Notes under the pieces: generated by a model
Database searches by the model: none
Told to the model about the DNA's origin: nothing
The model's input: only the letters and a program-made list of their open reading frames with translations
Origin: Micromonospora sp. NBC_00421
Lineage (GTDB): Bacteria > Actinomycetota > Actinomycetes > Mycobacteriales > Micromonosporaceae
DNA length: 64,000 nucleotides
NCBI RefSeq assembly: GCF_036017915.1
Contig: NZ_CP107929.1
Location: forward strand, 4,778,001 to 4,842,000
Direction of reading: 5' to 3'
Position numbers and translations under genes: made by a program
Shown: positions 1-64,000 of the stretch, piece by piece
Numbering within the stretch: position 1 is the stretch's first letter
Layout: the number at the start of each line of letters is the position of its first letter

Positions 1-2
1 CC

Positions 3-119
3 GACCAGGCTGCCGCCCGCGCCCGCCTCGCCCAACTCGCCGCCGCCCACGCCAGCGTCGCCTCCGCCGACTGGGCCGCGATGCCGGCGGTCGTCGCCGA
101 GGTCCTCCCCCGCGGCTGA
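3..119 (+). CDS. C-terminal fragment of an unidentified protein
   Basis: The first bases of the window read in frame as the last 38 residues of a protein, ending RG-stop at the TGA of 117-119. The tail is alanine-rich, with a short DWAAMPAVV stretch typical of a C-terminal amphipathic helix. Codon use is that of a normal gene here, with G or C in nearly every third position. Too little is present to name a family. The coding frame is likely real but could in principle be chance in this GC-rich DNA. Confidence 0.5.
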   Translation, partial: DQAAARARLAQLAAAHASVASADWAAMPAVVAEVLPRG

Positions 120-186
120 CCCCACCCCCACCCCTCGCACCTTCGCACCCTCGCCCACCCCGGCGGACCCTGCTCGCAATGTCGCC

Positions 187-224
187 GATGTAGCGGTATC
201 CGGTCGGCCGGATACCGCTACATC
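187..224. repeat. 17-bp perfect inverted repeat (hairpin 1)
   Basis: The arm GATGTAGCGGTATCCGG at 187-203 is followed by a 4-nt spacer and its exact reverse complement at 208-224. No T-run follows. It lies between the gene ending at 119 and the convergent GGDEF-EAL gene ending at 468, so it may act as a bidirectional terminator or be a dispersed palindromic element. It shares GATGTAG(C/T)GG with the hairpin at 351-420. Confidence 0.8.
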
Positions 225-272
225 GCCCCCCGGGACGCGGACCACGTCGTGCCGCACCACCGCGCCGGCCCC

Positions 273-344
273 CGCGCTCACCGCGCTCACCGCGCTCACC
301 GCGCTCACCGCGCTCACCGCGCTCACCGCGCTCACCGCGCTCAC
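273..344. repeat. Eight exact tandem copies of a 9-bp unit
   Basis: The unit CGCGCTCAC repeats eight times without a mismatch (starts 273, 282, 291, 300, 309, 318, 327, 336), followed by a partial copy CGCT. It sits between two hairpins. Read on the plus strand it would encode repeated Ala-His-Arg, but the frame continues antisense through the GGDEF-EAL gene and is not judged real. A perfect array of this kind is expected to vary in copy number. Confidence 0.9.
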
Positions 345-350
345 CGCTGG

Positions 351-420
351 ATCGTGCCGGATCCACGATGTAGTGGCCTCGGGGCCCTCCGGCACCACTA
401 CATCGTGGATCCAGCACGAT
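351..420. repeat. 26-bp inverted repeat, one mismatch (hairpin 2)
   Basis: The arms 351-376 and 395-420 pair over 26 positions with a single mismatch (position 358 against 413), around an 18-nt G/C-rich loop. It begins 6 bp after the 9-bp tandem array and shares the core GATGTAGTGG with hairpin 1. It ends 47 bp beyond the stop codon of the minus-strand GGDEF-EAL gene, so it could end that transcript, although there is no T-tract. Confidence 0.8.
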
Positions 421-467
421 GTCGCCTCGCTCCTGACGTCGCCGCACGCCTGGGGCGGGGCGGTGGT

Positions 468-2999
468 TCAGGAGGCGCCGTCGGCGCGGAGGGGGAAGAC
501 GTTCGACTCGGCGGAGTCCCGCAGCGAGCCGAGCACCGCGCCGATCTTGTCGGCCGGCATCGGCTTGAAGAAGTGGTAGCCCTGGGCGGCGGTGCAGCCC
601 AGCTCGGCCAGGGCGGCCCGCTGTTCGGCCGTCTCCACCCCCTCGGCGACCACCCGCAGCCCCAACTCGTGGGCGAGACCGACAGTCGCCCGGACGATCG
701 CCGCCGCCTCCGGCGAGTCGGCCATCCGGATCACGAAGGAGCGGTCCACCTTCAGCTCGTCCACCGCGATCCGGGTCACGAACGACAGCGACGAGAACCC
801 GGTGCCGAAGTCGTCGACAGCCAACTGGACGCCCATCGTGCGCAGGGTGGCCAGCACCTCGTCGATCACCTCCAGCTCGCTCATCATCACCGTCTCGGTG
901 ATCTCCAGGACCAGCTTGTGCGGCGGCACCTGGTGCCGGCGCAGCGCGTCGGCGATCTCCGCCGGCAGTCGGGGGTCGAGCAGGCTGCGCGCCGAGAGGT
1001 TCACCGAGATCGGCACGTCCAGCCCGTCCCGGGCCCACGCGGCGGCCACCGAAAGCGCCTTGTCCAGCACGTACCGGGTGAAGGTGCCGAGCTGCTCGCT
1101 GTGCTCCACCGGGCGGATGAAGTCGGCCGGGCCGAGCCAGCCCCGCCGGGGATGCTGCCAGCGGATCAGCGCCTCCACCCCGGTCGGGGCACCGGTGGCC
1201 AGGTCGACCGCGGGTTGCAGGGCCAGCACCAGCTGGTCGTCGGCCTGCAACGCCTCCCGCAGCTCGGCCAGCAGGGCCAACTGGTCGGTGCTGGCGGCGT
1301 CCCGGGTGCTGTCGTACGCGGCGACGCTGCCGCCGCCCTCCTTTGCCTGGTACATGGCGATGTCGGCCCGGCGCAGCAGCTCGGTCAGGTCGGCGGTGCC
1401 CGCCCCGGCCACCACCACCCCCACCGAGACCTCGACCGACATCCGCACCCCGGCCACCTCGGTCGGTGCGGCCAGCCGCTCGGCGATCTCCCGGGCCTGC
1501 CGCAGCGCGTACGCCATCGGGGCGGTCCGGTCGCCGATCACCGGGACCGACGTCAGCAGCAGGGCGAACTCGTCGCCGCCGAGCCGGGCGAGCAGGTCAC
1601 CGGGGCGGGCCAGGGTGCCCAGCCGGTTGCCGGTGAGCCGCAGCAACTGGTCGCCGGCGGCGTGCCCGAGCGTGTCGTTGACCTCTTTGAACTGGTCGAT
1701 GTCGAGCAGCAGCAGGGCCACCGGGTGGTCGTGGGCGAGCTGCCGCAGCGCCTGGTCGCCCTTGGTCAGCATGGCCGTCCGGTTGACCAGCCCGGTCAGC
1801 GCGTCGTGCACCGCGTCGTACGACGAGCGGGCGCTGACCAGCCGCAGCTCCCGGTGGGTCGCCGCGTCGTGCAGGGCCGCGGCCAACGCGTCGGAGTAGG
1901 CCGCCAGCGCGTCCCGTTCCCGGTCGTTCGGCGGCCCGGAGGCGGGGAACCGGACCCGCAACTGTCCGACCTGGACGTCGCCGACGACGAGCGGCCGGGC
2001 CAGTTCGCAGGCGTCCGGGGTCGCCCCGCCGGGCGGCCCGGCCTCCCGGTCCCGCACCTGACCCGAGGAGTCCCCCCGGTAACGCCGCCAGCGGCCGTCG
2101 CCCCGGGCCACGTCGACGTCCACCAGCTCGGCGCCGAACAGGGTCAGCGCGCCGGTCACCGCGGCGGTGGCCACCCCCCGCTCGTCGAGCTGGTTGAGGG
2201 CGGCGGTCGCCTCGGCGAACGCCCGCCAGGTGCGCTGTTCCTGGTCGGCGCGGAGCCGGTGCCGGTAGGTCTGCTGGAGCAACCAGAGCAGCGGTGGCAG
2301 CAGCAAAAGCCAGCGTGGGTCGATCTCCAGCAGCGCCACCACGACCAGGCCGACCACCACGTTGCCGACGAACATCAACACCTTGCCGCGCAGCGCGACG
2401 AGCAGCGGCGGGCCGACCGCCGCGCCGTGCCGCAGGGCCAGGGTGACCCCGCCCAGCCCGGCGGTGGTGAACAGGTAGGTGACCGCACCGACGACGAGGG
2501 CGGGTACGAGCGTCGGGGTGGGACCGGCCAACAGCGGCGCACCGAACGCGGTGGCGACGGCGACGGCGAGCGCGGTGGCCGCCGTCAACGAGGTGGCGAT
2601 CCGCAACAGCTCCACCGGGGTACGCCGGTCGGCGGCCAGCGACATGGCCGTCCAGGCTGCGCCGGTGCCGAGCAGCGCGGCCGCCGGTAACCAGCCGGCC
2701 GGGGCCAGGTAGAGGCAGACGATCAGCGCGGCCTCGCCCCAGGTGATGCTCACCATGCCGGTGGCGGTGCGGAACCTCAGCCGGGCGAGTTGGGACACCG
2801 CGAACACCGCGACGGCGATGCCGAACCGGCCGGCTGGCGGGAGCGGGTCGTCGGGCGGCAGGGCGGTCGGCAGGCGCAGGCCGATCACCACCGCCATCAA
2901 CGCGGTCAACGTCACGGCGGCGGTGAGGACGCGCACCCGCGGCGGGGCGTGCGAAGGCGTCGGCCCGTCGTCGGATGCGCCGGTCCGGCCGGAGGTCAC
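468..2999 (-). CDS. Membrane-anchored GGDEF-EAL protein (c-di-GMP turnover)
   Basis: A cyclic di-GMP enzyme of about 843 residues. The N-terminal third holds several hydrophobic segments, then a linker, a GGDEF domain with intact LARLGGDEF near residue 475, and an EAL domain with GVEALIRW near 605. The metal and catalytic residues expected of an active phosphodiesterase are visible (SVNLSAR, EITET, DDFGTG, LKVDRSF, AEGVE, AQGY). Both synthesis and hydrolysis are therefore possible; which dominates cannot be told. The start is taken as the GTG at 2999, whose GTGA overlaps the stop of a mini-ORF with a strong ribosome site; an in-frame GTG at 3080 would add 27 arginine-rich residues. Leu104 is a rare TTA codon at 2688-2690, so translation should depend on the UUA tRNA at 29054. 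A DosR-like box lies upstream at 3087-3100. Confidence 0.93.
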   Translation of the reverse strand: MTSGRTGASDDGPTPSHAPPRVRVLTAAVTLTALMAVVIGLRLPTALPPDDPLPPAGRFGIAVAVFAVSQLARLRFRTATGMVSITWGEAALIVCLYLAPAGWLPAAALLGTGAAWTAMSLAADRRTPVELLRIATSLTAATALAVAVATAFGAPLLAGPTPTLVPALVVGAVTYLFTTAGLGGVTLALRHGAAVGPPLLVALRGKVLMFVGNVVVGLVVVALLEIDPRWLLLLPPLLWLLQQTYRHRLRADQEQRTWRAFAEATAALNQLDERGVATAAVTGALTLFGAELVDVDVARGDGRWRRYRGDSSGQVRDREAGPPGGATPDACELARPLVVGDVQVGQLRVRFPASGPPNDRERDALAAYSDALAAALHDAATHRELRLVSARSSYDAVHDALTGLVNRTAMLTKGDQALRQLAHDHPVALLLLDIDQFKEVNDTLGHAAGDQLLRLTGNRLGTLARPGDLLARLGGDEFALLLTSVPVIGDRTAPMAYALRQAREIAERLAAPTEVAGVRMSVEVSVGVVVAGAGTADLTELLRRADIAMYQAKEGGGSVAAYDSTRDAASTDQLALLAELREALQADDQLVLALQPAVDLATGAPTGVEALIRWQHPRRGWLGPADFIRPVEHSEQLGTFTRYVLDKALSVAAAWARDGLDVPISVNLSARSLLDPRLPAEIADALRRHQVPPHKLVLEITETVMMSELEVIDEVLATLRTMGVQLAVDDFGTGFSSLSFVTRIAVDELKVDRSFVIRMADSPEAAAIVRATVGLAHELGLRVVAEGVETAEQRAALAELGCTAAQGYHFFKPMPADKIGAVLGSLRDSAESNVFPLRADGAS

Positions 3000-3061
3000 C
3001 GCCCGGCTCCGTCCGCGGGGCCGTCGGCGGCGCGACGGACGAACGCGGCTGCGACGGTCAT
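2996..3061 (-). CDS. Possible 21-residue leader ORF coupled to the GGDEF-EAL gene
   Basis: The ATG at 3061 is preceded by GGGAGGGGG (plus-strand complement 3066-3074) at good spacing and opens a 21-codon frame, MTVAAAFVRRAADGPADGAG plus a final Arg. Its TGA overlaps the GTG start of the GGDEF-EAL gene in a GTGA junction. This is the strongest ribosome site in the region, so the leader probably loads ribosomes for the downstream gene. The peptide resembles no family I know. The alternative is that translation starts at the GTG at 3080 in the main frame. Confidence 0.4.
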   Translation of the reverse strand: MTVAAAFVRRAADGPADGAGR

Positions 3062-3086
3062 GGCACCCCCTCCCGCGCACGGCTCA

Positions 3087-3100
3087 GGGACTTTCGTCCC
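3087..3100. promoter_or_regulatory. DosR/DevR-like palindrome upstream of the GGDEF-EAL gene
   Basis: The sequence GGGACTTTCGTCCC matches the core of the published mycobacterial DosR box (GGGACTWWAGTCCC) at 13 of 14 positions and is a GGGAC / GTCCC inverted repeat. It ends 26 bp before the ATG of the leader ORF on the minus strand, about where a -35-overlapping activator site would sit. Binding of a DosR-type regulator is inferred. No such regulator gene is in this window. Confidence 0.55.
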
Positions 3101-3184
3101 CCCGGCGGAAGGCTAAGCCAATCCGGTTGGCCGCAACAGGGGGCGACGCCCTGGATCGGCGTGATTCACGCGCCGGCTACCCGT

Positions 3185-3469
3185 TCAGGGCTGCTGGTGG
3201 CCGCTGGGCAGGTTCGTACGTGATTCCTGCCCGGGCGTCCCGTCCGACGGACCGGTGGCCGACGAATCGGTCCGATCGGTCCCGGCCGGGCCACCCTGCT
3301 CGGGGAACCGCTCAGGCAGCCGGCGCAGCCGGGAGTTCATGTTGCGGATCAGCAGGACGGTGGCGGTGCCGAGGAGCACGATGAGGAAGAGGCCCATCGG
3401 CCCGGCCAGACCGCCCGTGCGGGTGTCCCCGAAGTTGTTCTCCGCGAGCACCTGGACAGCGTTCAGCAT
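3185..3469 (-). CDS. Small single-pass membrane protein downstream of mca
   Basis: A protein of 94 residues with one hydrophobic segment near residues 25-42 (LFLIVLLGTATVLLI), then a basic patch (NSRLRRLPERF) and a polar Gly/Ser/Thr-rich tail, so probably an inner-membrane protein with a cytoplasmic tail. It starts 49 bp after the mca stop on the same strand. M. tuberculosis has a small membrane protein (Rv1083) beside mca, and this is probably its counterpart. Function unknown; there are no catalytic motifs. Confidence 0.75.
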   Translation of the reverse strand: MLNAVQVLAENNFGDTRTGGLAGPMGLFLIVLLGTATVLLIRNMNSRLRRLPERFPEQGGPAGTDRTDSSATGPSDGTPGQESRTNLPSGHQQP

Positions 3470-3518
3470 GGTGTTTCTCCGATGTGCGGTGGAATCTCAG
3501 CGTAGCCCCGGCCGCCGG

Positions 3519-4400
3519 TCATCCGGCATGGGCTGCTTCCCGTACCCCGGCGAAGAGGTCGGATTCCGGCAGCGGGGACTCGACCATCGAGCGGGCCAAC
3601 TGGAAATCCTCGGTGGGCCAGGAGTGCTGCTGGAGCTCCATCGGCATCTGGAACCAGAAGCCGTCCGGGTCGACCTGGGTGGCGTGGGCGCGCAGCGCGT
3701 CGTCGCGGACCGGGAAGTATTCCGCGCACTCCACCCGGGTGGTGATCCGCGAACCCTTGTCCGGCCGCTCGTCCCAGCGCTTGAGCCAGTCCTCGTACGG
3801 CGAGGGGATACCGGCCGCCAGCGCGCCCTCGTGCAGGGCCAGGAGCTTGCCCTTGGAGAAGCCGATGTCGTAGTAGAGCTTCAACGGCTGCCAGGGGGCG
3901 CCCAACTCCGGGTGGCGGGTCGGGTCGCCCGCCGCCTCGAAGGCGGCCATGCTGATCTTGTGGCACATGATGTGGTCGGGGTGCGGGTAGCCACCCTCCT
4001 CGTCGTAGGTGGTGACCACGTGCGGGCGGAACTCCCGCATCAGCTTCACCAGCGGCCCGGCCGCCACCTCGACGTCCTGCAGGGCGAAGCACCCCTCGGG
4101 CAGCGGCGGTAGCGGGTCGCCCTCGGGCAGGCCGGAGTCGACGAAGCCCAACCAGGCCTGCTCGACGCCGAGGATCGCCCGCGCGGCGTCCATCTCGGCC
4201 CGGCGGATCTCGCCGATGTTGGCCCACACGTCGGGGCGGTCCAACTTGGGATTGAGCACGCTGCCCCGTTCACCCCCGGTGCACGTCACGACCAGCACGT
4301 CCACCCCCTCGGCGACGTACTTCGCCATGGTGGCGGCGCCCTTGCTGGACTCGTCGTCCGGGTGTGCGTGCACGGCCATGAGCCGCAGCTTCTCTGCCAA
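3519..4400 (-). CDS. mca: Mycothiol S-conjugate amidase
   Basis: Mca cleaves S-conjugates of mycothiol, releasing the mercapturic acid for export, and is the detoxification arm of actinobacterial thiol metabolism. The zinc-binding AHPDDE motif is close to the N-terminus, with a second ligand cluster at HPDHIMCHK and the conserved TGGERG and [12 protein letters not shown] stretches. The length of 293 residues matches the family. The TTG at 4400 is chosen because GAGGAG lies at correct spacing upstream and the protein then begins (M)[16 protein letters not shown], as in relatives; an upstream frame to 4463 lacks such support. It heads a two-gene unit with the membrane protein at 3185. The DUF4307 gene diverges from its 5' side, the same order as around Rv1081c-Rv1082. 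Confidence 0.96.
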
Positions 4401-4579
4401 CGTGGGCGCTCCTCGTCTGTGCCCGCCGGCGACCCGGTCCGGGCCGCTCGCCTGACCTGCCACGGTGACCTGTCGGCGCGGCTGCCGACCTGCCGAACCA
4501 CGCTCGGCCCCGGGCTGGGAAGATGGACCCTGTCATTCTTGCCGATGCCGCCGACAACAACGCCAGGAGATGCCCGCCG

Positions 4580-5014
4580 GTGACCGAGACGCACGCCACA
4601 GTTCCCTCGGCCGCGCCGGTCTTCCCGCCCGGCCGGTACGGTCGCCGACGGGAGCCCGAGCGCCGGCGACCGGTGCTGCGCTGGCTGCTGGGGGCCGTGC
4701 TGGTCGCCGGGCTGGTCCTCGCCGCGACGCAGCTCTACCAGCGCTACGGCGACCCGGAATACAAGCCCGAGGTGATCACCTACACCGACGTCAGCGACAC
4801 CGGCGTACTCGTCGAGTTCCGGGTGACCGTGCCCGCGGGCGGTTCGGCGGTGTGTCTGGCGCGGGCCCGCTCGCACGACGGGGCCGAGGTGGGCCACGAG
4901 GAGGTCACCGTGACCGCGGCCCCCGGCCAGCGGCACGTCACCACCCGGCACCGGGTCACCACCACCGAACGCCCGTTCATCGGCGAGGTGGTCCGCTGCC
5001 GCCCCGCAGGCTGA
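4580..5014 (+). CDS. DUF4307 family membrane protein
   Basis: A protein of 144 residues with a proline/arginine-rich N-terminus, one transmembrane helix (LLGAVLVAGLVLAA, about residues 34-48) and an extracytoplasmic beta-rich domain. This is the layout of DUF4307, found next to mca and greA across actinobacteria (Rv1081c position). The GTG at 4580 is preferred because CCAGGAGA lies 9 nt upstream. An in-frame ATG at 4523 would overlap the intergenic spacer. No catalytic residues are known for the family, and its role is unknown. Confidence 0.85.
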   Translation: MTETHATVPSAAPVFPPGRYGRRREPERRRPVLRWLLGAVLVAGLVLAATQLYQRYGDPEYKPEVITYTDVSDTGVLVEFRVTVPAGGSAVCLARARSHDGAEVGHEEVTVTAAPGQRHVTTRHRVTTTERPFIGEVVRCRPAG

Positions 5015-5026
5015 GTCGCCGGCCGC

Positions 5027-5077
5027 GGCAGCGGGAGCGGGCTGGCAGCGGGAGCGGGCTGGCAGCGGGAGCCGGCT
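5027..5077. repeat. Three tandem copies of a 17-bp unit
   Basis: GGCAGCGGGAGCGGGCT is repeated at 5027, 5044 and 5061 (the third has one change), flanked on both sides by GAGTCGCCGG (5013 and 5083). It lies just after the DUF4307 stop and upstream of greA. A degenerate fourth copy follows near 5096. It probably arose by replication slippage; no regulatory role is evident. Confidence 0.8.
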
Positions 5078-5212
5078 GGGTTGAGTCGCCGGGCGGGCAG
5101 CGGAAGCCGCTGCCGTCCCCCGACCGGGTGATCGACGACGCCCGCAAGTGCGGGCCACTGGTAGGTTGGTAAGTCACCTGTCAGCCAGTCCGCACATCCG
5201 AGGAGTACGCCT

Positions 5213-5713
5213 GTGTCCATCAATGACAACAAGGCGCCCGCCACCTGGCTGTCCCAGGACGCGCACGACCGCCTCCAGGCCGAGCTCGACGAGTTGATCG
5301 CCAACCGCGTGGTCATCGCCGCCGAGATCAACGCCCGGCGGGAAGAGGGCGACCTGCGGGAGAACGGTGGCTACCACGCGGCCCGCGAGGAGCAGGGCAA
5401 GGCCGAGGGCCGGATTCTCTACCTCAAGGAGCTGCTGCGTACCGCCCAGGTCGGCGAGGCGCCGACCGCCGACGTGGTGTCGCCGGGCATGGTCGTGACG
5501 ATCTACTTCGACGACGACGAGGACGACACCGAGACGTTCCTGCTCGGGTCGCGGGAGATCGCCGCCACCACCGAATTGACGGTCTACAGCCCGGAGGCGG
5601 CGCTCGGCCAGGCCATCCTGGGCGGTCGTCCCGGTCAGGCCTGCACCTACACCGCGCCCAGCGGCGCGGACATCAAGGTGACCATCGTCAGCTTCGAGCC
5701 CTTCTCCGGCTGA
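5213..5713 (+). CDS. greA: Transcription elongation factor GreA
   Basis: GreA rescues backtracked RNA polymerase by stimulating cleavage of the nascent transcript through the secondary channel. The 166-residue protein has the N-terminal coiled coil with the acidic tip (INARREEGDLRENGGYHAA, about residues 37-55) and a C-terminal FKBP-like domain ending in VTIVSFEPF. The GTG start at 5213 has GAGGAG 8 bp upstream. An acidic insertion (FDDDEDDTE) sits in a loop of the C-terminal domain, common in actinobacterial GreA. A strong hairpin follows the stop. Confidence 0.97.
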   Translation: MSINDNKAPATWLSQDAHDRLQAELDELIANRVVIAAEINARREEGDLRENGGYHAAREEQGKAEGRILYLKELLRTAQVGEAPTADVVSPGMVVTIYFDDDEDDTETFLLGSREIAATTELTVYSPEAALGQAILGGRPGQACTYTAPSGADIKVTIVSFEPFSG

Positions 5714-5720
5714 GCCGCGA

Positions 5721-5749
5721 CGCCGCCGGGTCCACGCGACCCGGCGGCG
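5721..5749 (+). terminator. Hairpin terminator after greA
   Basis: An 11-bp perfect stem (CGCCGCCGGGT at 5721-5731 with its complement at 5739-5749) and a 7-nt loop, starting 8 bp after the greA stop. There is no U-tract, as is usual for terminators in very GC-rich actinobacteria. Confidence 0.7.
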
Positions 5750-5766
5750 ACCGGCGCGGACGACCG

Positions 5767-5843
5767 GGGCCGGGCGGACCCGGGAACCAGCGAGGTGCCG
5801 GCCAGGGCCGGGCGGACCCGGGAGACCCACCGAGGTGCCGGCC
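5767..5843. repeat. Imperfect tandem duplication of about 38 bp
   Basis: GGGCCGGGCGGACCCGGGA followed by CGAGGTGCCGGCC occurs at 5767-5803 and again at 5805-5843 with a 2-bp difference in the middle. It lies between the convergent greA and ilvA genes. It probably arose by slippage; each copy can fold on its CCGGG/CCCGG parts. Confidence 0.7.
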
Positions 5844-5860
5844 GGAGCCGGGCGCGGGTG

Positions 5861-7081
5861 TCACGCCTCGGCGGTGAAGACCACCTGGTAGCCGCTGGCC
5901 CGCAGGGCGCTGATCAGGGTGTCGGAATGCTCCACGCCCCGGGTCTCCACCGACAGCGCCACCTCCACCTCGCCGAGGCGCAGGTGCGGGTTGGCCCGCT
6001 GGTGCTCCACGTCGACCACGTTCGCCCGGTGCCCCGCGATCTCGGTGAGCAGCGACGCGAGCTGACCGGGCCGGTCCGTGCAGCGTACGGTGACCCGCAG
6101 GTAACGGCCGGCGGCGGCGAGACCGTGTTCGATCACCCGCATCATCAGCAGCGGGTCGATGTTGCCGCCGGAGAGCACCGCCACCGTCGGGGTCCGCACC
6201 TCCACGGCACCGGCGAGCAGCGCCGCCACCCCTACCGCGCCGGCCGGCTCGACCACCTGTTTGCCCCGTTCCAGCAGCATCAGCAGCGCTCGGGAGATGT
6301 CCTCCTCGGTGACGGTCACCATATCGTCGACCAGCTTGCGGACGTGACTGAAGGTGATCTCCCCCGGCCGGCCTACCGCGATGCCGTCGGCGATGGTGGC
6401 GAACGCCGGTAGCCGGATCGGCTCACCTGCCGCCAGCGAGGGCGGGAACGCGGCGGCGCTGGCCGCCTGGACGCCGATGATCCGGACGTCGGGCCGCAGC
6501 GCCTTCGCGGCCACCGCCATTCCGGAGATCAGACCGCCGCCGCCGACCCCGGTGATGATCGTCCGCACCTCGGGGCACTGTTCGAGGATCTCCAGCGCGA
6601 CAGTGCCCTGGCCGGCGATCACGTCCGGGTGGTCGAACGGGTGGATGAACACCGCTCCGGTGCGTTCGGCGAAGGTCTGCGCGGCCACCAGCGACTCGTC
6701 CACGGTGTTGCCGACCAGTTCGATCCGGGCACCGTACCCCTTGGTGGCGGCCACCTTCGGCAGCGGCGCGTTGACCGGCATGAAGACGGTGGCGTGGGTG
6801 CCGACCAGGCCGGCGGCGAGCGCCACCCCCTGGGCGTGGTTGCCGGCGCTGGCCGCGACCACCCCCCGGTCCCGCTCCTGCGCCGACAGCCGGGAGATCC
6901 GCACGTACGCGCCGCGCACCTTGTACGACCCGGCGCGTTGCAGGTTCTCGCACTTGAGCCACACCGGCCCGGCGAGCGCCGCGCTCAACGGCCGGCAGGG
7001 CTCCAGCGGGGTGGTCCGGGTGACCCCGGCGAGCAACTCCCGCGCGGCCCGTACGTCGGCGAGGTCGACCAGTTCCGTCAT
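5861..7081 (-). CDS. ilvA: Threonine ammonia-lyase (threonine dehydratase)
   Basis: A PLP enzyme converting L-threonine to 2-oxobutanoate, the entry to isoleucine synthesis. The PLP lysine is in SYKVRGAY (about residue 57), the phosphate-binding loop is GVGGGGLISG, and a C-terminal ACT-like regulatory segment begins at RVTVRCTDRPGQLASLL. The 406-residue length fits the single-ACT subgroup rather than the long two-ACT E. coli form. The ATG at 7081 is used because MTELVDLADVRAARELL matches family N-termini; an in-frame GTG at 7156 would add 25 unusual residues. No clear ribosome site precedes either. It is followed, divergently in position but on the same strand, by the amidase gene upstream (7164). 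Confidence 0.93.
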   Translation of the reverse strand: MTELVDLADVRAARELLAGVTRTTPLEPCRPLSAALAGPVWLKCENLQRAGSYKVRGAYVRISRLSAQERDRGVVAASAGNHAQGVALAAGLVGTHATVFMPVNAPLPKVAATKGYGARIELVGNTVDESLVAAQTFAERTGAVFIHPFDHPDVIAGQGTVALEILEQCPEVRTIITGVGGGGLISGMAVAAKALRPDVRIIGVQAASAAAFPPSLAAGEPIRLPAFATIADGIAVGRPGEITFSHVRKLVDDMVTVTEEDISRALLMLLERGKQVVEPAGAVGVAALLAGAVEVRTPTVAVLSGGNIDPLLMMRVIEHGLAAAGRYLRVTVRCTDRPGQLASLLTEIAGHRANVVDVEHQRANPHLRLGEVEVALSVETRGVEHSDTLISALRASGYQVVFTAEA

Positions 7082-7163
7082 GCCCCGATCGTGCCACCCG
7101 ACCTCGGCCCCGACGGCGGCGACACCGCCCGCCACCAGCGGCGACGGCTCGCTCACAGTGTGG

Positions 7164-8573
7164 TCAGGTGACGGCCGGAGAGGCCGTGTCGACCCGGGGA
7201 TAGCCGGGGGCGTGCCGGGTCCACGGGGCCTGCATCTCGAACTGGCCGGCGACGCCGAGCAGCAGCAGCTCCGAGCCGGGCGGGCCGATCAGCTGCGCGG
7301 CGACCGGCAGGCCGTCCGGCCGGCGACCCACCGGCACCACGATCGACGGCAGGCCGGCGACGTTCCACGGCGCGGCGAACGGGGCGTACCGGATGTTGGT
7401 CTTCATGTTCGCCAGCCAGGACCGGCCGGACCAGGCGGTGGCCTCCGGCGGCGGCCCGGCCAGCGCCGGGGTGAGCAGCAGGTCGACCCCGTGGTCGGCG
7501 AAGAAGCCGATGGACCGCTCCCGCCAGGCGGCCCGGTCGGCCTCCCGCACGTACCCCCGGCGTTGCGCCCACTCCCCCAGCGCGACGTGCCGGCGGCTAC
7601 GTCGTTGCAGGCTGCGCCGGTCGATGCCGGCGGCCCGCACGTCGGACGCGGCGGCGGCGAACCAGGTGGCGATGCCCTGGAGGCCGAGCGCGGTCGGATA
7701 GACCGGATCGGCGGGTACGGTGTCGTGCCCGGCGGCGGCGAGCAACCGGCCGGCGGCGGCCACCGCGTCCCGGTTGGGCGCGTCCGGGGACACGCCGCGC
7801 ACCGGCGAACGGAGTGACACGCCGACGCGGAGCCGCTGCGGCGGGACCAGCTTGTCGGGGCGACGCCCGGCGAGCACCTGGAAGCCGACGGCGGCGTCGG
7901 CGACCGTGGTGGTCAGCACGCCGTGCTCGGTAAGCCCGAACCAGTCCTCCGCACCGAGCTGGCAAGGGACCACGCCCCGACCGGGCTTGAGCCCTACCAG
8001 GCCGCAGCAGGCCGCCGGGATGCGGATCGACCCGAGCCCGTCGTTGCCGTGCGCGATCGGCACCAGGCCGGCCGCGACCGCGGCGGCGGCCCCGCCCGAG
8101 GACCCCCCGGGGGTGTACCGGGTGTCCCACGGGTTGCGGGTGACGGCGGTCGCGTCGTCGGTGATCGCCCAGAGCCCCAGCTCCGGCATCCGGCTCACCC
8201 CGAGGATCACCGCCCCCGCACCGCGCAACCGGCGCACCACCTCGTGGTCGGCCTCCGCCACGGCGGTCCGGGCGGCGACCGAACCGTTCCAGGTGGGCAG
8301 CCCGGCGACCGGGGTGTTCTCCTTGACCGCGACCGGCACCCCGGCGAGCGGCAGGTTCGCCAGTTCCTCCTGCTCGTCGACCTTCTCCGCCTCGGTGATC
8401 GCCTCACCGGCGCGGACCACCCGGAACGCGGCGAGGGCGGCGTCGACCCGACCGATGTGGTCGAGGTGGTCGGCGACGACCTGGGTGGCGGAGACGTCGC
8501 CCCGGCGTACGCCCCGGGCGATCTGCTTGGCGGTCGCCCCCACCCAGGTCGGCATGATGTCCTGCACGGCCAC
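7164..8573 (-). CDS. Amidase signature family protein
   Basis: A 469-residue hydrolase of the Ser-cisSer-Lys family. The catalytic lysine is in VAVKENTP, the cis-serine in TPGGSSGG, and the nucleophilic serine in GLGSIRIPAACCG, so the triad is complete. Related proteins include indoleacetamide hydrolases, aryl amidases and the GatA subunit. The lack of gatC/gatB neighbours and the divergent C-terminal half argue against GatA. Substrate unknown. The GTG at 8573 has GGAAGAGG just upstream. It is 17 bp from metB and on the same strand, so probably co-transcribed with it. Confidence 0.88.
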   Translation of the reverse strand: MAVQDIMPTWVGATAKQIARGVRRGDVSATQVVADHLDHIGRVDAALAAFRVVRAGEAITEAEKVDEQEELANLPLAGVPVAVKENTPVAGLPTWNGSVAARTAVAEADHEVVRRLRGAGAVILGVSRMPELGLWAITDDATAVTRNPWDTRYTPGGSSGGAAAAVAAGLVPIAHGNDGLGSIRIPAACCGLVGLKPGRGVVPCQLGAEDWFGLTEHGVLTTTVADAAVGFQVLAGRRPDKLVPPQRLRVGVSLRSPVRGVSPDAPNRDAVAAAGRLLAAAGHDTVPADPVYPTALGLQGIATWFAAAASDVRAAGIDRRSLQRRSRRHVALGEWAQRRGYVREADRAAWRERSIGFFADHGVDLLLTPALAGPPPEATAWSGRSWLANMKTNIRYAPFAAPWNVAGLPSIVVPVGRRPDGLPVAAQLIGPPGSELLLLGVAGQFEMQAPWTRHAPGYPRVDTASPAVT

Positions 8574-8590
8574 CTCTTCCCAGCCCGCGG

Positions 8591-9730
8591 TCAGCCCAGC
8601 GCCTGCTCCAGATCGGCGAGCAGGTCGTCGACCGTCTCGATGCCGACAGACAGTCGCACGAGATCGCCGGGAACTTCAAGCGGCGAGCCGGCAGCACTTG
8701 CGTGTGTCATCCGGCCCGGGTGCTCGATCAGGGACTCCACCCCGCCGAGGGACTCGGCGAGGACGAACAACCGGGCCCGGTTGCAGATCTGCACGGCGTG
8801 CTCCTCGCCACCGGCGGCCCGGAAGGAGATCATGCCGCCGAACCGGCGCATCTGCTTGGCGGCCACCTCGTGCCCGGCGTGCGACGGCAGGCCCGGGTAG
8901 ATCACCTGGGCGACCTTGGCATGCCCGTCGAGGAAGGCGGCGATCCGCTCGGCGTTGTCGCAGTGCCTGTCCATCCGTACCCCGAGGGTCTTGATGCCGC
9001 GCAGGGTGAGCCAGGCGTCGAACGGCCCGTTGATCGCGCCCATCGCGTTCTGGTGGTAGCGCAGCTCGTCGCCGAGCGCCTGGTCGGCGACGACCAGCGC
9101 ACCACCGACCACGTCGGAGTGGCCGCCGACGTACTTGGTGGTGGAGTGCACCACCACGTCCGCGCCGTGCGCGAGCGGCTGCTGGAGGTACGGCGAGGCG
9201 AAGGTGTTGTCGACCGCCAGCAGCGCCCCGGCGTCGTGCGCGACCGCCGCCAGGGTGGCGATGTCGGCGATGCCGAGCAGCGGGTTCGTCGGCGTCTCGA
9301 TCCAGACGATCTTCGTGTTGGGGCGGATCGCCGCCCGGACCGCGTCGACGTCGGAGACCTTCGCCGGGCTGTAGTCCAGGCCCCAGCGCTCGGCGACCCG
9401 GGCGAAGAGCCGGTACGTGCCGCCGTACGCGTCGTCCGGGATCACCACGTGGTCGCCCGGCTTGCACACCGCCCGCAGCAGGGTGTCCTCGGCGGCCAGG
9501 CCGCTGGCGAAGGCGAGCCCGACCCGGCCACCCTCCAGCGCGGCCAGGCACTCCTGGAGCGCGTCCCGGGTGGGGTTGCCGGAGCGGCTGTACTCGTAGC
9601 CCTGCCGGGGCGCACCGACGGCGTCCTGGGCGTACGTGCTGGTCTGGTAGATCGGTGGGATCACCGCGCCGGTCCGGGCCTCCGGGTCCTGGCCGGCGTG
9701 GATGGCGAGCGTCTCGAAGCCGTGACTCAT
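8591..9730 (-). CDS. metB: Cystathionine gamma-synthase / Cys-Met PLP enzyme
   Basis: A PLP-dependent enzyme of the Cys/Met metabolism family, 379 residues. It condenses an activated homoserine with cysteine to give cystathionine, or acts as a gamma-lyase; sequence alone does not settle which. The PLP lysine is in HSTTKYVGGHSD (about residue 197), with the N-terminal ETLAIHAGQ, the YSRSGNPTR cofactor-contact segment and SLGGVESLIEHP near the C-terminus. Full length, nothing missing. In M. tuberculosis metB and cbs are neighbours; here cbs lies 11 kb away with msrA and NAGGN genes between. The HIT gene is divergent. Confidence 0.92.
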   Translation of the reverse strand: MSHGFETLAIHAGQDPEARTGAVIPPIYQTSTYAQDAVGAPRQGYEYSRSGNPTRDALQECLAALEGGRVGLAFASGLAAEDTLLRAVCKPGDHVVIPDDAYGGTYRLFARVAERWGLDYSPAKVSDVDAVRAAIRPNTKIVWIETPTNPLLGIADIATLAAVAHDAGALLAVDNTFASPYLQQPLAHGADVVVHSTTKYVGGHSDVVGGALVVADQALGDELRYHQNAMGAINGPFDAWLTLRGIKTLGVRMDRHCDNAERIAAFLDGHAKVAQVIYPGLPSHAGHEVAAKQMRRFGGMISFRAAGGEEHAVQICNRARLFVLAESLGGVESLIEHPGRMTHASAAGSPLEVPGDLVRLSVGIETVDDLLADLEQALG

Positions 9731-9815
9731 CCCCGAGACGTTAGTCGGCCGCGCCGTCCCGTCGCCGGCAACCCGGACGGGACCGCCCCGCGCGGGGCGG
9801 CATTACGCTGCGCGG

Positions 9816-10229
9816 GTGAGCGGGTGTGTGTTCTGCGGGATCGTGGCCGGGGAGGTGCCGGCGTTCCGGGTGGCCGACGAGCCGGACGGGGTGGCGTTCC
9901 TGGACACCCGGCCGGTCTTCAAGGGGCACGTCCTGGTGGTGCCGCGCGCCCACCTGGTCACCCTGACCGACCTGCCGGCGGCGGACCTGCCCGGCTACTT
10001 CGGCCTGGTGCAACGCCTGGCGGTCGCCGTGGAATCCGGTCTGGGGGCCGGTGGAACGTTCGTGGCGATGAACAACCGGGTGTCCCAGTCGGTGGCCCAC
10101 CTGCACACCCACGTGGTGCCGAGGACCAGGGGCGACGGCCTGCGCGGCTTCTTCTGGCCGCGTACCCGCTACGCCGACGACGCGGAGGCGGATTCCTACG
10201 CCGGCCGGGTCGCCACCGCCCTGTCCTGA
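9816..10229 (+). CDS. HIT family nucleotide hydrolase/transferase
   Basis: A 137-residue protein with the histidine triad HLHTHVVP near residue 95 and an N-terminal CVFCGIV pair of cysteines, typical of HINT-branch proteins that bind zinc. Members hydrolyse nucleoside 5'-phosphoramidates or related nucleotide conjugates; the exact substrate is unknown. The start is the GTG at 9816. It is divergent from metB and 109 bp upstream of msrA. Complete domain. Confidence 0.92.
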
Positions 10230-10338
10230 GCCACGCCGACATCCGGGGGCCGCAGCGGGCGAGCGACGCAGTCCAGCGGGTAAGGAAGCCGGGCCCGCCG
10301 GTGTTGCAGGCGGGGAGAGGTACGAGAGGAGTTCCACC

Positions 10339-10998
10339 GTGTTCCTTCGCCGCATGAAGGCCGAGATGATCAGCCCCGACCAGGCCCTGCCCGGCCGCCC
10401 GATCGCGTTGCCGATCGGTGACCGGCACGAGGTCCTGCCGTCGTCGCTGAAGGGCCCGTTCCCGGAGGGTGCCCAGGTCGCCGTCTTCGGCATGGGTTGC
10501 TTCTGGGGTGCCGAGCGACTGTTCTGGACGCTGCCGGGGGTGCTCACCACGTCGGCCGGTTACGCGGGCGGCTACACCGCCAACCCGACGTACGAGGAGG
10601 TCTGCTCGGGGATGACCGGGCACGCCGAGGTGGTCCAGGTGGTCTACGACCCGGCGTTGATCGGCTACGAGGACCTGCTCAAGGTGTTCTGGGAGAACCA
10701 CGACCCGACCCAGGGGCTGCGCCAGGGCAACGACGTCGGCAGCCAGTACCGCTCGACGATCTACACCACCACCGACGGACAACTGGCCACCGCGCAGGCG
10801 TCCCGGGACGCGTTCGCACCGATCGTGGCGCGGGCCGGCAAGGGTGAGATCACCACCGAGATCGCCCCGCTGGGCGACTACTTCTTCGCCGAGGACTACC
10901 ACCAGCAGTACCTCGCCCCGACGAAGAACCCAGGTGGTTATTGCAACCATGGCCCCAATGGCATGACTTGCCCGATTGGTGTAGCCAAGACCAACTAG
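10339..10998 (+). CDS. msrA: Peptide methionine sulfoxide reductase MsrA with an exchanged C-terminus
   Basis: MsrA reduces methionine-S-sulfoxide in oxidised proteins. The catalytic cysteine is in GMGCFWGAE (about residue 54), with the family motifs [19 protein letters not shown] and [11 protein letters not shown], and resolving cysteines in the C-terminal tail ([12 protein letters not shown]). The GTG start has GAGAGGAG upstream. Odd point: the last 24 codons have only 14 of 24 G/C third positions, unlike the rest of the gene, and a second high-GC copy of the same C-terminus lies downstream at 11696-11776, after the toxin-antitoxin genes. The gene body is native but its end was supplied by the inserted cassette. 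Still a complete, probably active protein. Confidence 0.96.
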
Positions 10999-11006
10999 CC
11001 ACCACA

Positions 11007-11034
11007 GGCCGCCGGGCCTCACGGCCCGGTGGCC
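11007..11034 (+). terminator. Hairpin terminator after the exchanged msrA end
   Basis: A 12-bp stem (11007-11018 with 11023-11034, one G-T wobble) and the loop TCAC, starting 9 bp after the msrA stop. It lies inside the inserted cassette and would separate msrA transcription from the toxin-antitoxin promoter that follows. Confidence 0.7.
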
Positions 11035-11074
11035 TCGGCCGAAATTTGGTACAGACTTCACGCCAGAAACTACC

Positions 11075-11080
11075 TATACT
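11075..11080 (+). promoter_or_regulatory. -10 box of the toxin-antitoxin operon, probably leaderless
   Basis: TATACT ends 6 bp before the ATG at 11087. With the usual spacing, transcription would start at or next to the A of the ATG, and no ribosome-binding sequence precedes it, so the mRNA is predicted leaderless. The surrounding 40 bp (AAATTTGG, AACTACCTATACTTCG) are markedly A/T-rich for this genome. No good -35 box is seen; TTCACG is too close. Confidence 0.55.
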
Positions 11081-11086
11081 TCGAGC

Positions 11087-11371
11087 ATGACTGTCGTGCC
11101 GTTCACCGATGCCCGCAACCGCCTTTCGGAACTCATCGACGAGGTGGCCTCGACCCATGAGCGGATAGAGATCACCAGGCACGGCCACGCCGCCGCTGTG
11201 CTCATTTCCGCCGACGACCTCGCCGCGTTGGAAGAGACCCTGGAGGTTCTCTCCAGCGCCGAGGCCATGCGGCAACTTGGTGAATCCAAGGCCGCCGTCG
11301 AAGCCGGCGACGTCCTCGACGCCGACGAGCTCGCAGCGCTGATGGCAAAGCGATCGAAGCAGGCAAGGTGA
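11087..11371 (+). CDS. Phd/YefM-type antitoxin
   Basis: A 94-residue protein with the Phd/YefM N-terminal DNA-binding fold: the start VPFTDARNRLSELIDEV, the strand ITRHGHAAAVLIS, and ADDLAALEETLEVL leading into an acidic C-terminal tail that would wrap the toxin. It should neutralise the RelE-like toxin and repress their shared promoter. It overlaps the toxin start by 4 bp (GTGA). Third codon positions are less G/C-rich than in neighbouring core genes (codons such as ATA, CTT, GAA, ATT), consistent with transfer. Confidence 0.9.
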   Translation: MTVVPFTDARNRLSELIDEVASTHERIEITRHGHAAAVLISADDLAALEETLEVLSSAEAMRQLGESKAAVEAGDVLDADELAALMAKRSKQAR

Positions 11372-11658
11372 CCGGTCCGAGCCCCGGCCGCTACCGACTT
11401 CAGGTCACCGGCCCGGCCGCTCGCGCCTTGGCCGGACGACTACCAGCGAAGATCTCCACGGCCGTCTACGAGTTCATCACCACCGCTCTCCTCGACAACC
11501 CGCATCGCGTGGGCAAACGACTTCTTCTGCCGCCGTTCGAAGGCACCTGGTCGGCCAGGCGCGGCACGTACCGCGTCCTCTACCAGATCGACGAGGACGA
11601 CCGCGTCGTGACCGTGACGGCAATCGAACACCGCGCCGACGCTTACCGGTCGCGTTGA
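11368..11658 (+). CDS. RelE/ParE-superfamily toxin
   Basis: A 96-residue basic protein with the RelE-fold pattern: YRLQVTGPAARAL, a helix through IYEFITTALLDNP-like residues, then GKRLLLPPFEGTWSARRG and YRVLYQIDEDDRVVTV with IEHRADAY near the end. The arginines and final tyrosine resemble catalytic residues of RelE mRNA interferases, so ribosome-dependent mRNA cleavage is more likely than gyrase poisoning, but this is inference. The start is a GTG overlapping the antitoxin stop by 4 bp. It ends 38 bp before the orphan msrA tail. Confidence 0.9.
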   Translation: MTGPSPGRYRLQVTGPAARALAGRLPAKISTAVYEFITTALLDNPHRVGKRLLLPPFEGTWSARRGTYRVLYQIDEDDRVVTVTAIEHRADAYRSR

Positions 11659-11695
11659 TTCAAGGCGGAAATCAGTAGTGCACCGTTCGCCAGGA

Positions 11696-11776
11696 TCGAA
11701 GAACCCGAACGGCTACTGCAACCACGGACCGAACGGGCTGAGCTGCCCGGTCGGGGTGGCGCGTACGGCCGGCTGA
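11696..11776 (+). pseudogene. Displaced original 3' end of msrA
   Basis: In frame this reads [19 protein letters not shown] and ends VARTAG-stop, matching the C-terminus of the MsrA at 10339 ([18 protein letters not shown]) nearly residue for residue. It has no start codon or ribosome site, and 23 of 25 third positions from the AAG codon on are G or C, so it looks native while the upstream copy looks foreign. It is best explained as the original end of msrA pushed away by insertion of the toxin-antitoxin cassette. Confidence 0.85.
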
Positions 11777-11974
11777 CCCGGAGCGCCACGGCCGGGTCTG
11801 CGGTGTTCGTCACACCGTGGGCCCGGCGCATTCGCGGCATCCGTCACCGGGCGGGCAGGAACCGAGCCCGTGACAGCCAACCACCGTCCGTGACGGCGCA
11901 TCGTAGCAAGCTGTCACACGTTCGTCATCGTCTCAACAGGCGAACTGCAACAAGCTCTGGCAGCATTGGCTGGC
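11777..11974. promoter_or_regulatory. Promoter region of the NAGGN operon with repeated GTCAC/GTGAC
   Basis: This 198-bp spacer contains at least five GTCAC or GTGAC pentamers in CGTCACACC, CGTCACCGG, CGTGACAGC, CGTGACGGC and TGTCACACG, in both orientations. It also has an A/T-richer stretch (CATCGTCTCAACAGGCGAACTGCAACAAGC) just before asnO. These may be regulator sites for the osmoprotectant operon. I cannot assign a -10 box or a regulator. Confidence 0.35.
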
Positions 11975-13765
11975 ATGTGCGGACTTGCGGGAGAGTTCCG
12001 CCGTGACGGTTCCCGTGCCGATGTGTCGGCGGTGGAACGCATGGCGGCCACGATGAGTGACCGGGGGCCCGACGACAGTGGGGTCTGGTCCCAGGGGGCG
12101 GTCGCCCTCGGGCACCGCCGCTTGAAGATCATCGACCTCTCCGCCGCCAGCGGACAACCGCTCGTCGACCCGGCCGCCGGGCTCACCGGCGTGTTCAACG
12201 GCTGCATCTACAACTACCGCGAGCTGCGCCAGGAGTTGCTGGCCTTGGGGCACCGCTTCTTCTCCTCCGGCGACAGCGAGGTGGTGCTCAAGGCGTACGC
12301 CGAGTGGGGGCTCGACTTCGTCGACCACCTGATCGGCATGTTCGCCGTCGCGATCACCGAGCGGGACACCGGCCGCCTCGTGCTGGCCCGGGACCGGCTC
12401 GGCATCAAGCCGCTCTACCTGGCCGAGACGCCGGGCGTGGTGCGCTTCGCCAGCACCCTGCCCGCCCTGCTGGCCGGTGGCGGGATCGACACCACGATCG
12501 ACCCGGTGGCGCTGGCCCACTACCTCAGCTTCCACAGCATCGTGCCGCCGCCGCGTACCATCCTGCGCGGCGTCGCCAAGCTGCCCCCGGCCACCGTACG
12601 GGTCTACGAGCCGGACGGCCGCACCCACGAGCACGTCTACTGGGACCCGTCGTTCACCCGGGACGCGTCCCGCGCCGACTGGTCGGAGCGGGACTGGCAG
12701 GACGCCCTGCTGGAGTCGTTGACCACCGCGGTCCGCCGCCGGATGGTCGCCGACGTCCCGGTGGGCGTGCTGCTCTCCGGTGGCCTGGACTCCAGCCTGG
12801 TGGTGGCGCTGCTGGCCGGCGAGGGGCAGACCCGTTCCGGGCTGTCCACCTTCTCCATCGGCTTCGACGCGGTCGGCGGCCGGGAGGGCGACGAGTTCGT
12901 CTACTCCGACCTGGTGGCGAAGACCTTCGGCACCGACCACCACCAGCTCAAGGTGGCCGCCGGTGATCTGGTGCCGCCGCTGGAGGCGGCCGTGGCCGCG
13001 ATGAGCGAGCCGATGGTCAGCCACGACTGCGTCGCCTTCTATCTGCTCAGCCAGGAGGTGTCGAAGCACGTCAAGGTGGTCCAGTCCGGCCAGGGCGCGG
13101 ACGAGATCCTCGGCGGCTACCACTGGTACCCGCCGCTGGCCGGCATCGACCGGGAGCAGGCGCTCGACACGTACGCCAAGGCGTTCTTCGACCGGGACGC
13201 GGCCGGGCTGGCCCGGGTGCTCGACCCGGTGTGGCTGGCCGACGGCGACCCGGCGCGCGAGTTCGTGGCCGCCCACCTGGGCCGGGCCGGGGCGCAGACC
13301 GCCGTCGACGCCGGCCTGCGGATCGACACCCAGATCATGCTCACCGACGACCCGGTGAAGCGGGTCGACAACATGACCATGGCGCACGGCCTGGAGGCCC
13401 GGGTGCCGTTCCTCGACCACGAGTTCGTGGAGCTGGCGGCGAGCTGCCCGCCCGAGCTGAAGCTGGCACAGGGCGGCAAGGGCGTGCTCAAGGAGATCGG
13501 CCGCCGGGTCCTGCCGCACGAGGTGATCGACCGCCCCAAGGGCTACTTCCCGGTCCCCGGCCTGACCCACCTGGAGGGCAAGCTCCTCGACCGGGTCCGC
13601 GACGCGCTCGACGCACCGCAGGCCCGCCGCCGTGGCCTGTTCCGCGCCGACTACGTCGATGCGCTGCTCGCCGATCCGAACGCCGAACTCACCCCGTTGA
13701 ACGGAAACAAACTGTGGCAACTGGGACTCCTGGAAATGTGGCTCCAGAGCCACGGAATCGACTGA
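11975..13765 (+). CDS. asnO: N-acetylglutaminylglutamine amidotransferase (AsnB-like)
   Basis: An asparagine-synthase-type enzyme of 596 residues that amidates the N-acetylglutaminylglutamine dipeptide, the last step in making the osmolyte NAGGN. The N-terminal glutaminase begins MCGLAGEFRRDG with the catalytic Cys2, so the ATG at 11975 must be the start (a TTG 9 bp upstream would block the nucleophile). The synthase domain carries the PP-loop LLSGGLDSSLV (about residue 268). The NAGGN assignment rests on the next two genes, which are the dedicated synthetase and the NAGGN-system M42 peptidase. On its own it could pass for a general AsnB. There is a 2-bp gap to ngg. Confidence 0.9.
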   Translation: MCGLAGEFRRDGSRADVSAVERMAATMSDRGPDDSGVWSQGAVALGHRRLKIIDLSAASGQPLVDPAAGLTGVFNGCIYNYRELRQELLALGHRFFSSGDSEVVLKAYAEWGLDFVDHLIGMFAVAITERDTGRLVLARDRLGIKPLYLAETPGVVRFASTLPALLAGGGIDTTIDPVALAHYLSFHSIVPPPRTILRGVAKLPPATVRVYEPDGRTHEHVYWDPSFTRDASRADWSERDWQDALLESLTTAVRRRMVADVPVGVLLSGGLDSSLVVALLAGEGQTRSGLSTFSIGFDAVGGREGDEFVYSDLVAKTFGTDHHQLKVAAGDLVPPLEAAVAAMSEPMVSHDCVAFYLLSQEVSKHVKVVQSGQGADEILGGYHWYPPLAGIDREQALDTYAKAFFDRDAAGLARVLDPVWLADGDPAREFVAAHLGRAGAQTAVDAGLRIDTQIMLTDDPVKRVDNMTMAHGLEARVPFLDHEFVELAASCPPELKLAQGGKGVLKEIGRRVLPHEVIDRPKGYFPVPGLTHLEGKLLDRVRDALDAPQARRRGLFRADYVDALLADPNAELTPLNGNKLWQLGLLEMWLQSHGID

Positions 13766-13767
13766 CC

Positions 13768-15597
13768 GTGAACGAGACCCTCGCGACCGGCACGGCCCGT
13801 ACCGACCGGGAGCGGGTGCTCGGCCGTCGCCGGGAACGGATCGGCCCCGGCGGCGATCCGGTCGCGCCCGGAGCCGCCCCGGAGCCCCGCCGGGAACCCG
13901 CCGGCCCGTCCGACGTGGTGCTGGACTGCGGCTGGGGGCGACTGGTCTTCGGCCAGACCTTCCACGAGCAGGTCGCGGTGGCCCACGTGCTGCGCTCCGA
14001 GGCGGCCGGCGCCCGGGACATCTGCATCTACCTGCGGGATCCGCACGTGCTGGTGTCCCGGCTGCCCGACGAGCTGTTCATCGACCCGTCGCTGACCTAC
14101 CGGCTGCCGCTGGGTGAGCGCCGGCCCGCCGCCACCGACCGGATGGAGATCCCGGGGCTGGTCGTCCGGCCGCTGCGGGACGCCGACGACGCGGACGCGG
14201 TCAACCGGATCTACGCCCGCAACGGCATGGTCACCGCGCCGGTCGAGGTGCTCGTCGACAACGCCCGCACCGAGCGGTTCCTGCACCTGGTGGCCGAGGC
14301 GAGCACCGGGGAGATCGTCGGCACCATCACCGGTGTCGACCACGTCGCGGTCTTCGGCGACCGGGAGAACGGCGCCAGCCTCTGGTGTCTGACCGTGGAC
14401 TTCAACACCGCGCCGCCCGGCACCGGTCAGGCCCTGCTCACCGAGCTTGCCGACCGGCTGGACGCGCGGGGACGCGCCTTCGTCGACCTGTCGGTGCTGG
14501 CCGAGAACTCCGGCGCGATCCGGCTCTACGAGCGGCTGGGCTTCCACCGCACCGGCACGCTCTGCGTCAAGCGGAAGAACCCGATCAACGAGCGGCTGTT
14601 CCTGCCGGCCACCCCGGCGGGCTACGACGAGCTGAACCCGTACGCGAAGATCGTCGCCGACGAGGCGATGCGGCGCGGCATCCGGGTGGAGGTCACCGAC
14701 GCCCACTGGGGTGAGCTGCGGCTGACCAACGGCGGCCGGACGATCGTCACCCGCGAGTCGCTGTCCGAGCTGACCTCGGCGGTGGCGATGAGCCGCTGCG
14801 ACGACAAGCGGGTCACCCGGCGGATCCTCACCGAGGCGGGCCTGTCGGTGCCGCGTGGCCGGACCGCCACCGGTGACGCCGACGACCTGGCCTTCCTCAC
14901 CGACATCGGCCAGGTGGTGGTCAAGCCGGCCCGGGGTGAACAGGGCAACGGCATCACAGTCGGGGTGCGTACCGCCGAGGCGTTGACCGCCGCCGTCGAG
15001 CTGGCCCGCCGGTTCTGCCCCGACGTGCTGATCGAGGAGCTGCGCGCGGGCGAGGATCTGCGGGTCATCGTCATCGACCACGAGGTGGTGGCCGCCGCGG
15101 TGCGCCGACCGGCGCAGATCACCGGGGACGGCGTGCACGACGTCACCGAGCTGATCGCGCGGCAGAGCCGGCGGCGGGCCGCCGCCACCGGTGGCGAGTC
15201 CCGGATCCCGATCGACGAGATGACCCGCGAGGTGGTGGCCGAGGCCGGGCACCGGATGCACGACGTGCTTCCCGAGGGGCAGGTGTTGGCGGTGCGTCGG
15301 ACGGCGAACCTCCACACCGGTGGCACAATCCACGACGTGACGGCCGAACTGCACCCGACGATCGCCACCGCCTGCGTGGCGGCGAGTCGGGCCCTGGACA
15401 TCCCGGTGACCGGGCTGGACCTGCTGGTCCCCGCCCCCGACCAGCCCGAGCACGTGTTCATCGAGGCCAACGAGCGGCCGGGGCTGGCCAACCACGAGCC
15501 CCAGCCCACCGCCGAGCGCTTCGTGGACCTGCTCTTCCCGGGCACCCGCGCCCCGCAGCGCCTCTGGAGCCCGGCCGGGCCCGGAGGGGTCGCGTGA
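13768..15597 (+). CDS. ngg: N-acetylglutaminylglutamine synthetase (GNAT + ATP-grasp)
   Basis: A two-domain enzyme of 609 residues expected to acetylate glutamine and ligate a second glutamine, giving the NAGGN precursor. The N-terminal half contains a GNAT acetyltransferase domain (from VVRPLRDADDADAVNRIYAR to SGAIRLYERLGFHRTGTL, about residues 130-270). The C-terminal half is an ATP-grasp ligase of the cyanophycin/glutathione type (VVVKPARGEQGNG near 390; final FIEANERPGLANHEP). The GTG at 13768 follows the asnO TGA by 2 bp; the frame is open much further upstream, but that is antisense noise inside asnO. The gene overlaps the peptidase by 4 bp (GTGA). Confidence 0.92.
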   Translation: MNETLATGTARTDRERVLGRRRERIGPGGDPVAPGAAPEPRREPAGPSDVVLDCGWGRLVFGQTFHEQVAVAHVLRSEAAGARDICIYLRDPHVLVSRLPDELFIDPSLTYRLPLGERRPAATDRMEIPGLVVRPLRDADDADAVNRIYARNGMVTAPVEVLVDNARTERFLHLVAEASTGEIVGTITGVDHVAVFGDRENGASLWCLTVDFNTAPPGTGQALLTELADRLDARGRAFVDLSVLAENSGAIRLYERLGFHRTGTLCVKRKNPINERLFLPATPAGYDELNPYAKIVADEAMRRGIRVEVTDAHWGELRLTNGGRTIVTRESLSELTSAVAMSRCDDKRVTRRILTEAGLSVPRGRTATGDADDLAFLTDIGQVVVKPARGEQGNGITVGVRTAEALTAAVELARRFCPDVLIEELRAGEDLRVIVIDHEVVAAAVRRPAQITGDGVHDVTELIARQSRRRAAATGGESRIPIDEMTREVVAEAGHRMHDVLPEGQVLAVRRTANLHTGGTIHDVTAELHPTIATACVAASRALDIPVTGLDLLVPAPDQPEHVFIEANERPGLANHEPQPTAERFVDLLFPGTRAPQRLWSPAGPGGVA

Positions 15598-16769
15598 GCC
15601 TCAAGCCCCTGGAGATCGACCTGGACTACCTGCGCCAGGTGCTGCTGGAACTGCTCGACATCCCGAGCCCGTCGGGGCGTACCGACCACGTGCAGCAGTA
15701 CGTGGGGGAACGGCTCTCCGCGCTCGGCATCCCGTCCACGCTGACCCGGCGGGGGGCGCTCAGCGCCTGCCTGCCCGGCCCCCGGCAGACCGGGGCCGAC
15801 CGGGCGATCGTGGTGCACACCGACACCATCGGCGGGATGGTCAAACGGCTCAAGGAGAACGGTCGGCTGGAGCTGAAGACCATCGGCACCCACTCGGCCC
15901 GGTTCGCCGAGGGCGCGCACGTACGGATCTTCACCGACGACCTGGACCGGGTGGTCACCGGCCAGGTGCTGCCGTTGAAGGCCAGCGGGCACCGCTACAA
16001 CGACGACGTCGACCTCCAGGGCGTCGGCTGGCAGCACGTCGAGGTACGGGTCGACGAGCCGGTCGAGGACATCGCCGGGCTGCGGGCGCTGGGCATCGAC
16101 GCGGGCGACTTCGTGGCGTTCCTGCCGAATCCGATGATCACCCCGTCCGGTTACGTGAAGTCCCGGCACCTGGACGACAAGGCCGGGGTGGCGGCGGTGC
16201 TGACCGCGTTGAAGGCAGTGGTGGACGCGGGCATCACCCCGACGGTCACCGCCCACCTGCTGGTCACCGTCACCGAGGAGATCGGCCACGGGGCCAGCCA
16301 CGGTCTCGACCCGGACGTCGCCGAGATCGTCTCGGTGGACGCGGCGGTGGTCGCGCCCGGCCAGCAGTCCCGGGAGGACGCGGCCACCCTGGCGATGGGT
16401 GACGGGGTGGGCCCGTTCGACTACCACCTGACCCGCAACCTCGCCGCCATCGCCCGGGAACACGGGGTGGACCTGGTCCGCGACGTCTTCGACTACTACC
16501 GCTCGGACGTGGCGGCGGCGGTCGAGGCGGGCGCGCACGCCCGGGTCGCCCTGCTCGGCTTCGGGGTGGACGCCACCCACGGCCACGAGCGCACCCACCT
16601 GGACGGGCTGGCACACCTGACCCAGTTGCTCTGCCTCTATCTCCAGAGCGACCTGGTCTTCCCCGAGTGGGACGCCGAACCGGAGGGCGACCTGGCCGAC
16701 TTCCCGTCCCTGGCGGTGCAGCCGGCGGGCGGGGACGGCCCGCGCGAGGGCCCGATCGGCATCGACTGA
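15594..16769 (+). CDS. M42-family peptidase of the NAGGN osmoprotectant system
   Basis: A 391-residue co-catalytic metallopeptidase related to endoglucanases/aminopeptidases of family M42. Visible ligands and motifs: VVHTDTIGG, KSRHLDDKAG, VTEEIGHGAS (the catalytic Glu pair) and FGVDATHGHERTH near the end. It is translationally coupled to ngg by a GTGA overlap and completes the three-gene set asnO-ngg-peptidase found in NAGGN producers, where it is thought to turn over the dipeptide or a precursor. The C-terminal 35 residues are acidic and Pro/Gly-rich, probably disordered. Function is inferred from the operon. Confidence 0.9.
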   Translation: MSLKPLEIDLDYLRQVLLELLDIPSPSGRTDHVQQYVGERLSALGIPSTLTRRGALSACLPGPRQTGADRAIVVHTDTIGGMVKRLKENGRLELKTIGTHSARFAEGAHVRIFTDDLDRVVTGQVLPLKASGHRYNDDVDLQGVGWQHVEVRVDEPVEDIAGLRALGIDAGDFVAFLPNPMITPSGYVKSRHLDDKAGVAAVLTALKAVVDAGITPTVTAHLLVTVTEEIGHGASHGLDPDVAEIVSVDAAVVAPGQQSREDAATLAMGDGVGPFDYHLTRNLAAIAREHGVDLVRDVFDYYRSDVAAAVEAGAHARVALLGFGVDATHGHERTHLDGLAHLTQLLCLYLQSDLVFPEWDAEPEGDLADFPSLAVQPAGGDGPREGPIGID

Positions 16770-16830
16770 CCGCCGTCACCGCCGACCGGCGCGTCCCACC
16801 GGCCGGGTGCACGTCGTCGTGACCGTTCCA

Positions 16831-16879
16831 CCGGTGCGCGGCGGGCACGACGTCTTCCGTCGTACCCGCCGCGCACCGG
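16831..16879. terminator. Long bidirectional hairpin between convergent genes
   Basis: Arms 16831-16845 and 16865-16879 pair perfectly over 15 bp (CCGGTGCGCGGCGGG). After one mismatch, ACGACG (16847-16852) pairs with CGTCGT (16858-16863), leaving a 5-nt loop. It lies between the NAGGN peptidase (ends 16769) and the minus-strand hydrolase (ends 16922), so it probably terminates both. Confidence 0.75.
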
Positions 16880-16921
16880 GCGCCTCGGCCCCTCACCGTG
16901 GCGTCGGACTGTCCGCCCGGG

Positions 16922-18640
16922 TCACCGGTTGCGGTGCTCCGCCGCGTCGAGGAGTGCGATCAACGCCTCGGTCACCCGCAGCACCGCGTCCCGGGCCGCC
17001 GGATCCCGGGTGATCCGCTGCTCCGCCCGGTCGGCCAACTGCTCCAGCAGCTCGCCGGCCCGAGCCGCGTTGCCGGCGGTGCCGGCCTGCTCGGCCCGCT
17101 GGAGCCGGTCCTCCAGCCGGGCCGCCACGTACTCGGTGATCCGGCCGGCGGTGACGTACTCCGCGATGAGGTCGCGCAGGTCGGAGTACCAGGCGGGGTC
17201 GCGGGTGAACGACGCGGGAAGGTGACCGGCCTCGGCGGCGGCGAGCGTCGCCGCGACGCTGGCGTCCACGTACGACCCGACGGTCGGGTATCGGGTGGCG
17301 AGTTGCGCGTCGGTCAGCGGCACCGAACTGCCGTCGAGGAAGCAGAAACCGGGTCCGCTGTTGCTGCCGCTGTTGACCCGCAGCGGCACCTGGTGCTGGG
17401 CGAGCCGGATGCCGCCGAGCGCGAGCCCGAGGTCGTCCCGGGCGATGGCCGGCGGGGTCGTCGTGGTCGTCTGGATCTGCGGGGCGGTCGGCGGGGCCAC
17501 GCCGTGGGCGACCCAGTCGACGGTGTGGTCGTATACCGCGTTCTGCACCATGTGCTGCGGGATCCGCGACAGCGAGGGCAGCGTGCAGGTCTGCGGTTCG
17601 CCCGGGTAGCCACCCGGGTAGCTGCCGATGTCCCGTTTGCGCAGCGGCCCGTAGTCGGTGATCAGCTTCCAGTCGCCGTGCGAGGCGCCGGCGACCTCCC
17701 AGGAGCGCAGGACCGGCGAGTCGGCCTGGGCCCGGGCCGCTGCGGGGAGGATGCCGCTGGCCACGTCCCCCTCGGAGTTGATCCGGAACACCGGCGTCGT
17801 CAGGTCGGTCCGCAGCGCCCCGCCACCGCCGTGCAGGACGACCGCGTCGAGGACGTTCGCCGACTGCTGGACGCCGTTGTAGTAGTTCGCGAGCCGGCCG
17901 GCTGACTGCGAGTGGCCGGTGGCGATCACGTACTGCGGGGCCGGCAGCTTGCCGAGCGGATCGACGCCGGTCGGGTTGCGGACCGCCTTCACCGCCTGGC
18001 TGAAGATGTCGTACGAGAGGCTGTCGTCGGTGACCGTGCCGCCCACCGTGACGTCCAGCGGGCCGTACCGGCTCGGGCTCCACGCCTTGAGCCCGGTGGC
18101 CGAGTGCAGCCCGGCCCGCTGGGCGGAGACCCCGACCCAGGCGTACCCCGAGCGGATCAGATGCTCGTGCGACTGGAACCAGTCGACCTCCTGGTCCCAC
18201 TGGTTGCTGACGTTGTTCCACTCGGCGATGACGACGCCGTTGAACTTCTTGGCGGCGGCGGGTCGACGGACCACCAGCCGGGTGCCGAACGGCTGGTCGG
18301 TGCCGATGGTCGTCGCGCTCTGGGTGCCCTGCACCGCGTACCGGGTGGCGGTGCCGAAGAGGAAGAACTCCTCCTCGACGTAGCCGGCGGCGGCCAGGTC
18401 GACGTCGGTGGCGAGGAACGGGTAACCGTGGCCGGGGTCGCCGACCGGGGTGGTCCGGGCGACCGGCCCGGCGACCACCGGGTTCGCCACCGTCGCGCCG
18501 GTGGCGGTGGACGGCCGCGGCGTGGCCGGCGGGGCGGCGCCGGCCGGGGGGACCGGGCCGGCGGCGACGGCCAGCGCACCGACCAGGCCGAGGGTGAAGG
18601 ATCGTCGGGTGTTCCTGCGGGTGGTGGACGAAAAGGTCAC
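16922..18640 (-). CDS. Secreted alpha/beta-hydrolase-domain protein
   Basis: A 572-residue exported protein. The N-terminus has an Arg-rich stretch (TTRRNTRRSF), a hydrophobic core (LGLVGALAVAAGPV) and an APPA-like cleavage region, so Sec or Tat export is likely; the twin-Arg is not a textbook Tat motif. The nucleophile elbow is GHSQSAGR (about residue 243), with downstream DGSS and SHGDWK segments that could hold the other triad members. The C-terminal 120 residues form a helical, charged region (VAARLEDRLQRAEQAGTAG) resembling small tandem-helix domains on secreted actinobacterial enzymes. Substrate unknown. The GTG start has GTGAGGTG upstream. Transcribed away from the rnz region. Confidence 0.85.
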   Translation of the reverse strand: MTFSSTTRRNTRRSFTLGLVGALAVAAGPVPPAGAAPPATPRPSTATGATVANPVVAGPVARTTPVGDPGHGYPFLATDVDLAAAGYVEEEFFLFGTATRYAVQGTQSATTIGTDQPFGTRLVVRRPAAAKKFNGVVIAEWNNVSNQWDQEVDWFQSHEHLIRSGYAWVGVSAQRAGLHSATGLKAWSPSRYGPLDVTVGGTVTDDSLSYDIFSQAVKAVRNPTGVDPLGKLPAPQYVIATGHSQSAGRLANYYNGVQQSANVLDAVVLHGGGGALRTDLTTPVFRINSEGDVASGILPAAARAQADSPVLRSWEVAGASHGDWKLITDYGPLRKRDIGSYPGGYPGEPQTCTLPSLSRIPQHMVQNAVYDHTVDWVAHGVAPPTAPQIQTTTTTPPAIARDDLGLALGGIRLAQHQVPLRVNSGSNSGPGFCFLDGSSVPLTDAQLATRYPTVGSYVDASVAATLAAAEAGHLPASFTRDPAWYSDLRDLIAEYVTAGRITEYVAARLEDRLQRAEQAGTAGNAARAGELLEQLADRAEQRITRDPAARDAVLRVTEALIALLDAAEHRNR

Positions 18641-18863
18641 GGTTCACCTCACGGGGGAGCGACCGAGGGGACGGCTCGGGCGGGCAGCGGCGGGAGGTGG
18701 CCACTGTGGGGCAGAGAGTAATGCTCACTTCAGGCGAAAGATAGGCCGGATGGGCACGAACTTTCGCTTCGTTGAACAAAAGTCACCGGCCGGCGGCCCT
18801 CCCCGCCGACGTGACGTCGTCTGCGGGATCTCGCGAAAAATCACTACCGGCAGCCGGGGTGCA

Positions 18864-18944
18864 ATGGGTAGCGTGGCGGTACACGGGAAAGGAGGTGGTC
18901 CAGACTTGTATAGCAATCGGACTCGTGAGGTGGCTGTCCGCTAG
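18864..18944 (+). CDS. Candidate 26-residue small ORF with an internal anti-SD-like AAAGGAGGTG
   Basis: The ATG at 18864 opens a 26-codon frame: MGSVAVHGKGGGPDLYSNRT then REVAVR-stop. Its codons include TTG, TAT, AAT, ACT and CGT, unusual for this genome, so the sequence seems constrained by something other than ordinary codon choice. Inside it, AAAGGAGGTG (18888-18897) complements the extreme 3' end of 16S rRNA over 10 bases and would position a ribosome at the TTG at 18906 in the same frame, or near a GTG in another frame. It is either a small protein or a leader/RNA element ahead of rnz. Not recognised. Confidence 0.4.
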   Translation: MGSVAVHGKGGGPDLYSNRTREVAVR

Positions 18945-19110
18945 CCGCTGTCCTCGACAGTGAAAGACCAAGAATGATCGTCGAGACCGTGTGGCAGCGG
19001 TGCGGCGAAACCACGACAGCCACCCGACCCCCGGGGTGCCGACCCAGTCCAGTCGGCCCGCGCACGCGCGGAAGCCCCGGGGGTCGCTTCGTTCCCGCAG
19101 GAGGCTGGCC
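18945..19110. promoter_or_regulatory. Spacer between the mini-ORF and rnz
   Basis: This 166-bp stretch contains CTGTCCTCGACAG (18949-18961), a short palindromic hairpin (CTGTC/GACAG) right after the mini-ORF stop that could work as an attenuator. It also contains CCCCCGGGGTGC and CCCCGGGGGTCG, and ends with the rnz ribosome site GCAGGAGG (19098-19105). There is no convincing reading frame; an ATG at 18974 opens a frame with poor codon bias. Confidence 0.4.
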
Positions 19111-20040
19111 TTGTCCATGCGCGAGCTGGTGGTGCTCGGCACGGCCAGCCAGACCCCCACCCGGCTGCGCAACCACAACGGCTACGTGCTGCGCTGGGAC
19201 GACGAGGTCATCCTCTTCGACCCGGGCGAGGGCAGCCAGCGGCAACTCCTGCACACCGGGGTCACCGCCACCGACCTGACCCGGATCTGCGTCACCCACT
19301 TCCACGGCGACCACTGCCTCGGCCTGCCCGGCACCATCCAGCGGCTCTCCCTGGACCGGGTGCCGCACCCGGTGGCGGTGCACTTCCCGGCCGGTGGCGC
19401 GGAGTACTTCGCCCGGCTGCGGCACGCCAGCAGCTTCCACGAGACCGCCGAGCTGGCAGTCGAGCCGATCACCGCCGACGGGCAGCGGATCACCCTGGGC
19501 GTCGGCACGCTGGAGGCCCGCCGGCTGCGGCATCCGATCGAGACGTACGGGTACCGGCTGGTCGAGCCGGACGGGTGCCGGATGCTGCCGGAGCGGCTGT
19601 CCGCGTACGGCATCGGCGGGCCGGCGGTCGGTGAGCTGCTGCGCGTCGGCCACCTGGACGTCGGCGGACGCCGCGTCACCCGGGACGAGGTGAGCGTGGT
19701 CCGGCCGGGGCAGCGGTTCGCCTTAGTGATGGACACCGGCCTCTGCGACGGGGTGTACGCCCTCGCCGAGCACGCCGACCTGCTGGTCATCGAGTCGACG
19801 TTCCTGGCGTCGGAGGCCGCGCTCGCCGCCGAGGTCGGCCACCTCACCGCCGGCCAGGCCGCCCGGGTCGCCACCGAGTCGGGGGTACGCACGCTGGTGC
19901 TCACCCACTTCTCCCAGCGGTACGCCGACCCGCGTCGCTTCCACGACGAGGCCCGCGAGCACTTCACCGGGGAACTGGTGGTCGCCGAGGACCTGACCAC
20001 CGTGCCGGTACCGCCCAGGCGGGTAGCCTCGGCCGGGTGA
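19111..20040 (+). CDS. rnz: Ribonuclease Z / MBL-fold 3'-tRNA endonuclease, with a TTA codon
   Basis: A metallo-beta-lactamase-fold nuclease that trims tRNA 3' ends, 309 residues. The zinc motif [13 protein letters not shown] begins near residue 66, with the N-terminal [16 protein letters not shown], the aspartate in VMDTGLC (about 208) and the final LTHFSQRY. The TTG at 19111 is preferred: GCAGGAGG is 6 nt upstream, and the N-terminus (M)[13 protein letters not shown] matches relatives; the ATG at 19117 is the alternative. Leu205 is TTA (19723-19725), almost absent in this genome, so full synthesis should depend on the UUA tRNA. It overlaps the GNAT gene by 4 bp. Confidence 0.93.
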
Positions 20041-20546
20041 CCGTCACGCTGCGTCCCGCCGTCGCCGACGACCTGATGCCGGTGGGCGCCATGCACCAGC
20101 GGTCCCGGGTCGCGACGTACTCGTCGTTCCTGCCACCCGAGGCGTTGGTCGACCCGACGCCCGAGGCGATGGGGGCGTACTGGGTCGAACGGTGGACGTG
20201 GGAGCGCGACGAGCACCTGATGACCGTCGCCGAGCGGGACGGCCTGCTGGTCGGGTTCAGCTACCTCGGCCCGGACGACGCCGGCGACCCGGCGACCGGC
20301 CTGCTCAACGCCATCCACCTCGATCCGGCCGAGCGGGGCCGGGGCACCGGCCGGGCGCTGATGGCCGACGCGCTGGACGTGATGCGCGCCCGGGGCTGGC
20401 GTCGGGCGGTGCTCTGGGTGCTGGAGCGCAACACCGGTGCCCGGGGCTTCTACGAACACGGCGGCTGGACCTGGACCGGCCAGACCCGGAAGGAGCGGAT
20501 CGGCCCCGCCCCCGTCCCTCAGCTCCGTTACGCCCGCCCGTTGTAG
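20037..20546 (+). CDS. GNAT family N-acetyltransferase
   Basis: A 169-residue acetyltransferase with the GNAT core: beta strand [17 protein letters not shown] (acetyl-CoA pyrophosphate loop RGRGTG, about residue 100) and the C-terminal [17 protein letters not shown]. The acceptor substrate is unknown. It begins with a GTG overlapping the rnz stop (GTGA), so the two are translationally coupled. A strong hairpin follows before convergent cbs. Confidence 0.9.
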
Positions 20547-20575
20547 GGGTGTGACCGCGCCCCGCCCGCCCGACA

Positions 20576-20612
20576 CGGCGAGGGCCCCTTCCGGTGGAAG
20601 GAGCCCTCGCCG
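20576..20612. terminator. Bidirectional terminator between the GNAT gene and cbs
   Basis: The stem CGGCGAGGGC/GCCCTCGCCG (20576-20585 with 20603-20612), a C/A internal mismatch, then CCTTCC/GGAAGG (20587-20592 with 20596-20601) and a GGT loop. It lies between the GNAT stop (20546) and the cbs stop (20625) of convergent genes. Confidence 0.8.
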
Positions 20613-20624
20613 AGGTGCGTCGGG

Positions 20625-21995
20625 TCAGTGCGCGCCGAGGTGGGCGAGCAGGTCCTGCCGGGTCAGTACGCCCTTGGGCTTGCCGTCGACCAGCACCAGC
20701 GCCGCGTCGGACTTCTCCAGCAGGCCCACCGCCTCGCTCACCGGCTGACCGCCACCGATCATCGGCAGCGGGTCGCCCATGTGCCGCTCGATGGTGTCGT
20801 GCAGGTGCGCCTGACCGGTGAACAGGGCGTCCAGCAGGTCCCGCTCGGCGATCGAGCCGGCCACCTCGCCGGTCACCACCGGCGGCTCGGCCTTGAGCAC
20901 CGGGAGCTGGGAGACGCCGTACTCGCGCATGTAGTCGATGGCGTCGCGGACCGTCTCGGTCGGGTGGACGTGCACCAGCTCGGGCAGGCCGCCCGGCTTG
21001 CCCGCCAGCGCGTCGGCGACGGTCGGCTCGGTGCCGGCGTGGTCCAGGAAGCCGTACCGGGCCATCCACCGGTCGTTGAAGATCTTGGACAGGTAGCCCT
21101 TGCCGCTGTCCGGCAGCAGCACCACGATCACGTCGTCCGGGCCGGCGGCACGGGCCACCTCCAGCGCCGCCACCACGGCCATCCCGCAGGAGCCGCCGAC
21201 CAGCAGACCCTCCTCGCGGGCCAGCCGCCGGGTCATCTCGAACGACGCCTTGTCGGAGACCTCGACGATCTGGTCGGCGATCCCCCGGTCGTACGTCTCG
21301 GGCCAGAAGTCCTCACCGACGCCCTCGACCAGGTAGGGCCGACCGGTGCCGCCGGAGTAGACCGAACCCTCCGGGTCGGCCCCGATCACCTTCACCCGCC
21401 CCTCGGAGGCCTCCTTGAGGTAGCGCCCGATGCCGGAGATGGTGCCGCCGGTGCCGACCCCGGTGACGAAGTGGGTGAGCCCGCCCCCGGTCTGCTTCCA
21501 GAGCTCCGGGCCGGTGGTCTCGTAGTGCGAGCGCGGGTTGGCCGGGTTGCTGTACTGGTCGGGCTTCCACGCGCCGGGGATCTCCCGGGCCAGCCGGTCG
21601 GAGACGTTGTAGTAGGAACGCGGGTCCTCCGGGGCGACGGCGGTCGGGCAGACCACCACCTCGGCCCCGTACGCGCGCAGCACGTCCTGCTTGTCCTGGC
21701 TGACCTTGTCCGGGCAGACGAAGACGCAGTGGTAGCCCTTGAGCTGGGCCACCAGGGCCAGCCCGACACCGGTGTTGCCGCTTGTCGGCTCGACGATGGT
21801 GCCACCGGGCCGGAGGATCCCGGCGGCCTCGGCGTCCTCCACCATCCGCAGCGCGATCCGGTCCTTCACCGAGCCGCCCGGGTTGAGGTACTCCACCTTC
21901 GCCAGCACTGTCGCCCGGATACCCTCGGTGACGTTGCGTAGCCGTACCAGTGGGGTGTTGCCGATCAGGTCGACGACGTTGTCGTAGTACTGCAC
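20625..21995 (-). CDS. cbs: Cystathionine beta-synthase
   Basis: A PLP enzyme joining serine (or O-acetylserine) and homocysteine into cystathionine, the first step of reverse transsulfuration; 456 residues. The PLP lysine is in NPGGSVKDRIA (about residue 42), with EPTSGNTGVGLA and the phosphate loop GVGTGGTISG. Two tandem CBS domains form the C-terminal 125 residues (from VHPTETVRDAIDYMREYG to the end), as in the mycobacterial enzyme, where adenosyl ligands regulate activity. There is no N-terminal haem-binding segment, as expected in bacteria. Start GTG at 21995. With metB it gives the cell both directions of transsulfuration. Confidence 0.95.
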   Translation of the reverse strand: MQYYDNVVDLIGNTPLVRLRNVTEGIRATVLAKVEYLNPGGSVKDRIALRMVEDAEAAGILRPGGTIVEPTSGNTGVGLALVAQLKGYHCVFVCPDKVSQDKQDVLRAYGAEVVVCPTAVAPEDPRSYYNVSDRLAREIPGAWKPDQYSNPANPRSHYETTGPELWKQTGGGLTHFVTGVGTGGTISGIGRYLKEASEGRVKVIGADPEGSVYSGGTGRPYLVEGVGEDFWPETYDRGIADQIVEVSDKASFEMTRRLAREEGLLVGGSCGMAVVAALEVARAAGPDDVIVVLLPDSGKGYLSKIFNDRWMARYGFLDHAGTEPTVADALAGKPGGLPELVHVHPTETVRDAIDYMREYGVSQLPVLKAEPPVVTGEVAGSIAERDLLDALFTGQAHLHDTIERHMGDPLPMIGGGQPVSEAVGLLEKSDAALVLVDGKPKGVLTRQDLLAHLGAH

Positions 21996-22070
21996 CTCGT
22001 TGTGCCCTTCGTTGCGGCGCCGGGGACGGCGGCCTGGCAGACGGTCCTTCGTCGCTCAGGGTACGTGCTG

Positions 22071-22427
22071 TCAGAGCGCCACATGACCGGGGATGACGGA
22101 GCCGCGACGGGCCTCCCACTCCAGGAAGCGCTCGGTCTCGGACAGCACGCTACCGGCCAGCCAGGTGACCATCACGGCGTCGTCGACCAGACCGAGGACG
22201 GTCAGGAACAGCTCCGGCACCACGTCGATCGGCGAGACGACGTAGACCGTCGCCGCCGTCATCATCGCCAGCCGGAGCCCGCCGTCGTACTCGCCCCGGG
22301 CGGTGGCCCGGATCATCCGGGGCAGCGCCGCCAGCCGGGTGCCCAGCGACGGGCCACCCCGGGCGCCCGCCGCCAGCGACCGGGCCAGCGCCGTGAAGGC
22401 CGCGGTCCGCTTCAATGTCCTACCCAT
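22071..22427 (-). CDS. DUF1232 (YkvA-like) membrane protein
   Basis: A 118-residue protein with the DUF1232 signature SPIDVVPE (about residue 75) between two hydrophobic helices (LAMMTAATVYVV and FLTVLGLVDDAVMVTWL). This family is widespread and of unknown function. The ATG at 22427 follows GGAGAGGGG, and the N-terminus MGRTLKRTAAF fits. The frame is open further upstream, but that part is shadow. Divergent from the SGNH hydrolase at 22610. Confidence 0.85.
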   Translation of the reverse strand: MGRTLKRTAAFTALARSLAAGARGGPSLGTRLAALPRMIRATARGEYDGGLRLAMMTAATVYVVSPIDVVPELFLTVLGLVDDAVMVTWLAGSVLSETERFLEWEARRGSVIPGHVAL

Positions 22428-22609
22428 CTCATCCAGCCCCTCTCCACCGACAAGCGTGACTGCCCGGCGCAAGCCGTCGCCACCTGCGGCGGGGCGGCCA
22501 CAGGTGGACCCCGCCACCGGATCAGGTACCCAGAACCGACGTCGCCCAGCCCTGAAACCGGCCGTCGCGACGGAAGCGGAGTGTCGTTCCGGCGCGATAA
22601 TGTCGCTGT

Positions 22610-23659
22610 ATGGGGGTGGCTGGTTCCGTCGTACCGGTGGGTCCGCGCTGGCACCGCGCCCGGCAGGTGGCCCGGCTGGCGGTGATCGGCACGGGTGCCA
22701 CCGCGGCTGCCGTCGCCGCGACCGGCGGGGTGCTGCTCGGCCAGGCCCGGCAGGCCCGGCGCACCATCCCGATGGCGGAGGCCCCACCACCACGCTGCGA
22801 CGGTGTGTACGGCGCCAAGATTCCCGGCCCGCCGCTGACCCTGGTGATCCTCGGCGACTCCTCCGCCGCCAGCTACGGGGTGCTGCGGCGGCGGGAGACC
22901 CTGGGGGCGCTGCTGGCCACCGGGCTGTCCCGGCGACTGCACCGGGCCGTCCGGGTGCACCGCTTCGCCGTGGTCGGCGCGCTCTCGACCGGGCTCCAAC
23001 CGCAGGTCGAGGCGGCGTTGGAGTGCGCACCGGACGTCGCTGTGATCATGGTCGGCGGCAACGACGTCACCAACCGCACGCCGTACTCCGTGGCGGTCCG
23101 TCACCTGGTCGACGCGGTCCGCACGTTGCGCGCCGCCGGCTGCGAGGTGGTCGTCGGGACCTGCCCCGACCTGGGCGCGATCCAGCCGATCCAGCCTCCG
23201 CTGCGCTGGTTGGCCCGGCGGTGGAGCCGGCAGCTCGCCACCGCCCAGACGGTGGCGGTGGTCGAGGCGGGCGGCTGGACGGTCTCCCTCGGTGACCTGC
23301 TCGGCCCCCGGTTCTCCGCCGAGCCGACCCGGATGTTCGCCTGGGACCGGTTCCACCCCTCCGCCGAGGGCTACGCGATGGCCGCCGCCGCGCTCCTGCC
23401 GACCGTGCTGTCGGCGCTCGGGGGCGGGGAACGCCGGCCGGTGCTGGCCGGGGGCGAGGGCGTACGGTCGCTGCCCCGGGCCGCCCAGGAGGCGGCCCGG
23501 CACGCCGGCACGGAGGTCAGTGGCGCCCAGGTCCGGGGCCGGGAGCACGGCCCGGCCGGCCGCTGGGCGCAGCTACGGCGGCGGGCCTTCTTCGGCGTCG
23601 GCCCGGTGCCGCAGCCCGATGGCACCGCCGACTCACCCCAACTGGAGGGACTGGCATGA
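22610..23659 (+). CDS. SGNH/GDSL hydrolase with N-terminal membrane anchor
   Basis: A 349-residue esterase-like protein. One N-terminal hydrophobic segment (AVIGTGATAAAVAATGGVLL) would anchor or export it. Block I is ILGDSSAAS (about residue 82, nucleophilic Ser), block III is MVGGNDVT, and block V is WDRFHPSAEGY with Asp and His of the triad. The C-terminal 90 residues are Arg/Gly/Pro-rich and probably disordered. It is followed, with ATGA overlap, by a 30-codon ORF and then a second SGNH gene, so the two hydrolases are in one operon. In M. tuberculosis a GDSL protein (Rv1075c) also lies between a thiolase and cbs. Confidence 0.9.
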   Translation: MGVAGSVVPVGPRWHRARQVARLAVIGTGATAAAVAATGGVLLGQARQARRTIPMAEAPPPRCDGVYGAKIPGPPLTLVILGDSSAASYGVLRRRETLGALLATGLSRRLHRAVRVHRFAVVGALSTGLQPQVEAALECAPDVAVIMVGGNDVTNRTPYSVAVRHLVDAVRTLRAAGCEVVVGTCPDLGAIQPIQPPLRWLARRWSRQLATAQTVAVVEAGGWTVSLGDLLGPRFSAEPTRMFAWDRFHPSAEGYAMAAAALLPTVLSALGGGERRPVLAGGEGVRSLPRAAQEAARHAGTEVSGAQVRGREHGPAGRWAQLRRRAFFGVGPVPQPDGTADSPQLEGLA

Positions 23660-23748
23660 GCGAGCACAGCGAGCGAACCACCGGGTGCCACGAATGCCAC
23701 ACCGGGCCGGTCCCGGCCGACCCGGGCTTCCGGGCGGTGACATCGTGA
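23656..23748 (+). CDS. Possible 30-residue coupled ORF with Cys-His motif
   Basis: The ATG at 23656 overlaps the stop of the first SGNH gene (ATGA), and its own TGA overlaps the GTG of the second (GTGA). The product would be MSEHSERTTGCHECHTGPVP followed by 10 residues. It carries a CHECH cluster that could bind a metal. Exact coupling at both ends is suggestive, but the start region GAGCGAGCACAGCGAGCGAAC resembles a low-complexity sequence common at gene starts in related genomes, so it may only be a translational bridge. Confidence 0.4.
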   Translation: MSEHSERTTGCHECHTGPVPADPGFRAVTS

Positions 23749-24548
23749 CCGGCCGATCGGTCGGTGCCGAGCTGGCCGTACGACTCGGCAGGGCCGCGGC
23801 GGTCTCCCTGGTCGCCGGGACGATCGGCGGCGCGGCGGTGCTCGCCGGCCAGGCAGTGGCGGCCCGCAACCGCGAGTACGCCCAGCCCGAGCTGGGCCTG
23901 GCGCTACGGGCCACGGTCGGCCGGGTCGGCGCCCCACCGCTGCGGCTGGTGCTGCTCGGCGACTCCTCGGCGCTCGGCGTCGGGGTGGCCCGCTTCGACG
24001 AGACGGTCGGCGGGCAGCTCGCCCACCTGCTGGCCGAGGGGCCGACCGGCCGTCGGGTGCACCTGTCCAGCGTGGGCGTCTCCGGTTCCCGCTCCACCGA
24101 CCTGGCGACCCAGGTGGCCCGGGCGCTGCTCGGTGACCGGCCGGACGTCGCGGTGGTGCTGATCGGGGCGAACGACGCCACGGCCATGCGCAGCCCCGGC
24201 GAGTCGGGGGCGCACCTCGCCTCGGCGGTACGCCGGCTGCGGGAGGCCGGGGCCGAGGTCGTCGTCGGCACCTGCCCGGACCTGGGTGCGGTACGCGCGG
24301 TGGCCCCGCCGTTGCGGCAGCTGATCGGCTGGTCGGGCCGGCGGGTCGCCCGGGCCCAGACCGCCGCCGTGCTCGACGCCGGCGGCACCGTCGTCGACCT
24401 GGGCACGGAGACCGGGCCGGTGTTCCGGGCCGACGCCGGGACGCTGTGCCACGACGGCTTCCACCCCTCGGCCGACGGTTACCGGGTGTGGGCGCACGCC
24501 CTGCTGCCGGCGGTCGCCGCCGCCGCCAACGTCGCCTCCCGGCACTGA
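23745..24548 (+). CDS. Second SGNH/GDSL hydrolase
   Basis: A 267-residue protein paralogous to the preceding one. It has an N-terminal hydrophobic segment (AAVSLVAGTIGGAAVLAG), block I LLGDSSALG, block III LIGANDAT (Ala replaces the usual Gly before Asn-Asp) and block V CHDGFHPSADGY. It lacks the long disordered tail of its neighbour. The start is the GTG at 23745, coupled to the mini-ORF. Probably a membrane-tethered lipase/esterase or cell-envelope deacylase; substrate unknown. The tandem pair probably arose by gene duplication. Confidence 0.9.
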   Translation: MTGRSVGAELAVRLGRAAAVSLVAGTIGGAAVLAGQAVAARNREYAQPELGLALRATVGRVGAPPLRLVLLGDSSALGVGVARFDETVGGQLAHLLAEGPTGRRVHLSSVGVSGSRSTDLATQVARALLGDRPDVAVVLIGANDATAMRSPGESGAHLASAVRRLREAGAEVVVGTCPDLGAVRAVAPPLRQLIGWSGRRVARAQTAAVLDAGGTVVDLGTETGPVFRADAGTLCHDGFHPSADGYRVWAHALLPAVAAAANVASRH

Positions 24549-24640
24549 CCGGCCCCGGTCCACCCCGCCGGTCCACCCCACCGGTCCGGCCGGCGGGTCA
24601 CCCGGGTGACATTTCCCGCTGGTCGGCCTGCTTCCGCGCC

Positions 24641-24667
24641 AAGTTACCGTCAAGTTAACGTTGGTTC
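24641..24667 (+). promoter_or_regulatory. Thiolase promoter with 11-bp direct repeat
   Basis: AAGTTACCGTC and AAGTTAACGTT stand in tandem (24641-24651 and 24652-24662), an operator-like direct repeat at one helical turn. TAACGT (24656-24661) could be a -10 box, which would start transcription near the ATG at 24668. No ribosome site is seen, so a leaderless message is possible. Confidence 0.45.
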
Positions 24668-25930
24668 ATGCCGATTGAGTCGTCCCGCGACGCCGTCATC
24701 GTCGCCACCGCCCGGTCCCCCATCGGCCGCGCGTTCAAGGGTTCGCTGCGCGAGGTCCGCCCGGACGATCTCGCCGCCACCATCGTCCAGGCCGCGCTGG
24801 ACAAGGTTCCCGGGCTCGACCCCACCACGATCGACGACCTCTACCTCGGGTGCGGGCTGCCCGGCGGCGAGCAGGGCTTCAACCTGGCCCGGGTGGTCGC
24901 CACCCTGATGGGCCTGGACGGCCTGCCCGGTGCCACGCTGACCCGCTACTGCGCGTCGTCGTTGCAGACCACCCGGATGGCGATGCACGCGATCCGGGCC
25001 GGTGAGGGCGACGTCTTCGTCTCCGCCGGTGTCGAGATGGTCTCCCGGTACGCCCGGGGCAACTCCGACACCCTGCCGCCCGAGGCGCAGGCGCTGGTCG
25101 GCGGCGGCTGGGAGAATCCGCGCTTCGCCGAGGCCCGGCAGCGTTCCACGGCCCGCGCGCAGGCAGGTGCCGAGGTGTGGACCGACCCGCGCGAGGCCGG
25201 TCAACTCCCCGACGTCTACCTGGCCATGGGGCAGACCGCGGAGAACCTGGCCCAGGTGTACGACGTCACCCGGGAGGAGATGGACGCGTTCGGCGTCCGC
25301 AGCCAGAACCTCGCCGAGAAGGCCATCGCCGACGGCTTCTGGGCCCGCGAGATCACCCCGGTCGACACGCCGGACGGCACGGTGGTGGCCACCGACGACG
25401 GCCCCCGTGCCGGGGTCACCCCGGAGGCGGTGGCCGGGCTGAAGCCGGTCTTCCGCCCGGACGGGCGGATCACCGCCGGCAACTGCTGCCCGCTCAACGA
25501 CGGTGCCGCGGCCGTGGTGGTGATGAGCGCCCAGCGGGCCGACGAGTTGGGGCTCACCCCGTTGGCCCGGATCGTCTCCACAGGCGTCACCGCCCTGTCG
25601 CCGGAGATCATGGGCCTCGGCCCGGTCGAGGCGTCCCGGCAGGCGCTGCGCCGGGCCGGGATGACGGTGGACGACGTCGACCTGGTCGAGATCAACGAGG
25701 CGTTCGCCGCCCAGGTGATCCCGTCGTACCGGCAGCTCGGCATCCCGGAGGAGAAGGTCAACGTGATGGGCGGGGCGATCGCCGTCGGCCACCCGTTCGG
25801 CATGACCGGCGCCCGGATCACCGGCACCCTGCTCAACGCCCTGCAGTGGCACGACCGGACCGTCGGCCTGGAGACCATGTGCGTCGGCGGCGGTCAGGGC
25901 ATGGCGATGGTGCTCGAACGGCTGAGCTGA
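24668..25930 (+). CDS. Acetyl-CoA C-acetyltransferase (thiolase)
   Basis: A 420-residue thiolase catalysing beta-ketoacyl-CoA cleavage or acetyl-CoA condensation. The nucleophilic cysteine is in YCASSLQTT (about residue 96), with NEAFAAQ, GHPFGMTGAR (His and the oxyanion region) and the proton-shuttle cysteine in MCVGGGQGMA. It corresponds in position to the thiolase (fadA3, Rv1074c) near cbs in M. tuberculosis. No acyl-CoA dehydrogenase or hydratase gene is adjacent, so its pathway is not shown here. The ATG at 24668 has no clear ribosome site. Confidence 0.95.
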   Translation: MPIESSRDAVIVATARSPIGRAFKGSLREVRPDDLAATIVQAALDKVPGLDPTTIDDLYLGCGLPGGEQGFNLARVVATLMGLDGLPGATLTRYCASSLQTTRMAMHAIRAGEGDVFVSAGVEMVSRYARGNSDTLPPEAQALVGGGWENPRFAEARQRSTARAQAGAEVWTDPREAGQLPDVYLAMGQTAENLAQVYDVTREEMDAFGVRSQNLAEKAIADGFWAREITPVDTPDGTVVATDDGPRAGVTPEAVAGLKPVFRPDGRITAGNCCPLNDGAAAVVVMSAQRADELGLTPLARIVSTGVTALSPEIMGLGPVEASRQALRRAGMTVDDVDLVEINEAFAAQVIPSYRQLGIPEEKVNVMGGAIAVGHPFGMTGARITGTLLNALQWHDRTVGLETMCVGGGQGMAMVLERLS

Positions 25931-26042
25931 GCCCGTCCGCTTCCGCCCGGGCGGTCCCCGACCACCACCGCTCCCGCCCGGCGGCCCCGACCACACCACG
26001 CACGGCTGGTTCGTCGACCGGGCACCCGGGTATCGGACCCTC

Positions 26043-27587
26043 ATGGTGACCACGGTGGAACGCGAGCGCAAGTTCTCCGGGACCGAGGGATTCCGGCTGC
26101 CCGACCTGACCGGATGCGGTGACGTGGTGACGGTGTCCGACGTCACCGTCCTCGAACTGGACGCGACCTACCTCGACACCGACGACCTGCGGTTGGCGCG
26201 TAGCGGCTTCGCGCTGCGCCGGCGTTCCGGGGGGCACGACGCGGGCTGGCACCTGAAGGTCGGCGCGGCCGGCGGTGACCGCACCGAATACCAGGTGCCG
26301 GCCGGCACGCCGGACGACGGGCCGCCGGCCGAACTGGTGGCCCGGTACCGGGCTGCGGCCCGGGGTCGGCCGGTAGCGCCGGCCGCGCGGGTCAGCACCG
26401 TCCGACACGAGCGCCGGCTACTCGACGCCGCTGGGCGGGTGCTCGCCGAGGTCGCCGAGGACACCGTCGAGGCGCGGGATCTGGTCACCGGGGAACGGCA
26501 GCGCTGGCAGGAGATCGAGGTGGAACTGGTCGACGGTGACGACGCCCTGCTCGACGCGGTCGCGCGACGGCTCCGCCGGGCAGGGGCCCGTCCGGTGCCC
26601 GGGTCCAAGTCGCACCGGGCCCTGGCCGCCCGCCTCGCCGCCGCCCGGACCGCAGCCGCCCCCGGTACGGGGGACGCCGGGCCGCGACGACGGCGCGACC
26701 GCCGGGGGGCCGGTGCCGGCGGGACCGCCGTCCTCGGGTACCTGGCCGCACAGCGGGACACCGTCGTCGCCCACCACCCCGCCGCCCGGGAGGGCGACTA
26801 CGACGCGGTGCACGACATGCGGGTGGCCATCCGGCGGCTACGGTCGACCCTGCGTACCTTCCGGGGCCTCTGGGAGCGGCGGGAGAGCGAGCAGGTACGC
26901 GCCGAGTTGGGCGGGCTGGGCCGGAAGCTCGGGGCGGTGCGGGACGTGCAGGTGATGGCGGCCCGGCTGACCGACGCGGTACACGCCGAGCCGGCCGAAC
27001 TCGTGCCCGGCCCGGTCGCCGCGCGGATCACGGCGCACTTCGCTGCCGAGGAGGCGGCAGCCGTGGCCGAGCTACGCGCCGCCCTCGACGGGGAACACTG
27101 GACCGGTCTGTTGGTCCGGCTCGACGCACTGGTCGAGGAGCAACCCGTCCGGCGGGCCGGCCGACGCTGGGTCCTCCGCCGGGTGCACCGGGCAGTACGA
27201 CGGGCCGACGACCGGCTGGACCGGGCGATGGGGAACGGCCGGGGTGGCACAGCGGACGACCCGGCGTTGCACGAGGCCCGCAAGGCGTACAAGCGGGCCC
27301 GGTACGCCGTCGAGGTGGTCGAGCCGACGGTGGGGGATCCGGCGGCCGACCTGGTACGCCGGTTCAAGCGGTTGCAGAACCTGCTCGGCGCGCACCAGGA
27401 CTCGGTGCCGACCCGTGAGGCGCTGCGCCGGGTGGCGCTGCGGGCGTACGCCGACGGGGAGAACACCTTCAGCTACGGGCTGCTGTACGCCCGGCAGGCG
27501 ACCACCGCCGACCGGGAACTGGACGGGCTCGACCAGGCCCGGGACCGGTCCCGACGCGGCAGGGTACGACGCTGGCTGGAGCCGTGA
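26043..27587 (+). CDS. CYTH and CHAD domain protein
   Basis: A 514-residue fusion. The N-terminal CYTH domain starts with the ExExK signature (VERERKFSG) and contains the Arg/Lys/Glu-rich tunnel strands that bind triphosphates (RNA triphosphatase/inorganic triphosphatase fold). The C-terminal CHAD domain shows its histidine motifs in AVHDMRVAIRRLRSTLRTF (about residue 255) and ALHEARKAYKRARYAVE (about 410). CHAD domains bind inorganic polyphosphate, so a role in polyphosphate handling is likely; ppx lies 12 kb away but is not linked. The linker near residues 200-230 is Arg/Gly-rich. Complete. Confidence 0.92.
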   Translation: MVTTVERERKFSGTEGFRLPDLTGCGDVVTVSDVTVLELDATYLDTDDLRLARSGFALRRRSGGHDAGWHLKVGAAGGDRTEYQVPAGTPDDGPPAELVARYRAAARGRPVAPAARVSTVRHERRLLDAAGRVLAEVAEDTVEARDLVTGERQRWQEIEVELVDGDDALLDAVARRLRRAGARPVPGSKSHRALAARLAAARTAAAPGTGDAGPRRRRDRRGAGAGGTAVLGYLAAQRDTVVAHHPAAREGDYDAVHDMRVAIRRLRSTLRTFRGLWERRESEQVRAELGGLGRKLGAVRDVQVMAARLTDAVHAEPAELVPGPVAARITAHFAAEEAAAVAELRAALDGEHWTGLLVRLDALVEEQPVRRAGRRWVLRRVHRAVRRADDRLDRAMGNGRGGTADDPALHEARKAYKRARYAVEVVEPTVGDPAADLVRRFKRLQNLLGAHQDSVPTREALRRVALRAYADGENTFSYGLLYARQATTADRELDGLDQARDRSRRGRVRRWLEP

Positions 27588-27654
27588 CGCCCCCGCCCAC
27601 GGGGTGGGATGTCACGCGGATCGCCCCCGTTCACCGCCCGCTCCCGCCGGGTGT

Positions 27655-27975
27655 CTACAGCACGCTGCGGGTCGCGGTCACCGTGGCGGCGGCCCCGGCC
27701 AGCACCGCCGCCGGCGAGCCGGCGGCGACCAGATCCGCCGCGACCACCCGGAGCTGGTCGGGCAGCGCCATCGGATGCGCCAGCCGGGGTACGTCCCGCC
27801 GTGGCTCACCCTCCGCGTCGGCGGCCAGGTCGGCGATCTCCTGCACCAGCCGGTGCACCAGGTCGGCGCGGGACACGTTGCCGCCCTCGGCGACCGCCGC
27901 CCAGCGCGGCTGCTGCCAGTGGCCCACCTGACGGACCAGCAACGCCACCGCCCGGTCCAACTCCGCTGCGCTCAT
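27655..27975 (-). CDS. Conserved hypothetical protein
   Basis: A protein of 106 residues, mainly helical and alanine-rich, beginning MSAAELDRAVALLVRQVGHW. No transmembrane segment, cysteines or catalytic motifs stand out. Codon use in this frame is strongly biased toward G/C third positions and the ATG is clear, so I take it as real. It is 68 bp convergent to the CYTH-CHAD gene. Function unknown. Confidence 0.6.
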   Translation of the reverse strand: MSAAELDRAVALLVRQVGHWQQPRWAAVAEGGNVSRADLVHRLVQEIADLAADAEGEPRRDVPRLAHPMALPDQLRVVAADLVAAGSPAAVLAGAAATVTATRSVL

Positions 27976-28072
27976 CGTCGGCGAGTCTACGCACCACCGG
28001 GCCGACAGGCGGTGCGGAACCGACGCCGGACGCCCCCCGACCCGGGCACCGGGGCGGCGTCCGGACAGACGA

Positions 28073-28111
28073 CGACGCCCGCCGCCGCAGGGATCGCGGT
28101 GGCGGGCGTCG
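28073..28111 (-). terminator. Hairpin terminator after the BI-1 family gene
   Basis: An 11-bp perfect stem (CGACGCCCGCC at 28073-28083 with 28101-28111) and an inner CCGC/GCGG helix, 12 bp beyond the stop codon of the minus-strand gene at 28124. Confidence 0.75.
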
Positions 28112-28123
28112 GGTGCGAGATCG

Positions 28124-28945
28124 TCAGTCGTCGCCCTGGAAGTAGCTGATCAGGCGGAGCATCTCCAGGTAGAGCCAGACCAGGCTGACCACGATGCCGA
28201 ACGCGGCCGTCCAGGAGTAGCGGGCCGGCAGCCCCATCCGGACGCCGTCCTCGACCTCCTTGAAGCTGAGCACGAAGCTCAGCGAGGCGACCACGATGCA
28301 GACCAGGCTGAACCCGATGGCCAGCGGGCTGCCGTCGCGCAGGCCGGTGTTGACCCCGAACAGGGCCAGCACGAAGTTGATCAGCATGACGGCGAAGAGG
28401 CCCGCCATCACGGCGATCATGCCCTTGACGAACTTGGGGGTGGCCCGGATGACCCGCGCCTTGTAGAGCATGGTCATCACGAAGAAGACGCCGAAGGTGG
28501 CGACCACGGCCTGGAGCACGATGCCCTGGTAGGCCGTCTCGTAGACCTTGCTGACCAGGCCGACGAACGCGCCCTCGACGATCGCGTACGCGACGACCAG
28601 CGCCGGGTTGGCGACCCGGGAGAACGAGATGATCAGGCCGAGGACCAGGCCGACCATCGCCGCCCCGATCCAGGCGACGCCGAGCACCGAATCCGGCACC
28701 ACGATCCAGGCCGCGGCGGCGGAGACGCCGAGGATGGCCAGGAGGGTGACGGTCTTGACGACGACGTCGTCGAGGGTCATCGTGCCGGACACCGTCGGGG
28801 CGACCGGGGAACCCGGCTGACCCGGATACTGCTGGGGAATGCCGGGCTGTCCGTAACCGTACGGCCCGGGCTGGGCGTACCCGGCGGACCGCTCCCGCTC
28901 GGCCGCCTGGCCGAGCCGGGCGAGCACCGGGTTCGAGGTCTTCAC
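28124..28945 (-). CDS. Bax inhibitor-1 / YccA family membrane protein
   Basis: A 273-residue integral membrane protein. A Tyr/Gly/Pro/Gln-rich cytoplasmic N-terminus (about residues 20-50) precedes seven hydrophobic segments, ending in an EMLRLISYFQGDD tail. This is the pattern of actinobacterial BI-1 (TMBIM) proteins, which behave as pH-sensitive calcium leak channels in characterised members; the physiological role here is unknown. The GTG at 28945 has GGGAGG upstream. The gene is monocistronic with its own terminator. Confidence 0.93.
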   Translation of the reverse strand: MKTSNPVLARLGQAAERERSAGYAQPGPYGYGQPGIPQQYPGQPGSPVAPTVSGTMTLDDVVVKTVTLLAILGVSAAAAWIVVPDSVLGVAWIGAAMVGLVLGLIISFSRVANPALVVAYAIVEGAFVGLVSKVYETAYQGIVLQAVVATFGVFFVMTMLYKARVIRATPKFVKGMIAVMAGLFAVMLINFVLALFGVNTGLRDGSPLAIGFSLVCIVVASLSFVLSFKEVEDGVRMGLPARYSWTAAFGIVVSLVWLYLEMLRLISYFQGDD

Positions 28946-29053
28946 TGTCTCAGGCCTCCCTCAGGGGGTCAGTCGCACGCAAACGTGCACTCCCAGGGTA
29001 AACGGCCGGGTGCCACAGGCGACGACCGGGACGCTGTGGGAAAGCTGAGAGTG

Positions 29054-29137
29054 TGGTGCCCGGGGCGGGTCTCGAACCCGCACGCCTTGCGGCAGCCGCT
29101 TTTAAGGCGGCCGTGTCTGCCGTTCCACCACCCGGGC
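29054..29137 (-). tRNA. bldA: tRNA-Leu(UAA), decodes UUA (bldA type)
   Basis: Read on the minus strand this folds as a class II tRNA: acceptor GCCCGGG pairs with CCCGGGC, discriminator A and encoded CCA; anticodon stem GCCGC/GCGGC around the loop CTTAAAA, giving anticodon TAA; variable arm GCC-GCAA-GGC; T-stem GCGGG/CCCGC with loop TTCGAGA. It therefore reads the UUA leucine codon, like bldA of Streptomyces, where rarity of UUA makes the tRNA a developmental switch. The copy lies alone, between the BI-1 and NDH-2 genes. Two intact genes in this window (GGDEF-EAL, rnz) contain its codon. Confidence 0.97.
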
Positions 29138-29231
29138 GGGAGCGCGTCGACGCGCGACGGTGCAGTGTCACGGTAACCGTTCCGCGCCGACCCGGCGTAC
29201 CCCCGGGGTGGCGTTCCGGCCGGACGACGAC

Positions 29232-29259
29232 CGCCCCTCCCCGCGACCGGGAAGGGGCG
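29232..29259 (-). terminator. Hairpin terminator after the NDH-2 gene
   Basis: An 11-bp stem with one mismatch (29232-29242 with 29249-29259; CGCCCCT/AGGGGCG) and a 6-nt loop. It lies 20 bp beyond the NDH-2 stop and upstream of the tRNA 5' end, so it could also separate the two transcripts. Confidence 0.65.
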
Positions 29260-29278
29260 ATCGGTGGCGCACCGGCGG

Positions 29279-30625
29279 TCAGGCCGCCTTGCTGGTGATC
29301 GGGATCGGCTGCGACGCCTCCGCGAACTCCTCACGCGGGTCGTGCAGCTGGCCGAGGGCGACCACCTCGCGCTTGAGGAAGAAGGCAAGCGACCAGTCGA
29401 CCACGACCCGGACCTTGCGGTTGAACGACGGGATCCGGCTCATGTGGTACGTCCGGTGCATGAACCAGGCCGGCCAGCCCTTCATCTTGATGCCGTACAC
29501 CTGGGCCACGCCCTTGTGCAGGCCGAGGCTGGCCACGCTGCCGGCGTGCTTGTGCTTGTAGTCGACAGGCTCCCGGCCCCGCACCACAAGCGCGATGTTG
29601 TCGGCCATCCGGGCGGCCTGCCGTACCGCGTGCTGGGCGCTGGGCGAACAGTAGTTGCCCGGCTCCTTGGTCAGGTCCGGTACGGCGGCACAGTCGCCGG
29701 CGCTCCACGCCCCCTCGACCACCCGGTCGCCGTCGACGACCTGGAGGGTGGGCAGGCAGGTGACCCGCCGCCGCTCGTCGCGGGGGAAGTCGGTGCGGTC
29801 CAGCATCGGCGACGGCTTGACGCCGGCCGTCCAGACGATGGTGTCGGAGCGGAAGCTGTCCCCGTCGGAGAGCTTCACCACCCCGTCGACGCAGGATTCC
29901 AGCCGGGTGTCCAGCCGGATGTCCATGTTCCGCTTGAGCAGCTGCTGCACCGTGTAGGCGCCCATGTCCCGGTCGACCTCCGGCAGCACCCGCTGGGTCG
30001 CCTCGACCAGCACCCAGCGCATGTCGTCCGGCTTCAGCTCCGGGTAGTAGCGCAGCGCGTCCCGGGCCATGTCCTCCATCTCGGCCAACGCCTCGATGCC
30101 GGCGTAGCCGCCACCGACGAAGGTGAACGTCAACGCGGACCGGCGGACGTCGGCGTCCTGCGTGGCGGCCGCCACGTCGAGCCGGTCCAGCACGTGGTTG
30201 CGCAGGTAGATGGCCTCACCGATGGTCTTGAACCCGATCCCGTGCTCGTGCAGGCCCGGGATCGGCAGGGTGCGGGACACCGAGCCGGGGGCCACGATCA
30301 CGTGGTCGTACGGGATCTCCCGGGTCGGGCCGGAGATCGGCTGCACCACCGCGGTCCTGCGGCTGTGGTCGATCCGGGTCACCGCGCCCGCGACGACCTT
30401 GCACTTGCGCAACTCACGCCGCAGCGGCACCACGGAGTGCCGGGGCGAGATGTTGCCGGCCGCCGCCTCGGGGAGGAACGGCTGGTACGTCATGTGCGGC
30501 TGCGGGTCGACGACGACGACCTCGGCCTCACGGGAGCTCAGCTTCTTGGACAGGCGCAGAGCGGCGTACAGGCCTACGTGCCCGGCACCCACGACAAGGA
30601 TCCGCTTCGGATTCACGTAGTCCAT
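29279..30625 (-). CDS. ndh: Type II NADH dehydrogenase (NDH-2-like FAD oxidoreductase)
   Basis: A 448-residue two-dinucleotide-fold flavoprotein that passes electrons from NADH to menaquinone without pumping protons. The FAD fold starts ILVVGAGHVGLYAALRL, the NADH fold is TFVGGGYAGIEALAEM (about residue 170), and the ATG-like motif is WSAGDCAAVP before a C-terminal region with aromatic residues (GWPAWFMHRTYHMSRIP) that would sit at the membrane. Actinobacterial members often carry this longer C-terminus. The ATG at 30625 follows GGGGAAAG. Monocistronic, facing the tRNA. Confidence 0.9.
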   Translation of the reverse strand: MDYVNPKRILVVGAGHVGLYAALRLSKKLSSREAEVVVVDPQPHMTYQPFLPEAAAGNISPRHSVVPLRRELRKCKVVAGAVTRIDHSRRTAVVQPISGPTREIPYDHVIVAPGSVSRTLPIPGLHEHGIGFKTIGEAIYLRNHVLDRLDVAAATQDADVRRSALTFTFVGGGYAGIEALAEMEDMARDALRYYPELKPDDMRWVLVEATQRVLPEVDRDMGAYTVQQLLKRNMDIRLDTRLESCVDGVVKLSDGDSFRSDTIVWTAGVKPSPMLDRTDFPRDERRRVTCLPTLQVVDGDRVVEGAWSAGDCAAVPDLTKEPGNYCSPSAQHAVRQAARMADNIALVVRGREPVDYKHKHAGSVASLGLHKGVAQVYGIKMKGWPAWFMHRTYHMSRIPSFNRKVRVVVDWSLAFFLKREVVALGQLHDPREEFAEASQPIPITSKAA

Positions 30626-30708
30626 CTTTCCCCGGGCGGCTGCGATAATCCCGCTCGAGACCCCCTTCTGTGACGGAGCACAACACCTGTGAGCTGCGCA
30701 ACGTCCCG

Positions 30709-31278
30709 CTATCTGCGCCGCAGCAGCCAGCCCAGCAACCCGCTCAGACCCACCGCCACCAGCAGACCGACCACCGTCACGGCCTGGGAACCGTCATCCG
30801 GGCCGAGCTGCCCCGCCCCGGTCAGCAGCACGCCGATCACCGCCGAGGCCAGCACCACCGCACCGGCCCGGGTGAGCCAGCGCAGCACCACGTCCGGGTC
30901 GATCGCCCCGTCGTAGGGCAGCACGGCCGAAAGCGCGCAGAGGGTGTGTCCGAGGTAGAGCAGGGCCGCCACCGCCAACAACCGCCACAGCGCGATCGGA
31001 CGGTCGTAACCGGCCGAGGCGAACACCCAACCGGCCACCGTGACCAGCGCGGCGAAGGTCGGCCAGAACCGGCGCGGCGCCACCGCCGGCAACACCGCCA
31101 CCACCGTCAGCGCGAGCAACGACCGGGCGTCGAACAGCTCCACCGGGTACGCCAGCAGCAGACCGGCCAGCACCACCAGGAAGACGGCACCGCGCACCAG
31201 CAGCGGCAACAGCGTCACCCGGCGGACGACCGTCCGCACCACCCTGAGCCGCTCCCCGACGGCGTCCACCGCGCTCAC
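30709..31278 (-). CDS. Multi-pass membrane protein of the MoxR-DUF58 operon
   Basis: A 189-residue protein with five or six hydrophobic helices (for example VRGAVFLVVLAGLLLAYPV and the C-terminal VVGLLVAVGLSGLLGWLL) and an arginine cap LLRRR. The GTG at 31278 overlaps the DUF58 stop by 4 bp, so it is the last cistron of the moxR operon. It belongs to no family I can name; its position suggests an accessory membrane component of the MoxR complex. Confidence 0.8.
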   Translation of the reverse strand: MSAVDAVGERLRVVRTVVRRVTLLPLLVRGAVFLVVLAGLLLAYPVELFDARSLLALTVVAVLPAVAPRRFWPTFAALVTVAGWVFASAGYDRPIALWRLLAVAALLYLGHTLCALSAVLPYDGAIDPDVVLRWLTRAGAVVLASAVIGVLLTGAGQLGPDDGSQAVTVVGLLVAVGLSGLLGWLLRRR

Positions 31279-32639
31279 CGGCCACCGACCCGGGGAGCGG
31301 TCGCCAGTCGGGCGACGTCCCGCAGCACCTGGTCGAGGCTGCCGGCACCGGCCCAACCCACCACCGGCACGCCGTGCTCCCGGAGCTGACCGATCATCGT
31401 GTCCCGGTCCAGCCGCCACAGCCGGTACGCCACCGGCGCCCAGCCCCGGTTGCCGGGCGGGGCGAGGTCGGTCGGCAGGGTGTCCACCGCCACCACGAAA
31501 CGTCCGCCCCGGGCCAGCCGGGCCAGCATCTGCGCGGACCGCTCGTCGAGCAGCGGGGTGAGCACCACCACAAGGGCGTCGGCGGAGAGCACCTGCGGGC
31601 CGAAGACCTGGTCGTACGGCTCGTGCGGGGAGGACTCGGCGTGCACGTCGAGCAGCCATTCCAGCACGGTCAGGTACTGCCGGCGACCGGTGGCCGGACG
31701 CAGTCGACGGGCCGCCGGACCGTACTCCAGCAGGGCCACCCGGTCACCCCGGTGCAGGTAGTGCTCGGCGATCGCGGCGGCGGCCCGGACCGTGGTGTCC
31801 AGCACGGACGCCGCACCGGCCACCCCGCCGGAGCGGCCCGCCTCGGCCAGCACGTCGAGCAGGACGACCACCTCGGCGTCCCGGTCGGACAGGGTGGACG
31901 CCACGTGCAACTGCCGGGTCCGCAGCGACACCCGCCAGTCGATCCGGCGCAGCCGGTCCCCCGGCCCGAAGACCCGTACCCCGGCCAGCTCGCCGCCCTC
32001 CCCCGGTCGTCGGGAGTGGTGCGCGCCGACCAGCCCGGCGGCCCGGGGCATCGCCTCCACCGCCTCGAACGGCTCGGTCTTCGGGTAGACCCGCATCCGC
32101 ACCGGCTCGGTGAGCACCGCCCGGGAGACCAGCAGCCCGTCGGCGGCGGCGGCGCGGGCACCGGCCGGGCCGATCGGGTGCCGGCCCCAGCGCAGCGCGG
32201 TACCGGCCAGCTCCAGGTCGACGGCGGTGCCGGTGGACAGCGAGGTGACGAAGGGCCGGTCCGCGCCACCGGTGCGGCTGACGTCCAGCCCGAGCCCGCC
32301 GAAGCCGGCCCGCCGTACCCGCAGCCACGGTGAGATCCGGGTCCGGACCACCACCACGTCGTACGGCACGACGTCCGGGTTGCCCACCACCACGGCACCG
32401 GCCAGCTCGCCGCCCTCGACCAGTTGGGCGTCCGAGGCGGTGATCTCCAACTGCGGTGCGGCGACGGGCCGGCGGCGCAGCGCGTACGCGGTGCCGAGCG
32501 CGAACGGCGTGGCCAGCACGACCAGGTCGACCCGGCCGAGCAGCACGGCGGCGATCAGCAGCAACCCGGTGAGCAACACCGCCCGGCCGAGCGCCCAGGT
32601 GGGCGACCAGCCCGCCGTCGGCTCCTGACGGTCAGGCAC
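31275..32639 (-). CDS. DUF58 domain protein
   Basis: A 454-residue protein with two transmembrane helices at the N-terminus (AVLLTGLLLIAAVLLGRVD and the following one), a beta-rich middle, and the DUF58 motif FGPGDRLRRIDWRVS near residue 240. It then has a von Willebrand A-like region with AEVVVLLDVLAEAG and ALVVVLTPLLDE. DUF58 proteins are partners of MoxR AAA+ ATPases, which are thought to assemble or activate metal-dependent vWA proteins. The GTG at 32639 is 5 bp after the moxR stop. The ribosome site is weak, consistent with coupling. Confidence 0.9.
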   Translation of the reverse strand: MPDRQEPTAGWSPTWALGRAVLLTGLLLIAAVLLGRVDLVVLATPFALGTAYALRRRPVAAPQLEITASDAQLVEGGELAGAVVVGNPDVVPYDVVVVRTRISPWLRVRRAGFGGLGLDVSRTGGADRPFVTSLSTGTAVDLELAGTALRWGRHPIGPAGARAAAADGLLVSRAVLTEPVRMRVYPKTEPFEAVEAMPRAAGLVGAHHSRRPGEGGELAGVRVFGPGDRLRRIDWRVSLRTRQLHVASTLSDRDAEVVVLLDVLAEAGRSGGVAGAASVLDTTVRAAAAIAEHYLHRGDRVALLEYGPAARRLRPATGRRQYLTVLEWLLDVHAESSPHEPYDQVFGPQVLSADALVVVLTPLLDERSAQMLARLARGGRFVVAVDTLPTDLAPPGNRGWAPVAYRLWRLDRDTMIGQLREHGVPVVGWAGAGSLDQVLRDVARLATAPRVGGR

Positions 32640-32644
32640 GACGA

Positions 32645-33651
<1,007 letters not shown>

Positions 33652-33652
<1 letters not shown>

Positions 33653-34239
33653 CAGATCTTCTCCAGTTCGGCGACGATCGCCGCAAGGTCGCGCGGCGAC
33701 GGGGGACGGCGGGAGGGGGTGTCGAGGAAGCTCCAGAGCGGCTCCCCGAGCAGGGCGCGGGCCCGGGTCGGGTCGGACTCCCGGGTCAGCCCGTGGCGTT
33801 GGCGCAGCCGCTCGTCGGCCAACTCGCCGAGGCGGGGCAGGATCCGCTCGGCGAACCGGTCCGGGTTCTCCGAGGACCAGTCCAGCGGGCGTTCCCAACC
33901 GTTGATGGCGGCCCGCAACGCGTCCCGGGCCGCCCAGTTGTAGGCGCCCGGTTCCTCACCGGCCGGGGTCCGGGCACCGCTGCGGGGTGGCGGCGGCGGG
34001 GCGAGCAGTGCGGTGACCCGGCGGACGGCGAGCACCGCCAGCACCCCGGCCACCACGATCCCGATCGACAGTTGCAGGCCGACCGCGCGCAGGCCGACCA
34101 GGATCACGGCGGTGACCCCGGCGGCGGTCAGGAGCAGCCGGAAGACCCAGCGGGCACGTCCGCCCCGGGCCCGGCCCGACCGGGCCGGTGCCTCCTCCTC
34201 GAAGCGGAAGAGGTCGTCCAGGCCTGTCGACTCGCTCAT
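33652..34239 (-). CDS. Two-TM protein of the MoxR operon
   Basis: A 195-residue protein with an acidic N-terminus (LDDLFRFEEEAP), an Arg/Gly linker, and two hydrophobic helices (VFRLLLTAAGVTAVILVGL and LSIGIVVAGVLAVLAV). A soluble C-terminal domain of about 100 residues contains NPDRFAERILPRLGELADERLRQRHGL. Conserved at this place in actinobacterial moxR operons as far as I recall; function unknown. The stop overlaps the moxR start. Confidence 0.8.
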
Positions 34240-34270
34240 CCCGGCACCTCACCGGGTGCGGTACGGGCGG

Positions 34271-35008
34271 TCACGCCGGCTCCTGCGCGTCGGCGAGCGC
34301 GGTGAGTTCGCCGCGCAGTCGTCGTAGCGCCCCCCGGGCCTGGTCGCGCATCCCGGCGTCGACGGTGCGGGTGGCGTAACGGGCCTCGCGGTAGACGTGC
34401 GCGAAGCCGTCCAGCACGTCGGCGCTGGCGATGGCGGGCACGCCGGCCGCCGGGTCGCCGCGCAGCAGCCGGCTGACCAGGTCGGTCGGGGTGTCCCCGG
34501 TACGCCTCGGCACGCCGGCCTCGGTGGCGGCCTCCTCCAGCCGCACCCAGCAGGCGATGACTGCGGTACGCGGGTCGGTGTCGGCGTCGTCCAACTCCTC
34601 CAGGCCGGCGTCGAGCGCGGCCACCACCTCCCGCGCGGTGCCCTCGGCGGTACGCCGGGCCCGGGTGGCGGGGATCGCCCGGCTGGTCCGCCGCAGCGCG
34701 CCGCGCAGCAGGGTGAAGGCCAGGTAGCCGAGGGCGGTCAGGATGGCCAGTCCGAGCAGGACGATCGCCACCGTGGCGATCCACTGCGGGACGCTCGCCC
34801 GGGTCTGCTCGGCGTCGGTGCGCGGTTCGATCGGGATGGACCGGGCCGGCTCGGCCGTCGGATACTCCGGCACGTACGGGAGGCTCTCGGCGGCGGGTGG
34901 GATGCGGCTGGCACCGATCGACGAGTGGCCGGCGGCGAGTGCGGCGGCGAGCAGCAGCAGCGAAACCACGGCGACGGGCCACCACCTGCGCAGTACGCCG
35001 AGGTCCAT
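34271..35008 (-). CDS. DUF4129 domain membrane protein
   Basis: A 245-residue protein. Its N-terminal helix (WWPVAVVSLLLLAAALAAG) is followed by an extracytoplasmic Pro-rich segment and a second helix (IATVAIVLLGLAILTALGYLAF). The C-terminal DUF4129-like domain has AVIACWVRLEEAATEAGVPRR and ADVLDGFAHVYREARYA. DUF4129 is typically found with DUF58 and MoxR and sometimes with transglutaminase domains. The ATG at 35008 gives MDLGVLRRWW. It is probably the first gene of the operon, 19 bp from the udgB stop. Confidence 0.85.
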   Translation of the reverse strand: MDLGVLRRWWPVAVVSLLLLAAALAAGHSSIGASRIPPAAESLPYVPEYPTAEPARSIPIEPRTDAEQTRASVPQWIATVAIVLLGLAILTALGYLAFTLLRGALRRTSRAIPATRARRTAEGTAREVVAALDAGLEELDDADTDPRTAVIACWVRLEEAATEAGVPRRTGDTPTDLVSRLLRGDPAAGVPAIASADVLDGFAHVYREARYATRTVDAGMRDQARGALRRLRGELTALADAQEPA

Positions 35009-35027
35009 CGCCACCGTCCCACGCTGC

Positions 35028-35819
35028 TCAGTCCACCCCCGCGAGCTGTTTCGCCCGGGCGAACACATCGTCAAGCATCTGTGCGGTCAACCGCCCGGTG
35101 AAGGTGTTCTGCTGGCTGACGTGGTAGCAACCGAGCAGATCGGGAGCGGCCGACCCGGACCAGTGTGCCCCATGGCCGAAGACCGGTCGCGGGCTGGGCG
35201 GCCGGACGCCGTACACCTGGCGCAGCACCGGCCACCACGCGGCCCAGGCGAAGCCACCCAGCGCGACGACCACCCGCAGGGTGGGCCGGATCAACTCCAC
35301 CTCCCGGTGCACCCAGGGGGCGCAGGTGTCCCGCTCGGCCGGGGTGGGCTTGTTGTCCGGCGGCGCGCAGCGTACGGCGGCGAAGATCCGGGTGCCGACG
35401 AGGGCGAGCCCGTCGTCGGCGGCCACACTGGTCGGCTGGTTGGCCAGCCCGGCCCGGTGCAGGGCGGCGAAGAGCACGTCGCCGGAGCGGTCCCCGGTGA
35501 AGACCCGGCCGGTCCGGTTGCCCCCGTGCGCGGCCGGGGCCAACCCGAGAATCCCGATCCGCGTCGGCGCCGGGGCGGTGGCCGGTGGGCCTGCGCCGCC
35601 GCGCCCGGTGCGGTTGTCCGGGGAGCCGAAGCCGGGCACCGGCCGCCCCCAGTAATCCTGGTCGCGGAAGGCGGCCCGTTTCGTCCGGGCGACCTCCTCC
35701 CGCCAGTCGACCAGACGCGGGCAGGCGAAGCAGTCGCCGATCGCCGCGTCGAGGTCGGCCAGGTCGGTCGCCCGCGCGGCGCGGGCGACCACCTCGGCGG
35801 GGGTACGCGACTCAGCCAA
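35028..35819 (-). CDS. udgB: Family 5 (UdgB-type) uracil-DNA glycosylase
   Basis: A 263-residue base-excision enzyme that removes uracil and other deaminated bases. The iron-sulfur cysteine pair CFACPRL is near residue 34, motif A is [19 protein letters not shown], and [16 protein letters not shown] holds further cluster cysteines. Motif A lacks the catalytic Asp of family 4, as is typical for family 5. The C-terminal [11 protein letters not shown] contains the second active-site motif. The start is uncertain: the TTG at 35819 overlaps the stop of the dienelactone hydrolase gene and gives a normal N-terminal length. No strong ribosome site, so translational coupling is likely. Confidence 0.9.
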
Positions 35820-36498
35820 GCTTGGCCCGGAAGAGTTCCAGGGTGCGGGCCCAGGCGGTGGCGGCGGCCCGCTGGTCGAAGTTCTCCGGCCGGTCCTCGT
35901 TGAAGAACGCGTGCGCGGTGCCCGGGTAGTCGTAGGTCTGGCAGGTGCCACCGGCGTTCTCGACGGCCCGACGCACGGTCTGTACCCCGTCGGCGGCGGA
36001 GAGGCCGTCCGCCTCGGAGCAGTGCACGACCGCCGCCTTGCCCGCGTAGTCGGCCCACTCGGTGGGCATCCCGTCCCACGGCAGCCGAGGGTAGAAGGCG
36101 GCGGTGGCCACGATCCGCTCGGCCCGGGTCGCCGCCCAGAGGGCCAGGCTGGCACCGGCGCAGAACCCGGCGCAGCCGACCTTGCCGGTCACCTCGGCCC
36201 GGCCGGCGAGGTATTCCGCCGCACCGGCGATGTCGGCCGCCGCCTCGTCCATCTGGGCGCTGTTGAGCATCTGCCGGGGCTCGCTGGGTTTGCTGGCCGG
36301 CTGGCCGTGCCGGAAGTCGGGGGCCAGCGCGACGAAGCCGGCCTCGGCGAACCGGTCCACCACCGAACGGATGTGCGGGACGAGACCCCACCAGTCCTGG
36401 ATGACGATGACCGCCGGGCTGGCCGTTCCACTGGACGGTATCGCGAGATACCCCTCGCCGGTCCCTGCGCTACGGCGGTAACTCACCATCTCGCCCAT
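35812..36498 (-). CDS. Dienelactone hydrolase family protein
   Basis: A 228-residue alpha/beta hydrolase with the cysteine nucleophile in [11 protein letters not shown] (about residue 118) and the catalytic histidine in GTAHAFFNE (about 200). The Glu of ViQDWWG-type strands is replaced by Gln (VIQDWWGL), whereas classical dienelactone hydrolases often have Glu there; substrate assignment is therefore open. The ATG at 36498 is preceded by CAGGAGG at 8 nt and starts [10 protein letters not shown]. It overlaps the likely udgB start by 8 bp. Confidence 0.9.
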
Positions 36499-36642
36499 CG
36501 GCCCGTCCTCCTGTCGGTCAGTCATCATCGGCTGGTCGCAGGGCGCTCCTACGTGTCGGTAGCCTGTCACGCCGTACGCGTGCCGGGAAGATGCCGGAAC
36601 AGTGGCATATACCTCGCGTTCACCGACGGTGGCGTGGGACAC

Positions 36643-36680
36643 GCCGACGGCGGCGCGGAGGTTCCCGCGCCGCCGTCGGC
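36643..36680. terminator. 16-bp perfect hairpin downstream of the LppU-like gene
   Basis: GCCGACGGCGGCGCGG (36643-36658) pairs perfectly with 36665-36680 around a 6-nt loop. It is 56 bp beyond the stop of the minus-strand gene at 36736. A second smaller palindrome (GGCCTTCC...GGAAGGCC, 36702-36727) lies between them. Confidence 0.7.
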
Positions 36681-36735
36681 GGACTGCCGTCCCGACCCGG
36701 TCAGGCCTTCCCGGTCGACCGGAAGGCCCTCCCGG

Positions 36736-37272
36736 TCAGGCCTTCTTGGCCAGGCAGAGCAGGTAGCCCTTGCCGCCCGGGGCGATGTTGTAGAAGACGT
36801 AGCCGTCGTCGCCCTCCTTGAGGTACTGCTCGCACGCCTTGCCCGTCTTCGCCTGCGCCTCGGTCTGCTCCTCCACCCGGCCGACAACGGTGTAGACGGC
36901 CTCGGTCGAGGTGCACTTGACCACCTTGGCGTCGCTCACCGACTGCTCCTCGGTGCCTGTCACCTCGGGCAGTTCGGCGATGCAGTCACCGGCCTTCGCC
37001 TCGGCCGTCTCGTCCGGGTTGAGGAAGTTGCCGATGGCGCTGGCGACGCCGAACTTCAGCGCGGCGATCACCAGAAAGGCGACGACCGCGCCGACGATGC
37101 CGAGCGCCTTCTTCGCGCCGCCGCCCTTCGACTCCTCCGGCTGCTGCAGCTGCGCCGGCTGCTCCGGCGTGACGGCGGAGGCCGGTGCGACCGGCTCGGC
37201 CTGACCGGCCTGCTCGGCCTGGCCGGCCGGTTCTGCCAGCGGCGCGGGGGGCGGTGCGACCTGCTCTGACAC
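36736..37272 (-). CDS. LppU/SCO3897-family membrane protein
   Basis: A 178-residue protein. A Pro/Ala/Glu/Gln-rich cytoplasmic region precedes one transmembrane helix (IVGAVVAFLVIAALKFGVA, about residues 58-77) and an extracytoplasmic domain of about 95 residues with four cysteines (GDCIAELP, VKCTS, KACEQYL, LLCLAKK) that can form two disulfides. This is the layout of LppU/SCO3897 proteins of unknown function. The GTG at 37272 has GGAAGGAAA upstream. Monocistronic. Confidence 0.85.
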   Translation of the reverse strand: MSEQVAPPPAPLAEPAGQAEQAGQAEPVAPASAVTPEQPAQLQQPEESKGGGAKKALGIVGAVVAFLVIAALKFGVASAIGNFLNPDETAEAKAGDCIAELPEVTGTEEQSVSDAKVVKCTSTEAVYTVVGRVEEQTEAQAKTGKACEQYLKEGDDGYVFYNIAPGGKGYLLCLAKKA

Positions 37273-37380
37273 GGGGTTTCCTTCCGAGGGGTGGATGAGC
37301 AGACGACAACGTAGCGACGAAGATCAGCGTGCGCTGCCCCGTTCCCATCGTCCGTTCAGCCATTTCCCAGCAAGGCCGGG

Positions 37381-38484
37381 TCAGCGGGTAGCGGTGGGCA
37401 GGGGCTCGCCCGCCGGCCCGGCCACCGACGGCGGCGCGGGCGGCGTCGTCGGAGCCGACCCGGTGGGAACCGGCGTGCCCGGGGCGGTGGGGTCGGCGGT
37501 GCCTGGCCCGGTGGGGACGGGCGCGCCCGGCGTGGTTGCCGTCGGAACGGCGACGGGCCCGGTCGGTGCGGGCGAGACGCCCGGATCACCTGTCGACCCG
37601 GGCGGGAGCGGGGCAACGGCCGGCGGGCGCGGCCGGAACGGCGCCTGCTCCGGGCAGTACGGGTAGCCACGCTGCATGGGGTTGACGTCGGGCAGGGCGG
37701 GATCGTCGCAGGCCGGCCAGCCCAGCCGGATCGGGGTGCCGTTCTGGTCGAAGAGCCGGGCGTTCTCCACCACCCGCCCTTCGCTGTCGTAGACGTAGAC
37801 GTCCTGCACCTGGTCGTACGGGTTCTGCACGGAGGTCGACTGGTAGCCGTAGTCGGCACCGAGGCGGGCGTTGTCGTCCACGACCAGCAGTCCGCCGATC
37901 GCGAACAGGATCAGCCCCACTGCACCGGCGTGCACCGCCCAGCGCTGCCAGATTCGCAGTTCGGAGGTGTGGCGACCCAACCAGCAGGAGCCGACGACCA
38001 GCCCGGCGAACATCAGCAGCCCGACGAACCAGTTGCCGTCGAGCCGGGGCAGCAGGCCGAGCGGGCCGTCGGTGCTGATCGCGGTGATCAGCATCGCGGC
38101 CAGGTAGGCGCGGCCCACCCACCAGGCCGGGCGGAGCAGCCGCAGGAACTCGCCCGCCGTGGCGTGCCCGAGCAGTGGGCCGAGCCGGGCGTCGACCCGG
38201 TCGATCCGGGTCCGGGCATGTCCCACCATGACGGCGATCCGCCGTTCCAGGACCCGTCGGCCGGCCGCCGGATCGCCCGCCCCGGCGGCGGCGCGCAGCT
38301 CCGCCGCGTACGCCTCGGGGGTGCCCAGCCGGTCGACCAGCGAGCCGTCGGCTTCGGCGGCGACCTCGGTCAGGTGTTCCGGAAGGTCCTCGGTCAGCTC
38401 GTCGCGGGCCTGCGGTGGCAGGTCGGCCAGGGCGGCCCGCACCCGCTCGACGTAGTCCGTGACGTCCTGCCCAGTGACGGTCAT
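37381..38484 (-). CDS. HAAS-domain membrane protein (PadR partner)
   Basis: A 367-residue protein. The N-terminal 60 residues (VTDYVERVRAALADLPPQARDELTEDLPEHL) are the HAAS signalling domain that accompanies PadR regulators. Four hydrophobic helices follow, then an extracytoplasmic region with CDDPALPDVNPMQRGYPYC and a Pro/Thr/Ala-rich low-complexity tail of about 90 residues. It overlaps padR by 4 bp (ATGA) and has GGGAGG before its ATG. HAAS-PadR pairs are proposed to relay envelope or ligand signals; the ligand is unknown. Confidence 0.88.
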   Translation of the reverse strand: MTVTGQDVTDYVERVRAALADLPPQARDELTEDLPEHLTEVAAEADGSLVDRLGTPEAYAAELRAAAGAGDPAAGRRVLERRIAVMVGHARTRIDRVDARLGPLLGHATAGEFLRLLRPAWWVGRAYLAAMLITAISTDGPLGLLPRLDGNWFVGLLMFAGLVVGSCWLGRHTSELRIWQRWAVHAGAVGLILFAIGGLLVVDDNARLGADYGYQSTSVQNPYDQVQDVYVYDSEGRVVENARLFDQNGTPIRLGWPACDDPALPDVNPMQRGYPYCPEQAPFRPRPPAVAPLPPGSTGDPGVSPAPTGPVAVPTATTPGAPVPTGPGTADPTAPGTPVPTGSAPTTPPAPPSVAGPAGEPLPTATR

Positions 38485-38813
38485 GCCGTCCTCCCCCGAT
38501 CGTCGAGCAGCTGGTCCATCGTCGTGGCGAACGCGCGCCAGGTCTTGCCGGAGCGGGTGAGCTGGTCACGGCCGGCGGCGTTGAGCGCGTAGTACTTGCG
38601 GTGCGGCCCGGACTCGCTCGGCACCACGTACGTGGTGAGCAGCCCGGCGGCGAAGAGCCGACGCAGCGTGCCGTAGACCGAGGCGTCCCCGACCTCCTCC
38701 AGCCCGGCCTCCCGCAGCCGGCGCAGGATGTCGTACCCGTACCCGTCGGAATCCCGCAGCACGGCCAGAACAGCCAGGTCAAGCACACCCTTGAGCAGTT
38801 GTGTGGTGTCCAC
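38481..38813 (-). CDS. PadR-family transcriptional regulator
   Basis: A 110-residue winged-helix regulator: LKGVLDLAVLAVLRDSDGYG at the start, GDASVYGTLRRLFAAGLLTT in the recognition helix and wing, and RKYYALNAAGRDQL. The GTG at 38813 gives MDTTQLLKGVLDLA, the standard PadR beginning. The predicted -10 at 38821-38826 would place the transcript start on or beside this codon, hence a leaderless mRNA. Co-transcribed with the HAAS protein gene downstream. It probably represses its own operon through the ACACACTAC repeats. Confidence 0.93.
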   Translation of the reverse strand: MDTTQLLKGVLDLAVLAVLRDSDGYGYDILRRLREAGLEEVGDASVYGTLRRLFAAGLLTTYVVPSESGPHRKYYALNAAGRDQLTRSGKTWRAFATTMDQLLDDRGRTA

Positions 38814-38861
38814 ACGACACACACTACTGCGCAATGCAAACTACCGTCAACAACACACTAC
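38811..38861 (-). promoter_or_regulatory. padR promoter with two ACACACTAC operator-like repeats
   Basis: On the minus strand TTGACG (plus complement 38845-38850) and TAGTGT (38821-38826) are separated by 18 bp, a good sigma-70-like promoter. The plus-strand nonamer ACACACTAC occurs at 38819-38827, covering the -10, and at 38853-38861, just upstream of the -35. Direct repeats placed this way fit autoregulation by PadR. Confidence 0.55.
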
Positions 38862-38863
38862 CC

Positions 38864-39021
38864 ACCCCCACCCGTCCCCGTCCCGCCCCCACCCCCGTCC
38901 CCGTCCCGCCCCCGCCCCACCCCCGCCCCCGTTGATCAAGAAGTTTGCGTCATTCTTGGCGGGACTTTTGACGTAAACCTCTTGATCAACGGGACGGGGG
39001 CGGGGCGGGGGCGGGGGCGGA
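38864..39021. repeat. Large composite hairpin with C-rich and G-rich arms
   Basis: A C-rich run (38864-38930) leads into GTTGATCAAG at 38931, pairing with CTTGATCAAC ending at 38990 (20 of 22 positions pair over 38931-38952 and 38969-38990), then a G-rich run to 39021. The G-rich arm has more than four runs of three or more guanines, enough for a G-quadruplex; the other arm gives the same on the opposite strand. It lies in the 337-bp gap between padR and ppx. No gene is seen in this gap. Confidence 0.75.
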
Positions 39022-39150
39022 CGGCAGCTGCTTGGCGCGTCCGACGTGGACAGTCAGCGATGCCGAGATGACTCGCCTGCATGTTGCAGCGCGGGGAAGG
39101 GGATTCCCGATGACGCCGGAGGCGTCCACCGGACCGGCCGGAGCGACGGG

Positions 39151-40104
39151 TCAGCTCGTGGCGGGCCGGAGGCTCCAGGCGATGCCGTCGAGGATGTCGT
39201 GCTCGGAGGCGACCACCGAGGACATACCGGCCCGTTCCATGATGACCCGCAGCACCAGCGCACCCGCCCCGATCACGTCCGCCCGGCCCGGGTGCATCAC
39301 CGGGATCTCCAACCGCTGCGCGGCAGTCTTCGCCAGCAGGTCGGCGGTCACCTCGGCCACCCGCTCGTACGGCACCCGGGCGTGGTGGATGCGCTCCGGG
39401 TCGTACTCCTGGAGGCCCTGGGCGATGGCGACGACGGTGGTGACCGAGCCGGCGAGGCCGACCAGGGTGGCGGCCTGACGGCCGGGGACGGCGGCGAGCG
39501 CCCGGTCGACGGCGGCGGCGATGTCGGCCTGCGCGGCGGTGACCTCGTCGGCGGTCGGCGGGTCGCCGGGCAGGTGCCGTTCGGTCATCCGGACGCAGCC
39601 GATGTCCACCGAGATCGCCGCCTGGACGCCACCGTCACGGGTGCCCACCACGAACTCGGTCGAGCCACCGCCGATGTCCACCACCAGGTACAGCGGCTGC
39701 GCGTCGGCGGGCAACCCACGGACCGCCCCGGTGAACGACAGCCGGGCCTCCTCGTCGCCGCTTACCACCTCGGGGGCGACGCCGAGGGTATGCGCGACCA
39801 TGGTCCGGAAATCGGCCGCGTTGCTGGCGTCCCGGGTCGCCGAGGTGGCGCACATCCGGACCCGCTCGGCCCCCAGCTTCTCGATCTCGGCGGCGAAGCC
39901 GGCCAGCGCCACCCGGGTCCGCTCGATCGCCTCGGGGGCCAGCCGCCCGGTCCGGTCGACGCCCTGACCGAGCCGGACGATCTCCATCCGGCGGGCCAGG
40001 TCGACAAGCGGGGCCTGCGGCCCGGCCGACGGGTCGGGCAGGTCGGCGACCAGCAGTCGGATGGAGTTGGTCCCACAGTCGATGGCGGCCACACGCGTCG
40101 TCAC
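39151..40104 (-). CDS. ppx: Exopolyphosphatase / GppA-family phosphatase
   Basis: A 317-residue ASKHA-fold phosphatase hydrolysing polyphosphate or pppGpp. The phosphate-binding signatures are AAIDCGTNSIRLLVAD at the N-terminus, MCATSATRDASNAADF, and LVVDIGGGSTEFVVG (about residue 145). It ends at the short form typical of actinobacterial Ppx2, without the HD-like C-terminal domain of E. coli Ppx. The GTG at 40104 gives the standard N-terminus. It belongs to the conserved eno-FtsB-DUF501-ppx neighbourhood (compare Rv1023-Rv1026). Confidence 0.94.
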   Translation of the reverse strand: MTTRVAAIDCGTNSIRLLVADLPDPSAGPQAPLVDLARRMEIVRLGQGVDRTGRLAPEAIERTRVALAGFAAEIEKLGAERVRMCATSATRDASNAADFRTMVAHTLGVAPEVVSGDEEARLSFTGAVRGLPADAQPLYLVVDIGGGSTEFVVGTRDGGVQAAISVDIGCVRMTERHLPGDPPTADEVTAAQADIAAAVDRALAAVPGRQAATLVGLAGSVTTVVAIAQGLQEYDPERIHHARVPYERVAEVTADLLAKTAAQRLEIPVMHPGRADVIGAGALVLRVIMERAGMSSVVASEHDILDGIAWSLRPATS

Positions 40105-40139
40105 GGCGGCAACCCTACGGCAGCCGTCGGCACCGGCTC

Positions 40140-41402
40140 CTACGATCCGCCGGGCCGGTCCGCGATCCGGGAGCGCCGGCGACGCCCCCGCGCCCGGAGC
40201 AGCCAGGGCAGCAGAGCCGCCAGCAGCAGGAGCACCACCAGCGGCGTACGCCACCACCCGGGCACCGTCGTCGGTGGTGCGTCGGGCGGCGCGGAGACCC
40301 AGGGACGGGCGGTCTTCGCCCAGGCCAGGAAGGCGTCCCCGATCGGGAGCAGGCCGAAGGCGTACCGCCGGGTGTGCGGGGTGTCCAGCGGCAGACCGAC
40401 CAGCTCGCCGTAGTTGGCGAGCGCCCCGGCCAGCGCGTCGTCGCCCTGCACCTGGGCCGCGCCGAGCGTCACCACGGTGGCGGAGAAGCTCACCCCGAGC
40501 GGCAGCGGCCCGGAGTCGACGTCCCCCGGGCCGTCCAGGCCACGCGGATACTCCCGGACGGCCGGGCCGAGCCTCAGCGGCGACACCACGTACCCGGCGC
40601 GGAACCGCAGGTACTGCTCGCGGGCGAAGGTCGGGTCGATCTCCGGCAGGAACCGCTGGATGACGCTCTGCGAGGTGCCCCGGGCCACCTCGGTCGGCGC
40701 ACCGGTGCCCGGGTCGACCCGGTGCGGCAGTAGGCCGGTACGCGGGTCCAGCCGCTGGCGTACCCCGTCCAGCCAGCGCCGGGTGGTCGGGGCGAAACGC
40801 GGCGGCAGCAGGTGGTCGTGCAGCCGCAGCGAGGCCACCGCGACGGTGGAGTCCACCGGCCACGCCTGCCCCGGGTACGCGGCGAGGTACGGCGTGGCCG
40901 AGGCGTCGAACGCGGCGGCCAGGGCGGCCGACGCCTCGGCGAACCGACGCACCTCGGCCGGGTCACGTCGCTGCGCCGGTTGCAGGGCGAGCACCCCGCC
41001 GCGCAGCCAGTTCGTCCAGCCGGCGTGGAAGACGCCGTACGCCGGGGTCAGGTCGGGGCTGAACGGGGCCGTCCCGGCCGGCGACTCCAGCCGGGCCAAC
41101 GCCCACCGGGCCTCCCGCAGCGCCTCGTCCCGCCCCTCGGCCGGCTGCCGCAGGCCGGTCTCCACCCGGGCCAGCCCGTACAGCGCGTGGGCGAAGAACC
41201 AGCCCTCCGGGAACATCGCCTGGGCGTCCTCGCCGGCACCGTCGTCGAGCGCGGCCCGCAGGTAGCTGAGCTGCCGGTCCACCCCGGGCGGCCGACCGTC
41301 GACACCACCTGTCGCCGGGGCGATCAACCGGGCCACGCCGACCAGGGCGAACAGGGTGATCAGGGCGGCGAGCACCGCGCCCAGCCGGCGTAGGATCGTC
41401 AC
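40140..41402 (-). CDS. Hypothetical protein with two membrane anchors
   Basis: A 420-residue protein with an N-terminal helix (LGAVLAALITLFALVGVARL), a soluble body of about 340 residues rich in helix-type segments (MFPEGWFFAHALYGLARVE, AYGVFHAGWTNWLRGG), and a C-terminal helix (LVVLLLLAALLPWLLRA) ending in Arg-rich residues. The body resembles repeated helical hairpins, possibly an alpha/alpha-barrel, but I cannot name the family. The GTG at 41402 is chosen over an upstream frame to 41525, which overlaps the acetyltransferase. Likely cell-envelope located. Confidence 0.8.
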   Translation of the reverse strand: MTILRRLGAVLAALITLFALVGVARLIAPATGGVDGRPPGVDRQLSYLRAALDDGAGEDAQAMFPEGWFFAHALYGLARVETGLRQPAEGRDEALREARWALARLESPAGTAPFSPDLTPAYGVFHAGWTNWLRGGVLALQPAQRRDPAEVRRFAEASAALAAAFDASATPYLAAYPGQAWPVDSTVAVASLRLHDHLLPPRFAPTTRRWLDGVRQRLDPRTGLLPHRVDPGTGAPTEVARGTSQSVIQRFLPEIDPTFAREQYLRFRAGYVVSPLRLGPAVREYPRGLDGPGDVDSGPLPLGVSFSATVVTLGAAQVQGDDALAGALANYGELVGLPLDTPHTRRYAFGLLPIGDAFLAWAKTARPWVSAPPDAPPTTVPGWWRTPLVVLLLLAALLPWLLRARGRRRRSRIADRPGGS

Positions 41403-41448
41403 CGGCCCAGGATGGCGGGCCGGGTCAAGGCCGGACCGACCGCCAGCC

Positions 41449-41955
41449 CTACAGCCGCAGTAGCATCCGGGTGTTGCCCAGGGTGTTCGGCTTGACCCGT
41501 TCCAGGTTGAGGAACTCGGCGACACCCTCGTCGTAGGAGCGCAGCAGCTGCTCGTAGACGGGTTGCGGCACCGGGGCGCCGTCGATCTCGGTGAACCCGA
41601 ACGCGCCGAAGAAGGCCGTCTCGAAGGTGAGCACGAAGATCCGGGCGATGCCCAGCTCCCGGGCGGCGTCGATCAGCTCGGTGACGATCCGGTGGCCGAT
41701 CCGACGCCCCCGGCAGACCGGGTCGACCGCCACGGTGCGGATCTCCGCGAGGTCCTCCCACATCACGTGCAGCGCGCCGCAGCCGACCACCGTACCGTCG
41801 CCGGCCACCGCGACCCGGAACTCCTGCACGTCCTCGTAGAGGGTGACGGTGGCCTTGCTGAGCAGCCGCCGGTCGTCGGTGTAGGTGTCGACCAGCCGAC
41901 GGATCCCGCGTACGTCGCCGGTGCGGGCCCGGCGTACCACGATCTCGTCGGTCAT
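41449..41955 (-). CDS. Short GNAT N-acetylglutamate synthase-like protein
   Basis: A 168-residue GNAT-domain protein with the acetyl-CoA motif VDPVCRGRRIGHRIV and FETAFFGAFGFTEID. The pattern matches the stand-alone amino-acid N-acetyltransferases that start arginine synthesis in actinobacteria (Rv2747-like), which lack the kinase domain of E. coli ArgA. The ATG at 41955 is 1 bp after the DUF501 stop. No other arg genes are nearby, so the arginine role rests on family similarity only. Confidence 0.8.
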   Translation of the reverse strand: MTDEIVVRRARTGDVRGIRRLVDTYTDDRRLLSKATVTLYEDVQEFRVAVAGDGTVVGCGALHVMWEDLAEIRTVAVDPVCRGRRIGHRIVTELIDAARELGIARIFVLTFETAFFGAFGFTEIDGAPVPQPVYEQLLRSYDEGVAEFLNLERVKPNTLGNTRMLLRL

Positions 41956-41956
41956 C

Positions 41957-42523
41957 TCACTGCGCCGCCGGCAGGTCCACGCACGGCCCGGCGGCCCACC
42001 ACTCCCCCACCAGCGCGAGCGTCTCGTCGCCGAACGGGTTGACCCCCGGCCCGGCACCGAGCGCGTGGCCCAGGTGCACGTGCAGGCACTTCACCCGGCC
42101 GGGCATCCCGCCGGCGGAGATGCCGGCGATCTCCGGCACCTCGCCGATCGCGGCCCGGCGGGCCAGGTAGTCCTCGTGCGCGGCCCGGTACCGGTCGGCC
42201 AACTCCGGGTCCTCGGCGAGCCGCTCGGCCATCTCCTTCATCAGCCCGGCCGACTCCAGCCGGCTGCACGCCGCCGTCGCCCGGGGACAGGTCAGGTAGA
42301 ACAGCGTCGGGAAGGGGGTGCCGTCGGCCAGCCGGGGCGACGTCTGCACCACGTCGGGCAGGCCGCACGGGCACCGGTGGGCCACCGCCCGGGTGCCCCG
42401 GGGTGGGCGTCCGAGCTGCGCGGCCACCGCGGCCAGGTCGGCCTCGGTGGCCGGCTCGTGCTCCGGCGGGGGTACGGAGTCCGCCGCCGGCTCCTGCGGT
42501 GGTACGACAGTCACGGTGCCCAT
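41957..42523 (-). CDS. DUF501 family protein
   Basis: A 188-residue protein with the DUF501 pattern: AVAHRCPCGLPDVVQTSPRL near residue 50, FYLTCPRATAACSRLESAG, GISAGGMPGRVKCLHVHLGHAL, and NPFGDETLALVGEWW at the end. The conserved cysteines and histidines (CPCG, C-x7-C, KCLHVHLGH) suggest a metal site. Its place between an FtsB-like gene and ppx is conserved in actinobacteria (Rv1025). Function unknown. Confidence 0.93.
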   Translation of the reverse strand: MGTVTVVPPQEPAADSVPPPEHEPATEADLAAVAAQLGRPPRGTRAVAHRCPCGLPDVVQTSPRLADGTPFPTLFYLTCPRATAACSRLESAGLMKEMAERLAEDPELADRYRAAHEDYLARRAAIGEVPEIAGISAGGMPGRVKCLHVHLGHALGAGPGVNPFGDETLALVGEWWAAGPCVDLPAAQ

Positions 42524-42548
42524 CTCTCGTTCGGTACGCGGGTGCTGC

Positions 42549-43163
42549 TCACTGGTCCGAGGCGTCGCCGTTCGCCGCCCGGACGCTCGACCACAGGGTG
42601 TCGTACCAGGGGTCGGGGGCCTTCGGGGGGCCCGACGGCCGGCCACCGGCGGCGTCCCTGGCCGCGCCGTCCACGTCGTTGAGCACGATCACCGGGGTCT
42701 CGCCCGGCGCCACCATGTAGAACCGTTCCCGCGCTTTGATCTTGATGTATTCGGGGTCCTGCCACTTCGCCGCCTGGGCCGACAGGTCGGCGATCTCCTC
42801 GCGCTGGGCGGCCTGGCTGGCCTCCATCCGCTCGATGTCGACCTGCTGGTCGAGATAGACCCGGACCGGATAGGTGTACGCCAGGGCGAGCGCGAGCAGC
42901 ACCGCGAACAGGACGGTGGCCCGGCCGGTGAACCGTCGGGGGTGGGGTGCGGTGAGCCGTCGGATGGTGCCACCGGCAGCCGTCCGGCGGGCCGCCGCCG
43001 GACGGCTCGCCGACCGTACCCCGTCGGCGCTGCGCGACCGGGCCGTGGTGGCCCGCGCCTCGGCGCGGACCCCACCGTCGCGCAGCGGTGTCCGGGCGCC
43101 ACCCGGCCGACCGGTCGGTCGGCGGGCCGGGCGTTGACCACCCGGCGTGCGGCGCTGCTGCAT
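42549..43163 (-). CDS. Septum formation initiator (FtsB/DivIC-like)
   Basis: A 204-residue single-pass division protein. A long basic Arg/Pro/Ala cytoplasmic region (1-78) precedes one transmembrane helix (ATVLFAVLLALALAYTYPV), then a coiled coil (VDIERMEASQAAQREEIADL) and the FtsB motif WQDPEYIKIKARERFYMV. It should join the FtsQ-FtsL complex at the septum. The ATG at 43163 has GGGGAGGGG at suitable spacing; the GTG 6 bp upstream is too close to it. It follows eno directly, as Rv1024 does. Confidence 0.9.
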   Translation of the reverse strand: MQQRRTPGGQRPARRPTGRPGGARTPLRDGGVRAEARATTARSRSADGVRSASRPAAARRTAAGGTIRRLTAPHPRRFTGRATVLFAVLLALALAYTYPVRVYLDQQVDIERMEASQAAQREEIADLSAQAAKWQDPEYIKIKARERFYMVAPGETPVIVLNDVDGAARDAAGGRPSGPPKAPDPWYDTLWSSVRAANGDASDQ

Positions 43164-43194
43164 CGTCACACCCCTCCCCCGAGGTACGCCTGGG

Positions 43195-45387
<2,193 letters not shown>

Positions 45388-45391
<4 letters not shown>

Positions 45392-46338
45392 CCGTCCCCC
45401 CGTCCGGACGTGCCACGCCCGCCACCGACGGTGCCGCCGACCCGTCGCCCGCGCCAGGCGACCTGGGCCTGGTGGTGGCCGGTGCCCGGCTGCTCACCAC
45501 CCCCGACGGCGGACTGCCCCGGGTCGGCGACCTGCCGGTGGAGACCGGGTGGGTGCCGCTGGGCACGCTCGACGGCGTACCGGCCTGGACCACGGAGACG
45601 GCCGACCCGGGCCGGGCCGCCAACCCGGGCCGGGCCGCCGGAGGCCGGGCGACGACCAGGGGCGGGGACAGCACCGGGGGCGGAGACACAGCCGGGGGCG
45701 GGGAGACGACAGGCGGCCGGTGGCCGGTCGGCCGGTGGCGGAGTTGGCGGGCGCTCGCCGCGGAGCTGCCCGAGCCGGTAGCCACGCTCGCCGGCCGGGC
45801 GGTGGCCGTGGTCACCTGGCGGCGTACCCACCGCTGGTGCGGGGCCTGCCGGGCGGCGCTCACCGACGTGCCGGGAGAAACCGCCCGGCGCTGCCCCGAC
45901 TGCGACCTGTACGTGCCGCTGCGGCTCTCCCCGGCGGTGCTCGCCGCGATCACCCGCCCCGGCCCGACCGGCGGCCCCACCGAGCTGCTGCTGGTCCGGC
46001 ACGCGTCCGGGCCGACCGAGCTGTGGGCGCTGGTCGCCGGCTTCGTCGAGGCAGGCGAGTCGCTGGAGACGGCGGTCCGCCGGGAGGTCACCGAGGAGGT
46101 CGGGCTGGACCTCGACACGGTCGACTACTTCGGCAGCCAACCCTGGGCGATCTCCGGGCCGGGGGTGCTGCTCGCCGGCTTCACCGCCACCGCCGCCGAC
46201 CCCACCGTCGAGCCGGTGGTGGACGGGCGGGAACTGGTCAGGGCCCGCTGGTTCCCGGTGGACGCCCTGCCTGCGGAGCTGCCGCCCGCGTACTCGATCT
46301 CCCGCTGGCTGATCGACGCGGTCGCCGGCCGGGCCTGA
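45388..46338 (+). CDS. nudC: NAD(+)/NADH pyrophosphatase (NUDIX, NudC-like)
   Basis: A 316-residue NUDIX hydrolase. The zinc ribbon has WCGACRAAL and RCPDCD (about residues 153-175), the NUDIX box is GFVEAGESLETAVRREVTEE with EVGL following (about 214), and the NudC-specific SQPW motif is FGSQPWAISG. NudC removes NAD caps from RNA or hydrolyses NADH. The N-terminal domain carries a low-complexity insert of two tandem DPGRAANPGRAA-type units, then Gly/Thr/Asp-rich repeats (45604-45720), absent from ordinary members as far as I know. The GTG start overlaps the lipoprotein stop. Confidence 0.9.
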
Positions 46339-46405
46339 CCCGGATGGCCCGGCGGCGCGCCTGGAACACGCGCGACCCGGCTTGCGACCGGCGAACCCGG
46401 ACGGT

Positions 46406-48025
46406 TCAGCTGCCGAGCAGGGTGCGCAGGTGGCGCGGGGGTGGGCAGTCGTGGGCGAGCATCGCGTCGTGCCAGTCCCGCAACGACACCCCGGCCGGGC
46501 GGGAGCCGGCGATGTCTGCCAACTCGGTGTAGCCGACGAAGTAGGTGGAGAGCTGGGTGGAGGTCAGCAGCGCCCGCCGCCACTTGCCGGCGGCCTCGCC
46601 CTCCTCCTGGAAACCGCGCCCGGTCATCAGTGCCAGCGCGTCCGCCTCGGTCATCCCGTCGCAGTGCACCAACTGGTCGAGCAACGCGTTGATGGTCATC
46701 CGTAGCTGCATCTTGAGCTGCTGCAACCGGACCGGCAGGCCGCCGAAGCCGAGGCCGGCCATCAGCTCCTCGGCGTAGACCGCCCAGCCCTCGATGAACA
46801 CCCCCGACTCGGTCAGCGCCCGGACCCGGGTGGGGCCGGCGTACCGGCGGGCGTGGGCGAGCTGGAGGAAGTGCCCCGGCATCGCCTCGTGCACCGTCAG
46901 GTTGCGGATCATGTGGTCGTTGTACTCCCGGTAGAACGACTCGACCCGGTGCGCCGGCCAGTCCGCCGGGGTGGGCGCGATGCAGTAGAAGGTGGGCAGG
47001 CCCGCCGTTTCCAGCGGGCCGGGCGGGTCGCAGTATGCCACCGCGACACCCCTGGCGAACTGCGGCATCTCCTGGATCACACATGGGTCCTCGACCAGGC
47101 TGACCAGGTCGTGCGCCCGGACGAAGTCGGCGGCCTCGTCGAGGGTGACCGAGGCGAGGTCCACGATGGAGTGGTCGTCGGGGTGCTCGGCGGCGAGCAG
47201 GTCCAGCGCGCGGCGTACCGTCTCGTCGTCGGCCGGGCCACCGACCAGCTCGACGGCCGCGACGCGGATCTCGGCGGTGACGCGGTCCAGGTTGTCCCAT
47301 GCCCGGCGCTGCACCTCGGCCGCGCCCAGCTCGGTGTCGAGGGTGTGCCAGAGCCGGGCCTCCCAGCGGCGGCGGCCCAGCCGGGGGTCACGCCCCGGCC
47401 CGGCGTCGGCGGCCAGCCCGGCGCGCAGCCAGCCGACGAACTCGTCAAGCTCGGCGATCGCCGCCGTCGCCGCCGGCCCCACCGTGTCGCGCAGCGCGGG
47501 AGCCTGGGCGAGCAGCACCGGCACCTCGTCACGGATCAGCGCGGCGGTGCCGGCGAACTGCCCGACCGCCGTCTCGGCATGGATCCGGGGCATATCCCGC
47601 AGCGTCGCCCGCGCGGTCGCCAACGCATCGGGTACGGCCGTCAACCGCCCGACCAGATGGGCCAACCGCTCCTCCACCGGGGCGTACGGGCGGGCGAGCA
47701 GGGCGTGCAGCAGGGGGCCGGGATTGTGCCGCAGCGGGTCCCACTCGTACGCCCGGATCTCGGTCGACTCGAACAACTCCCGGTCGACCAGGGCGCTGAG
47801 CAACGCGTGGTCGACCTGCTCGTCGATGTCGAGCGCATCCGCGTCGACCTCGGCGAGCGCGTCCGCGGCCTCCCGCAGCATCACCTGGTCGGCCTGCACC
47901 GCCTCGGCGGAGAGATCCGGCAACCGGTCGTCGTACCGGTGGTCACCGGCGGAGGTGGCGAGCCCGGGGCGGCTCTCCAGCAGGGCGTCGACGATCCGCT
48001 CGGCGAGGGGCACGAAGGAGGACAT
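46406..48025 (-). CDS. DUF885 family protein (putative M32-like metallopeptidase)
   Basis: A 539-residue protein. The zinc motif TVHEAMPGHFLQLAHA (HExxxGH, about residue 390) and FIEGWAVYAEELM (third ligand Glu) are those of DUF885 proteins, which are related to gluzincin carboxypeptidases. Length is as expected, there is no signal peptide, so it is cytoplasmic. The ATG at 48025 starts MSSFVPLAERIVDALL. It is convergent with nudC, 67 bp apart. Substrate unknown. Confidence 0.9.
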   Translation of the reverse strand: MSSFVPLAERIVDALLESRPGLATSAGDHRYDDRLPDLSAEAVQADQVMLREAADALAEVDADALDIDEQVDHALLSALVDRELFESTEIRAYEWDPLRHNPGPLLHALLARPYAPVEERLAHLVGRLTAVPDALATARATLRDMPRIHAETAVGQFAGTAALIRDEVPVLLAQAPALRDTVGPAATAAIAELDEFVGWLRAGLAADAGPGRDPRLGRRRWEARLWHTLDTELGAAEVQRRAWDNLDRVTAEIRVAAVELVGGPADDETVRRALDLLAAEHPDDHSIVDLASVTLDEAADFVRAHDLVSLVEDPCVIQEMPQFARGVAVAYCDPPGPLETAGLPTFYCIAPTPADWPAHRVESFYREYNDHMIRNLTVHEAMPGHFLQLAHARRYAGPTRVRALTESGVFIEGWAVYAEELMAGLGFGGLPVRLQQLKMQLRMTINALLDQLVHCDGMTEADALALMTGRGFQEEGEAAGKWRRALLTSTQLSTYFVGYTELADIAGSRPAGVSLRDWHDAMLAHDCPPPRHLRTLLGS

Positions 48026-48098
48026 CCGCTGACCCTACCCACCCCCGGGGTAGCCCGGAGCGGGCCAACGACGATCAGGCTGGCCCGCTCGTCGCGTT

Positions 48099-48869
48099 CT
48101 ACGCCCGGTGGGCCGCCCATTCGTCGGTCCAGGCCGCGAGATCGTGCACCCAGCGATCGGTGCCCTGGCGTGACTTGGCAGCCCACTTCGAGGCGTTTCT
48201 CGATGCGAAGTCGTCCAGGACCTCGCGGTCGGCGCCGGCCCAGGCGGGAAACTGGGCCAGCCAGTCCTCCGCCTGGGCCGGGGTGTGGCCGTTGCCGATC
48301 AGCCACGGGACGAGCAACGCCAGCTCGACCCACGGTGCCGCCTTGGTCGCGTACGCCCAATCGACGATCCGAAGTCCGTCCGACGTCAGGATCAGATTGG
48401 CCGCGTTGAGGTCGGAGTGCACGAGTGAGTCGCCGTCCATCGCCGGATGCGCGAAGCCGAGCCGCCCCTGCGGAGTGAACAGCGGCACGCCCGGGGCTGG
48501 GGCCTCCTGAAGCTCCTTCAGCGTCAAGGCGAACGCATCGAGATCACGGCTACCGGGCGACAGGTCGGGGTGGGGACCGTCAAGGCGCTCGGCCCCCACC
48601 ACCAACCAGCCGTCGGACTCGAAGTCCCACAGGATCGTGGGCGGATGACTACCGATGACCTTGGTTACCGCCAGTTCATAGCGCAGTGACCGAACGCCCA
48701 GGCCCGAAGAGGCGGCCTTGACGAAGACCGTGCCGGTTGAGCCGATGACGGTCGACGCGATCTCCGCGTGGTCACCACTCGGAGCCGGGTACGCGCCGAT
48801 GATGCCGCCGACTCGTTCGGCAACTGCCGCCCTCACGGCATCGGGCAGGGCGATCCACTCACTGCGCAT
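48099..48869 (-). CDS. Aminoglycoside phosphotransferase-like kinase
   Basis: A 256-residue protein-kinase-fold phosphotransferase. The ATP lysine lies in VFVKAASS, the catalytic loop is LVHSDLNAANLIL (about residue 150; the common HGD is HSD), and the metal site is IVDWAYATKAAPW. Members phosphorylate antibiotics, sugars or other small molecules; the substrate cannot be told. The ATG at 48869 follows GAGAGG at 5 nt. The downstream-of-promoter neighbour at 48885 is 15 bp away, so they form one operon. No other resistance genes accompany it. Confidence 0.85.
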   Translation of the reverse strand: MRSEWIALPDAVRAAVAERVGGIIGAYPAPSGDHAEIASTVIGSTGTVFVKAASSGLGVRSLRYELAVTKVIGSHPPTILWDFESDGWLVVGAERLDGPHPDLSPGSRDLDAFALTLKELQEAPAPGVPLFTPQGRLGFAHPAMDGDSLVHSDLNAANLILTSDGLRIVDWAYATKAAPWVELALLVPWLIGNGHTPAQAEDWLAQFPAWAGADREVLDDFASRNASKWAAKSRQGTDRWVHDLAAWTDEWAAHRA

Positions 48870-48884
48870 GTCCACCTCTCGTTG

Positions 48885-49379
48885 TTACCTGCCGCTGAAG
48901 TCCGGCTCCCCGGGCGGGCAGCACGATTCCGCCTCACCGTGCCAGAACTCCATGTCGACCCGGTACCCGGTGGCGTGCAGCGCCGCGAGCGTGAACGTGA
49001 CAGCCGTGCCGTCCATCATCCCCTCGGTCAGGATGGGGATGTGGTGGACGAAACCCCCGGCGATCTGCTCGCAGGCGGCGGCGTAGGGCACGGTGTGCTG
49101 CAACACGGAATGCCACACCGCGTCGACCGGAAGGGTCGGCACGACACGGCCGACCGACCCGTCCGGCAGCGACATCCCGAAGTCCGGGTTGCCGACGTTG
49201 TCTGCGTGCGCCTTGAGGAACACGCAGAACTGTTCGACGGCCCGCTCCGCGTAGGCGCGGGTGACGTGCCGGTCGGCGGCGAAGTAGTCGACCAGCTTGC
49301 CGAAGACCTCCGACGTGACGAGGGTTCGGGGATCGAGCGCGGTCGTGTTCGTGGTCGGTTCACTGGCAGTGACAGTCAT
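48885..49379 (-). CDS. Hypothetical protein with WH...C...HH pattern
   Basis: A 164-residue soluble protein. Its central segment VDAVWHSVLQHTVPYAAACE followed by GGFVHHIP resembles the glycine-rich-domain-protein pattern (D-x-x-WH ... C ... HH-P), probably a metal-binding fold. The final EAESCCPPGEP contains a Cys pair. The ATG at 49379 has AAGGAG at 6 nt. Co-directional with the APH-like gene. Function unknown. Confidence 0.75.
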   Translation of the reverse strand: MTVTASEPTTNTTALDPRTLVTSEVFGKLVDYFAADRHVTRAYAERAVEQFCVFLKAHADNVGNPDFGMSLPDGSVGRVVPTLPVDAVWHSVLQHTVPYAAACEQIAGGFVHHIPILTEGMMDGTAVTFTLAALHATGYRVDMEFWHGEAESCCPPGEPDFSGR

Positions 49380-49530
49380 GACTTCTCCTTGCACCTGTGC
49401 AGTCAGCGGTGCTGGTTCGCACCATGTACGGGCCGGTGCCCGCGTGTCTGTCCATCGGTGAAGCGATCATGAAGTGCGGGTGACTCGCGGCGAGGTTGAT
49501 GCGGAGGTCCCCGCACCCTCGGCATGGCCC

Positions 49531-49785
49531 TCATCCTCGGGCTCGCGCCCAGGCGAGGAAGCGGTCTGCCATGTCCGCGCGCCGGTCGGGGTTGAGCTGG
49601 GTGAGCTGACTCGTCGCCTCCTGCATCAGGGTGCCGAGGTAGACAAGCAGGGCGGTCCGGTTCTCCCGATACTCGGTGAGCAACGCGAGCTTGGCCGGCT
49701 GGCAGGGCCACTCCCTGCCGCAGTTGCGGCAACGCCACAGCGGGCGCATGGCGACGTGCGGGACGGGCGGGCGGACCACCGCCAT
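49531..49785 (-). CDS. Small zinc-ribbon-like protein
   Basis: An 84-residue protein with a single treble-clef-like Cys cluster LWRCRNCGREWPCQPAK (about residues 16-32) and a helical remainder ending FLAWARARG. Similar small proteins accompany Scr1/DUF397 clusters in actinobacteria, as far as I recall. The ATG at 49785 shares one base with the stop of the frameshifted gene upstream (TGATG), showing original translational coupling. Function unknown. Confidence 0.7.
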   Translation of the reverse strand: MAVVRPPVPHVAMRPLWRCRNCGREWPCQPAKLALLTEYRENRTALLVYLGTLMQEATSQLTQLNPDRRADMADRFLAWARARG

Positions 49786-50074
49786 CACCGCACCGTCGCG
49801 GCGCTGGCACGCGCCTCGTCGTTGGTCAGGTCCAGGAACCACAGGAACCGCTTGACGATCCCGTACGGCTCCGGCCCCTCCGCATCGGTCCTGACGGTCA
49901 CCAACGGCCCCCGTTCGCGCGCCACTCCCCAGCCAAGGTCATCAGGGGTTGCTCGGAGGTCCGCACCGAGGGAACCAACATGGTGGGCTGGTAAGCCCAG
50001 GGTGGGCGGACCGACCCGATCGCCCGGCAGGGCGGAGTCTTCCTGGCCATCCACCGCCTGATCGTGCGGATCAT
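49785..50074 (-). pseudogene. Probable frameshifted small gene, contains a TTA codon
   Basis: The ATG at 50074 has a strong site GGGAGG (complement 50081-50086) and starts MIRTIRRWMARKTPPCRAIG. The well-biased coding continuation (HHVGSLGADLRATPDDLGWG through KRFLWFLDLTNDEARASA) is in another frame that ends at 49785 by TGATG overlap with the next gene. Joining them needs one frameshift around 50000-50035. That frame also has a TTA at 49992-49994. It may be a decayed gene, a programmed shift or a sequencing error. Alternatively it starts at an in-frame GTG near 50055. Confidence 0.5.
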
Positions 50075-50098
50075 CTCGACCTCCCTTGGAATTGGAAG

Positions 50099-50134
50099 GG
50101 GGCCGCTCCCCTCCCCCTGGACGGGAGCGGCCCC
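50099..50134. terminator. 12-bp perfect hairpin in a divergent spacer
   Basis: GGGGCCGCTCCC (50099-50110) pairs with 50123-50134 around a 12-nt loop. It lies between the minus-strand start at 50074 and the regulator start at 50281. The arm AGCGGCCCC recurs in the hairpin after DUF397 (51272), so both may derive from one repeat family. Confidence 0.6.
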
Positions 50135-50280
50135 ACCGCGAAGCCGGCCCCAACGCTGTCCTGTCGGAGCTGACCCGCCTGAATGACAGTCTGGTGAGGA
50201 CACCACTACGCTCGGAAGCCACACACGCTGCACCGGCCCAGGTGTGCAGCTCGGCCACCTTCACGTGCAGGAGTGTGCAG

Positions 50281-51081
50281 ATGGAAAGCCCGCCCATGCT
50301 GGAGTTGTTCGCCGGTGAGCTGCGCCGCCTGCGAGTCAAGGCCGGACTGTCTCAAGAGGCGCTGGGCGAGCAGATCAACTACTCGGCCTCACTGGTCGCC
50401 GCCGTCGAGCAGTGCCGCCGGCCACCGCGCGAGGAGTTCGCCGAGCGCTGCGACGAAGCCCTCCAGGCGGACGGCCTGCTCAGTCGGATCCGGGACGCCC
50501 TGATCAAGGAAAGCCTGATGCCGTGGTTCCGCGAGTGGGTCACGATCGAGCAGGAGGCGACCGCGCTGTGCTCGTTCCAGCCGCTGGTGCTGCCCGGCCT
50601 GCTCCAGACCGAGGCGTACGCGCGGGCCCTGCACGAGGGGGCGAGTCACCTGGTCGGGGATGCCATGGAGCAGCAGGTCGTCGCCCGACTGGCCCGGCAG
50701 GAGATCCTTCATCGGGACAGCCCGCCCCTGTTCGTGGCGGTGCTCGACTACACCGCCCTGGAGCGCCCGATCGGTGGCCAGAAGGTGATGCGCGAGCAGT
50801 TGCTCCACCTCCAGGAAGTGGCGCAGCAGCCGAGAGTCCACCTTCACCTGATTCCGAAGGGCACGGGGGCGTATCACGGGCTGAACGGCGCCTTCGTCAT
50901 CGCCACCCCCGCAGAGGGTGACGACATCGCTTACCTGGACAACCAACTACAGGGAACCATCGTCGAGCGGGCAGCATACGTACACTCTCTGCGGCAGACC
51001 TGGGAGTCTGTGCGAGCAGAGGCAATGCCCAAAGGGGCCACCCTCAAGTTGATCTCGGAGGAAGCAGAGTCATGGACCTGA
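50281..51081 (+). CDS. Scr1-family helix-turn-helix regulator (DUF5753)
   Basis: A 266-residue regulator. The N-terminal XRE-type HTH is LRRLRVKAGLSQEALGEQIN (about residues 12-32). The C-terminal DUF5753 domain (PWFREWVTIEQEAT through YVHSLRQTWESVRAEAM) is the sensor-like half. Such proteins are paired with small DUF397 proteins in actinomycetes, often in several copies, and some affect development or secondary metabolism; no ligand is known. The ATG at 50281 has GCAGGAG upstream. Its last 10 bp overlap the DUF397 gene. Confidence 0.92.
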   Translation: MESPPMLELFAGELRRLRVKAGLSQEALGEQINYSASLVAAVEQCRRPPREEFAERCDEALQADGLLSRIRDALIKESLMPWFREWVTIEQEATALCSFQPLVLPGLLQTEAYARALHEGASHLVGDAMEQQVVARLARQEILHRDSPPLFVAVLDYTALERPIGGQKVMREQLLHLQEVAQQPRVHLHLIPKGTGAYHGLNGAFVIATPAEGDDIAYLDNQLQGTIVERAAYVHSLRQTWESVRAEAMPKGATLKLISEEAESWT

Positions 51082-51260
51082 CCGGCGCGATCTGGCACAA
51101 GAGCACGCGGAGCAGCGGCAACTCCGGTGACTGCATCGAGGTGGCGGACAACCTTCCCGGCATCGTGGCCGTCCGCGACAGCAAGGACCCTTCCGGCCCG
51201 GCCCTGGCCTTCGAGCCGGCTACCTGGCAGGCGTTCATCGGCTTCGCCAAGCAGTCCTGA
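51072..51260 (+). CDS. DUF397 protein, copy 1
   Basis: A 62-residue protein: WHKSTRSSGNSGDCIEVAD, then GIVAVRDSKDPSGPALAF and AFIGFAKQS, the complete DUF397 pattern. The ATG at 51072 overlaps the regulator's end by 10 bp, so the two are co-translated. DUF397 proteins are thought to antagonise or modulate their partner regulator, in a toxin-antitoxin-like arrangement. A strong hairpin follows. Confidence 0.93.
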   Translation: MDLTGAIWHKSTRSSGNSGDCIEVADNLPGIVAVRDSKDPSGPALAFEPATWQAFIGFAKQS

Positions 51261-51271
51261 CACCACGTACG

Positions 51272-51314
51272 AGCGGCCCCCTCAGCCCCATGACACCGCG
51301 CTGAGGGGGCCGCT
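51272..51314 (+). terminator. 15-bp perfect hairpin terminator after DUF397 copy 1
   Basis: AGCGGCCCCCTCAGC (51272-51286) pairs exactly with 51300-51314 across a 13-nt loop, 11 bp after the stop codon. The left arm alone reappears after DUF397 copy 2 (near 51707), without its partner. Confidence 0.85.
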
Positions 51315-51344
51315 TCGTGTGCGCGTCAAGCCCCGGGTCTGGTG

Positions 51345-51511
51345 GAGGGCGACGACATCGCTTACCTGGACAACCAGCTACACGGAACGCTCGTCGAGCG
51401 GGCAGCAGACGTACACTCTCTGCGGCAGACCTGGGAGTCTGGGCGAGCAACGGCTATGCCCGAAGGGCCACCGTCACGTTGATCCCGGAGGCAGCAGAGA
51501 CATGGACCTGA
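51345..51511 (+). pseudogene. Truncated duplicate of the Scr1-type regulator 3' end
   Basis: The stretch reads GDDIAYLDNQLHGTLVERAA and on to SLRQTWESGRATAMPEG, closely matching the last quarter of the regulator at 50281 (starting at 50914 there). One G is missing relative to the parent (CCCGAAGGGCC against CCCAAAGGGGCC), shifting the frame to a premature TGA at 51480. About 210 N-terminal residues including the HTH are absent. It is the left part of a 375-bp tandem duplication that also created DUF397 copy 2. Confidence 0.85.
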
Positions 51512-51690
51512 CCGGCGCGATCTGGCACAAGAGCACCCGCAGCGGCACCGGTGGTGGCGACTGCGTGGAGGTGGCCGACAACCTTGCCGGCATCGTGGCC
51601 GTCCGCGACAGCAAGGACCCTTCCGGCCCGGCCCTGGCCTTCGAGCCTGCGGCCTGGAAGGCGTTCGTCGGCTTCGCCAAGCAGTCCTGA
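51502..51690 (+). CDS. DUF397 protein, copy 2
   Basis: A 62-residue paralogue of copy 1, differing at about 11 positions (for example SGTGGGDCVEV for SSGNSGDCIEV and KAFVGFAKQS at the end). The frame is intact and the ribosome site GGAGG lies upstream of the ATG, but the regulator before it is only a fragment, so this copy has lost its translational partner and promoter context. It may be expressed by read-through past the hairpin at 51272 or be silent. It ends 22 bp from the convergent mazG stop. Confidence 0.88.
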   Translation: MDLTGAIWHKSTRSGTGGGDCVEVADNLAGIVAVRDSKDPSGPALAFEPAAWKAFVGFAKQS

Positions 51691-51712
51691 CACAACCCGT
51701 ACGAGCGGCCCC

Positions 51713-52696
51713 TCAGCCATCGCGCGGAGGGGGTTCGGCGGTGCGCAGGGCGGTGGCGTGGGTCAGGGTGGCGTGGCGGAGCGCGGCCTCCGGGTCCAGG
51801 CCGGCCCGGCGGGCCTCGGCCACCATGGCGAGCATCGTGGCACCGAGGCGCGACTCCGGGTCGGGCTCGGCGTCGGGGGACGGCAGGGGGACGGTCAGCC
51901 CGGCCCGGCCGGCCCGGTCGAGGATCTTGGCGGCCAGGGACAGGGCGGGCTGGCTCAGCGCGATGCCGTCGAGGACCGACGCGCGGGCCTTCTCGGCCTG
52001 CTTGATCCGCTCCCAGTTCGCCTCGATCTCCGCCAGGGAACCCGCCTCGGCACCGGCGAAGACGTGCGGGTTGCGGCGGACCATCTTGTCGACCAGGGTG
52101 CCGGCCACGTCGTCGACGTTCCACCGCTCACCCTCGGGCAGGTCCTCCGCCAGGCGGGCGTGCAACAACACCTGGAGCAGCACGTCGCCCAACTCCTCGC
52201 GGAGCGCGTCGGTGTCGCCGTCGCTTATCGCGTCGTACGCCTCGTAGCACTCCTCGATCAGGAAACCGGCGAGGCTACGGTGGGTCTGCGCCCGCTTCCA
52301 CGGGTCACCGCCCGGTGAGGCGAGCCGGTCCATCACCTCGACCGCGTCGAGCAACCGGGCCCCGGGCGGATCCCACGAGCCGTACATCAGCTCCAGCTCG
52401 GCCAGCCCCGGCTGTCGGGCCAGCCGCAGGCCCAGCTCCCGGGCCAGGGTCTCGTCACCGGCCGGACCGGCCAGCCAGACCGCCGTACCGTGGGCCGCCG
52501 CCGCGTCGAGCAGCGCGTCGGTGGCCCCGGCGGACACGACGGTGACCTCGACGCCCGCCGCGCGTACCGCCATGACCTGTGCACTCTCCGCGCCGGTGAG
52601 CACCGGTGCGCTACGGAGCACGTCCCAGGCGGCGACGGTCAGCAGACCGGCCGGCAACCGGGGCGAGCTGACCAGCAGGACGATCCGGTCGGACAT
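51713..52696 (-). CDS. mazG: MazG-family nucleoside triphosphate pyrophosphohydrolase
   Basis: A 327-residue house-cleaning enzyme that hydrolyses abnormal (d)NTPs to monophosphates. The metal-binding pattern is LIEECYEAYDAI (EExxE-like) and LREELGDVLLQVLLHARLA (about residues 145-180). The N-terminal 110 residues are a methylase-like or unknown domain seen in actinobacterial MazG (compare Rv1021). The ATG at 52696 is 2 bp from the stop of the lipoprotein gene upstream, so the two are in one operon. In M. tuberculosis mazG lies between mfd and eno; here the same order holds with extra genes in between. Confidence 0.93.
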   Translation of the reverse strand: MSDRIVLLVSSPRLPAGLLTVAAWDVLRSAPVLTGAESAQVMAVRAAGVEVTVVSAGATDALLDAAAAHGTAVWLAGPAGDETLARELGLRLARQPGLAELELMYGSWDPPGARLLDAVEVMDRLASPGGDPWKRAQTHRSLAGFLIEECYEAYDAISDGDTDALREELGDVLLQVLLHARLAEDLPEGERWNVDDVAGTLVDKMVRRNPHVFAGAEAGSLAEIEANWERIKQAEKARASVLDGIALSQPALSLAAKILDRAGRAGLTVPLPSPDAEPDPESRLGATMLAMVAEARRAGLDPEAALRHATLTHATALRTAEPPPRDG

Positions 52697-52698
52697 GC

Positions 52699-53484
52699 TC
52701 AGGAGGCCGCCGGCCCCTGCGCCGGGGTCGGGCTGCCGACCGGCTCGGGGGTCGACACGTCGGTCACCGGGCCGCTCGCGTCGATGTACGGCAGCGCGTA
52801 GAAGACCAGTTCCTGGCCCTTGTTGACCCAGGCGGGTACGCCGAGCGGCCGGTACCGGGGGTTGACCTCGACGTTGGTCTTGTCGGCCTGCTCCTCCAGC
52901 GCGGCGCTCAACGCGGAGGCGCTGCGGACGAAACCGCCGTCACCGAAGAGCTTCCGCACCTCGGCCACCGACAGGCCCGGCTCGATGCCACCGGTCTTCT
53001 CGATCGCGTGGTAGACCGCCATCACCGACTCGTCGCTCAGGTCGGCCGGCGGCAGCTGCTGACTGAGTACGGCGAACAGGTCCGCCCACTCGCCCCAGAG
53101 CTTGGCGAACTCGGCCTGCGGCGGCATCTGGAGCTGCTCGGCCAACTGGTCGGGGGTGATCTGGTCGGGCACCTGGAGGTTCTTCTCCGCCGCGACCCGC
53201 TTGCCCAGGTCGATGCTGACCAGCAGGTTCACCACGTCCTGCCGGGTCACCCCGGCGCGCAGCTGCTCGGGGCCGGGGGTCTGGCCGGACTGGGTCGCGC
53301 CCTGGCGCACCGCCTCGGCGTACTTCGTCTGGGCGTCGGTGTAGATCGCGTCCACCCGGGCGACCGAGTAGCGACTGTCGCCGATGTATGCGGCCACATC
53401 CGGAGATGCCTTGCCGCAGGCGGAGAGGGAGAGGACACCCAGGGCCGCGACGCTGGCGGCGGCGATGAGACGGCGTGCACGCAT
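52699..53484 (-). CDS. Lipoprotein of the SurA N-terminal type
   Basis: A 261-residue exported protein with signal RRLIAAASVAALGVLSLSAC; the lipobox LSAC gives Cys23. The mature region is mostly helical (YSVARVDAIYTDAQTKYAEA, VTRQDVVNLLVSIDLGKRVA), resembling the SurA-like chaperone N-domain without a PPIase domain, and ends in a Pro/Thr/Ser tail. It probably assists envelope protein folding; this is inference. The ATG at 53484 has no strong ribosome site. Between mfd and mazG. Confidence 0.85.
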   Translation of the reverse strand: MRARRLIAAASVAALGVLSLSACGKASPDVAAYIGDSRYSVARVDAIYTDAQTKYAEAVRQGATQSGQTPGPEQLRAGVTRQDVVNLLVSIDLGKRVAAEKNLQVPDQITPDQLAEQLQMPPQAEFAKLWGEWADLFAVLSQQLPPADLSDESVMAVYHAIEKTGGIEPGLSVAEVRKLFGDGGFVRSASALSAALEEQADKTNVEVNPRYRPLGVPAWVNKGQELVFYALPYIDASGPVTDVSTPEPVGSPTPAQGPAAS

Positions 53485-53613
53485 GACTGTCACTCTCTCA
53501 TGCCTGCCTGTGTACGGTGACGCCGCCCACCGCGACCTGCGGCCCCACCCCGCGCTCCGCGCCATTCGGTACGCGCGCCCACGCGCCGTGCCGTCCGGCG
53601 GGCGGCAGCCCGG

Positions 53614-56600
53614 TCATGCCCGCGCTCCGGCGAGTGCGGCCGGCTCGCCGAGGACGTCGGAGAGGAGTTGGGCGCACCACTCCAGCAGCGCCTGGTCCCG
53701 CAACGGCTCGCCGCCGATCCGGCGGGTGCTCGGCCGGGGCACGCTGACCTGGTCGGTGGCCGGCTTGTAGACCGAGTCCGGGTGGTAGCGCTTGAGCCGC
53801 AACTGCTTCGAGTCGGGCAGCGGCAGCGGCCCGAACCGCAGGTGCTTGCCCTGCATGCTGACGTCGGTCAGGCCGTAGCGGCGGGCCAGCAGCCGGAACC
53901 GGGCCACCGCGACCAGGTTCTGCACCGGGGCGGGCGGCTCGCCGTACCGGTCGGTCATCTCGGCCACCACCTCGCGCAGCCGCTCGTCGTCGCGCGCCTC
54001 GGCGAGCTTGCGGTACATCTCGAGGCGCAGCCGTTCCACCCCGACGTAGTCGAGCGGCAGGTGCGCGTCGATCGGGAGGTCGATGCGGACGTCGGTCTCC
54101 TCCTCGGTGCTCTCGCCCTTGAACGCCGACACCGCCTCGCCGACCATCCGGACGTACAGGTCGAAACCGACGCCCTCGATGTGCCCGGACTGCTCACCGC
54201 CGAGCAGGTTGCCGGCGCCCCGGATCTCCAGGTCCTTCATCGCCACGTACATGCCCGCGCCCAGCTCGGTGTGCTGGGCGATGGTGGCCAGCCGCTCGTG
54301 GGCGTGCTCGGTGAGCGGCTTCTCCGGCGGATAGAGGAAGTACGCGTACGCCCGCTCACGGCCCCGGCCCACCCGACCCCGGATCTGGTGCAACTGGGCC
54401 AGGCCGAGCAGGTCGGCCCGCTCCACGATCAACGTGTTGGCGTTCGGGATGTCGATGCCGGACTCCACGATGGTGGTGCAGACCAGCACGTCGAACTCCT
54501 TCTCCCAGAAGCCGACCATCACCTTCTCCAGCGCCTCCTCGCCCATCTGCCCGTGCGCCACCGCCACCCGCGCCTCGGGCACCAGCTCGCGCAGCTTCCG
54601 GGCGGTCCGGTCGATCGACTCGACCCGGTTGTGCAGGTAGAAGACCTGCCCGTCGCGGAGCAGCTCACGGTGGATGGACGCGGCCACCTGCCGGTCGTCG
54701 TACGACCCGACGAAGGTCAGCACCGGGTGCCGCTCCTCGGGCGGGGTGGCGATCGTCGACATCTCCCGGATGCCGGTGATCGCCATCTCCAGCGTCCGCG
54801 GGATCGGGGTGGCCGACATGCTCAGCACGTCGACCGAGGCGCGCAGCGTCTTCAGGTGTTCCTTGTGCTCGACCCCGAAGCGCTGCTCCTCGTCGATGAC
54901 CACCATGCCGAGTTGCTTGAACCGGGTGGCCGTCTGGAGCAGCCGGTGGGTGCCGATGACGATGTCGACGGTGCCGTCGGCGACCATCTCCAGCGTCCGC
55001 TCGCTCTCCTTGGCGGTCTGGAAGCGGGAGAGCTGCCGGATGGTCACCGGGAACTGGTTCATCCGCTCGGCGAACGTGTTGTAGTGCTGCTGCACCAGCA
55101 ACGTAGTCGGCACCAGCACGGCCACCTGCTTGCCGTCCTGCACCGCCTTGAACGCCGCGCGTACCGCGATCTCGGTCTTGCCGTACCCGACGTCGCCGCA
55201 GATCAGCCGGTCCATCGGGACGGTCTGCTCCATGTCCCGCTTGACCTCCTCGATGGCGGCCAACTGGTCGGGCGTCTCCTGCCAGGGGAAGGCGTCCTCC
55301 AGCTCCCGCTGCCACGGGCTGTCCGGGGCGAACGCATGCCCCTTGGACGCCTTCCGGGCGGCGTAGAGCTGGATGAGCTGGGCGGCGATCTCGCGGACCG
55401 CCTTGCGGGCGCGGGCCTTGGACTTCTGCCAGTCCGAGCCGCCCATCTTGTGCAGGGTGGGCTGCTCACCGCCGACGTACCGGGACAGCTGGTCGAGCTG
55501 GTCGGTGGGGACGAAGAGCCGGTCACCGGGCTGGCCGCGCTTGCTCGCCGCGTACTCGATGACCAGGTACTCCCGGGACGCGCCGTTGACGGTGCGCTGC
55601 ACCAGCTCGACGTACCGGCCGATGCCGTGCTGCTCGTGCACGACGAAGTCGCCGGCCTTCAGCTCGAGCGGGTCGATGGTGTTGCGCCGCCGGCTCGGCA
55701 TCTTGCGCATGTCCCGGGTGGAGGTGCCCCGGCCACCGCTGACGTCGTTGCCGGTGAGCAGCACGAACCGCGACGCCTCGTCGACGAAGCCGGCGGTCAG
55801 GCAGCCGCAGGAGACCAGCACCTCGCCGGGTGCCGGCGCGGCCGGCACCTGCTCGGTGAACCGGGCGCCCAGGCCCGCGTCGCGGAGCACCTCGACGGCC
55901 CGCTGGGCGGGGCCGTGCCCCTCGAAGACCAGCGCGACCGACCAGCCCTCGCCGGTCCAGCGCCTGACGTCGTCCACCACTCGGTCGGTCTCGCCGTGGT
56001 AGAGCGGGGCGGGCTGGGCGGCCAGGCTCACCGCGATCGCGTCGTCGGGGGTGACGTCCACCTCGGCCGGTGCGTCCTCCCAGGGTTGCCGGGCGGGGGT
56101 GGCGGCGTCCGCCTCGACCAGCCCGAACGGGGCGAGCGTCCACCAGGGCTGACGCCGGGCGCGGGCGGTGGCGCGTACCTCGGCCAGGGACTTGAAGGCG
56201 GCGGCGCCGAGGTCCACCGGGGCCTGGCCGCCGACGGCGGCCGCGGCCCAGCTCGCCTGGAGAAATTCCTCCGAGGTACGCACCAGGTCGTGCGCCCGGG
56301 TGCGGATCCGCTCCGGGTCGCAGAGCAGCACGTGGGTGCCGGCCGGCATGGTGTCCACGAGCAGTTCCAGGCTCTCGTCGCCGAGCAGCGCCGGGACCAG
56401 CGACTCCATCCCCTCGACCGGGATGCCCTCGGCCAGCTTGTCGAGGATCTCGGCCAGCTCCGGGTGCTCTCCGGCGAGCGCGGCGGCCCGCTTCCGCACG
56501 CCCGGGGTGAGCAGCAGTTCCCGGCAGGGCGGCGCCCAGAGCATCGGCGTGCCCTCGATGGTCCGCTGGTCGGCGACGGCGAAGGTGCGGATCTCCTCCA

Positions 56601-57252
56601 CCTCGTCGCCCCAGAACTCGACCCGCGACGGGTGCTCGTCGGTGGGCGGGAAGACGTCCAGGATGCCGCCCCGGACGGCGTACTCGCCGCGCTTGGTGAC
56701 CAGGTCCACCCGCGCGTACGCCATGTCGGTCAGCTGCCTGGCGATCTCTTCGAGATCAGCCTCCTCGCCGGCGGCGAGCCGGACCGGCTCCAGGTCGCCG
56801 AGCCCCTTGAGCTGTGGTTGGAGCAGAGACCGGACGGGTGCCACCACGACCCGCAGCGGGCCGGTGCGGCCGTGTGCGTCGGCGGACTCCGGATGCGCGA
56901 GCCGGCGCAGCACGGCCAGCCGTCGGCCGACCGTGTCGGAGCGGGGCGAGAGCCGCTCGTGCGGCAGCGTCTCCCAGGACGGGAAGACCGCGACCTGCTC
57001 CGGCGGGAGCAGGCTGCCCAGCGCGGAGGCGAGGTCGTCGGCCTCCCGGCTGGTGGCGGTCACCGCGAGAACCGGTCGTCCCGCCCCACCGGCCGGCTCG
57101 TCGACGGCGACCGCGGCGACCGCGAACGGGCGCAGCGCGGCCGGGGCGGTCAGGTCCAGGCCGTCCACCTGGGCCGCGCCGGAGCGGGCCAGGTCACGCG
57201 CCCGGGCCAGCCCTGGATCGGCCAGGGCGGCGGCGAAGAGTCCGGTGAGCAT
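53614..57252 (-). CDS. mfd: Transcription-repair coupling factor
   Basis: A 1212-residue SF2 translocase that dislodges RNA polymerase stalled at lesions and recruits UvrA. Domains in order: UvrB-homology N-terminus (about 1-400; PSWETLPHERLSPRSD), the polymerase-interaction segment (DFVVHEQHGIGRYVEL), the RecG-like motor with Walker A LICGDVGYGKTEIAVR (about 685), DEEQ box MVVIDEEQRFGVEH and GRVGRGRERAYAYFLY, and the C-terminal D7 domain. Length is standard. The ATG at 57252 gives MLTGLFAAALADPGL. First gene of mfd-lipoprotein-mazG. Confidence 0.97.
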   Translation of the reverse strand: MLTGLFAAALADPGLARARDLARSGAAQVDGLDLTAPAALRPFAVAAVAVDEPAGGAGRPVLAVTATSREADDLASALGSLLPPEQVAVFPSWETLPHERLSPRSDTVGRRLAVLRRLAHPESADAHGRTGPLRVVVAPVRSLLQPQLKGLGDLEPVRLAAGEEADLEEIARQLTDMAYARVDLVTKRGEYAVRGGILDVFPPTDEHPSRVEFWGDEVEEIRTFAVADQRTIEGTPMLWAPPCRELLLTPGVRKRAAALAGEHPELAEILDKLAEGIPVEGMESLVPALLGDESLELLVDTMPAGTHVLLCDPERIRTRAHDLVRTSEEFLQASWAAAAVGGQAPVDLGAAAFKSLAEVRATARARRQPWWTLAPFGLVEADAATPARQPWEDAPAEVDVTPDDAIAVSLAAQPAPLYHGETDRVVDDVRRWTGEGWSVALVFEGHGPAQRAVEVLRDAGLGARFTEQVPAAPAPGEVLVSCGCLTAGFVDEASRFVLLTGNDVSGGRGTSTRDMRKMPSRRRNTIDPLELKAGDFVVHEQHGIGRYVELVQRTVNGASREYLVIEYAASKRGQPGDRLFVPTDQLDQLSRYVGGEQPTLHKMGGSDWQKSKARARKAVREIAAQLIQLYAARKASKGHAFAPDSPWQRELEDAFPWQETPDQLAAIEEVKRDMEQTVPMDRLICGDVGYGKTEIAVRAAFKAVQDGKQVAVLVPTTLLVQQHYNTFAERMNQFPVTIRQLSRFQTAKESERTLEMVADGTVDIVIGTHRLLQTATRFKQLGMVVIDEEQRFGVEHKEHLKTLRASVDVLSMSATPIPRTLEMAITGIREMSTIATPPEERHPVLTFVGSYDDRQVAASIHRELLRDGQVFYLHNRVESIDRTARKLRELVPEARVAVAHGQMGEEALEKVMVGFWEKEFDVLVCTTIVESGIDIPNANTLIVERADLLGLAQLHQIRGRVGRGRERAYAYFLYPPEKPLTEHAHERLATIAQHTELGAGMYVAMKDLEIRGAGNLLGGEQSGHIEGVGFDLYVRMVGEAVSAFKGESTEEETDVRIDLPIDAHLPLDYVGVERLRLEMYRKLAEARDDERLREVVAEMTDRYGEPPAPVQNLVAVARFRLLARRYGLTDVSMQGKHLRFGPLPLPDSKQLRLKRYHPDSVYKPATDQVSVPRPSTRRIGGEPLRDQALLEWCAQLLSDVLGEPAALAGARA

Positions 57253-57386
57253 GCGAGATCAACTCCGAGACGGGCACGACGATCACCCCGCGCCCGGTCT
57301 GGACGGGGGGTCTACGGATTCGACACTATCTCTTACGGGAGACGATCGGCCGCCATGCTGATCGGCGAGCACCTGGGGGGAACCTG

Positions 57387-58295
57387 ATGCCCGAGGGAAC
57401 CGGCAGCGATCCGCGCCGCAAGACCACGCCCGCCCGCTGGCGGGTGCTCGGCCACCCGGACGGGATCCTCGTCTACCAGGGCCAGTGCATGGTCGAGAAC
57501 CACGACTGGTCGGAGACCGTCACCGACGACAGGTACAGGGTGGTGCTGGGCCGCTCCGGCGCGTCCCACTACCGGATCAACGGCCGCTCGGTGCTCGTCG
57601 ACCCCACCTCGGTAGTGATCACCCGGCCCGGTGACGAGCAGGCGGCGGCGCACCCGTACGGCTGCGGTGACTCGTTCACCAGCCTGGAGATCGACCCGGA
57701 GGTGCTGGCGGACCGGCCGGACGGGGACCGCTGGCTCGACCGGTCCGGCTGGGACGGCCACTCGGACGCCTCCCTGGACCTGGCGCACCGGTTGCTGGTG
57801 GCGGAGTCCCTGCGCGGGCTGGACCGGTTCGAGATGGCCGAGCGGCTGCACCGGTTCCTCGGCCGCTTGCTCCAGCACAGCGCCCTGGCCGGGGACGACG
57901 AAGGGGCCGAGATCGACCGCGCGGTACGGCGGCGACCGGCGACCATGGCCGCTCACCGGCACCTCGCCGACCGGGCCCGCGAGGTGCTGGCCACCTCGGA
58001 CTTCACCCTGGGCCTGGCCGAGGTCGCCCGTGCGGTGGGTGCCTCGCCGCACCACCTCAGCCGGGTCTTCCAGCGGGTCACCGGCAGCAGCCTCACCGCC
58101 TACCGGAACCGACTCCGGGTCCGGGCGGTGCTGGACACCCTCGCCGAGCCGGATGGTCCGCCGCTGGGCCGGCTGGCCAGCGACTACGGCTTCACCGACC
58201 AGGCGCACCTGACCCGGGTGGTCCGGGAGCAGGTCGGCCATCCGCCGGCCAGACTGCGCAAGCTGCTCGTCCCGAAGCGACCGGCCGCCGACTGA
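57387..58295 (+). CDS. AraC-family transcriptional regulator
   Basis: A 302-residue regulator. The N-terminal domain is a cupin-like sensor (GRSGASHYRINGRSVLVDPT), and the C-terminal 100 residues hold the two HTH motifs: LGLAEVARAVGASPHHLSRV and GRLASDYGFTDQAHLTRVVR, followed by PPARLRKLL. The ligand is unknown. The ATG at 57387 follows GGGGGAACC. It is divergent from mfd. The cyclase gene downstream is separated by strong hairpins, so it is not clearly a target. Confidence 0.92.
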   Translation: MPEGTGSDPRRKTTPARWRVLGHPDGILVYQGQCMVENHDWSETVTDDRYRVVLGRSGASHYRINGRSVLVDPTSVVITRPGDEQAAAHPYGCGDSFTSLEIDPEVLADRPDGDRWLDRSGWDGHSDASLDLAHRLLVAESLRGLDRFEMAERLHRFLGRLLQHSALAGDDEGAEIDRAVRRRPATMAAHRHLADRAREVLATSDFTLGLAEVARAVGASPHHLSRVFQRVTGSSLTAYRNRLRVRAVLDTLAEPDGPPLGRLASDYGFTDQAHLTRVVREQVGHPPARLRKLLVPKRPAAD

Positions 58296-58468
58296 CCGCC
58301 CATCCGAGCACATTTTTACAAGAACGAAGGCCACTCCGAAGGCGAGGATTGATCGCGTCAGCCCGGAACGGTCGCCGGATAGGCGGCCGGACGGGGGCAC
58401 GCGGGCCCGCTCGGGGGGGCCCGACACCCCCCCCGCCGGGCCCCGGGTGGCCCACCTCGTGGCAACCC

Positions 58469-58504
58469 CGAAGGTGCCGTGCAGCCCCCTGCACGGCACC
58501 TTCG
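58469..58504 (+). terminator. 16-bp perfect hairpin between the AraC and cyclase genes
   Basis: CGAAGGTGCCGTGCAG (58469-58484) pairs with 58489-58504 across CCCC and is followed by pyrimidines (CCCTTCTCC). It is preceded by a G/C run (58410-58445, GGGGGGGCCCG ... CCCCGGG) that can also fold. The rest of the 58296-58574 spacer shows no gene. Confidence 0.8.
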
Positions 58505-58574
58505 CCCTTCTCCGCCCACGCCGGGCCGTCGGACGGATCTTGACCGGGTACGCCGGGCATGGTGCGGTGAAGCC

Positions 58575-59483
58575 ATGACGAGGCAGCACCGGGCGCAGTT
58601 CGACGCGGAGATCACCTTCGCCAACGGTGGCGGGTTGCGGACCGAGGGTTTCCGGCTGGACATCCCCGACCCGGACATCACGGACGACGCCCTTGCCACC
58701 CTCCTGGTCCGGCACCTCGGGCTGCTCATGGTGGCCGAGGTGCGGATCAGCGGAAAGACGATCATCGAGGAAGCGCACCAGGGCGGCCGGGGCGTGGCCA
58801 CCGCCACCGGTCGGCGGCGGCTGGTCGAGTTGAGCCACCTGGTCACCGACGGGATGACCACCCTGCCCGGCTGGCCCGTCCCGAGGATCACCGACTGGCT
58901 GACCAGGGAGGCGTCCCGGGCGAACTACGCCCCGGGCGTCGAGTTCCACGTCGCCCGGATCGACATGATCGCCAACACCGGCACCTATCTGGACGCCCCC
59001 GCCCACCGCTGGGCCGACGGGGCCGACCTGGCCGGCGTGCCGCTGGACCGCCTCGCCGACCTGCCCGGGGTGCTGGTCCGGGTGCCGGCCGGCACCCGCG
59101 CGGTGGACCCGCTGCTGCTGGCCCCGTACGAGGTGGCCGGGCGCGCGGTGCTGCTGCACACGGGTTGGGACGTGCACTTCGGCACCGACCGGTACCCGGC
59201 CCCCGACGCTCCCTACCTGACCGGGGCCGGCGCGCAGTGGCTGGTCGAGGCGGGTGCCGCCCTGGTCGGCATCGACTCGATCAACATCGACGACATGAGC
59301 CCGGCCGCCGCCGGTGAACGGCCGACGCACAGCGCGTTGCTGGCCGCCGGCATCCCGATCGTGGAGCACCTGACCGGCCTGGACGCGCTGCCCCCGACCG
59401 GTTTCCGGTTCACCGCCGCCCCGCCCCGGGTGGCCGGCATGGGCACCTTCCCGGTCCGTGCCTTCGCCACGATCGACGATTGA
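58575..59483 (+). CDS. Cyclase family protein (kynurenine formamidase-like fold) with N-terminal extra domain
   Basis: A 302-residue protein. Residues 1-78 form a separate small beta-rich domain (RLDIPDPDITDDALATLLVR, RISGKTIIEEAH). The cyclase domain starts at LVELSHLVTDGMTTLPGWP. The usual metal motif HxGTHxDxPxH reads NTGTYLDAPAHRW, so two of the expected histidines are Asn and Tyr while Asp and the last His remain; other members share an NTGTY version, as I recall, so this is a subfamily and not decay. Reaction unknown. The ATG at 58575 is preceded by a weak site. Confidence 0.85.
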   Translation: MTRQHRAQFDAEITFANGGGLRTEGFRLDIPDPDITDDALATLLVRHLGLLMVAEVRISGKTIIEEAHQGGRGVATATGRRRLVELSHLVTDGMTTLPGWPVPRITDWLTREASRANYAPGVEFHVARIDMIANTGTYLDAPAHRWADGADLAGVPLDRLADLPGVLVRVPAGTRAVDPLLLAPYEVAGRAVLLHTGWDVHFGTDRYPAPDAPYLTGAGAQWLVEAGAALVGIDSINIDDMSPAAAGERPTHSALLAAGIPIVEHLTGLDALPPTGFRFTAAPPRVAGMGTFPVRAFATIDD

Positions 59484-59534
59484 ACAGCCGCCTACTCGCC
59501 GATCCGGCGTCGATCGTGGCGGGTCGGTAGGCGC

Positions 59535-59843
59535 TCAGGCGGCTCGGGCCGTGCCCGGATCTAGCCGGCTCACCAGCCGTCGGGACAGGTGGGCCAACGC
59601 ACGCGACTGCGCCAGGTCGATCGGCCACCGTTCGACGTCGGAGCCGGCGGAGAGCTCCAGCAACAGGCCGGACGGCGGGGTCGGACCGACGTCCATCCGC
59701 CACAGGCCGACCCTGACCTGGATCACCTCGTCGCCCCGGACGGCCGTGCCGATGAGCCGGGACAGGTGCAGATCGTTCGACCCGGCGCAGGTGGGGCCGG
59801 GCAGACACCAAGGTGGATGAACGGGGTTCGGTAGGTTACTCAT
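59535..59843 (-). CDS. DUF6907-like small protein
   Basis: A 102-residue protein beginning MSNLPNPVHPPWCLPGPTCA, with the HPPWC ... C ... H pattern of DUF6907, a small probably metal-binding family of actinobacteria, followed by a beta-rich body and a helical end (SRALAHLSRRLVSRLDPG). The ATG at 59843 is preceded by AAAGGA at long spacing. It is transcribed divergently from the mini-GntR gene, sharing the repeat-rich spacer, which suggests co-regulation. Function unknown. Confidence 0.75.
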   Translation of the reverse strand: MSNLPNPVHPPWCLPGPTCAGSNDLHLSRLIGTAVRGDEVIQVRVGLWRMDVGPTPPSGLLLELSAGSDVERWPIDLAQSRALAHLSRRLVSRLDPGTARAA

Positions 59844-59955
59844 GGGCCAGGGTCGTCCTTTCCTGGTCAAGGCCCGGGGAGCGGAGTGCCAGCTCCACCC
59901 CGGGCCGCCCTGTTGGTGATGCTCAACCGGTTGCGAGCCAGGTGAGCGAAGTCAG

Positions 59956-60013
59956 TTTATAGCTGAGCGTCGACATTGTCGACACTGTCGACGTTATAGA
60001 CGCTGTCAACTTG
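59956..60013. promoter_or_regulatory. Array of 9-bp operator-like repeats between DUF6907 and GntR genes
   Basis: Five successive nonamers, GTCGACATT, GTCGACACT, GTCGACGTT, ATAGACGCT and GTCAACTTG (59969-60013), contain overlapping TGTCGAC half-sites. TTTATAG and GTTATAG (59956 and 59994) look like -10 elements for the two directions. This is the most A/T-rich part of the spacer. It is probably bound by the GntR protein encoded 38 bp downstream. Confidence 0.6.
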
Positions 60014-60050
60014 TGGTGATCTACTTGGCTCTGCGAGCCAGGGAGACACC

Positions 60051-60275
60051 ATGAACACGCCTAAATACGAGCAGGTGGCGTCAGCCATCCGCGATCAGAT
60101 CCACGCCGGAAAGCTGAGACCGGGTGATCAGCTACCCACGACCAAGGGCCTCATCGAGACATATGGCGTCTCCTACGGCTCGGTCCGAACCGCCCTGCTC
60201 ATCCTCAAGGCCGAAGGGCTGATCGAGGGAAGACAGGGCGAGGGCGTCTACGTCCGGGACCCAGGCGCTCAGTAG
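60051..60275 (+). CDS. Stand-alone GntR-type winged-helix protein
   Basis: A 74-residue protein that is only the GntR DNA-binding domain: EQVASAIRDQIHAGKLRPGD, LPTTKGLIETYGVSYGSVRT, LLILKAEGLIEGRQGEGVYV. It has no effector-binding domain, so it is either constitutive or regulated by a partner such as the divergent DUF6907 protein. The ATG at 60051 has GGGAGA upstream. Its 3' end overlaps the convergent S66 peptidase gene by 7 bp. Such mini-GntR genes are common near accessory loci in actinomycetes. Confidence 0.88.
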   Translation: MNTPKYEQVASAIRDQIHAGKLRPGDQLPTTKGLIETYGVSYGSVRTALLILKAEGLIEGRQGEGVYVRDPGAQ

Positions 60276-61309
60276 CGCACCATAATTCGGCGTTCGATCG
60301 CGTCGACCACGATCTCCCCGCCGTACGGGATGATCAACTGCGGGTCGGTGTGACCCAGGTCGACGTCGAAGACCACCACCGGATCCGGGTGGTAGGCGGC
60401 CAGCGCCCGGGTGACGGCGGCCCGCTGGGCGGCGGCCCAGGCCAACCGGTCGGCCAGCGGCAACGGACGGGCGAAGTCCCACGCCTTCGGGCGGCCGACC
60501 ACGATCGCCGGGAACCCGCCGAGCAGCCCCCGCTCCCCCATGTTGCGCAGCATCCGGAACACCTCCCGGGCGTCGGGGAGTTCGTTGGAGGTCTCGACGA
60601 CGAGCACCGAGCCGGCCAGTTCGGCGGCCGACGGGACCCGGTCGGCGGCCATCAGCCAGTGCAGGATCTCCAGGCAGCCACCCCAGGTGCGGCCCCGCAC
60701 CACTGTCGACGGCCCCTGCCAGCGCCAGCCGGTGCCGGGGAACATCACCGGTTCCCGGGTCAGCGAGGCGGGATCCCGCCAGTCGCCCGGCTCGTCACCC
60801 CACTCCGGCGCGGGGGTCAGCTCGTACCAGTCGGAGGTGAACAGGGCGGCGCGCAGCGAGTCGAAGGTCAGCGGGTGCGGTGCGCCGGGTCGGCCGAGGT
60901 GCACCAGCACCGAGCCGCCGTGGTAGGACACCATCCCCAGCCGGTAGAGGTGGTTGAGGACGTTGGTGTTGTCCGAGTAGCCGAAGTACGGCTTCGGGTT
61001 GGCCCGCAGCACCGCGTCGTCCAGGTGCGGGGTGACGGTGATCAGGTCGTCCCCGCCGACGGTGGCGAGCACGGCGTTGATCGTCGGGTCGGCGAAGGCG
61101 GCGGTCAGGTCACGCGCCCGGTCCCGGGGGGCGGCCCGGGACTGCCGGGTGGTCGGATACTCCACCGGCTCCAGGCCGAACTCCTCGCGGAGCCGGCGCA
61201 GGCCCAGCTCGTACACGTGCGGGAAGAGTGCCGGCAGACCGGCGGAGGGTGAGACCACCGCGACCCGGTCGCCCGGCTTCGGCTTGATGGGGTACGCGGG
61301 AGACGCCAC
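60269..61309 (-). CDS. S66 (LD-carboxypeptidase / MccF-like) peptidase
   Basis: A 346-residue serine peptidase of family S66. The nucleophile is in YFGYSDNTN (about residue 113), the glutamate in LVVETSNELPD (about 247) and the histidine in DLGHTDPQ near the C-terminus, giving a complete Ser-Glu-His triad. Members are LD-carboxypeptidases of peptidoglycan recycling or MccF-type enzymes that cleave toxic aminoacyl-nucleotides; the length and VSYHGGSVLVHLG segment lean toward the MccF branch. Start GTG at 61309. Confidence 0.9.
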   Translation of the reverse strand: MASPAYPIKPKPGDRVAVVSPSAGLPALFPHVYELGLRRLREEFGLEPVEYPTTRQSRAAPRDRARDLTAAFADPTINAVLATVGGDDLITVTPHLDDAVLRANPKPYFGYSDNTNVLNHLYRLGMVSYHGGSVLVHLGRPGAPHPLTFDSLRAALFTSDWYELTPAPEWGDEPGDWRDPASLTREPVMFPGTGWRWQGPSTVVRGRTWGGCLEILHWLMAADRVPSAAELAGSVLVVETSNELPDAREVFRMLRNMGERGLLGGFPAIVVGRPKAWDFARPLPLADRLAWAAAQRAAVTRALAAYHPDPVVVFDVDLGHTDPQLIIPYGGEIVVDAIERRIMVRY

Positions 61310-61380
61310 GACCGGAACCTACCGCCCACCACCAGCGGATTTCACCCGACGAAACCCCTCAGGCCGGGCATTACGGGCCA

Positions 61381-61392
61381 TAGGCTTGGCCG
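61381..61392 (+). promoter_or_regulatory. Possible -10 for a leaderless message
   Basis: TAGGCT (61381-61386) fits TANNNT and ends 6 bp before the GTG at 61393, with no ribosome site between. A start of transcription at the GTG would give a leaderless mRNA. No convincing -35. Confidence 0.35.
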
Positions 61393-62403
61393 GTGGAAGA
61401 CGAGCCGCGTACCCGGGACTGGCTGCCCCGCACGGTGGCGCTGCTGGTCGGCACACTGGCGCTGGCCACCGCGTTCATCGCCGCCTACGTCGGCGCGCTG
61501 CACCAGCCGCACCCCCGGGACGTGCCGGTCGGGGTGGTGACCGGCGACCAGCGCGCCCAGGCGCTGCTGACCGCCGTGCGCGCCCGCACCGACACCATCG
61601 AACCCGTCGGGTACGACAGCCCCGGCGCGGCCGACGACGCGCTCACCGCCCGCCAGGTGTACGCAGTGCTGACCTCGGCCCCCGACGGCACGCTCACCCT
61701 GGCCACCGCCAGCGCCTCCGCCCCGGCCGCCACCGAACTGGTCACCCAGGTCCTCACCCCGGCCGCCCAGCAGGCCCGACTGCCGCTGACCGTCACCGAC
61801 CAGGTGCCCGTCTCGCCCGACGACCCGCGCGGCCTGGTGCCGTTCTACCTGGCCGTGGGGCTGGTGCTCGGCGGCTACCTGGCCTCGACCGCGCTCGGCG
61901 TCTCGCTCGGCACCGCCCCACGCGGGCTGCGCCGGGCCGGGTTGCGGATCGGCTCGCTGGCGGTGCACGCGGTGCTGCTCGGGACCATCGGCGCGGTGCT
62001 TGTCGGCCCGGTGCTCGGCGTCTGGGACCACGACCTGGTCGCGGTGGCGGCGGTCGGCGTACTCACCGTCTTCACCGCCGCGATGGTGGCCGCCGCGGTG
62101 CAGGGCTGGCTGGGGCTGCTCGGCACCGGGCTGGTGATCCTCCTGCTGGTGGTGCTCGGCAACCCCGGTTCCGGCGGCATCTACGCCCCGGAGTTCCTGC
62201 CCGCCGCGCTACGCGGCATGCACCGCTGGAACGTCCCCGGCCTCGCCACCGACCTACTCAAGTCGGTGGTCTACTTCGACTGGCGGTCCACCCGGTGGCC
62301 GCTGGCAGGGCTGCTGCTCTGGGCCGCCCTCGGGGTGTTCGGCCTGCTCACCGCCGCCCTGTTCCGCAGCCGACGGGCCGGTTCGGCGCGGGCGGCCCGG
62401 TGA
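61393..62403 (+). CDS. Multi-pass membrane protein of unknown function
   Basis: A 336-residue protein: one N-terminal helix (LLVGTLALATAFIAAYVGAL), an extracytoplasmic domain of about 110 residues with PVGVVTGDQRAQALLTAV and VYAVLTSAPDGTLTLAT, then five helices (for example LAVGLVLGGYLASTALGV and WPLAGLLLWAALGVFGLL). This is the topology of ABC-2-type or YhgE/Pip-like export proteins, without a partner ATPase gene nearby. GTG start. Function open. Confidence 0.82.
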   Translation: MEDEPRTRDWLPRTVALLVGTLALATAFIAAYVGALHQPHPRDVPVGVVTGDQRAQALLTAVRARTDTIEPVGYDSPGAADDALTARQVYAVLTSAPDGTLTLATASASAPAATELVTQVLTPAAQQARLPLTVTDQVPVSPDDPRGLVPFYLAVGLVLGGYLASTALGVSLGTAPRGLRRAGLRIGSLAVHAVLLGTIGAVLVGPVLGVWDHDLVAVAAVGVLTVFTAAMVAAAVQGWLGLLGTGLVILLLVVLGNPGSGGIYAPEFLPAALRGMHRWNVPGLATDLLKSVVYFDWRSTRWPLAGLLLWAALGVFGLLTAALFRSRRAGSARAAR

Positions 62404-62483
62404 GGACGCGTCGACCGTGGGGAACGTGACACACCGAACCCCTTCCTTCCGGACCGGGCCGCGCGGATACCATCCAGGGAGTC

Positions 62484-62497
62484 GGACAGCGCTGTCC
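62484..62497. promoter_or_regulatory. 14-bp perfect palindrome upstream of ppc
   Basis: GGACAGCGCTGTCC is a perfect palindrome 24 bp before the ppc start and 13 bp before its ribosome site AAGGAG. It could be a dimer operator or a short hairpin in the 5' leader. No regulator is identified. Confidence 0.45.
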
Positions 62498-62521
62498 TTC
62501 GTACTCACGTAAGGAGCGCAC

Positions 62522-64000
62522 GTGACCGACCAGCACGATCACGACGGGCCCGACGCCGCCCTGCGGGCCGACATCCGCAGGCTCGGCACCCTGCTCGGTC
62601 AGACCCTGGCCCGCCAGGAGGGTCGGCCGCTGCTCGACCTGGTCGAGGAGATCCGCGCCCAGGTCCGCTCCGACGCCCCGGCCGCCGCGCAGCGCCTCGG
62701 TGGGCTCGACGTGACCACCGGCACCAGGCTGGCCCGCGCCTTCTCCACCTACTTCCACCTGGCCAACATCACCGAGCAGGTGCACCGCGCCCGGGACCTG
62801 CGCCGCCGCCGGGCGATCCAGGGCGGCTGGCTGGACCAGGCCGCCAAGATGATCGCCGAGCGCGGGGTGCCCGCCGAGGAGATCGCCGCCGCCGCCCGCC
62901 GTCTCGCGGTACGCCCCGTCTTCACCGCCCACCCCACCGAGGCGGCCCGCCGGTCGATCCTGTCCAAGCTGCGCGCCATCGCCGACGAGTTGGACGCCGA
63001 GACCAGCAACGCCATCCTCTACGGCGCCAGCGACGAGGGCCCGGCCAACCGCCGCCTCGCCGAACTGCTCGACCTGATGTGGCAGACCGACGAGCTGCGC
63101 CTCGACCGGCCCGATCCGACCGACGAGGCCCGCAACGCCATCTACTACCTGCGCGACCTGTACGCCGAGGCCGCCCCGCAGGTGCTCGACGACCTGGCCG
63201 ACACGCTGCGCACCCTCGGCGTGGAGACCTCGCCGACGTCCCGCCCGCTGACCTTCGGCACCTGGATCGGCGGCGACCGGGACGGCAACCCGTTCGTCAC
63301 CCCCGCCGTCACCCGGGAGGTGCTGCGCATCCAGCACGAGCACGGCATCGCGGCCACCGAGGCGGCGATGGAGCACCTGGTCAACGAGGTCTCCGTCTCC
63401 CGCCGGCTGCGCGCCGTGTCGTTGGACCTGTCGGCCAGCCTCGCCGCCGACCTCGACGCGCTGCCCGAGGTGGCACCCCGGTTCCGCCGGGTCAACGCCG
63501 AGGAGCCCTACCGGCTCAAGGCCCGCTGCGTGAAGGCGAAGCTGGCCAACACCCGGGAGCGGCTGCGCGCCGGCACCCCGCACGTGCCGGGCCGGGACTA
63601 CCAGGGCTCCGCCGAGCTGGTCGCCGACCTGGAACTGCTGCGCGCCTCGCTGGCCCGCAACTCCGGGCAGCTCACCGCCGTCGGCCGGCTCGCCTCGACC
63701 ATCCGTACCGTCTCCGCGTTCGGCCTGCACCTGGCCACCATGGACGTCCGGGAGCACGCCGAGAAGCACCACGAGGTGCTCACCCAGCTCTACACGGCGG
63801 TGGGCGAGGTCGCGGACTACCCGGCGCTGACCCGGCTGGAGCGCACCAAGCTGCTCGCCGACGAGCTGACCGGCCGCCGGCCACTGTCCGCCCTGGACAC
63901 CCCGTTGACCGAGGCGGCGCGCAAGACGTTCGACGTGTTCGGGGCGATCCGCGAGGCGCAGGACCGGTTCGGTGGCGAGGTCATCGAGTCGTACATCATC
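62522..64000 (+). CDS. ppc: Phosphoenolpyruvate carboxylase (N-terminal half, runs off the window)
   Basis: PEP carboxylase forms oxaloacetate from PEP and bicarbonate, the anaplerotic feed of the TCA cycle. The window holds 493 codons with no stop. The first catalytic motif is VFTAHPTEAARRS (about residue 138) and the second is GTWIGGDRDGNPFVTP (about 250), both complete; the C-terminal active-site motifs lie beyond the end. The GTG at 62522 has AAGGAG 5 nt upstream. As full length should be about 900 residues, a little over half is visible. Confidence 0.95.
   Translation, partial: MTDQHDHDGPDAALRADIRRLGTLLGQTLARQEGRPLLDLVEEIRAQVRSDAPAAAQRLGGLDVTTGTRLARAFSTYFHLANITEQVHRARDLRRRRAIQGGWLDQAAKMIAERGVPAEEIAAAARRLAVRPVFTAHPTEAARRSILSKLRAIADELDAETSNAILYGASDEGPANRRLAELLDLMWQTDELRLDRPDPTDEARNAIYYLRDLYAEAAPQVLDDLADTLRTLGVETSPTSRPLTFGTWIGGDRDGNPFVTPAVTREVLRIQHEHGIAATEAAMEHLVNEVSVSRRLRAVSLDLSASLAADLDALPEVAPRFRRVNAEEPYRLKARCVKAKLANTRERLRAGTPHVPGRDYQGSAELVADLELLRASLARNSGQLTAVGRLASTIRTVSAFGLHLATMDVREHAEKHHEVLTQLYTAVGEVADYPALTRLERTKLLADELTGRRPLSALDTPLTEAARKTFDVFGAIREAQDRFGGEVIESYII

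What the first reader, a model, noticed from the sequence alone, without database searches (positions are those of the whole stretch)
10922..11776. Toxin-antitoxin cassette inside msrA that carries its own replacement msrA 3' end
The 10-bp direct repeat CGAAGAACCC bounds about 775 bp holding, in order, an alternative MsrA C-terminus, a terminator hairpin, a leaderless-type promoter, a Phd/YefM antitoxin and a RelE-like toxin. After the second repeat the original MsrA C-terminus survives as an orphan. By hand count the upstream end has 14 of 24 G/C third positions, the orphan 23 of 25, so the upstream one is foreign. The element keeps its target gene working, as tRNA-targeting integrative elements do, but has no recombinase. 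A TA module that uses a conserved protein gene as a docking site would be a distinct way of spreading.
Basis: partly seen in the sequence, partly recalled or inferred. Interest (0 to 1): 0.85.

Follow-up and report, generated by a model that had tools for sequence, protein, structure and literature searches.

The report
Mobile gene cassettes docking in msrA
A small toxin-antitoxin cassette has slotted into the end of a housekeeping gene and supplied that gene with a new end; it is one of many interchangeable cassettes that use this same slot in related bacteria, apparently moved by a phage-type enzyme carried by other elements.

Summary
A 775-bp unit sits between two copies of CGAAGAACCC in the 3' end of msrA. 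It carries a replacement MsrA tail, a hairpin, a Phd/YefM antitoxin and a ParE/RelE-type toxin; the native tail is left downstream as an orphan. Joining the flanks recreates the uninterrupted gene of relatives.

The interpretation must be widened. Of 142 (of 160) congeneric genomes examined, 32 show cassette features at this site, with ten kinds of cargo. Of 13 second tails found by tail sequence alone, 11 are preceded by the same ~27-bp half-site whatever the cargo. Tandem arrays occur, and cassettes recur in other genera of the family. The toxin-antitoxin tree contradicts the trees of both flanking genes.

Four ~10-kb elements at the same site, and probably a fifth in another genus, encode a phiC31-type large serine integrase starting 33-35 bp inside the same right end, so msrA is that integrase's attB. 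The cassettes look like minimal CIME-like units (att half-sites plus cargo) mobilised in trans. The docking belongs to the att sites, not to the toxin-antitoxin module. Closest precedents are SCC elements, CIMEs and Dehalococcoides ssrA islands. Recombination itself is untested.

The parts
10339..10923 (+). msrA body (195 codons), left (B) side of the attachment site
   Evidence: PF01625/TIGR00401; continuous with relatives without the insert
10922..10931 (+). left copy of the direct repeat CGAAGAACCC; core of attL (core AAGAACCC starts at 10924)
10924..11698 (+). cassette unit, core to core, 775 bp
   Evidence: similarity to the same cassette in Actinoplanes siamensis begins exactly at the core
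10924..10998 (+). replacement MsrA 3' end brought by the cassette (P' side of attL)
   Evidence: 49-51 of 75 identical to the native tail of five relatives; keeps the Cys pair
11006..11035 (+). hairpin, probable terminator after msrA
   Evidence: fold -33.4 kcal/mol, z -4.7
11075..11080 (+). TATACT, probable -10 box of a leaderless promoter
   Evidence: sequence reading; untested
11087..11371 (+). Phd/YefM-family antitoxin, 94 aa
   Evidence: PF02604, TIGR01552
11368..11658 (+). ParE/RelE-superfamily toxin, 96 aa
   Evidence: PF05016
11672..11698 (+). right end of the cassette: 27-bp P half-site
   Evidence: shared with cassettes of other cargo; 21/26 to the right end of the LSR element in G069
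11697..11706 (+). right copy of the direct repeat; core of attR (core starts at 11699)
11699..11776 (+). orphan native msrA 3' end (B' side of attR)
   Evidence: 72 of 75 identical to the tail of empty relative L007
11975..13765 (+). downstream flank: N-acetylglutaminylglutamine amidotransferase (called asnB in notes and scripts), used as phylogenetic control
   Evidence: TIGR03104

Best explanation
The msrA 3' end is the attB of a phiC31-type large serine integrase. The window's TA unit is a minimal non-autonomous cassette bounded by that integrase's half-sites. As a circle it would carry attP (P half 11672-11698, core AAGAACCC, P' half = the replacement tail). Recombination with attB gives attL (msrA body joined to the replacement tail, gene kept working) and attR (P half joined to the orphan tail). 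Integrase is supplied in trans by elements of the kind seen in G069 and G209; the TA pair is cargo that probably stabilises the cassette. In many cassettes the P' half has become almost identical to the native tail, so insertion re-creates an attB-like site beside the msrA body and arrays can grow there, newest cassette first. Shown: structure, empty site, shared right ends, LSR at the site, cargo diversity, arrays, movement of the TA independent of the flanks. Inferred: excision and integration by the LSR in trans, the renewed attB, insertion polarity, TA addiction.
For: Empty site. 32 of 142 genomes have a cassette feature: 21 a second tail, 20 a P half-site. Ten kinds of cargo in the genus and more outside. 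Right end: of 13 second tails found with a core/tail pattern, 11 have the half-site; the half-site pattern gave 18 hits in 17 of 160 genomes and 0 control hits, two of the 18 away from msrA; over 273 pairs of right ends with different cargo, identity is 0.26-0.33 further in than 30 bp, then 0.47, 0.58, 0.71 up to the core. LSR elements at msrA in G069, G086, G151, G156, and LSR plus half-site plus tail in G209 of another genus, integrase starting 33-35 bp from the core; its phage relatives are Streptomyces phage integrases including phiC31, 31-35%. Junctions of the four congeneric LSR elements are most symmetric about the same AA among the offsets tried. TA tree against flank trees: TA data reject the flank tree (AU p 1.3e-5), joined flanks reject the TA tree (8e-5), both flanks alone reject it too. 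YCII cassette 92.9% against msrA 75.2% between a MAG and G144; TA 80-97% aa in four genomes of another genus where msrA is 71-73%. Similarity between cassettes starts within 2 bp of the core. G063 and G010 share the second cassette (YCII) but differ in the first.
Against: No excision, circle or integration has been observed. LSR genes of this kind are rare (4 of 160 congeners) and none (E<=1e-60) is in the window's genome or the other four TA genomes of the genus, so movement today may be rare or past. Of nine cassette half-sites tested, attR is the best-matching place in the G086, G151 and G156 stretches for only 2, 3 and 0. Some cargo loci lack the half-site: AbiEii (G073) has a tail repeat only, beta-carbonic anhydrase (G138) only the core region, and eight loci are recognised by cargo alone. 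11 of 31 loci with a long msrA-asnB gap show no recognised cassette feature. Most of the 25 right ends were collected by tail or half-site matching, so that rise is partly selection. The window's own junction is less symmetric (0.46, tied with another centre) than those of the LSR elements (0.54-0.69).
Confidence: 0.78

Rival explanations
1. The cassettes are dead relics: larger integrase elements inserted at msrA, then internal deletion removed the integrase and left one cargo gene between attL and attR (CIMEs by decay). They are inherited vertically or lost.
For: This is the described origin of CIMEs (PMC5704250, passages). Decay is visible: G101 (by eye), G135, G140, G029 and G057 carry partial cassettes or tails. 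LSR elements occupy the same site.
Against: Shared similarity inward of the right end stops after about 30 bp instead of running on into LSR-element sequence. The same cassette recurs in another genus and in different array positions, and the TA tree rejects descent with the flanks.
Confidence: 0.15
2. Cassettes spread by homologous recombination of msrA-region DNA after transfer; the site-specific step happened once per cassette, long ago.
For: Flanking genes are conserved and could serve as arms; msrA tails are repeated.
Against: Both flanks keep a common tree that the TA tree contradicts; in A. siamensis the matching unit begins at the core and lies second in an array; between the MAG and G144 msrA is only 75% identical, poor substrate for homologous exchange.
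Confidence: 0.1
3. Illegitimate insertion of a TA operon with a fortuitous 10-bp repeat and a partial duplication of msrA (no site-specific system).
For: The window alone would allow it.
Against: Recurrence at one site with different cargoes and a shared right half-site; the inserted tail is 72% identical to the native one, not a recent duplicate.
Confidence: 0.02

Closest known systems
Dehalococcoides ssrA-specific genomic islands (McMurdie et al. 2011, PMC3146451; passages read)
   Same: Serine recombinase, tandem islands bounded by repeats of a conserved gene's 3' end, a 15-bp motif beside the repeat, and 15 of 31 islands without an integration module that the authors suggest might be CIMEs.
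   Different: Target is tmRNA; 20-bp repeat; CcrB-like DsiB with DsiA in a six-gene integration module. Here the target is a protein gene whose last ~75 bp are supplied by the cassette, the integrase is phiC31-like, and units are about 0.5-1.5 kb with one gene or one TA operon in most.
CIMEs (cis-mobilizable elements) and accretion (PMC5704250, passages read)
   Different: The cases I recall use tyrosine integrases and are much larger; here constant ends with interchangeable single cargoes.
SCC/SCCmec in rlmH (recalled) and the Enterococcus cassette chromosome (PMC6222049: abstract, outline and section 10)
   Same: Large serine recombinases; ECC inserts like SCC; multiple attR sites in 16 of 32 ECCs; SCC sits at the 3' end of a conserved protein gene (recalled).
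   Different: Larger elements that carry ccr genes (size recalled); here most units lack a recombinase and are gene-sized.
Integron gene cassettes (search listings with abstract starts only; otherwise recalled)
   Same: Gene-sized cassettes, arrays at a fixed site, TA cargo, probable polarity.
   Different: The site-linked recombinase is a serine recombinase, ends are a half-site and an msrA tail, the window's TA has its own probable promoter, and the site is a housekeeping gene.
Integrases of Streptomyces phages phiC31, TG1 and others
   Same: Large serine recombinase, 31-35% identity; att sites with imperfect symmetry.
   Different: No phage record reached 60% identity and no viral contig with a relative was found; attB in msrA is not one I know for them (recalled).

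Membership tests
Integrated element of a large serine integrase at msrA attB | attL and attR share only a short core; empty attB restored when flanks are joined | tested here: met
   10-bp repeat; joined flanks 94.1% to L007 over 986 bp
Integrated element of a large serine integrase at msrA attB | half-site equal to that of an integrase-bearing element at the same attB | tested here: met
   window P half 21/26 (G069) and 20/26 (G209), best place in each stretch, next best 17; 18/26 in G086 and G151 (next 17); not the best place in G156
CIME | no integration or transfer genes, att sites retained | tested here: met
   the two ORFs with family matches in the unit are the TA pair; no recombinase match
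CIME | mobilised in cis or trans by a related element | not testable with these tools
   only indirect: trees and distribution
SCC | ccr recombinase family and rlmH target | tested here: not met
   target is msrA; the integrase was not compared with Ccr directly, its phage relatives include phiC31
Integron cassette | tyrosine integrase IntI and attC sites | tested here: inconclusive
   ends are core plus 27-bp half-site and msrA tail, and the recombinase found at the site is a serine recombinase; no search for intI or attC was made
Type II toxin-antitoxin (Phd/YefM with ParE/RelE) | overlapping antitoxin and toxin genes of these families | tested here: met
   PF02604 and PF05016 above curated cut-offs, 4-bp overlap
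Type II toxin-antitoxin (Phd/YefM with ParE/RelE) | toxicity and neutralisation | not testable with these tools
   needs expression assays

The most novel reading that the evidence does not exclude
Micromonosporaceae host a serine-integrase counterpart of the integron: a family-wide pool of gene-sized, often toxin-antitoxin, cassettes that dock by trans-acting phiC31-type integrase at the end of msrA, each bringing a working MsrA tail that doubles as a renewed attB, so that arrays grow at the gene, newest cassette first.
Probability: 0.5. Interest if true: 0.9.

Novelty: new variant of a known kind. Interest (0 to 1): 0.8.

Why it matters
It would be a route of gene spread in a family of actinomycetes in which single genes, not islands, are the mobile unit and a conserved protein gene is the shelf. 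It gives a natural panel of att sites for a phiC31-type integrase and a testable answer to how TA modules spread without their own transposition genes. The coding constraint on the cassette's left end would explain how an integrase site could renew itself.

Tried and rejected
TA as the mobile agent: rejected, because other cargoes use the same ends. Tyrosine integrase, my first guess (note): dropped when searches showed a large serine recombinase. Phage source: 13 viral-contig stretches matched a peptide pattern but none encodes a relative of the LSR; 14 phage records have one, all below 60% identity. Plasmid relatives of the toxin exist in Rhodococcus, Prescottella, Mycobacterium and others, up to 70.6% over 71% of its length; their context was not examined. 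The 11.5-kb insert of G137 carries what look by eye like transposase and reverse transcriptase genes and no LSR relative. The looser family-wide pattern (148 of 354 genomes) gives many three-mismatch hits and its backward control also rings; its list of places was cut, so later genomes of the family are not covered. Outside the genus the listed hits with 0-1 mismatch lie in ten genomes, nine at an msrA tail and one (G296) not; of six further listed places with two mismatches, one (G206, chosen by eye) is also at msrA and five (G184 second contig, G195, G214, G263, G283) were not followed (the MAG G299 was read as L164/L165). In G209 the fetched stretch holds LSR, half-site and tail but not the msrA body. 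The MAG array first looked like five cassettes; two have the half-site, the other tails carry fragments of msrA itself and may be duplications. Literature on msrA as an attachment site: searches returned nothing, 67 one paper unrelated by its title, 38 listed 20 of 129, none about it by title (open-access library only); others gave the analogues cited.

Full report
What is there. msrA (10339-10998) is interrupted after codon 195 by a unit of 775 bp, measured core to core (10924-11698). The unit supplies a replacement tail, a strong hairpin, a Phd/YefM antitoxin (11087-11371), a ParE/RelE-superfamily toxin (11368-11658) and a 27-bp right end (11672-11698). The native tail remains as an orphan to 11776. 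The inserted tail has 13 of 23 codons ending in G or C, the orphan 21 of 23 and the msrA body 185 of 196. Joined at the cores, the window's flanks match the uninterrupted locus of G004 at 94.1% over 986 bp; its tail matches the orphan at 72 of 75 positions and the inserted tail at 50 of 75. A cysteine pair (recycling role recalled) is kept in 148 of 149 MsrA tails read, the inserted one included; the exception is frameshifted, and seven genomes are in that count twice.

Scale. I examined the msrA locus of 142 of the 160 genomes of the genus; the other 18 were not fetched (7 listed, the rest beyond its cut list). In 64 the next conserved gene follows msrA after 192-411 bp, in 31 after 783 bp or more, and in 47 it was not in the fetched stretch. 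Cassette features (a second tail, the right-end half-site, or cargo homologous to a cassette) were found in 32 of 142: in 0 of the 64 (which leave no room for one), 20 of the 31 and 12 of the 47; 21 have a second tail and 20 a half-site. The eleven loci with a long gap and no recognised feature are unexplained; one of them (G101) shows toxin remnants by eye.

Cargo. In the genus: the window's TA pair (5 genomes), a YCII-domain protein (11), an AbiEii-type pair (4), GNAT acetyltransferase (4, one a remnant), a membrane protein (2), YxiG-like (2, one a remnant), two orphan families (2 each, one pair only 45% alike), a 99-aa protein and a beta-carbonic anhydrase. Outside the genus: RHH-MazF pairs (RHH match below its cut-off), a MazG-domain protein, an Arc-like/Fic-Doc pair in a MAG, a weakly methyltransferase-like protein beside an RHH-MazF pair, and again the AbiEii pair, orf44, YCII and the window's own TA. 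Toxin-antitoxin pairs are conspicuous but not exclusive. Arrays of two occur, for example YxiG then YCII (G063), GNAT then YCII (G010), YCII then orf50 (G072), RHH-MazF then Phd-ParE (Actinoplanes siamensis).

The ends are constant. A pattern for core and tail alone found 13 second tails in the loci; 11 of them are preceded by the half-site (0-1 mismatch), those of G073 and G138 are not. The half-site pattern gave 18 hits in 17 of 160 genomes with no control hit; two of the 18 (G109 and a second hit in G137) are away from msrA. For 25 right ends compared in 273 pairs of different cargo, identity is at background (0.26-0.33) further than 30 bp inside, rises to 0.47, 0.58 and 0.71 towards the core and is 0.89 in it; most of these ends were collected by tail or half-site matching, so the rise is partly selection. 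When the same cassette is compared in two settings, similarity starts at or within 2 bp of the core: window 586-1438 (counted from the msrA start) with the second cassette of A. siamensis, and G072 1187-1774 with G040 584-1169. So the unit that moves is core, tail, cargo, half-site.

The integrase. Elements of about 10 kb at the same place in G069 and G086 encode a large serine recombinase (545 aa in G086; PF00239 and PF07508) that starts 33-35 bp from the core, just inside the half-site; G151 and G156 have the same arrangement. In another genus G209 has the integrase (63%) next to half-site and tail. In the genus 7 of 160 genomes have a relative at E<=1e-60; four have one 66% or more identical, at msrA, the remaining copies are 40-44% and elsewhere. 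Phage relatives are integrases of Streptomyces phages including phiC31 and TG1, 31-35%. Junctions of the four congeneric LSR elements are most symmetric about the same AA among the offsets tried (no shuffle control). Of nine cassette half-sites, attR is the best-matching place in the G069 stretch for 8 (two ties) and in the G209 stretch for 9 (one tie), but in G086, G151 and G156 only for 2, 3 and 0; the window's gives 21 and 20 of 26 in G069 and G209, next best 17. That subtype is the likelier mobiliser. The window's genome has one PF07508 recombinase, far away and not a close relative.

Movement. The toxin at 88% identity or more is present in 5 of 160 genomes, each time at msrA; the next relatives are at most 57% identical. 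In those five genomes the TA tree is ((G050,G135),G000,(G129,G140)) while msrA body, downstream gene and both together give ((G050,G129),G000,(G140,G135)); TA data reject the flank tree (AU p 1.3e-5), the joined flanks reject the TA tree (8e-5), and each flank alone rejects it too, although single flanks leave one or two other topologies open. G129 and G140 share 95.6% in the TA genes and 84% in both flanks. The TA is also at msrA in four genomes of another genus, 80-97% in protein where msrA is 71-73%. The YCII cassette of a MAG is 92.9% identical to that of G144 while msrA is 75.2%. The TA cassette therefore moves independently of its neighbours.

Mechanism. Shown: everything above. Inferred: the LSR recombines the cassette junction with msrA in trans; the TA pair makes loss costly. 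Also inferred: because the P' half must encode the MsrA tail, many cassettes have left ends nearly identical to the native site (27-30 of 30 positions in 23 of the 32 loci, 21-25 in seven including the window, 19 and 17 in the two LSR elements), so insertion re-creates an attB-like site next to msrA. G063 and G010 (msrA 95.7% identical) share YCII as second cassette but differ in the first, as expected if new cassettes enter next to msrA; this is one case. Gene conversion or amelioration could also make left ends alike.

What is known. Serine-recombinase islands at a gene's 3' end with tandem and integrase-less members are known for ssrA in Dehalococcoides (PMC3146451); SCC (recalled) and ECC (PMC6222049) are related, and the CIME concept covers integrase-less units (PMC5704250). 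I found no paper on msrA as such a site (open-access library, titles only where papers were listed). I therefore call it a new variant: gene-sized cassettes with constant ends and interchangeable cargo, on a protein gene, with a phiC31-type integrase.

Limits. Nothing was tested at the bench. 

Noticed in passing
window 11975-15597: The genes downstream are an N-acetylglutaminylglutamine amidotransferase (TIGR03104) and an ORF that looks by eye like an acetyltransferase/ATP-grasp protein; possibly an osmoprotectant dipeptide locus (recalled).
   Followed up: no
L043 (G101), oriented 660-785 from the msrA start: By eye, remnants of the same toxin gene follow an inserted-type MsrA tail and hairpin: a decayed TA cassette.
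   Followed up: partly
L048 7671-7760 (G111, another contig than its msrA): A 30-codon piece of the msrA 3' end, including the left side of the site, lies away from msrA.
   Followed up: no
L164/L165 (MAG, Micromonosporaceae): Several msrA 3' fragments alternate with YCII, Arc/Doc and AbiE-like genes over about 5 kb; only two have the half-site.
   Followed up: partly
L092 (G137): 11.5-kb insert between msrA and an orphan tail, with what look like transposase and reverse transcriptase genes and no LSR relative.
   Followed up: partly
L157, L158, L159 (G009, G020, G065): Related LSRs (41-44%) at other sites; their attachment genes were not identified and might hold cassettes of their own.
   Followed up: no
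L166 117-704 (Micromonospora musae): An AbiEii-like stretch (33%) upstream of msrA, outside the cassette site.
   Followed up: no
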